Source: a virus
Reading direction: 5' to 3' (one strand)
IMG/VR virus record: IMGVR_UViG_3300027972_000062
Coordinates: 1-21,279 of that record
Length of the DNA stretch: 21,279 bases
The notes beneath the pieces were generated by a model. That model was not told the origin of the DNA. It ran no database searches and saw nothing but the letters and a program-made list of their open reading frames with translations. Below are positions 1-21,279 of this stretch, piece by piece. The position numbers and the translations under genes are program-made. Positions within the stretch are counted from its first letter, which is position 1. Each line of letters opens with the position of its first letter.

Positions 1-295
1 TGTACGTCACCGTGATGTCGCCGCCCGCCCCGCTGAAGTCAGCATAGAGCCCCGTATCGCACTGCGCGTCGAAGATGAGCGTCGTGCTCATCACGTTCAC
101 GACAGCCGTGGGCGTGAGGTCAATGATGGCGATCACGTTTCCCGCCGCTGCCGGGTTGTCGTACACGGTCACGACGCACGCTCCGGTATCGAGGCGGTTG
201 ATGGTGATCGTGTGCAGCACACACGGCCCGGCTGACACCTGCGTACTGTCAGCGCAGTGCTTGTATCTCCAAGGGAAGTCCATTACAGACTGCAT
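1..295 (-). CDS. Small phage protein, probable virion-associated (3' end beyond window)
   Basis: The reading frame opens at ATG 295-293, sharing bases with the TAA of the head gene (TAATG), with a strong AAGAGGAGGAG ribosome site in front. It runs off the window after about 98 codons. The product begins MQSVMDFPWRYKHCADSTQV and continues as alternating small and beta-branched residues (HTITINRLDTG, VVTVYDN, GNVIAIIDLT), a beta-rich pattern. It has no signal peptide and no membrane segment. Small beta-rich proteins of this look are common near the portal and head genes of phages, so a decoration or connector role is an inference. No function can be assigned from the sequence. Confidence 0.7.
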   Translation of the reverse strand, partial: MQSVMDFPWRYKHCADSTQVSAGPCVLHTITINRLDTGACVVTVYDNPAAAGNVIAIIDLTPTAVVNVMSTTLIFDAQCDTGLYADFSGAGGDITVTY

Positions 296-1116
296 TACTC
301 CTCCTCTTTGACGCGGTAGATCGTGGCATGGCGGCAACCGACGTGAAGCGGGGCCGTCTGCTCGCCGCCTGGGAACTCCTCATCCGTTGCGATCCAGCCC
401 ATGGCCATGGCATCGCGGCAGATGTCCGAGGTGATATCGTCGTCCGGCCCGGTGATGGACTTCTCCATGGTGATCCCCGCCGCCTGGATCTCGCCGACGA
501 GCTGCGACTGACCTTCCTCGTAAGCCATCGCGTTCTCTTGAACGGCGACAAGCGTTGCACGTTGCGTCGAGTAACCGTCGAACGTGTCGCGGATCTCACG
601 GGCGACTGAACCGTAGTCGCGGCCTTCGTCGATCGAACGGGTGATGAGGTTCTTGATGTCGTTCTTGGTCGTCTCGTTGATTTCGGCTAGATGCTTCGTG
701 GCATTCTCGCGCGCCCATGCGGTCGCCTGCTCGGGCTTCAGCTTGAAGGAGTTCTCAATCCCGAAGTCGGATGCGAGGCCCTGATATCCGCCCGTGATCC
801 CGTCGAACATGGATTCGAACAGGGCACGTTCTGCCTGCTTGCGTGTCGTCGAGTACACGTCAGCGAAAGCGTCGACCAAGTCCTGATCGTAGGACGCCTC
901 GGTGACGGTTCGTGCGCTGATGAACAGGTTAGCAATCTTCGGTAGGCGTTCGAGAATCATTCGTCCCTGCTTGCGGAAGATGTTAGCAAACTCGCGGCGC
1001 GTGCGCTCGGTGGCGGCGTTCCGTGCGCGGTTGCGCTGCGCCCGTGAGAGCTTCGTCGCCTCGCGGAAGACGACTAGAGCGGAGTCACGAAGTAGAGACG
1101 TAGACGCCACGGACAT
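295..1116 (-). CDS. Phage head morphogenesis protein (SPP1 gp7 / Mu F-like minor head protein)
   Basis: The 273-residue product fits a minor head protein that sits at the portal vertex and takes part in procapsid assembly or DNA entry. The N-terminal two thirds is long, charged and helical. The C-terminal part has SIDEGRDYGSVAREIRDTF, a run of helices, and then a Cys/His cluster (DICRDA ... APLHVGCRHATIYRV). That cluster matches the Mu F-like domain, which usually ends in H-x2-C-R. The start is ATG 1116 because a GGAGGG site lies 6 bases upstream; an in-frame ATG at 1143 has none. The position directly after the portal gene supports the call. The end overlaps the next gene. Confidence 0.85.
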   Translation of the reverse strand: MSVASTSLLRDSALVVFREATKLSRAQRNRARNAATERTRREFANIFRKQGRMILERLPKIANLFISARTVTEASYDQDLVDAFADVYSTTRKQAERALFESMFDGITGGYQGLASDFGIENSFKLKPEQATAWARENATKHLAEINETTKNDIKNLITRSIDEGRDYGSVAREIRDTFDGYSTQRATLVAVQENAMAYEEGQSQLVGEIQAAGITMEKSITGPDDDITSDICRDAMAMGWIATDEEFPGGEQTAPLHVGCRHATIYRVKEEE

Positions 1117-1264
1117 CCTTGCCCTCCTGATGCAGCGCCGCACTCAGCGCGTAGTTGACGACAGCGAAGCCGACGACCAACGCCAGCACCTTCGTGCCGA
1201 CCTGGCAGTCACGCGAGCCCTGGTCGCTCTGCGTCGTGAGGAAGATGCGCAAGCTATTCCGCAA
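1085..1264 (-). CDS. Small single-span membrane protein, TTG start
   Basis: A 59-codon frame fills the gap between portal and head genes. It starts at TTG 1264 with an AAGGAGG site 6 bases upstream, inside the end of the portal gene, and stops at TGA 1087-1085, overlapping the start of the head gene. The product begins MRNSLRIFLTTQSDQGSRDC and has one hydrophobic stretch (KVLALVVGFAVVNYALSAAL, about residues 25-44). I do not recognise a family. The strong ribosome site and the otherwise unexplained gap argue for a real gene; the TTG start and the two overlaps argue for caution. Confidence 0.45.
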   Translation of the reverse strand: MRNSLRIFLTTQSDQGSRDCQVGTKVLALVVGFAVVNYALSAALHQEGKDVRGVYVSTS

Positions 1265-2858
1265 CTCGCGCCTCCTTCATCAACGTCAGGAACTCCTTCA
1301 TCTCGCGCCGCAGGGCCTCCGTCTGTTGAACCGCCTCGGGCGGCACCTCTTCCTCGGGCGGGAACAGATCGGCCATGACCTCTTCGACCGAGTGCTCCCC
1401 TAGCGCCACGAGCAGTTGCCGTGTCGTGTACTCTGGATCGAGCGTCCCGGCGAACGTGCCCATCCCGCCCATCGTCGCGGCCTTCACGACAGCATCGACG
1501 CGCTCAGTCACGCTGCGTTCGACAACATCAGGGAACGTAATCGAGACGTGCGTATCGAGCGGCTCGCCTGTCTCGGGATCGTCCGAGTAGACCCACTTCA
1601 CTTCGTCCCAGTCGTCTAGGATCTCCTCGCCGCCGATGCCGTCGACCGTGCCCGCCCGTGCCTTCTGTTCGATCACGTAGGTGCAGACGTTCTCTAGGAT
1701 TTCCGCCCAAAGACGCTGCCTGCCGAGCATCGCAAGTTCGGTCGGGCGGTCAAGGCTTTTGGCCGTAGCGAGCGTCCCGACTTCTGCGTCACCGAAGAAC
1801 GTCTCAGGGAACCCCATCGCAGCGCAGACCATGAGCAGCAGCCGTCGGCCATCCTGCGGGGAAGTCGTCGCGCCTGACGTACGGATAGGCTGTAGATCCG
1901 CCGCGCCTGCTGTCTCGATGTGGACGCTACCGGCAGACGGCGCGGGGGTGTAGGTGTCGCCGCCTGCCATGATGCCCGAATCGAGCTTGCCCTTGACGAG
2001 CGCCCGTTGATCCGCGCCGCCCTTCGTGACGATCTTCCAAGCGAACCGTGCCAAGCTGCGCGTGATCGTTGCCCAGTTCGCTAGGAACTCGTTGTAAGCT
2101 CGTGCCCAGTCCTGCGCCGCGTAAACCTCTGAGAGGCCGAACCGCTGGCCCGAGAGCCGGTTGACGGCCACATGGTAGACCGGATGCTCCCAGTCGATTG
2201 CGATGCCCTTGTAGCTCGGTGGGCGGTTCCGTGGCGTGTACTGCCAGTCGGGGTAGAGACGGTCCGGCTCTGCGGCAGCGATCTCGCCAAGCAGTGACGA
2301 GCGGGGGACTCGCCGCCGCAGGTAGTACCACGGCTCTTTCGCGTCCTCGGGATTCGAGATCACGTCTTGGATCTCATCGAAAGGGATCGCGCGGACACGA
2401 AGGTCGCCGACGCCGTTACGGAAGAAACAGAGGAACAGGTTGCCGTCAATCTTGAGGTCGGCGTTCTGTGAGGCCATAGCGCGTGGGGTAGTCAGCTCGC
2501 CACGGTTCAACTCGTCACCGACGAATGCTTGCACGATCGCGTCAACCGTCTCTTGCTCGGCTTCGATCGTCACGCCCTGGCCGAAGACGTAGCTGTTCTC
2601 TAGATCGACCGCCCGCTTGACGATAGGGTTCTTCATGTAGAACAGGCGCGACTCGCGGGCGATACGGCGCAAGGCGTCCCGTGAGAACTCAAGATCCTGT
2701 GAGCCGTACAGCCGATCCCAGCCGCGCTCCTCTAGCTCGTACTCAAGCTCGGTGATCTTCTCTTGGAAGTTGGCCTCGGTGATGGCGAGACTCTGCTCGG
2801 TGCGTTGTAGGCGTTCGGAAAGCTCAGACACGGATAGCTCTAACAGCCGTTCAGTCAC
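1254..2858 (-). CDS. Phage portal protein
   Basis: The 534-residue product should form the dodecameric ring at the capsid vertex through which DNA is packaged and ejected. The N-terminus is a coiled-coil-like stretch (SELSERLQRTEQSL ... ITELEYELEERG). It is followed by LYGSQDLEFSRDALRRIARESR and NPIVKRAVDLENSYVFGQG, a pattern typical of the portal stem and wing. The middle has IPFDEIQDVISNPED and the C-terminus is acidic and proline-rich. The start is GTG 2858 with a GAGGGGG site 6 bases upstream. The frame stays open to 2978 but that stretch is low complexity and begins in a terminator. The next gene downstream encodes the head morphogenesis protein. An accessory island separates it from the terminase. 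Confidence 0.9.
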   Translation of the reverse strand: MTERLLELSVSELSERLQRTEQSLAITEANFQEKITELEYELEERGWDRLYGSQDLEFSRDALRRIARESRLFYMKNPIVKRAVDLENSYVFGQGVTIEAEQETVDAIVQAFVGDELNRGELTTPRAMASQNADLKIDGNLFLCFFRNGVGDLRVRAIPFDEIQDVISNPEDAKEPWYYLRRRVPRSSLLGEIAAAEPDRLYPDWQYTPRNRPPSYKGIAIDWEHPVYHVAVNRLSGQRFGLSEVYAAQDWARAYNEFLANWATITRSLARFAWKIVTKGGADQRALVKGKLDSGIMAGGDTYTPAPSAGSVHIETAGAADLQPIRTSGATTSPQDGRRLLLMVCAAMGFPETFFGDAEVGTLATAKSLDRPTELAMLGRQRLWAEILENVCTYVIEQKARAGTVDGIGGEEILDDWDEVKWVYSDDPETGEPLDTHVSITFPDVVERSVTERVDAVVKAATMGGMGTFAGTLDPEYTTRQLLVALGEHSVEEVMADLFPPEEEVPPEAVQQTEALRREMKEFLTLMKEARVAE

Positions 2859-2965
2859 AACTACCCCCTCACCCTGGCTTGCCGCGCCAGACCACGCCGT
2901 ACCTGGCGTTACCTGGCCGCGCCTTACACGGCCACGTTGGGCTAGGTAGATTTGACTACAAGGAC
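2859..2965 (-). other. Portal leader: repeat-rich non-coding stretch
   Basis: About 110 bases lie between the terminator and the portal GTG. On the minus strand they contain GCCAGGTAACGCCAGGTAC, a direct repeat of GCCAGGTA, and other GGC-rich words. No convincing promoter is seen. Confidence 0.4.
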
Positions 2966-3003
2966 TGCAAAAGAGCAAGGCCGCAGGTTGCTAGTCTGCG
3001 GCC
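2966..3003 (-). terminator. Rho-independent-type terminator after the cytosine methyltransferase gene
   Basis: On the minus strand GGCCGCAG (3003-2996) pairs perfectly with CTGCGGCC (2986-2979) around a 9-base loop ACTAGCAAC, followed by TTGCTCTTTT. It lies 27 bases after the methyltransferase stop and before the portal leader. The loop and tail resemble those of the terminator at 19466-19502, suggesting a shared origin. The T-run is short, so efficiency is unknown. Confidence 0.6.
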
Positions 3004-3030
3004 CGTGCTGCGGTGTGCGTAGCGTGGAGG

Positions 3031-3807
3031 CTAGTCCACGACTGCTAATCTGCTTGGGACAAACGTCCGATCCGCCTTGATGATGCAACATCCGATTAAC
3101 TCAGCGACTTGGGGGACGACCGCGTTCCCTAAGCATCTAAGTCGGTCCACCCGAGAGGGAATCCCATCAGCCATTCCACGAAGTTCGGGTTCAGGTGTTC
3201 CGGTGCGATCTGGCACGGCGTCTGCGAACCATTCCGCCTTCGCCAGTCGGTCTGGAAACGCACCATGAAAGATAGAGTGTTGTTCGGTGCCGTCCCCGGC
3301 CTCAAGTGGGAATCGAACACCGTTGGAGTGAGCCACAATGTACACTCGTTCCCGTGTATGTGGCGCACCCAAAGCGCACGCCGGTATGCTTTCCCATTCG
3401 ACATCGTACCCGAGCGCGGCCAAGTCCCGCAGAACTCGACTGAAGAACCGTCCAGACTCAGAGGAGAGCAGTCCTGGTACGTTCTCTGCCAGCACCCATC
3501 GGGGCCGCACTTCGCAAACAATGCGGGCGAACTCTCCCCACAAGTCCCGCTCATCACCCGAGGCTTGACGCTTGCCAGCGAGACTGTGCGGCTGACACGG
3601 GAACCCTCCGCAGATGAGGTCAACGGGAACAAGGTTTGCGCTTCCGCACTCTCGCACGTCACCATAGCGCGGAACCTCCGGCCAATGCTTCGCAAGCACC
3701 TTGACGCAATACGGGTCAATCTCGACTTGCCACGCGCATTCCATCCCCGCACGTTCTAGGCCAAGGTCGATCCCCCCGATGCCAGCGAATAGGCTCCCAA
3801 ACGTCAC
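3031..3807 (-). CDS. DNA (cytosine-5-)-methyltransferase
   Basis: The 258-residue product is a compact C5-cytosine methyltransferase that transfers a methyl group from S-adenosylmethionine to cytosine in DNA. Visible motifs in order are FAGIGGIDLGLERAG (motif I), EIDPYC (II), GGFPCQ with the catalytic Cys (IV), AENVPGLLS (VI), HTRERVYIVA (VIII) and RLRCLGNAVVPQVAELIG (X). The spacing between VIII and X is short, so the target-recognition domain is small and specificity cannot be read. The start is GTG 3807, one base after the TGA of the upstream membrane gene. No restriction partner is visible nearby, so an orphan phage methylase for self-protection is the simplest reading. A second meaningful frame overlaps it (3129-3752). 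Confidence 0.93.
   Translation of the reverse strand: MTFGSLFAGIGGIDLGLERAGMECAWQVEIDPYCVKVLAKHWPEVPRYGDVRECGSANLVPVDLICGGFPCQPHSLAGKRQASGDERDLWGEFARIVCEVRPRWVLAENVPGLLSSESGRFFSRVLRDLAALGYDVEWESIPACALGAPHTRERVYIVAHSNGVRFPLEAGDGTEQHSIFHGAFPDRLAKAEWFADAVPDRTGTPEPELRGMADGIPSRVDRLRCLGNAVVPQVAELIGCCIIKADRTFVPSRLAVVD
3129..3752 (-). other. Overlapping out-of-frame ORF inside the methyltransferase gene, with family-like motifs
   Basis: In the +1 frame relative to the methyltransferase a 207-codon frame begins at ATG 3752. It contains CWQRTYQDCSPLSLDGSS, GTWPRSGTMSNGKAYRR, LWLTPT, NTLSFMVR and LNPNFVEWLMGFPLGWTDL. From memory these strings occur in this order in many annotated phage and plasmid proteins found as separate proteins or as tails of C5 methyltransferases. 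There is no strong ribosome site before 3752. It may be a shadow of the methyltransferase, a relic of overprinting, or an expressed overlapping product. The main frame is intact, so this is not a simple frameshift. Confidence 0.3.
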
Positions 3808-3808
3808 T

Positions 3809-3922
3809 TCACCATCCCTTGAACAGCGCCGTCAGGAACATCCGTGCGGCTATGTAGATCGCCAGTGCGCCCACGATCACGACGCCGACTACCGTCAGGA
3901 GGAGCACGAGATACCAGGGCAT
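3809..3922 (-). CDS. 37-residue membrane microprotein
   Basis: ATG 3922-3920 overlaps the TGA of the preceding gene (TGATG), and the stop TGA 3811-3809 lies one base before the methyltransferase GTG, so the unit fits exactly between its neighbours. The product, from MPWYLVLLLTVVGVVIVGAL to RMFLTALFKGW, is almost entirely one transmembrane helix with a short positive tail. The ribosome site is weak (AGGCGA), so translational coupling is likely. Function is unknown; holin-like or spanin-accessory roles are possible but not supported by anything specific. Confidence 0.55.
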   Translation of the reverse strand: MPWYLVLLLTVVGVVIVGALAIYIAARMFLTALFKGW

Positions 3923-4134
3923 CAGCGATCGCCTCGCGCGTCGAGCATGGCATCCGCTAGTCCGTACGCTTGTGCGGCGATACGTTCATTCTGCGCCGCC
4001 GGGATGATGGTGACTAGCGCAATCATTGCCTGCCCCGCGAACCAGTCGCGGAGAGTCATTCCATCAGCGGGGAGTGTGTTCACGCCGTTGAAGGATCTGA
4101 AATCGTGCGGAAACGCTGGTCCTCCGTCCTTCAT
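3922..4134 (-). CDS. Phage protein of the GMxLRDWFAGQA family, copy 1
   Basis: The 70-residue product starts MKDGGPAFPHDF, continues GMTLRDWFAGQAMIALV and ends AYGLADAMLDARGDR. This layout (GG-x-AFP at the start, LRDWFAGQA in the middle, ADAML-AR at the end) recurs in many small phage proteins of unknown function. The start is ATG 4134, which overlaps the upstream TGA and has a GGAGG site 4 bases ahead; a GTG one codon earlier is less likely. A longer paralogue sits at 11639-11938 and shares a 30-base identical DNA segment over the LRDWFAGQA codons. Confidence 0.8.
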   Translation of the reverse strand: MKDGGPAFPHDFRSFNGVNTLPADGMTLRDWFAGQAMIALVTIIPAAQNERIAAQAYGLADAMLDARGDR

Positions 4135-4532
4135 CACTCCTCCCTGTAGACGTGGATGACGACGCGCTCGCCGTCCTTGATGCTGGCAGGCGACGGTATG
4201 TGGACGGTGCGCATGGTGTCGGTCAGCTCGTTCTCGACGCGGCGCAAGTGGAAGGTGAGAAGCGGCGTCGGCGCGTGAATGTTCACGATGCGATCTTCCG
4301 TGAGGACGACTGTTGGCAGCGTCCCCGTGATTGTCTGTGGCTCTTGGTGCAACAGCATCCTAGCCTCACGGACGTCCCCTTCGTGGATCTCACGTAGCGG
4401 CGGCGGAGTAGGTTTCGCCGTGCTCGTCTGCACGCTTGGCTCAGGCGCGCCGGTCAGCGTCTTGTCGTCTCCCTCAATCGCTCGCTGCCGAATCGTCGGC
4501 GGCGTCGTCTTGACCTTCGATACTCGTGGCAT
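4134..4532 (-). CDS. Hypothetical protein, Thr/Pro-rich N-terminus
   Basis: The 132-residue product begins MPRVSKVKTTPPTIRQRAIE, has a Thr/Pro/Lys-rich and probably flexible first half, and then a more ordered half. That half contains VVLTEDRIVNIHAPTPLL, TFHLRRVENEL and GERVVIHVYREE, which reads as a string of beta strands. No signal peptide or membrane segment is seen. The start is ATG 4532 with AAGGAGG upstream and a TGATG overlap with the preceding microgene. I do not recognise the family. Its place between the terminase and portal does not by itself show whether it is structural or accessory. Confidence 0.7.
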   Translation of the reverse strand: MPRVSKVKTTPPTIRQRAIEGDDKTLTGAPEPSVQTSTAKPTPPPLREIHEGDVREARMLLHQEPQTITGTLPTVVLTEDRIVNIHAPTPLLTFHLRRVENELTDTMRTVHIPSPASIKDGERVVIHVYREE

Positions 4533-4654
4533 CAGACCTCCTTGTCGTCGGAACAGTACTTGGCGACGGCCATAGCAATCATGCAGTCCCCATATGACAG
4601 ATGCCAGAATGGGCACTGCTCTTCATAGCATCGACGCCGCGTGAACGGACACAT
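4532..4654 (-). CDS. 40-residue Cys-rich microprotein, copy 1
   Basis: ATG 4654-4652 has AAGGAGG upstream and overlaps the TGA of the 24-residue gene before it; its own TGA 4534-4532 overlaps the next ATG. The product has five cysteines: MCPFTRRRCYEEQCPFWH, then DCMIAMAVAKYCSDDKEV. The pattern C-P-x-T-x3-C-x-E-x-C with a later Cys is repeated in the protein at 12021-12191, so both probably bind zinc or a cluster. The function is unknown. Confidence 0.6.
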   Translation of the reverse strand: MCPFTRRRCYEEQCPFWHLSYGDCMIAMAVAKYCSDDKEV

Positions 4655-4728
4655 CAGACCTCCTTGTAACTACCAGGCCCATCGGCCCTCTTGATGTCGA
4701 TCGAGATTCCGCGCTTCTTCTTGCTCAT
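4654..4728 (-). CDS. Possible 24-residue basic microprotein
   Basis: ATG 4728-4726 overlaps the TGA of the preceding gene (ATGA) and the frame ends at TGA 4656-4654, overlapping the next ATG. The product starts MSKKKRGISIDIKRADGPG and ends SYKEV. The overlaps at both ends are the best evidence, because the ribosome site is weak and 24 codons is very short. It could instead be only the spacer that carries the ribosome site of the next gene. Confidence 0.35.
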   Translation of the reverse strand: MSKKKRGISIDIKRADGPGSYKEV

Positions 4729-4955
4729 CTAACCCACATTCCCGTCTCGCGGTACAGGACGTGCGCCTTGTGCGCAGCCTTGCCGTGCGCCTTCTTCCGA
4801 CTGCCGAGATAGCTCAGGTTCATCCGCCCGAGCTTCCGTCGCCGCAACTGCTCCGCGTCGAATGGGTCAGGCATGAACGTCACCTCGCCGATGATCTCCT
4901 CGTCTACCGCGTGCCGCAGGTCGACCGGCGCTGGCTCGTACTCGTGGTGCTTCAT
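4725..4955 (-). CDS. Hypothetical 76-residue protein, basic C-terminal half
   Basis: The product starts MKHHEYEPAPVDLRHAVDEE, passes through IIGEVTFMPDPFDAEQLRRR and ends in the basic KLGRMNLSYLGSRKKAHGKA ... YRETGMWVR. The acidic first half and basic second half suggest a nucleic-acid or protein adaptor, but no family is recognised. The start is ATG 4955 with GGAGG 6 bases upstream. The same frame is open back to 5156, but that upstream part is the structured RNA candidate and has no ribosome site, so I exclude it. Confidence 0.7.
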   Translation of the reverse strand: MKHHEYEPAPVDLRHAVDEEIIGEVTFMPDPFDAEQLRRRKLGRMNLSYLGSRKKAHGKAAHKAHVLYRETGMWVR

Positions 4956-4967
4956 AGAACCTCCATG

Positions 4968-5160
4968 GCGGGGCAGGGCACAGCAGCTTCCTACCCCGCC
5001 GTTGTAGCGGGATGACCACCCATGAGCTATTTCCGCCGACTGCCTGGAGTTGCGGAAAGCAGGCGAGCCTAACCTGTATCCCTCGGCGACAACCGAGTGC
5101 TCTGTTCGCCTTTCGGCTGGCTCGTGGGGCCTCTCGCCAGTTCGGCTGTTCATCATCCCG
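4968..5160 (-). ncRNA. Structured RNA candidate, HEARO/omega-RNA-like, no IscB nearby
   Basis: About 190 bases between two genes hold many stems on the minus strand. CTGGC 5140-5136 pairs with GCCAG 5121-5117. GCC-GAAA-GGC is at 5117-5108. CTCGG 5097-5093 pairs with CCGAG 5086-5082. TTTCCGC 5058-5052 pairs with GCGGAAA 5036-5030, competing with GCCTG 5064-5060 and CAGGC 5046-5042. An 11-bp terminal stem with one G-U pairs 5000-4990 with 4978-4968. The succession GGCGAGAG ... CCCACGAGCC, GAAA-capped stem, GAACAGAGCAC, GATACAGG, GGTAGGAAGC reminds me of HEARO/omega-RNA guide RNAs of IscB. This match is from memory, and no IscB gene is in the window. The 5' end is not defined. Confidence 0.45.
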
Positions 5161-5179
5161 CCAGTACCCCGGAGAGGGG

Positions 5180-5335
5180 CTACTTTTTCTCCCGCTCTAG
5201 GTACTGCTCGATCGCCTCGATGACGACGTAGGACAGCGAGCGGTCGCGTTTCTTGGCGAGAGCCTGCATCTTCTCGACGAGCTTCTCTTCGACGCGGGCC
5301 TTGGGGACGTAGATCGTGAAGTTACTTGGGTTCAA
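5180..5335 (-). CDS. Ribbon-helix-helix (CopG/Arc-type) DNA-binding protein
   Basis: The 51-residue product begins MNPSNFTIYVPKARVEEKLV and ends RSLSYVVIEAIEQYLEREKK. A short beta strand (FTIYVP) followed by two helices with S-x-S-Y-V-V-I-E-A-I is the ribbon-helix-helix fold, which binds DNA as a dimer of strands. Such proteins act as repressors or antitoxins; no toxin is visible. The start is TTG 5335 with AAGGAGG 6 bases upstream, overlapping the end of the previous gene in another frame. It is the clearest small DNA-binding regulator in the window and a candidate to bind the repeated operators seen elsewhere. Confidence 0.8.
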   Translation of the reverse strand: MNPSNFTIYVPKARVEEKLVEKMQALAKKRDRSLSYVVIEAIEQYLEREKK

Positions 5336-5789
5336 CGCGGCCTCCTTTGCGCAGCGTGCGGATGAGGGCGGTGCAAGCGATGAACCACGTGACAACAAAA
5401 GCAACGAACAAGACCCATGTACGGCCCGTCCATTCTCGTTCCCGTGCTACGTTATCCGCCATGGTTGCCTTGTCCTGTTCGTCGACGTACACGCGGAGCG
5501 CCTTCGCGTTCTCGCTAATCCCCGTCTGCTTGCCAGTGATCTCGTCCATGCGCTTCGACAGCGCGGCTACCGCGTCCTCGTTACGGTTGACGCTCACAGC
5601 GAGCGCATCGGCCTGCGTAGTGACACGCTGCACCACAGACACGTCAATGGGCTGCGACGGTACAGCGAGCGGCTGGACGACCGTCTCGTACGTCGTCGGG
5701 TAGACGTTCAGATCCGACGCTGGGTAGAGCACCGAGACGAGCCCGATCACAGCGAGCCCGCCTAGCCAGATGAGCACGAACGCCTTCAT
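5322..5789 (-). CDS. Membrane protein with two spans and a central coiled coil
   Basis: The 155-residue product has an N-terminal hydrophobic segment (VLIWLGGLAVIGLVSVLYPA, residues 5-24). About 90 polar residues follow, rich in heptad-like A/V/L spacing (TQADALAVSVNRNEDAVAAL ... SKRMDEITG). A second span follows (WVLFVAFVVTWFIACTALI, about 123-143), and the tail is positive. This layout puts the central region outside the cytoplasm if both segments span. Lysis spanin or membrane-anchor roles are conceivable, but no lysis gene is nearby, so function is unassigned. The start is ATG 5789 with AAGGAGG upstream. Confidence 0.75.
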   Translation of the reverse strand: MKAFVLIWLGGLAVIGLVSVLYPASDLNVYPTTYETVVQPLAVPSQPIDVSVVQRVTTQADALAVSVNRNEDAVAALSKRMDEITGKQTGISENAKALRVYVDEQDKATMADNVAREREWTGRTWVLFVAFVVTWFIACTALIRTLRKGGRVEPK

Positions 5790-5798
5790 CGAACCTCC

Positions 5799-6029
5799 TT
5801 ACTCGATCCGCCACACGCGGACGCCCTTGACGCCGTTCTCTTCACGGGTGCGAACAACGAGCGTGAAACCGTAGCGACGTTGCGCATGCCAGGCCGAAGA
5901 TGAGATACTTCTTCCATTGGGGGCAGCAACGAAGAACGAATCCCCGATCTCCAACTCCCTCCAAGGGTATTTCGGCTCGCGCCCGCGATGCTTCTCGGGT
6001 GCTTCGATGCCATTCTCAATCTCGTACAT
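5799..6029 (-). CDS. Small conserved phage protein (YPWxELxIGDSFFV ... VRVWRI type)
   Basis: The 76-residue product has EAPEKHRGREPKYPWRELEI, then GDSFFVAAPN, SISSSAWHAQRRYGFTLVVR and a final GVKGVRVWRIE. This arrangement (a tightly spaced GDSFFV strand, a Ser/Ala helix with a basic turn, and a terminal VRVWRI) is common in small phage proteins whose function is unknown; a DNA-contacting role has been only guessed at. The start is ATG 6029 with AAGGAGG upstream. It lies downstream of the promoter and structured leader at 6030-6217. Confidence 0.8.
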   Translation of the reverse strand: MYEIENGIEAPEKHRGREPKYPWRELEIGDSFFVAAPNGRSISSSAWHAQRRYGFTLVVRTREENGVKGVRVWRIE

Positions 6030-6182
6030 CTCGCCTCCTTGTCCTTCTCTTCAGATCGTTGGACGGCTGGCCGGGATTCCCCACTCCGGCTCCGATTCCG
6101 TCCGGGTTTTCAAGGCCCGGTGGATCTGCTGTCCGACGTCAGCCGAATAGCCTTACCCGGCTCTGACGCGCCGCAGCCATCC
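6030..6182 (-). promoter_or_regulatory. Highly structured leader RNA candidate
   Basis: If transcription starts near 6182 from the promoter at 6189-6217, the transcript has 150 bases before ATG 6029. It would fold strongly. AGCCG and CGGCT pair, extended by GTC and GAC, around a 12-base loop. CCGGG and CCCGG enclose CCTTGAAAA. An outer GGACGG/CCGTCC stem encloses GCCGG/CCGGC. The segment overlaps the second half of the 73-codon frame at 6110-6331. It could be a regulatory leader or a separate small RNA; no known class is recognised. Confidence 0.4.
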
Positions 6183-6331
6183 TCCGCATCGTATCGTTTC
6201 GTATCCTCGCTGTCAACAGGGCGGCGCTTCCGCTCACGGATGGAGAACCGTAGCCGCTCGCTCTGTTGCAGCGTGTCGGCGTCCTTGCCTTGGTAGCGGC
6301 CCTTGTCGCCCCACGTCGCCATGCCGTTCAT
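6110..6331 (-). CDS. Doubtful 73-codon hypothetical protein
   Basis: The frame begins at ATG 6331, overlapping the TGA of the upstream gene (ATGA), with GAGGT 4 bases ahead. The product starts MNGMATWGDKGRYQGKDADT and is polar and charged, with RFSIRERKRRPVDSEDTKRY in the middle and a Ser/Thr-rich end. No motif is recognised. A good promoter (6189-6217) and a structured leader lie inside it, which weakens the case for a real gene. Only the first half may be meaningful. Confidence 0.4.
   Translation of the reverse strand: MNGMATWGDKGRYQGKDADTLQQSERLRFSIRERKRRPVDSEDTKRYDAEDGCGASEPGKAIRLTSDSRSTGP
6189..6217 (-). promoter_or_regulatory. Sigma-70-type promoter, TTGACA-17-TACGAT
   Basis: On the minus strand TTGACA (6217-6212) is separated by 17 bases from TACGAT (6194-6189). 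The -35 is perfect and the -10 matches four of six positions. It would drive the structured leader and the genes from 6029 leftwards. Confidence 0.5.
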
Positions 6332-6642
6332 GCGGACCTCGCAGCGTAGAGCTTCATTGGGACACCATCGCAGGGGACGAGTTGCGCCATCAAGCGCGCC
6401 CGCTCTCCCGCGTCAGTGATGACCTCGATCTCATGCAGGACCGAGAATGTATCGCCATCTTGCAATGCTATGTTTGTCGGTACGTTTCCTAGCAGATCAC
6501 CGCCGTCGTATAGGTTGAATGAGTGAATATGCACCGTCCCCCCACTGGCGATGAACAAGCTAGGAAGCGGATCAATCGAGGGCCAGATCAGCCGCGCTAG
6601 TCGAACGCGGGCTCTAACTATCTTCCATTTGAGTTGGCGCAT
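6328..6642 (-). CDS. Hypothetical 104-residue protein
   Basis: The product begins MRQLKWKIVRARVRLARLIW and continues SLFIASGGTVHIHSFNLYDG, QDGDTFSVLHEIEVITDAGE and RLMAQLVPCDGVPMKLYAAR. After a basic amphipathic N-terminal helix the rest reads as a beta sandwich-like string of strands. No family is recognised. The start is ATG 6642 with GGGAGG 7 bases upstream, inside the end of the SEC-C gene (29-base overlap); the frame is open further upstream but without a ribosome site. Confidence 0.6.
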   Translation of the reverse strand: MRQLKWKIVRARVRLARLIWPSIDPLPSLFIASGGTVHIHSFNLYDGGDLLGNVPTNIALQDGDTFSVLHEIEVITDAGERARLMAQLVPCDGVPMKLYAARSA

Positions 6643-6859
6643 TCCGTTGCCTCCCATGGCAGTTCTTGAACTTCTTCCCCGAGCCGCAAACGCACGGCGC
6701 ATTGCGTCCCGGCTTCTTTATGTGGACCGGCTCATTGCCGCTTGGACGCCACAGCGTGCGCTTGCCGACCTCGCTTTCGAGGTAGCGTTTTAGCCGCTTG
6801 TGCGTCTTCGTCCCTGTCCGTGTCGCGTCCCCGCGCTGGTTCGACCGTTCGCCGCTCAT
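6614..6859 (-). CDS. SEC-C motif protein
   Basis: The 81-residue product has a basic N-terminal region (MSGERSNQRGDATRTGTKTH ... KRLKRYLESEVGKR) and a classic SEC-C zinc motif, GRNAPCVCGSGKKFKNCHG. The motif (C-x-C-x8-C-H) is named for the C-terminus of SecA, where it binds zinc and helps contact SecB. Phages often carry it as a stand-alone domain of unknown role. The start is ATG 6859, overlapping the upstream TGA, with AGGAG 5 bases ahead. Confidence 0.85.
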   Translation of the reverse strand: MSGERSNQRGDATRTGTKTHKRLKRYLESEVGKRTLWRPSGNEPVHIKKPGRNAPCVCGSGKKFKNCHGRQRNAPTQMEDS

Positions 6860-7266
6860 GGCTTCTCCTGCGTCATTGCGAGGACGAACGCGCGGGTGAT
6901 GGCACGTGGCGCGGCAGTCCCACCGCTATCTAGATCGTCGTTCTCATCAACTGTACACCACGTAGAGAATGGAGAGACGTGATCCTCCGCCGACTGGTAC
7001 GCATGTACGGCGACATCATGCCCCGCTTCAACCATCCTATCGACCAACCCCCACGCCGCCGCGATGTCGCGCGGGTAGTCGGGGACAAGGCGCAGCGCAT
7101 CCAGGGCCACGGCGACTGTGCTCTCTGCCGCGATACACCCGCCCTCATCCGGCATGCCCATGAACCGACGACCGTTTGCATTTTTGAACCATCTGAAACC
7201 AAGGATCTCCGCCGCCCTGACGCGCAGCTCCTCGTCCGACAGCGCCATCACCGTTTCTCTGTCCAT
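6856..7266 (-). CDS. Phage ABA-sandwich-type protein, copy 1
   Basis: The 136-residue product has LSDEELRVRAAEILGFRW, a loop, VPDYPRDIAAAWGLVDRMVE and a final PRAITRAFVLAMTQEKP. This order (an N-terminal LSD-E-L-x3-A helix, a Y-x-D-I-x-A-A-W helix, a strand pair, then AP-x-A-I-x-x-A at the end) is that of the phage ABA sandwich domain family, common in accessory regions and of unknown function. A shorter relative is at 11074-11448. The start at ATG 7266 follows GGAGG; an in-frame ATG at the MALSDEE position is a possible alternative. A promoter lies at 7284-7312. Confidence 0.8.
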   Translation of the reverse strand: MDRETVMALSDEELRVRAAEILGFRWFKNANGRRFMGMPDEGGCIAAESTVAVALDALRLVPDYPRDIAAAWGLVDRMVEAGHDVAVHAYQSAEDHVSPFSTWCTVDENDDLDSGGTAAPRAITRAFVLAMTQEKP

Positions 7267-7283
7267 CGCCTCACCTCCGCCCG

Positions 7284-7312
7284 ACTCTACTCCTTTCCTG
7301 TACGATAGTCAA
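7284..7312 (-). promoter_or_regulatory. Promoter candidate between terminase and the accessory island
   Basis: On the minus strand TTGACT (7312-7307) is 17 bases from TAGAGT (7289-7284). It starts immediately after the terminase stop codon and lies 18 bases before ATG 7266. The + strand 10-mer CTGTACGATA (7298-7307) overlaps it and recurs in the promoter at 11996-12024, suggesting a shared operator. Confidence 0.4.
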
Positions 7313-8605
7313 CTAGTACGGCGTGATGTCTTGCCGGTCGTCGTAGGTCGCGTACTGCGTCTCGGTTGGCAGTTCAAGCAGTAGCTCCGTCGCTGCCCAC
7401 ACGAGCGCGTCGAGTCTATCCGGCGAGTCGTCGTCTCCGGGAACCCATCCCGTTAGCTGATCTTCAAGCTCAGGGAACTCGCCGCAGTGGATGCCTAGCC
7501 CTTGCTCGTACAGCGCGGACACTGGCTCGGCGCGGACGGCCTTCCCTCTCGATGCATGAACGTCCTTGTAGCTGACAAGGCGATCGTGCTGCCGGATGTT
7601 GGTCGCAACGAGGTCGCCGCCGTTGTTCACTTCCCCGATGATCCGATCCGCGCCCCATCGTCGGTAGGCATCTACCGCTGCCCATCCCCACTCGTGCGGC
7701 GTGTAGCGCCCGGACACGTCTTCAAGCACGTAGAGCCGGTTGCCGAGCTTACCCGCGACCACGATCCCTGTCTCGTCTGACTTCTTCGACTTCGTCACGG
7801 CGGGGTCGACGGCGACCACGATGCGCTCCAGGTCAGGCGGCGCTTCCCCGCGCCTGATCCAGTCAGCCTTCCACAGCGCCCCTTCCGTGTCCGTGCCCCA
7901 CAGTCCGAGCAGGAACCGGTCACGCTTCCGCTTCGATAGGCGACCGAGCACCGTCTCGATGTAGCCAGGCGGAAGGTTCGCCCGGTTATCTTCCGGGTTC
8001 ATTAGTAGGCTGGCGTAGTCGGACGGATCGGCAAGCGGCCCGCCGTCGTCTGGGCTGACGTGGTCTATCCACAGCTTGTGTGTCCAGTGCTTCGCGCGTG
8101 GCGGGTTCTCATCGTAGTACGCTTTGAGCGTGAGCCCGGAGTTCTCGGCAAGCCGTGTCCGCGCTGTCTCGACCGCGTCATAGGTGAGCTGGCTGCACTC
8201 GTTGAAGAAGATCGTCGAGTACTCGTGCCCGAGGATCTTCTCGACGCGCTCCTTGTCGTCAAGCCCGCCGATCCAAATCTCCGAGCCGTTGTGCGGGAAC
8301 TCAAGCACGTAGTCGGTCTTGTTCCAGTTGACCTCAAGGTCAGGAGCAATGAGGGCGAGCACTTTGGGAAGCGTGTCCATCCAGATCGAGGTCTTGACGT
8401 GGTTGAAGTGCAATCGGAGGATGAGGTGCCGAGACTTCCGATCAATCGCCCGGCACAGTAAAGCGTAGAGTGCGATAACTGTCTTTCCTGAGCGTGAGCC
8501 GCCATAGAGAAGGACCTGGGACGCCGAGCCGCCTAACAGGGCAATGGCTTCACGCTGGCGGGTAGTCTTAGAGAAGGCTCTTGTCTTCTTGGTCGAAGTG
8601 GACAT
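7313..8605 (-). CDS. terL: Terminase large subunit (packaging ATPase/nuclease)
   Basis: The 430-residue product powers DNA translocation into the procapsid and cuts the concatemer. Walker A is GGSRSGKT (residues 35-42) and Walker B is TIFFNE (131-136). The RNase H-like nuclease half follows, with VAVDPAV (Asp 267), DETG, IGEVNNGG (Glu 325) and DRLDALVWAATELL near the C-terminus, which supply the metal-binding acidic residues. The length is usual for the family. The start is ATG 8605, overlapping the small-subunit gene by 38 bases with no clear ribosome site, so coupling is likely. It is unusual that an accessory island, not the portal gene, follows. Confidence 0.95.
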   Translation of the reverse strand: MSTSTKKTRAFSKTTRQREAIALLGGSASQVLLYGGSRSGKTVIALYALLCRAIDRKSRHLILRLHFNHVKTSIWMDTLPKVLALIAPDLEVNWNKTDYVLEFPHNGSEIWIGGLDDKERVEKILGHEYSTIFFNECSQLTYDAVETARTRLAENSGLTLKAYYDENPPRAKHWTHKLWIDHVSPDDGGPLADPSDYASLLMNPEDNRANLPPGYIETVLGRLSKRKRDRFLLGLWGTDTEGALWKADWIRRGEAPPDLERIVVAVDPAVTKSKKSDETGIVVAGKLGNRLYVLEDVSGRYTPHEWGWAAVDAYRRWGADRIIGEVNNGGDLVATNIRQHDRLVSYKDVHASRGKAVRAEPVSALYEQGLGIHCGEFPELEDQLTGWVPGDDDSPDRLDALVWAATELLLELPTETQYATYDDRQDITPY

Positions 8606-8945
8606 TGACCGCGCCCGAATGCTCGATCTGCTGTTTGTCCGTCCAGCCGAAGTTCTTCAGCGCGAAGATTTCAGGTGCTCCGCCCTTCCCCCCACGTAGA
8701 GCAAGCTCGTATGAGTTCTCGATTCTGAGCTTCGCCGTTTTTAGTGCGTCGTGAAACTCAGAGCTGTAGCCCTCATAGTTTATGAGATCCTGCCGTGAGG
8801 TGAACCCCAGGGCGATAGCCAGTCCCGTGACGGTTAGCCTATCGGATAGCGTTACGTCGAAATAAGTCTCGATCGTCTCTTGCATCTCGGCGACGGACTT
8901 GAACTTTCGTGGCCTACCGCCTGGGTGTTTCTTAGGTTCGGGCAT
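8568..8945 (-). CDS. terS: Terminase small subunit
   Basis: The 125-residue product starts MPEPKKHPGGRPRKFKSVAE, the frequent GGRPRKF-type lead of phage small terminases. A helix-turn-helix-like section follows (LTVTGLAIALGFTSRQDLIN), then helices (FHDALKTAKLRIENSYELAL) and the typical RGGKGGAPEIFALKNFGW. It should recognise the packaging site and hand DNA to the large subunit. The start is ATG 8945 with AGGTGA upstream. The 96 bases ahead of it (8946-9041) carry only a weak CCCG/CGGG hairpin. Confidence 0.92.
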   Translation of the reverse strand: MPEPKKHPGGRPRKFKSVAEMQETIETYFDVTLSDRLTVTGLAIALGFTSRQDLINYEGYSSEFHDALKTAKLRIENSYELALRGGKGGAPEIFALKNFGWTDKQQIEHSGAVNVHFDQEDKSLL

Positions 8946-9041
8946 AGTTCACCTATCGGATTGTTCTCCTCGCCTTACCAGACCTCGCCCCGACATGCCG
9001 GGACTTACCTAGCCCAAGCGTGTTGGACGTAGAAGATTGTA

Positions 9042-9539
9042 TCACACCGTCTCCTTCCCCGCGATGGCGGCGGCGAGCCAACAGTCGGGCGCGTGGCCGT
9101 CGCCAAGGCCCTGCGTCGTCATGCACGCTGGACAACACGGAACCTGTAGCGTTTCGTCCCATCCCGCCCACTCGATCTCTCTGAGCCCTTCCAGTGGGAC
9201 GAGGCGCATGGACGAGGGCGGGACGGAGGAGAGGGCTTCCGCCGCGTCCTTTGCTGCCAGGTCCGGGCGTTTCAGTTCTAGGTGCTCAAGAACGTAATGC
9301 AGCGCCTCTCTGAGCGCAGCGATCTGCCGGGCCTGGGCCTGAATCGTCGCGTAGGCTTCCTCCATCGTTGCCTGGCCTGCGATGGCATTGCGCCGACGCT
9401 CTGCATGTAGCTGTTCGTTCTCGGCGCGGAGGGCGGCGAGTTCGGTGCGGGCTGGACCAATGACTTCATACTGTAACTTGCTGTCTTTCCCGCGATCGTG
9501 GTCAAGATGGTCGATCGCAGATTGGATCGCGTCGGTCAC
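9042..9539 (-). CDS. Coiled-coil accessory protein with C-terminal Cys/His motif
   Basis: The 165-residue product starts MTDAIQSAIDHLDHDRGKDS and has a long coiled coil (RTELAALRAENEQLHAERRR ... ARQIAALREAL). It ends with CCPACMTTQGLGDGHAPDCW, a zinc-like cluster seen at the C-terminus of many phage accessory proteins. The start is GTG 9539, overlapping the upstream TGA (GTGA), with AAGGAGG upstream. Its first 45 residues resemble those of the next gene (9536-9796), and the junction DNA is duplicated, so the two are paralogues. Confidence 0.75.
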   Translation of the reverse strand: MTDAIQSAIDHLDHDRGKDSKLQYEVIGPARTELAALRAENEQLHAERRRNAIAGQATMEEAYATIQAQARQIAALREALHYVLEHLELKRPDLAAKDAAEALSSVPPSSMRLVPLEGLREIEWAGWDETLQVPCCPACMTTQGLGDGHAPDCWLAAAIAGKETV

Positions 9540-9796
9540 GTCTCCTCCTTCAGGGCGGCCTCAAATGCTGGGATCTCGCAGTCTTCGCACCGTTCCGGGT
9601 GCTTCCCCGTCTTGTTGCTGGAGCACGCCGCGCATCCGCATGTGTCGATGTAGTCCGAGATCACCGTCTCCAACGTCACAACGCGAGCGCGTAGAGCGGC
9701 GAGTTCGGCTGCCGCTGACGCCTTCACGGCGTGGTTGTCAACGCTGCGGTGATCCACTAGAGCGATGGCCTTCTCGATCCAGCCGGTATCGGTCAC
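9536..9796 (-). CDS. Cys-rich coiled-coil accessory protein
   Basis: The 86-residue product starts MTDTGWIEKAIALVDHRSVD and has a short coiled coil (SAAAELAALRARVVTLETVI). A cysteine cluster follows (YIDTCGCAACSSNKTGKH ... PERCEDCEIPAFEAALKEET) that could hold one or two zinc ions. The start is GTG 9796 with the same AAGGAGGAGAC leader as the neighbouring gene, overlapping the upstream TGA. Both this gene and the one upstream end in ALKEET, evidence of tandem duplication. Function is unknown. Confidence 0.7.
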   Translation of the reverse strand: MTDTGWIEKAIALVDHRSVDNHAVKASAAAELAALRARVVTLETVISDYIDTCGCAACSSNKTGKHPERCEDCEIPAFEAALKEET

Positions 9797-10182
9797 GTCT
9801 CCTCCTTCAGGGCTGAGTTTCCGTACAGCGATTCCTCCGCAGCTTGCACGCACAGATCGAGCGCCGGATCGTTGCCGCGTGTGCGCTGGAGCGCCTTCCA
9901 TGCGTCGAGCAATCCGATGAGCGCTGTTGCCAGCCGGTCCTCGCGCGGGCGGTTATTCCAGGCGTGCGTGTATGCGCCCTCCGACTTGTCTAGCGTCTCC
10001 ATGCACTTCTCTATGGGGGTATCGCCCTGGAAGAAGAGTGACAGGTGCGAGCGGTCTATCGCCCCGCATGAGTGTTCGATGGAGAAGATGAACATCCTAT
10101 CCCCACCGCTCACTTCTGTCACTTCCTTCTTCGCAACTACCATCTCCCCACAGAACGGGCAGGGCTTGATCTTCTCACTCAT
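9793..10182 (-). CDS. Lar-like zinc-ribbon protein
   Basis: The 129-residue product starts MSEKIKPCPFCGEMVVAKKE. The first knuckle is K-P-C-P-F-C-G, a later HSCGAID supplies a further Cys, and AYTHAWNNRPRED carries the W-N-x-R that closes Lar-type domains. The rest is helical (LATALIGLLDAWKALQRTRG). Lar of the Rac prophage relieves host restriction, and many phage proteins share the fold without proof of that role. The start is ATG 10182 with GGAGG 6 bases upstream, overlapping the previous gene by 8 bases. Confidence 0.8.
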   Translation of the reverse strand: MSEKIKPCPFCGEMVVAKKEVTEVSGGDRMFIFSIEHSCGAIDRSHLSLFFQGDTPIEKCMETLDKSEGAYTHAWNNRPREDRLATALIGLLDAWKALQRTRGNDPALDLCVQAAEESLYGNSALKEET

Positions 10183-10456
10183 GGGCTTCCTCCTTCGCGG
10201 CACGGATCGCCCTTGCGCAACAACCAGCATCCTCTCCTGATGCACGTTCATATAGGCGCGTGTCTGCCGCATCTTCCGCGCAGACTCTATGAACGATCAG
10301 ATCGCAGATCCTCGCAGCCTCTTCGAGCGCGTCGCGGCGGGCGTCGCCGTACTCGCGGCGCAGGATGGATACGACAGCAGCCCTTTCGCATCGTTCCACA
10401 GGAGTTCCGACGAGTTCTTTGGCGATCTCCTCTGCTACCCGCTCGTGGTTAGGCAT
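10175..10456 (-). CDS. Small helical phage protein (DALEEAARICD type)
   Basis: The 93-residue product starts MPNHERVAEEIAKELVGTPV and contains RRDALEEAARICDLIVHRVC and GCCARAIRAAKEEAHE. The phrase D-A-L-E-E-A-A-R-I-C followed by a loop and C-A-x-A-I-R-A marks a frequent small phage accessory family whose function is unknown. It has five cysteines, but their spacing does not form an obvious zinc site. The start is ATG 10456, overlapping the upstream TAA region, with GAGGAG 10 bases ahead. Confidence 0.7.
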   Translation of the reverse strand: MPNHERVAEEIAKELVGTPVERCERAAVVSILRREYGDARRDALEEAARICDLIVHRVCAEDAADTRLYERASGEDAGCCARAIRAAKEEAHE

Positions 10457-10589
10457 CGCGTTCACGCTCCTCATAGTCCTGTGCGCAACGCGGACAGTAT
10501 CGGTGCCCTCCAACGTAGACGGTCGTCGGCCCGATCTTCTCTCCGCATCGCTCGCAGTAGACGGTTGCGGCGGTTGTCTCGTCAGGCAT
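10449..10589 (-). CDS. 46-residue zinc-ribbon protein
   Basis: The product starts MPDETTAATVYCERCGEKIG, continues PTTVYVGGHRYCPRCAQDYE and ends ERERDA. Two C-x2-C knuckles (YCERCG and YCPRCA) are separated by 17 residues, a complete four-cysteine zinc ribbon. The start is ATG 10589 with AAGGAGG upstream; an open frame back to 10706 lacks a ribosome site and is low-complexity arginine-rich. A nucleic-acid or protein-binding role is likely, but no partner is indicated. Confidence 0.7.
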   Translation of the reverse strand: MPDETTAATVYCERCGEKIGPTTVYVGGHRYCPRCAQDYEERERDA

Positions 10590-10794
10590 CGGGGGCCTCC
10601 TTGACGGCCTCGGCCTTGTTGGGCCGACACCACGAACGCCAGGACGCGAGACTGACTCGTTTGTCGAGCGCCTGATCTTCCTCTTCAATGATGAACCAGA
10701 CATCATTCCCGTCGAGCATCAAGACATATCGTGTTCGTCCATTCATTCTCACCCTATCTCCCGGCTGCGGGTCGAGACGTGGGTCACGCGGCAT
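10582..10794 (-). CDS. Small conserved phage protein (DPRxDPxPGDRVR type)
   Basis: The 70-residue product starts MPRDPRLDPQPGDRVRMNGR and continues TRYVLMLDGNDVWFIIEEED, then KRVSLASWRSWCRPNKAEAV. The first segment gives a strand-turn-strand, and VSLASWRSW is the conserved helix. Proteins of this plan (PxPGDxL at the start, S-L-x-x-W-R-x-W at the end) are common in phage accessory clusters and have no known function. The start is ATG 10794 with GGAGGA upstream. Confidence 0.75.
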   Translation of the reverse strand: MPRDPRLDPQPGDRVRMNGRTRYVLMLDGNDVWFIIEEEDQALDKRVSLASWRSWCRPNKAEAVKEAPDA

Positions 10795-11077
10795 GGTCCT
10801 CCTCCCCGAGCAGGGCGAGAGATTCCGCCGCTCTCTTCCACATAGCGTCCTCGTTTGCGCAAGTCTGCGTGTCCTTCGTCCAACTCACGATCTCGTGCAG
10901 CGCCTCTCTCGCCTTCGCTGCGGCCTCGTGATCGGCGTCCCACGCGGCCCACGAACCGTTTATCGTGTCGGCAAACGGTCCCGATCGGCCGCACATGCAG
11001 ACAACGCGGTACATCGCTCTCCCCTCACGGATCACTCCTGTTGGTCGGCATCCGCACTTGCACGGCTTGTGATTCAC
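10784..11077 (-). CDS. Lar-like zinc-ribbon protein, second copy
   Basis: The 97-residue product starts MNHKPCKCGCRPTGVIREGR, then AMYRVVCMCGRSGPFADTIN and GSWAAWDADHEAAAKAREAL. K-P-C-x-C-G-C with a second V-C-M-C-G-x-S-G-P knuckle and a final W-A-A-W-D matches the Lar-type fold. The start is GTG 11077 because GGGAGG lies 4 bases upstream and the GTG overlaps the TGA of the preceding gene; an ATG at 11092 lies before that ribosome site. It is distant from the Lar-like gene at 9793-10182, so the pair is ancient or independently acquired. Confidence 0.75.
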   Translation of the reverse strand: MNHKPCKCGCRPTGVIREGRAMYRVVCMCGRSGPFADTINGSWAAWDADHEAAAKAREALHEIVSWTKDTQTCANEDAMWKRAAESLALLGEEDHAA

Positions 11078-11448
11078 GATGCCTCCCGACATGCTTTACA
11101 ACACGCCCAGGCGACGAGAGACGGGGCGGCGCGAAGGATCTTCATTCCACATGCGGTGCATCCAGGCGGGGCCGGGATCTCATCGTACAGGTAGTCCGTG
11201 AACTCGCCTTCTAGCCCTCTTCGCGCGACCTCCTCGACGAGCATCGCGGTCGCGTTCCGGTCGGTCGTCGGAGAGAAGCGCTGGCTGGTACAAACGAACT
11301 TCCCATCCGCGCCAAGCCAATCGAGCGTTGTGCGTGTGTGTCCCTTGTCATGCCACACAGCGTTCTCTGCCGTCCACCGCATCACGATCTCGGCGCACTC
11401 GGCGTCGTTCACGCTCGAAGGACGCGCACGAAACTCAGCGTAGGTCAC
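11074..11448 (-). CDS. ABA-sandwich-type phage protein with a cysteine tail, copy 2
   Basis: The 124-residue product starts MTYAEFRARPSSVNDAECAE and has WTAENAVWHDKGHTRTTLDW, RFSPTTDRNATAMLVEEVAR and a cysteine-rich end (GCTACGMKILRAAP ... AWACCKACREAS). The centre resembles the F-S-P-x-T-D-x-x-A-A helix of the phage ABA sandwich family, as at 6856-7266. The four-cysteine tail is an addition not present in that copy. The start is GTG 11448 with AAGGAGG upstream, overlapping the upstream TGA. Function is unknown. Confidence 0.7.
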   Translation of the reverse strand: MTYAEFRARPSSVNDAECAEIVMRWTAENAVWHDKGHTRTTLDWLGADGKFVCTSQRFSPTTDRNATAMLVEEVARRGLEGEFTDYLYDEIPAPPGCTACGMKILRAAPSLVAWACCKACREAS

Positions 11449-11642
11449 TGCGTTACCTCCTTAGCCTCGGAGAGCCAGGCGAGCAACTCGGTGACGGAGC
11501 AACCGCGAAGTTGCCCGTCCGCCCGCCTATACCAACAGCCACTCCCGTGCCATCGGCTGATTGTCCTCCTGGCTCCTTGTCTCTCAAACGTCCTCCCGAC
11601 GAGCGACTCCAGGGGGCCAAACTTCATCTCAGCGTAGGTCAT
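11445..11642 (-). CDS. Small basic hypothetical phage protein
   Basis: The 65-residue product starts MTYAEMKFGPLESLVGRTFE and continues RQGARRTISRWHGSGCWYRR, then GQLRGCSVTELLAWLSEAKE. The plan of a short strand pair around R-x-I-x-R followed by a terminal helix with E-L-L-A-W-L is seen in small phage accessory proteins. It shares its MTYAE opening and the DNA around its start codon with the next gene downstream (11074-11448), a local duplication. The start is ATG 11642, overlapping the upstream TGA, with GGGAGG in front. Confidence 0.7.
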   Translation of the reverse strand: MTYAEMKFGPLESLVGRTFERQGARRTISRWHGSGCWYRRADGQLRGCSVTELLAWLSEAKEVTQ

Positions 11643-11938
11643 CGGCGGGCCTCCCGCTCGGCAAGCATCGCATCGGCTTGGTCGTATCGGAGCTTGGCCA
11701 TTGCGCGGTGGCTCATAGCCAAGAGCGCGAGCCAGTCATCCTCGCGTGGCGTGTTCGTCTCTCCGACGTACTCCGCCATCGTCTCGATGTCTGGAAACTT
11801 CGTATCTCCAACTGTTGCCTGCCCCGCGAACCAGTCGCGGAGAGACATGCCAGGCAACCAGTCAGAACTAAGCAGTCTGCCATCTTCTGTGAAGTGGGCT
11901 CTGCTAATCGGGAATGCCGCTCCTCCGTCATTGTCCAT
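11639..11938 (-). CDS. Phage protein of the GMxLRDWFAGQA family, copy 2
   Basis: The 99-residue product starts MDNDGGAAFPISRAHFTEDG, contains PGMSLRDWFAGQATVGD and ends YDQADAMLAEREARR. It is the longer relative of the protein at 3922-4134, with the same opening, central LRDWFAGQA and ADAML end. A 30-base stretch over the central motif (11815-11844) is identical to 4026-4055. The start is ATG 11938 with GGGAGG upstream, supplied by the tiny leader frame before it. It is the first full gene after the promoter at 11996-12024. Confidence 0.8.
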   Translation of the reverse strand: MDNDGGAAFPISRAHFTEDGRLLSSDWLPGMSLRDWFAGQATVGDTKFPDIETMAEYVGETNTPREDDWLALLAMSHRAMAKLRYDQADAMLAEREARR

Positions 11939-11983
11939 CTACTCCACCTCCCACTTGAGCGCCTCCAGATTGTTCATGCTCAT
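11939..11983 (-). CDS. Possible 14-codon leader peptide
   Basis: ATG 11983 follows AGGTG and opens MSMNNLEALKWEVE, ending at TAG 11941-11939, one base before the next ATG. Its last codons contain the GGGAGG ribosome site of the gene at 11639-11938, so its translation could couple to that gene. It is too short to be certain. Confidence 0.3.
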   Translation of the reverse strand: MSMNNLEALKWEVE

Positions 11984-11995
11984 CACCTATCCCGT

Positions 11996-12024
11996 ATCGT
12001 ACAGTATCATCTCCCGGATATCAA
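11996..12024 (-). promoter_or_regulatory. Promoter candidate, TTGATA-17-TACGAT
   Basis: On the minus strand TTGATA (12024-12019) is 17 bases from TACGAT (12001-11996). It starts inside the stop codon region of the upstream gene and would drive the accessory train from 11938 leftwards. The -10 is the same hexamer as at 6189-6194. The 10-mer CTGTACGATA (minus strand, 12004-11995) overlaps the -10 and recurs at 7298-7307. Confidence 0.5.
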
Positions 12025-12191
12025 GAGGTTAGTCCGTTCTTCCTCGCCCACTCGTCTTCGGCCCACATGCCGAGAAGGCTGAGGGCGCAGCACTCGTCCT
12101 GGAGAAGTTGGCAGTCCTCTCGGCACCACGTCTTCGTCAACGGACAGAATCCGAGGGCTTCCCGTTCCTGGGTCTTGTCGTTCTCGTCCAC
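12021..12191 (-). CDS. Cys-rich small protein, copy 2
   Basis: The product starts MDENDKTQEREALGFCPLTK and continues TWCREDCQLLQDECCALSLL, then GMWAEDEWARKNGLTS. The cysteine pattern C-P-L-T-x3-C-x-E-x-C with further Cys residues repeats that of the 40-residue protein at 4532-4654, so the two form one family and probably bind a metal. The start is set at GTG 12191, with GGAGG 5 bases ahead; an ATG at 12203 contains that same site and lacks its own. It is the first gene left of the GTAAC repeat array. Function is unknown. Confidence 0.7.
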   Translation of the reverse strand: MDENDKTQEREALGFCPLTKTWCREDCQLLQDECCALSLLGMWAEDEWARKNGLTS

Positions 12192-12226
12192 GGCGACCTC
12201 CATAGATATAGCTCTACACGTATACC

Positions 12227-12426
12227 GCGTAACACGTAACAGCCCCTAGATAACCCCCCTTGTTACGTGGGGGGGTGTTTCTTCTACGCGTAACAAGTTA
12301 CGCGTAACTGTTACGCGCCAGTTCAGAACTGTGTAAGGTGCCACTTTCCGAAGCGCGGCGTAACAAGCGGTTACGGGCGTAACAGCACCCATGTTTTCGA
12401 CCCCCTGTTACGCGGTTTTGTTACGC
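12227..12426. repeat. Array of twelve GTAAC/GTTAC cores (candidate replication origin or operator)
   Basis: The roughly 225-base gap after the helicase gene holds twelve copies of the core GTAAC (six on each strand). On the + strand, GTAAC starts at 12229, 12236, 12290, 12304, 12360 and 12379. GTTAC starts at 12262, 12297, 12310, 12370, 12407 and 12420. Most extend to GCGTAACA or its complement. Two close inverted pairs occur: CGCGTAAC-AA-GTTACGCG and CGCGTAAC-T-GTTACGCG. A C6/G6 hairpin (ACCCCCC ... GGGGGGT, about 12252-12275) sits at the left side and may terminate the helicase transcript. The position next to the helicase fits an iteron origin; a repressor operator is the alternative. Confidence 0.7.
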
Positions 12427-12429
12427 GGT

Positions 12430-14178
12430 TCATCCGGGGTACTCCTCGCGGGTTCCGAGCCCGAACTTCGTCCTGCCATCCGCTCCTGTTGCTAGTTTCC
12501 TCACGAGCCCATCTTCAAGCAATCGTTTCATAGGTGTACGAAGTAGGTGCTCGGGGTGACCGATTGCAACGGATAGCTGCTGATAGGTCATCTTCCCGTC
12601 TTGGCGTAGCGCGTCGATGATGCGATCCTTGACCGGCGATCGGTCGTCAGCCGCCATGATCGTGTCGGCGCTGTCTGGTTCAACCCTGGTGAAGTTCCCA
12701 CCGAATGTGAACTTGAACCCGATCGGCGGCTCACGGCGACCCTCGTTCGCCTTGGCGTGGTAGAGCCCGACACGGGCAACGTCTGCGCCCTCGTCCTGGT
12801 CGCGGCGTACCTCCCAGATCGAACGTGGTGCCGCTCCAAAGAACTGCGAGCCGAAGATCGACGTCTTGCCCGTCGTGTTCTTGGCCTGATGAGCGATGAC
12901 GAGCGACGTGACGTTTAGCGAGCGGAGTGCCTTGTAGAAGTCGTTCGCCGGTTGCGGGTTGTTCAGATCGCCGCCCGCCGCGAGACCGAGTGAATCGATG
13001 ATGATGAAGTCATGGCCATTGCGGCGTATCAGTTCCTTCACCTGTTCCGAGTCTTGGACGAGTGGAAGAGCGCAGCGACGATAGCTCGCCTTGGCCGGTT
13101 GTAGGTTCATACCGCGCCTTAGCTTGGCCCAGCGCCGCGCGAAGCTCCCGACGCTCGACTCCCAGTCTAGGTACAGCGGTGCCTGGATCTTGTGGCGCAC
13201 CTCAAGACGGTAATTCTCCTGGCCGGTCATGAGGATGTAGGTAAGCAACGCCGCTAGATATGACTTGTTGACGCCGATGTCGCCATAGATGACGGTCGGC
13301 TCGTTGCGCAACAGGATCGGGAAGAGGAGGTACTCAAGTTCCTTGGGGTCGACTTCGCTGTCCACCTGTTGAACGGGCTCGCCAGTTTCAACGTACTCGA
13401 TGACGCTCTCGGAGAGTTGTTCAAGGATCGTCGCCCACATTCCATCCGGTAGCGCGGCGACCTTCGACAGCCGATTCTCCCACGTTGCCCGTGTCTGTAC
13501 CGCTGCGAAGTTGAGTTGCCCGGAGGTGAGACGGGCGGGGATGCCAGGCATTGTCCCGGTGAATCTGACGAAGCCAGTCACCGAGCCGTCCGACTTGTGC
13601 GACTGGAGCTTGGTCGCCATGGCGCGGATACCAGGCGGGCACCAGTCGGCGCGGAGCGTCGTACCGTCAGCCTCGATCACCGGAGCGAACACGGCCACGC
13701 CGCCCATCGCTGCCTGTAACCGTGTCCCGTCGAGGATCTTCTGGGCTTCCGTGGCTACGTCGCGGATGTCGCGTCCCTCGTCATGGGCAAGCTCTTCGAT
13801 GCGAGCTGTCGCCGACATGAGCGCCCGGCGAGTAGCCTTGTCCTTGACGATCGCAACGTAGTGATCGAACCCGGCATCGGTAATCTGCTTCGTAGCGAGG
13901 TCGCCGAGGCGCACCCGTCCGCCTGCATCCTCCGTCTTGCCCATCGACTCCAGGCGGTTGGCGACGGCGATCACGTCGGGCAACGTTCCGTCATTCACTA
14001 ATGAACGTATCGCCTCGAAGACGACGCTATTCTTGACAGTGAGGAAATCGGTCGAACCGAGCTTGCCTACGTTCTCAGCCGCTACTTCAGGCCAGCCGAG
14101 CAAGCAACCTAGAACGGCCTCCTCGGCTTCAAGATTCGACGGTAAGGCTTGGACTGTAGCTCTTGGTTTGCCTGCCAT
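12430..14178 (-). CDS. Replicative helicase: DnaB-N domain fused to RepA-like ATPase and winged helix
   Basis: The 582-residue product is the probable replication helicase. Residues 10-110 form a DnaB N-terminal helical domain (PSNLEAEEAVLGCLLG ... DVIAVANRLE). A middle region (about 160-285) has beta strands and TILEQLSESVIEYVETGEPV. An AAA/RecA-type core follows: Walker A GDIGVNKS (299-306), LYLDWESS (335-342), Walker B FIIIDSLG (391-398) and VIAHQAKNTTG (427-437). The C-terminal 513-575 looks like a winged helix (VKDRIIDALRQDGKMTYQQL). In Walker A the Gly before Lys is Asn. The start is ATG 14178 with GGAGG upstream. The leader is structured, and the gene ends at the GTAAC array. Confidence 0.88.
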   Translation of the reverse strand: MAGKPRATVQALPSNLEAEEAVLGCLLGWPEVAAENVGKLGSTDFLTVKNSVVFEAIRSLVNDGTLPDVIAVANRLESMGKTEDAGGRVRLGDLATKQITDAGFDHYVAIVKDKATRRALMSATARIEELAHDEGRDIRDVATEAQKILDGTRLQAAMGGVAVFAPVIEADGTTLRADWCPPGIRAMATKLQSHKSDGSVTGFVRFTGTMPGIPARLTSGQLNFAAVQTRATWENRLSKVAALPDGMWATILEQLSESVIEYVETGEPVQQVDSEVDPKELEYLLFPILLRNEPTVIYGDIGVNKSYLAALLTYILMTGQENYRLEVRHKIQAPLYLDWESSVGSFARRWAKLRRGMNLQPAKASYRRCALPLVQDSEQVKELIRRNGHDFIIIDSLGLAAGGDLNNPQPANDFYKALRSLNVTSLVIAHQAKNTTGKTSIFGSQFFGAAPRSIWEVRRDQDEGADVARVGLYHAKANEGRREPPIGFKFTFGGNFTRVEPDSADTIMAADDRSPVKDRIIDALRQDGKMTYQQLSVAIGHPEHLLRTPMKRLLEDGLVRKLATGADGRTKFGLGTREEYPG

Positions 14179-14200
14179 TCGCCCTCCTAACGGTGAGGTT

Positions 14201-14270
14201 GGCGGGACCGAGAACCGCCGTTAGACGGCTCTCGTGCGAGCCCGGCCCTCGGCCCGCCGACACAAGTATA
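14201..14270 (-). promoter_or_regulatory. Promoter -10 and three-way-junction leader before the helicase gene
   Basis: A TATACT hexamer (14270-14265, minus) without a clear -35 lies just after the stop of the fusion gene. The RNA downstream would fold into a closed structure. GGCGGG (14258-14253) pairs with CCCGCC (14206-14201), a U bulges, and CCGAG (14252-14248) pairs with CTCGG (14212-14208). Inside are GCTC/GAGC (14241-14228) and GCCG/CGGC (14229-14217) hairpins that share two bases. It ends 22 bases before ATG 14178. It may be a riboswitch-like or protein-bound leader; no class is recognised. Confidence 0.45.
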
Positions 14271-14272
14271 CA

Positions 14273-16486
14273 TCACAAGCGCCCCACCGGAGTGAATCTC
14301 TCCTTGATGTCTGCGATCTTCCCTTTGTAGGCGACGATGATCTTCTGTTCTCGCTTGGGGAACTTCCGCATGTTCAGTGTCTTCTTTGCGTGTGCCAGCC
14401 GCGTGAACTCGGCCTCTAGGTACACGATCTTATTGTAGACCTGTAGGCCATTATCCTTGAGAAACAGTTCAGTCTCGGATTCCGAACAATGGAAGGCCCC
14501 ATGCTTATCCCGACTGTCGCCAGTCATCACAACGAAGAAGCATCCCTCGTTGAGATGGTCAATCGCAATGCGATACCCGGCGAACAAAGCGTCACGGAAC
14601 TTCTCATACGTGTCTAGGGAATTGATCTCTCCGACTGGTGGTTCACCGTCGTAATCCACGTACCTCTCAACGCGATAGTACGGCGGGCACGTGAAGACAA
14701 GATCGAACATCCCGTTGGGTTCGTAGGTTGCGCTGTCGCTCTTGACCCATTGAACGCCGGGGAACTCGCTGCATAAAGCGTTGTTCGCGTCGCACTGATT
14801 CTGGCGTAGCTCGCTCGCGACGTACTCGTAACCGTAGCTTCCGGCAACGAACCCAAACTGCACACCGCCCCCGAATGGATTGTAGATGCGCCTGCCTTCC
14901 TTTGGTGTGAAGAATCGAAGGATGACCTCACACGCCACGGGGTCAAGCACTGAAGCATTGCCGTTGTGCGCATGACCTGTCACAACGTTTGCGAACCCGT
15001 TCTCGCCTTGCCAACAGCCCTCACGCGTTGCGAAGAGGGGGTTTGCGATCCCTCGGGCCTCACCTACTTCAGATATCTGTTTGTTCCACTCCTTCTTCAG
15101 CTTGACCCACTCCCCCTTCACTGAGTCCCACACGTTGGTCATCGTTATGTGTGCGAGCAACTTCATGCGGACAGTCGACAACTCCCCATGTACCATGTAG
15201 CAGAACCCCGACATAGCAAGGTAGGTAGTGAATCCCAGACTCTCAAACAGCGCAGGAGTCTCGAACTTGCTCTTGGGGTTTGTCGTCATCAGGGCGGGGT
15301 ATCCGTTGACGTTGCGCTTGATGACCTCAAGGGCCATCTGCTTGTACAGGTCGTCACTGTACTTCTCTGGGACGATGACCGATTGCAGCAGACAGAATTC
15401 CTTGACGGTATCATTGTTCTGGAAGGTGAAGAACCCCGCGAACGCATCGTTGATCTTCAGGATGATCGCAGAATGGATCTGCATGTTCTTGCGAGCCGCC
15501 CGGTGCGCTATGCCGTCTTCGAGTGCAAGTTTCGCAACAGCCTCCTCGTAACCGGACCCGATGACGCTAGGGACATAGACGAAATCTACAACGTCCTCGA
15601 ACATGCTCTCTTCTATCACTGTCCGTTCCTCCTTTGTCGCCGCTCCATTGGTCGGCGCTTGTTCGACCCCGCACTGATCGGGGCATGTACTACACGTTCC
15701 CAAGTAGACAGATGGAATATGCAGGGAAACGATCTTGCCGCCTCCGATTGATTCAGCTCTCCTAGCAACGATGATGTCTCTGTTTACGGCGTGTGGATTC
15801 GACTTGCGCGGACGAAGCGGGTTGTCGATCACTGGTACAAGAGACAGGAGATAGTCCTGCTTATCGTTGCATCGTCGTGCCCACTCGGAGGTTCCGTAGT
15901 TGCACGTTACCACTCGATTGATGCTCCGCACCCCGGCGGCACGGAGGCGCTCAAGTTGTGCGACGCGATGGGCCGTCTCTTCGTCAGTGTCTAATCCGCT
16001 TGTAGAAGTATTAACGACCGCCTTTAGCCAGCGGAGATCGTCAATCTGCTCGTCGGTCAAAGGAACCCAATGCTTCGTAATGACCACAGGGATCTTCTTC
16101 GTCCACCGAAGCGCACGGAGCACCGCAATCGTGTGTTTCCAGTCGTGACACGGGTCGCCGAATGTACCTACCCTATACCACTTAGCCGGTAGGGTCAGCA
16201 TCCTCCTGACGATGGTGTCTCGGTGTTCCCTGCCGCAGAACTGCCTACTGACGCTAGTAGCAAAGTCAATCCCTAGCCTGATAGCCGTCCTTGCCGCGTA
16301 ACACTCCCCGTAGCACCCGCCTTGCGGATATGCTTCCATCCCCATTGTGCAACCCTTCACAGTATCAACATCTAGGACGCCTTTCCTGTTCTCGTTTGCA
16401 GTCAGGATCGGCAGATAGAGCCTTGGGATTGCCGCAATGACTTCGCCGCCGAACAGCGATAGCCGCACCGTCTTTCCGCATTGCAT
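14273..16486 (-). CDS. Radical-SAM-like / GNAT-like / DNA-methylase-like fusion, predicted DNA modification enzyme
   Basis: This 737-residue product has three parts (numbering from the GTG at 16498, four residues longer). Residues 50-280 look radical-SAM-like, related to phage Gp37/Gp68 (DUF5131). C50, C62 and C66 lie in GC-TMG ... GGCYGECYAAR, with VGTFGDPCHDW, VVITKHWVPLTDEQI and a second cluster GTCSTCPDQCG. Residues 300-440 look GNAT-like (AIILKINDAFAGFFTFQ, LLQSVIVPEKYSDDLYKQMA, ALFESLGF). Residues 490-730 are methylase-like: motif I YNPFGGGVQFGFVA, catalytic-type FTCPPYY, and MTGDSRDKHGAFH. This suggests a base-modifying enzyme acting on phage DNA. GC content seems lower than in its neighbours. 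ATG 16486 (GGTGG ahead) is preferred, but GTG 16495 or 16498 is possible. Confidence 0.85.
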   Translation of the reverse strand: MQCGKTVRLSLFGGEVIAAIPRLYLPILTANENRKGVLDVDTVKGCTMGMEAYPQGGCYGECYAARTAIRLGIDFATSVSRQFCGREHRDTIVRRMLTLPAKWYRVGTFGDPCHDWKHTIAVLRALRWTKKIPVVITKHWVPLTDEQIDDLRWLKAVVNTSTSGLDTDEETAHRVAQLERLRAAGVRSINRVVTCNYGTSEWARRCNDKQDYLLSLVPVIDNPLRPRKSNPHAVNRDIIVARRAESIGGGKIVSLHIPSVYLGTCSTCPDQCGVEQAPTNGAATKEERTVIEESMFEDVVDFVYVPSVIGSGYEEAVAKLALEDGIAHRAARKNMQIHSAIILKINDAFAGFFTFQNNDTVKEFCLLQSVIVPEKYSDDLYKQMALEVIKRNVNGYPALMTTNPKSKFETPALFESLGFTTYLAMSGFCYMVHGELSTVRMKLLAHITMTNVWDSVKGEWVKLKKEWNKQISEVGEARGIANPLFATREGCWQGENGFANVVTGHAHNGNASVLDPVACEVILRFFTPKEGRRIYNPFGGGVQFGFVAGSYGYEYVASELRQNQCDANNALCSEFPGVQWVKSDSATYEPNGMFDLVFTCPPYYRVERYVDYDGEPPVGEINSLDTYEKFRDALFAGYRIAIDHLNEGCFFVVMTGDSRDKHGAFHCSESETELFLKDNGLQVYNKIVYLEAEFTRLAHAKKTLNMRKFPKREQKIIVAYKGKIADIKERFTPVGRL

Positions 16487-16507
16487 GTTATCCACCACGC
16501 GCTCACG

Positions 16508-17332
16508 TTACGCCTCGACTTGACGAACCTCGCCGATCGGCAGACGCCCGTCAGGCGGGGATGTCGGCGCGCCCGGCGTCACGTCGATGAACGGGTCCGG
16601 CTGGCCGAGCTTCGCGTCCTCGACCTCGAACGCTCGTGCGAGCAAGGCGTCTTCGGCAGGCGTGAGCGGCATCAGCTTCGTCGCTGCACGGACGATCGTC
16701 TTCATGACCATCGCGGAGTAGTCTGTGCGCCACGGGCCGTCGTCGGCCTTCTTCGACTTCATGCGTAGCCGCTCGATCTCTGCCTTGTTGAGAACGAGGT
16801 GACGCTGCGCCACGGCGCGACCGTCGATCACGTCCCACCACACGGCGTATCCGGCCTTGAGTTCCTGCCGGTTGTCGAAGCCGATGACGCCGCTGTACTT
16901 CGGCTCGTGGTCGAGGATCGTCTGCAGCCCGCGCCGGTAGGTGAACGGATCGTCCTTGTGAACCAGCCCAACCTCGAAGCCAGCAAGCTTCTTCGACCTG
17001 TAGCAGATGTCGAGCAATCCGCGATAGCCCGCGACGAATGTTGCATCCCGCGACCCCTGCTTGTTGCGGAACGATAGCACGTGTCCGAGGTTCATCAGGC
17101 CCGTGGGCAATAGCTTCAACGCAGCGGCGTCCTCAAGCGCCGTGCGGAAGCTGTCGACGGTACACTGCTTGAGGTCGGGATTGCGGCGCACGCACGCTTC
17201 GGCCATCGCGAGCAGACGCCCTGCGGCCGCTTCGTCACCCTCGCCGTAGATCTGCGTGAGCTTCGGCTTCCACACGCGGAGCAGATCCCCGAGGTTCCGA
17301 TCGCTGTCGATCACTGCCGGTCTGACTTCCAT
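16508..17332 (-). CDS. recT: RecT-family single-strand annealing protein
   Basis: The 274-residue product shows the RecT pattern in order. These are CVRRNPDLKQCTVDSFRTAL, EDAAALKLLPTGLMNLGHVL, SFRNKQGSRDATFVAGYRGL, DICYRSKKLAGFEVGLVHKD, and GPWRTDYSAMVMKTIVRAAT with KLMPLTP. RecT anneals complementary single strands and works with an exonuclease in phage recombination and replication of ends. Here the preceding gene encodes a Cas4/RecB-like nuclease whose TGA overlaps this ATG (TGATG), the expected pairing. The start is ATG 17332 with GGAGG 4 bases ahead. The C-terminal tail is Pro/Asp-rich and could bind a single-strand-binding protein. Confidence 0.92.
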   Translation of the reverse strand: MEVRPAVIDSDRNLGDLLRVWKPKLTQIYGEGDEAAAGRLLAMAEACVRRNPDLKQCTVDSFRTALEDAAALKLLPTGLMNLGHVLSFRNKQGSRDATFVAGYRGLLDICYRSKKLAGFEVGLVHKDDPFTYRRGLQTILDHEPKYSGVIGFDNRQELKAGYAVWWDVIDGRAVAQRHLVLNKAEIERLRMKSKKADDGPWRTDYSAMVMKTIVRAATKLMPLTPAEDALLARAFEVEDAKLGQPDPFIDVTPGAPTSPPDGRLPIGEVRQVEA

Positions 17333-18492
17333 CACGCCTCCTTGACTTCGACGTACTCGACCGCAGGCCCGCGAGTCATGGCCCCGGTCTGCTCTAGCTC
17401 GCTGAAGACGTCTTGTTTGAGTTGCGCCTTCTCACCACGTTCGGCTTTCGACGCAACGAAGGATTCTACGTCCGATTTGCCGAGCGAGACCATGGCGGCG
17501 AGTTCGTCGTCGGTGATCTGCCCGAACCGCTCTCGGAGGTACGGGAGTACCCGCTCCGGCTTGAGGCTCGGTCGCCCCGCACGGCTAACGAGCTTGATAT
17601 GCTGCCCGCTCGGCATTGGGATGTCGCCGCCCATCGACTTGACGGCGTCTGTCGCCATGCGCAAGTGCTCCTCGCATAGCTGCTTGAGGAATCGCGCCTG
17701 GACGATCGATCGCCCGAAGCCTGCCGGATCTACTAGCTCGCCGTTGAAGGGCACTAGATCGGCCCTACGCTCGCTCGTGAGGACTTCCACGGCGGCGAGC
17801 ATGAGGTCGCGGCGTCCGGGGCAGGCAGCGACACGCAGGCAGTAGCGGCACGCATCGCCGGGGGTGAACGTCTTGCCGTCCCAGCGCAGTTCCCCATCAA
17901 GCTCGAATCCGAACATCAAGGCGTCAACGGCTCGATGCGACATCACCGTTGCTTCTGCTGACCGCAGCCATGCCAGGATCACGACGACTCGAACGGGTGT
18001 ATGTCTGATGAAGTGCTGCAACCCGAGCGCCGCGTATCCCTGCATCTGCCGAATGTACCGCGAGTCTTCGTCCTTCTCTCCCGTCTTCCAGTCAATCACG
18101 TAGACGGTAGGCTCGCCGCCTTCGAGCGAAACGAAGTCGAGCACGTCAGGCCGTCCGGTCAGTTCGACGCCCTCCGCGATCTTCGTCCCGAGCTGAACTT
18201 CAACAAGCGGGAACTCGCTTAGGAACTTGCGATACTCGCGGAGGAACTTCATGCCCTGGTAGCCGAGAATCCTCACGTCCTTCTCATCCGCGCCGTATGC
18301 TTCCGCGTAGGGTTTCACGTCGGGAAGCTCTCGATAGTGATTCTTGACGATGTCGGCCATGAGGGCGTGAACGGCGATACCAGTCTTCGTCGCCTCGGTT
18401 GGCTCATGGTCAATCAGTACCGCGTCGTTCTCGGTGTGCGCGCTTGCGGGGCACGCGAAGAGACGATCAAGCGAACTGCAACGGATCTTCAC
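17332..18492 (-). CDS. PD-(D/E)XK nuclease, Cas4/RecB-like, with probable Fe-S cluster
   Basis: The 386-residue product is a predicted exonuclease partner of RecT. The nuclease core shows GIAVHALMADIV (His 42), ELTGRPDVLDF (Asp 116), VYVIDWKTGE (Asp 134, Lys 136) and RQMQGYAALGL (Gln 149, Tyr 153). Cysteines are arranged as one near the N-terminus (LFACPAS, Cys 14) and three after the core (DACRYCLRVAACPGRR; Cys 215, 218, 224), the Cas4/AddB-type iron-sulfur layout. The C-terminal half is helical and unassigned. The start is GTG 18492 with GGGAGG 5 bases upstream and a GTGA overlap; an open frame to 18654 overlaps another gene and is excluded. Confidence 0.88.
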   Translation of the reverse strand: MKIRCSSLDRLFACPASAHTENDAVLIDHEPTEATKTGIAVHALMADIVKNHYRELPDVKPYAEAYGADEKDVRILGYQGMKFLREYRKFLSEFPLVEVQLGTKIAEGVELTGRPDVLDFVSLEGGEPTVYVIDWKTGEKDEDSRYIRQMQGYAALGLQHFIRHTPVRVVVILAWLRSAEATVMSHRAVDALMFGFELDGELRWDGKTFTPGDACRYCLRVAACPGRRDLMLAAVEVLTSERRADLVPFNGELVDPAGFGRSIVQARFLKQLCEEHLRMATDAVKSMGGDIPMPSGQHIKLVSRAGRPSLKPERVLPYLRERFGQITDDELAAMVSLGKSDVESFVASKAERGEKAQLKQDVFSELEQTGAMTRGPAVEYVEVKEA

Positions 18493-18668
18493 GCGGCCTC
18501 CCCGACGAACCAGTTGATGATCGGCTTGAGCGCCTTGTTGAGATGCCAGGCCATACGCTCCCACGGAGACTTCCGCCGCGCAACACCGCCCCAATAGCAC
18601 TTCGGGGCTTGCTCCTTGAGAGCGATCAGAAGATCCAACTGCGTCTGCCACCATACCTGCGTCTTCAC
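18489..18668 (-). CDS. 59-residue basic hypothetical protein, GTG start
   Basis: GTG 18668 has GGAGG 6 bases upstream and overlaps the TGA of the preceding gene (GTGA), while its own TGA 18491-18489 overlaps the GTG of the nuclease gene, so it fits exactly. The product starts MKTQVWWQTQLDLLIALKEQ, continues APKCYWGGVARRKSPWERMA and ends WHLNKALKPIINWFVGEAA. It is tryptophan-rich and basic, with no recognised family. Its place before the nuclease and RecT genes makes a recombination accessory plausible but unproven. Confidence 0.7.
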   Translation of the reverse strand: MKTQVWWQTQLDLLIALKEQAPKCYWGGVARRKSPWERMAWHLNKALKPIINWFVGEAA

Positions 18669-18841
18669 TCCTCGCCTCCTTGCACGTACCCAGCGTACTC
18701 CTCGGTCTCCGCGTAGGCTTCGACCGCCCGCTCGATCAGCTCACGGTACGTCCCGCCCGCTGCCTTCCACTTCCGCAACGCCTCCGCCGCTGGGCTGTCC
18801 GCCGTGAGGTTGAAACCGCTGACATGGATTAGCTTCTCCAT
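18665..18841 (-). CDS. 58-residue hypothetical protein, two-helix
   Basis: The product starts MEKLIHVSGFNLTADSPAAE, continues ALRKWKAAGGTYRELIERAV and ends EAYAETEEYAGYVQGGEE. A short strand followed by two helices (AAEALRKWK and YRELIERAVEAYAE) is similar in outline to ribbon-helix-helix proteins but lacks their basic strand, so I make no functional call. The start is ATG 18841, overlapping the upstream TGA, with AAGGAGG ahead. It belongs to the early operon that leads into the nuclease and RecT genes. Confidence 0.65.
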   Translation of the reverse strand: MEKLIHVSGFNLTADSPAAEALRKWKAAGGTYRELIERAVEAYAETEEYAGYVQGGEE

Positions 18842-18963
18842 CACGCCTCCTTCCCTGTCCCGCCGCAATCCGGGCACGTGCCCTCGCCGTCGCCGACCAC
18901 GCCGCGCCAGTGATAGTGTGCGGGCACGGTGCCGGTCCCCTTGCACGTCTCGCACTTGTCCAT
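18841..18963 (-). CDS. 40-residue DnaJ-type zinc-finger protein
   Basis: The product starts MDKCETCKGTGTVPAHYHWR and ends GVVGDGEGTCPDCGGTGKEA. Two C-x2-C-x-G-x-G knuckles (CETCKGTG and CPDCGGTG) match the DnaJ central zinc-finger repeat, enough for one zinc ion. Stand-alone versions are frequent in phage genomes. No J domain is present. The start is ATG 18963 with GGAGG 4 bases upstream; the end overlaps the next ATG. Function is unknown. Confidence 0.75.
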   Translation of the reverse strand: MDKCETCKGTGTVPAHYHWRGVVGDGEGTCPDCGGTGKEA

Positions 18964-18964
18964 G

Positions 18965-19243
18965 CTACCTCCCGAGGTCTTCCCGCAACGTGACTTCGCG
19001 GCCAGCCTCCGCGTCAGCCTCATCCCGCGCCTCACGCGCACGGAACAGGCAGAGGTCAGCCCTGTCGAGATCGTATTGCGCGTCAGTGGCGATGCACTCC
19101 ATCTTCGTCTTCGTGTCCGCGTCCCCGGTGGAGTCACAGATGAGCCGCGCCTGCCCGCGTACCGAGAGCAGCTTGTCGCGCAGCATCTCAAGCATCTTGA
19201 TCTCATCCTGAAGGGACACCTTGCCTAAAATCCTGATGGGCAT
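18965..19243 (-). CDS. Helical hypothetical protein of the early operon
   Basis: The 92-residue product starts MPIRILGKVSLQDEIKMLEM and continues LRDKLLSVRGQARLICDSTG, then a charged helical end (DLDRADLCLFRAREARDEAD). It looks like two or three long amphipathic helices that could pair as a coiled coil. No family is recognised. The start is ATG 19243 with AAGGAGG upstream. It is the second gene after the strong promoter at 19436-19463. Confidence 0.7.
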   Translation of the reverse strand: MPIRILGKVSLQDEIKMLEMLRDKLLSVRGQARLICDSTGDADTKTKMECIATDAQYDLDRADLCLFRAREARDEADAEAGREVTLREDLGR

Positions 19244-19252
19244 TACGCCTCC

Positions 19253-19423
19253 TTACTTGAGCGCCGGGCCGATGCAATTCAATCCGGCCAAGATAGCGAC
19301 ACAGGCTGCGAGCATCGCAACAGCATTCCCTTGGAGCGCACCGCAGATGAACAGGAAAACTCCTGCGAGAGCAGACATCCCTCCGACGATCGCGATAACG
19401 ATTCGCACGGTTTTCATCTCCAT
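19253..19423 (-). CDS. 56-residue membrane protein, first gene of the early operon
   Basis: The product starts MEMKTVRIVIAIVGGMSALA, continues GVFLFICGALQGNAVAMLAA and ends CVAILAGLNCIGPALK. Two hydrophobic helices (about residues 7-28 and 34-50) joined by a short polar turn suggest a two-span inner-membrane hairpin. The start is ATG 19423 after GAGGTG; the ATG two codons later is an alternative. It follows a near-consensus promoter directly. The role is unknown; a superinfection-immunity or holin-type role is possible. Confidence 0.65.
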   Translation of the reverse strand: MEMKTVRIVIAIVGGMSALAGVFLFICGALQGNAVAMLAACVAILAGLNCIGPALK

Positions 19424-19435
19424 CACCTCACCACC

Positions 19436-19463
19436 AGTATACAGATGTATATGGCTATGTCAA
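19436..19463 (-). promoter_or_regulatory. Strong sigma-70-type promoter, TTGACA-16-TATACT
   Basis: On the minus strand a perfect TTGACA (19463-19458) is followed after 16 bases by TATACT (19441-19436), preceded by TG. It sits just after a terminator and just before the first early gene, and it is the best promoter match I found in the window. It should drive the recombination and modification genes leftwards. Confidence 0.75.
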
Positions 19464-19465
19464 GG

Positions 19466-19502
19466 GGGAGAAAGAGCAAGGCGGGGATAGCTAGTCCCCG
19501 CC
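19466..19502 (-). terminator. Terminator hairpin with ACTAGC-type loop
   Basis: On the minus strand GGCGGGGA (19502-19495) pairs with TCCCCGCC (19487-19480) around CTAGCTA, followed by TTGCTCTTTCTCC. The stem is eight perfect base pairs. It separates the lipoprotein region from the early promoter that begins three bases after its tail. Confidence 0.65.
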
Positions 19503-19520
19503 CGCAAGGAGGCGTCCGCA

Positions 19521-19631
19521 GTGGTGGGATACGGACAGTGCTCAGCGCACCATCCTACCACAAAGAGCGGGGGCTGCCTAGTCGCCCAGACAGCCCCACG
19601 CAAGGAGGTGATGGTCGGCTCAGGGAGCCGA
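19521..19631 (-). terminator. Further hairpins downstream of the lipoprotein gene
   Basis: Three more stems lie here. TCGGCTC/GAGCCGA (19631-19625 with 19621-19615) comes three bases after the lipoprotein stop. A ten-pair stem with one G-U pairs 19597-19588 with 19579-19570, and its tail is CGCTCTTTG. A ten-pair stem with one G-U joins 19561-19552 and 19530-19521. Together with the hairpin at 19480-19502 they fill the 200-base non-coding stretch. Confidence 0.5.
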
Positions 19632-19634
19632 TTT

Positions 19635-20477
19635 CTAGCACTCGTCAGGCAGCACGCCTATGCACCATGTCACGCTCGGGTACGTCGCGCCCATGAACTC
19701 GTTCCGCGCCTCAAGCGTGAACGTCATGATGATAGCGTTTTCCGGGATCGTCGGCTGCTCCCAGTCGTCGCCCCCGCCACAGCCACAGCCCTTGTCTACC
19801 GCATCCCGTGGGTAGGGTACGGACACCATCGGGATCGGCGTCTTCTCCCCGCTCCACAAGGCCCAACAAGCGATCGGCTGCGCTATCGCTAGATCCTCGA
19901 TCAGCGGCAACCACTCGCCCCAACAGTAGGCCCATCCGTTATTGCAGTCGAACAGGCTGATCTTCTCTCCTGTGTCCGTCCGGTACGCCGTCAGCCGGAA
20001 CTCCGTCGTTCCTGCACCGGGAGAGATCCCCGTGATCTGTACCGGCGTTCCGTTGCTGCACCCGCGCTCCCGATAGGGGATGTTGAAGCTGACCTTCTCG
20101 TGCTCGGGAACGAGGCGTGTCGCGAATGCCGGGATACGTACAACCGGCTCCTCTACGGTGACGATCAGCGTTGCGCAGTACGAGTTACCCGCCTGGAGTA
20201 CGACGATCGTGTACGTCCCCGTCTTCGTGTACTCGTGCCAGATGGGCGTCTCTTTGTCGAGGACTAGACTGTAGTGTACGTCTTCCGATCCGTCGCCGAA
20301 GTCGACATAGACCTCGCCCTTGCCGGTCAGCTTCCACGCCGCTGTCACGTATCCCGATTCACCGACGATCTCAAGCGTCTGCATCTCAGGCGTGATCGTT
20401 GGAGCGACGTAGAGGAAAAGGTCACAACCTCCTATGAGCGCCAGCGATGCCAGCGCCGCGATGATGAGCTTACGCAT
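19635..20477 (-). CDS. PKD-domain lipoprotein
   Basis: The 280-residue product has a lipoprotein signal peptide (MRKLIIAALASLALIGGC) with a lipobox ending at Cys 18, so it should be lipid-anchored outside the cytoplasm. Residues about 35-108 resemble a PKD fold, with VYVDFGDGSEDVHYS and HEYTKTGTYTIVV. The rest is beta-rich and contains about ten cysteines, including DKGCGCGGG, and ends in ITWCIG-like VTWCIGVLPDEC. The start is ATG 20477 with AAGGAGG ahead. In a phage this suggests a surface protein made by the infected or lysogenic cell, such as superinfection exclusion; this is inference. A cellular flanking gene is the alternative. Confidence 0.8.
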   Translation of the reverse strand: MRKLIIAALASLALIGGCDLFLYVAPTITPEMQTLEIVGESGYVTAAWKLTGKGEVYVDFGDGSEDVHYSLVLDKETPIWHEYTKTGTYTIVVLQAGNSYCATLIVTVEEPVVRIPAFATRLVPEHEKVSFNIPYRERGCSNGTPVQITGISPGAGTTEFRLTAYRTDTGEKISLFDCNNGWAYCWGEWLPLIEDLAIAQPIACWALWSGEKTPIPMVSVPYPRDAVDKGCGCGGGDDWEQPTIPENAIIMTFTLEARNEFMGATYPSVTWCIGVLPDEC

Positions 20478-20557
20478 GGTCCCTCCTTTGAGCTAGATGG
20501 GGACGCCGGGCGGCGGTGTAGCACCCAGCGTCCCCGCTCCTCGGCCCGAGGAGGAAA
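20478..20557 (-). promoter_or_regulatory. Two-hairpin intergenic leader before the lipoprotein gene
   Basis: On the minus strand CTCCTCG (20553-20547) pairs with CGAGGAG (20543-20537), and GGGGACGC (20535-20528) pairs with GCGTCCCC (20506-20499), extended by GGG/CCC. No T-run follows, so termination is less likely than a leader or processing structure. No promoter is evident. Confidence 0.4.
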
Positions 20558-21016
20558 CTACTCGCTACCTCCTGTCGCTGTCGGGAGGTCGAATTGAATC
20601 TCCACACCGGCCTTTGGCAGGATCGTTCCAGACCCGCCGACTTCGAGCTGCAGGTATCCAGTGATGATCTGCCACGACAACTGTGCGCCCACAATCAGTG
20701 AGAAGTCGTCGTAGTAGAGTCCGGTCTCCTGCCAGTTGATCCCGAGTTCGCCGCCGAATCGTCCCTCAACGATGGACTCGGTTCCCAATGCGCTCAGGTA
20801 CGGATTCCACAGAGCGGCAATCGCCCACGGCCCGTAGAACGTGCCGAGCGATTCCTTCTCCACGAGGATCGTCCAGGAGTTGAACCCCCAGCCGAAGTCG
20901 ACCGAAACCGCAGCGCCCTGGACTGGCTCGACGCCGAACCCGATCACGGGGCCGCTTGCCATCGTCGCCCAACCAACCGCACACACAGCCAACAGAACGA
21001 TCAGTACCTTCTTCAT
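20558..21016 (-). CDS. Secreted protein with beta-barrel-like composition
   Basis: The 152-residue product has a cleavable signal peptide (MKKVLIVLLAVCAVGWATMA, residues 1-20). Alternating hydrophobic and polar strands follow, such as VIGFGVEPVQGAAVSVDFGW, GFNSWTILVEK, LSWQIITGYLQLEVGG and GVEIQFDLPTATGGSE. This pattern fits a small outer-membrane barrel or a secreted beta sandwich. No family is recognised. The start is ATG 21016 with GGAGG ahead. It lies between a membrane protein and the PKD lipoprotein, so the three probably form one surface-directed unit. Confidence 0.75.
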   Translation of the reverse strand: MKKVLIVLLAVCAVGWATMASGPVIGFGVEPVQGAAVSVDFGWGFNSWTILVEKESLGTFYGPWAIAALWNPYLSALGTESIVEGRFGGELGINWQETGLYYDDFSLIVGAQLSWQIITGYLQLEVGGSGTILPKAGVEIQFDLPTATGGSE

Positions 21017-21025
21017 CTCGTCCTC

Positions 21026-21223
21026 CTATTCAGGCTTCTTGTTCCAGAATTTCTCGAACTCTGCCACTCTGTACCCGTTCCCCGTCGCCTTGAAGATCCA
21101 GTTGCCGATCCAGACAACCGCCGCATCGGGCAGGAAGATCACGAGGTCGTCGAGAATCCAGTAGGCCGCAATCGCTACGATCACGAACCCCTTGCGCAGA
21201 AACGCTAGCAGAAGGTTTCGCAT
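21026..21223 (-). CDS. Small membrane protein
   Basis: The 65-residue product starts MRNLLLAFLRKGFVIVAIAA and continues YWILDDLVIFLPDAAVVWIG, then NWIFKATGNGYRVAEFEKFW and NKKPE. Two hydrophobic stretches (about residues 12-24 and 27-41) with an acidic pair between them suggest a helical hairpin. The polar C-terminus would be on the cytoplasmic side. Function is unknown. The start is ATG 21223 with GGAGG upstream. The remaining 56 bases to the window edge hold only a weak TACAAT hexamer and no supported gene. Confidence 0.7.
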   Translation of the reverse strand: MRNLLLAFLRKGFVIVAIAAYWILDDLVIFLPDAAVVWIGNWIFKATGNGYRVAEFEKFWNKKPE

Positions 21224-21279
21224 GTGCTACCTCCTCCGAACCATTGTACTCATCGGCAAGCCTTTTCCGAATCGTCGTC

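Follow-up and report, generated by a model that had tools for sequence, protein, structure and literature searches.

A phage gene family joining radical-SAM, GNAT and methyltransferase folds as a candidate for DNA-base hypermodification

The fusion gene and its three predicted folds

The window, the whole stretch of DNA that was analyzed, is an IMG/VR virus record of 21,279 bases, and the gene under study is a long frame within its replication and recombination module (Table 1). An exonuclease gene and the gene for a RecT-like protein lie upstream of it and the gene for a DnaB-like helicase downstream, which agrees with the early-gene placement proposed in an earlier note on this DNA. PHROG annotation assigned terminase, portal and C5-methyltransferase genes to other parts of the window. 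The note had placed the gene at 14273-16486; an open frame is indeed there, but on the minus strand, and the right edge given was that of the in-frame ATG at codon 5, whereas the frame continues to the GTG. The sequence GGTGG lies just 5' of the ATG, so that either codon could be the start. The motifs GTFGDP, VVITKHW, NPFGGG, TCPPYY and CYGECYA were all found in the translation.

Table 1. Positions of the fusion gene, its predicted domains and motifs, and its immediate neighbors in the window.
Feature	Position	Strand	Basis or remark
DnaB-like helicase, downstream neighbor	12430..14178	-	phrog_19, 2e-20
Whole fusion gene	14273..16498	-	741 codons and a stop codon, from GTG at 16498; ATG at 16486 is the other possible start
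Amino-methyltransferase domain, residues 444-741	14276..15169	-	phrog_12517, 6e-37; phrog_498, 2e-31; Foldseek aTrm11, CamA
Methyltransferase motif IV, F-T-C604-P-P-Y-Y	14675..14695	-	C604-P-P-Y-Y invariant in 75/75
Methyltransferase motif I, Y-N540-P-F-G-G-G	14864..14884	-	invariant in 75/75
GNAT-fold domain, residues 300-440	15179..15601	-	AlphaFold2 topology and Foldseek
Position of acetyl-CoA pyrophosphate loop, residues 376-388	15335..15373	-	no glycine-rich R/QxxGxG/A motif
Disordered linker joining the radical-SAM domain to the GNAT domain, residues 284-298	15605..15649	-	pLDDT <50; relatives split into two genes here
Non-canonical radical-SAM domain, residues 26-282	15653..16423	-	AlphaFold2, Foldseek and hhalign
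Second Cys motif, C269-X2-C272-X3-C276-G	15671..15694	-	possible auxiliary Fe-S or Zn site
GTFGDP motif, residues 111-116	16151..16168	-	lines up with GGMTD in the canonical radical-SAM partners
Presumed [4Fe-4S]/SAM cluster loop, C50-X11-C62-X3-C66-Y-A	16301..16351	-	conserved Cys
RecT-like annealing protein, upstream neighbor	16508..17335	-	phrog_148, 3e-32; stop codon 9 bases from the GTG start

The GC content of the fusion gene (0.547; GC3 0.675) was lower than that of nearby genes (0.59-0.64), as the note had stated. Its further suggestion of a recent acquisition was unsupported, as GC evidence is weak and the gene belongs to a large and diverse phage family; moreover, the GC3 of the window's C5-methyltransferase gene was even lower. 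Relatives with 57-79% identity retain all three domains at full length, and in every domain pN is much lower than pS. The C5-cytosine methyltransferase gene in this phage is at window positions 3031-3807, minus strand (phrog_363, 3e-83).

No Pfam or NCBIfam model scored above cut-off against the window protein, and the sequence libraries (Pfam, NCBIfam, PHROG) recognized its C-terminal third only. The AlphaFold2 model of the whole protein, based on a 115-sequence alignment, had a mean pLDDT of 87.5, and Foldseek matches to radical-SAM enzymes, GCN5 and methyltransferases bore out the three folds that had been proposed. Sequence searches of the PDB with profiles of the radical-SAM, GNAT and methyltransferase parts and of the canonical radical-SAM partner described below returned no informative relative.

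Modeled alone, the N-terminal domain (pLDDT 94.5, pTM 0.90) was predicted to form a partial (b/a)6 TIM-type barrel of the radical-SAM type. Its best 26 Foldseek matches in the PDB were all radical-SAM enzymes, with 3cb8 at the top (2.1e-4), and the matches included PFL-activating enzyme (PFL-AE, 2e-4), EpeE, QueE, MgmA, lipoyl and biotin synthases and HydE. The unusual Cys spacing that the note had remarked on was confirmed: the three presumed cluster ligands C50, C62 and C66, which are conserved in 74/76, 74/75 and 74/74 members, respectively, are arranged as CX11CX3C in the window protein and as CX9-12CX3C in 73 of 74 relatives. As the canonical CX3CX2C motif is not in the window domain, we have filed it only as a non-canonical radical-SAM-fold domain. 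The second Cys motif (CX2CX3CG) is present in 73 of 74 relatives and absent from the canonical partner family.

Profile comparisons indicated that the N-terminal domain is homologous to canonical radical-SAM proteins. An hhalign comparison of the window's family with 17 partner sequences bearing CX3CX2C gave an E value of 2.1e-6 and a probability of 89% over 199 columns (against two canonical proteins only, the probability was 9.8%). In addition, an HMM of the non-canonical family picked up canonical radical-SAM proteins at 1.6e-5, and 8 of 74 non-canonical members matched phrog_13321, the PHROG of the canonical partners.

The middle domain has a predicted topology of b1-a1-a2-b2-b3-b4-a3-b5-a4-b6-b7, in which all GNAT strands and helices are present, and by fold and strand order it belongs to the GNAT superfamily. 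Its Foldseek match was human GCN5 (8h6c; E 8.1e-5, TMt 0.65). Column counts verified the reported lack of an acetyl-CoA loop, as the R/QxxGxG/A loop after strand b4 was absent in 75/75 members and glycine reached no more than 5% at any of positions 376-388. A set of residues in this domain was invariant or nearly so (R336, K337, N338, Q340, H342, S343, T358, N362, E367, C369, Q372, S373, Y385, T405, E413 and Y434), and the conservation of these polar residues suggests a cleft that is active or binds a ligand.

The C-terminal domain was assigned to the phage amino-methyltransferases on its matches to phrog_12517 and phrog_498, which are phage DNA methyltransferases of the ParB-MTase family, and on its motifs I and IV. 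The best Foldseek match was the tRNA methyltransferase aTrm11, and the DNA adenine methyltransferase CamA was matched also. The METHYLTRANSFERASE domain kept motif I (YNPFGGG) and motif IV (CPPYY) in all 75 members, so the sequences do not bear out the possibility, raised in the note, that the methylase motifs are inactive in all homologues. The protein shares motif I, an E-L/I-R acidic motif and the CPPY motif IV with phage ParB-MTase fusions such as Listeria B054 gp77, Enterococcus phiFL3A gp36 and a protein of Pseudomonas ZRG1. It differs from them in its fused or adjacent radical-SAM domain, and in having the invariant N540 where those relatives, most of which have CPPY, have the D of motif I. 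No N-terminal ParB domain was found in the window protein with Pfam, and the GNAT domain occupies its place.

Fused and split loci

After the removal of near-duplicates the survey comprised 98 GNAT-MTase loci, and the exclusion of three that were cut at a contig end left 95 to be counted. A radical-SAM partner was present in 94 of these: 41 loci encoded a fused radical-SAM-GNAT-MTase protein and 53 had a radical-SAM gene directly beside the GNAT-MTase gene, with one locus having neither. Among the split loci the radical-SAM gene was upstream in 16 and downstream in the others (24 non-canonical and 13 canonical). Since about one third of the loci were found via radical-SAM queries only, the unbiased figure is that from the GNAT query alone, in which 63 of 64 loci had a radical-SAM domain or neighbor. 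The search recovered both the domain order described in the note and its split versions. The three-part fusion itself was real and recurrent but not obligate, as splits in both gene orders were as common, and the existence of 41 distinct fused copies ruled out an assembly artifact as its source and lies far outside what chance would produce. Together, about a hundred related phages have the same parts as fused or neighboring genes, and in both forms the radical-SAM and GNAT-MTase parts are paired recurrently and, for the most part, obligately.

The split genes mostly overlap, although the overlaps were measured on stop-to-stop frames and are upper limits. GNAT is always fused to the methyltransferase but not always to the radical-SAM domain. 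The exception to the pairing (L123/L125) is a GNAT-MTase with conserved motifs on a 40.8-kb contig, and no match to a radical-SAM gene was found anywhere in the contig of L125. The radical-SAM part also occurs in a few contigs without a GNAT-MTase. The pairing is near-obligate, yet these two kinds of contig indicate that neither the radical-SAM nor the GNAT-MTase part is absolutely dependent on the other. One further gene (L069:3978-5768) has a radical-SAM-like domain fused behind about 320 residues that had no Pfam, PHROG or credible NCBIfam match.

On the GNAT-MTase tree, a quick tree in which 29 of 92 branches are weak, at least 23 changes of arrangement were required, against a mean of 47 for shuffled labels; this is nonetheless many in absolute terms. 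For the canonical partners, at least 6 changes were required on branches with good support, and non-canonical and canonical radical-SAM partners have been exchanged repeatedly. From these repeated changes and exchanges, it appears that selection of partners preserves the radical-SAM function itself.

A search of 50,697 records of named phages gave no relative of the radical-SAM or GNAT parts, and BFVD contained one GNAT-MTase, of 464 residues. Five bacterial genome assemblies were also matched by the GNAT query (Spirochaetes, two of Desulfobacterales type, Smithella and Massilibacteroides), which may represent prophages or stray phage contigs. Most of these bacterial groups are known as anaerobes, a lifestyle that would be compatible with the oxygen sensitivity of radical-SAM chemistry.

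Canonical partners and known systems compared

At L140 and L157 a canonical radical-SAM gene (PF04055) overlaps the end of the GNAT-MTase gene, and a search with this partner yielded more such pairs. The CX3CX2C motif was invariant in the 17-sequence alignment of the canonical partners, and their nearest NCBIfam relatives were the PA0069 and Rv2578c families, with spore photoproduct lyase, whose substrate is thymine in DNA, matched more weakly. This group (phrog_13321) has a barrel homologous to that of the window domain and occupies the same slot by the GNAT-MTase in 13 loci. It is distinguished from the window domain by having CX3CX2C rather than CX11CX3C and by lacking the C-terminal CX2CX3C.

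On contigs without a GNAT-MTase, relatives of the canonical partners adjoined or were near C5-methyltransferases, N6/N4-methyltransferases, ParB-MTases and ParB. Canonical spore-photoproduct-lyase-like genes by methyltransferases or ParB were at L220, L227, L236, L246, L252, L253, L244 and L247. Genes for TET-associated glycosyltransferases (TAGT) were observed near the non-canonical radical-SAM gene at L064:2164-3021, L070:231-1121, L039:2424-3599 and L073:6947-7816; the call was based on PF20691 matches in L064 and L039, with which the genes of L070 and L073 cluster. The methyltransferase and ParB neighbors of canonical relatives, together with these base glycosyltransferases beside non-canonical members, support the view that the radical-SAM part has, by itself, a role in modifying DNA. 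Neighbor clustering revealed no conserved third partner gene beyond replication, recombination and nuclease genes.

Two relationships suggested in the note were not upheld. A Cys-rich GC..CYA start is typical of the Gp37/Gp68 radical-SAM-like family and is seen in the window protein as well; however, the Pfam model of that family (DUF5131, PF07505) matched 1 of 74 relatives, at 8e-4, and the window protein not at all. Mu Mom, an adenine modifier, is likewise a phage GNAT fold without a classical CoA loop that acts in DNA modification, but it is a stand-alone protein, and no specific relationship to the window GNAT was detectable by profile comparison (hhalign probabilities of 0.1-0.2% against two Mom alignments, one Mu-like and one diverse). 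In phages of Arthrobacter and Microbacterium, Mom homologues directly adjoin ParB-like genes (L267:1-238 and two further matches).

Elp3, the catalytic subunit of Elongator, resembles the window protein in its expanded Cys spacing and in having a radical-SAM and then a GNAT domain in one chain. Elp3 produces carboxymethyl-uridine (cm5U) via acetate from acetyl-CoA (PMC13315578). In contrast, the window family has no CoA loop, has a DNA-type methyltransferase attached and has its GNAT domain welded to that methyltransferase rather than to the radical-SAM domain. The curated Elp3 model of NCBIfam did not match the window protein. We therefore rejected membership of the Elp3 family, as the layout alone is shared and the acetyl-CoA-binding loop of a KAT is missing; this absence also speaks against the donor route of Elp3.

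A precedent for non-methyl chemistry is CmoX, a carboxymethyltransferase of Synechococcus phage S-B43. This phage DNA-methyltransferase homologue performs the first step of a hypermodification, forming carboxymethylcytosine with a SAM-derived group (PMC12783734). It differs from the window protein in being of the C5-methyltransferase family and using carboxy-SAM, and it is not reported there to have a radical-SAM or GNAT domain.

A candidate hypermodification enzyme

We lean towards reading the fusion protein as a phage enzyme for DNA-base hypermodification whose methyltransferase and radical steps share one target; the reaction, what it yields and even DNA as the substrate are inferred. In favor are the three predicted folds, each with conserved active-site residues, the homology of the N-terminal domain to canonical radical-SAM proteins and the presence of a radical-SAM partner in 94 of 95 loci. 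DNA is suggested as the target by the placement of the methyltransferase in phage ParB-MTase families annotated as DNA methyltransferase, by the resemblance of the canonical partners to the PA0069/Rv2578c group and, more weakly, to spore photoproduct lyase, by the methyltransferase and ParB genes beside canonical relatives and by the TAGT genes near some non-canonical members. Points against this reading are the non-canonical Cys spacing, the contigs that have one of the two partners without the other, and the top fold match of the methyltransferase to aTrm11, which makes RNA a possible target.

If this reading is correct, the methyltransferase domain would bind phage DNA, flip a base out and either place a small SAM-derived group on its exocyclic amino group or otherwise prime the base. 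CmoX is a precedent for the installation of a non-methyl group (PMC12783734). The radical-SAM domain would hold a [4Fe-4S] cluster via C50, C62 and C66 and would use a second SAM to generate a 5'-deoxyadenosyl radical, which could activate a carbon of the flipped base, of the group already installed or of some small donor. The GNAT domain, which lacks the CoA loop and keeps an invariant cleft (R336-K337-N338-x-Q340-x-H342-S343, E367, C369, Q372-S373, Y385, T405, E413 and Y434), would bind or transfer the joined donor, which would not be a classical CoA thioester. The resulting bulky base would protect the phage DNA against nucleases of the host. We put forward more tentatively, as a genuine possibility, that methyltransferase, radical-SAM and CoA-independent GNAT chemistry converge on one flipped-out base to give a base new to nature, which would make the protein a DNA counterpart of the Elp3 layout and an undescribed enzyme class.

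The conserved catalytic motifs, the ParB-MTases annotated as DNA methyltransferase that are the nearest sequence relatives and the one contig with a GNAT-MTase and no radical SAM would all be expected of an ordinary protective N6-adenine/N4-cytosine DNA methyltransferase, in which the GNAT domain replaces ParB in DNA binding or specificity and the radical-SAM domain works separately, without contributing to a common product. We consider this unlikely, as a radical-SAM domain or neighbor is retained in 63 of 64 independently found loci despite repeated exchange of partners, and as the invariant polar cleft suggests that the GNAT domain is more than a scaffold. Somewhat less probable again is an Elp3-like modifier of phage or host tRNA, in which the radical-SAM and GNAT domains would make a carboxymethyl-type mark and the methyltransferase would finish it. 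The radical-SAM-then-GNAT layout of the cm5U-forming Elp3 (PMC13315578) and the tRNA methyltransferase as top PDB fold match are what such a modifier predicts; yet Elp3 binds acetyl-CoA, for which none of the 75 members has the loop, no credible NCBIfam match was obtained for the window protein or for four other non-canonical members, GNAT is constantly fused to the methyltransferase but only in some loci to radical SAM, and the methyltransferase's sequence relatives are DNA-type enzymes with ParB.

We give the lowest rating, a slim one, to a substrate that is not polymeric DNA or RNA and is instead a nucleotide precursor, a small molecule or a protein. Small molecules are frequent substrates of radical-SAM and GNAT enzymes, and nucleotide-level modifiers do occur in replication and recombination modules such as the one in which the gene is located, but the fused methyltransferase comes from a DNA-acting phage family and no nucleotide-biosynthesis gene recurred by the pair in neighbor clustering.

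Known phage DNA hypermodification combines separate enzymes. This family unites radical-SAM, GNAT and methyltransferase folds in a single chain or in two closely coupled genes, and we found no description of the combination in the open-licence literature, which omits most subscription papers. These features point to what may be an undescribed route of chemically decorating phage DNA. As the radical-SAM partner has been kept through repeated fusions, splits and replacements, the family offers a compact system for asking if DNA bases can be built directly by radical chemistry, and with the split versions each part can be studied alone. The family would also bear on how a GNAT fold functions without acetyl-CoA, a question for Mom-type enzymes.

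Several genes beside ParB-MTase relatives were also observed. In two phages that are not related, Pseudomonas phage ZRG1 (L160:8950-9339) and Croceibacter phage P2559S (L258:3803-4123), the ParB-MTase gene is overlapped at its end by a gene annotated as S-adenosylmethionine decarboxylase, which hints that decarboxylated SAM may be the donor for some members of the ParB-MTase family. In Mycobacterium phage AlanGrant (L256:1406-2275), a ParB-MTase gene is overlapped at its end by one annotated as nucleoside deaminase/tryptophan synthase beta superfamily, and in Pam4 another methyltransferase relative lies under a gene annotated as a PLP-dependent enzyme.
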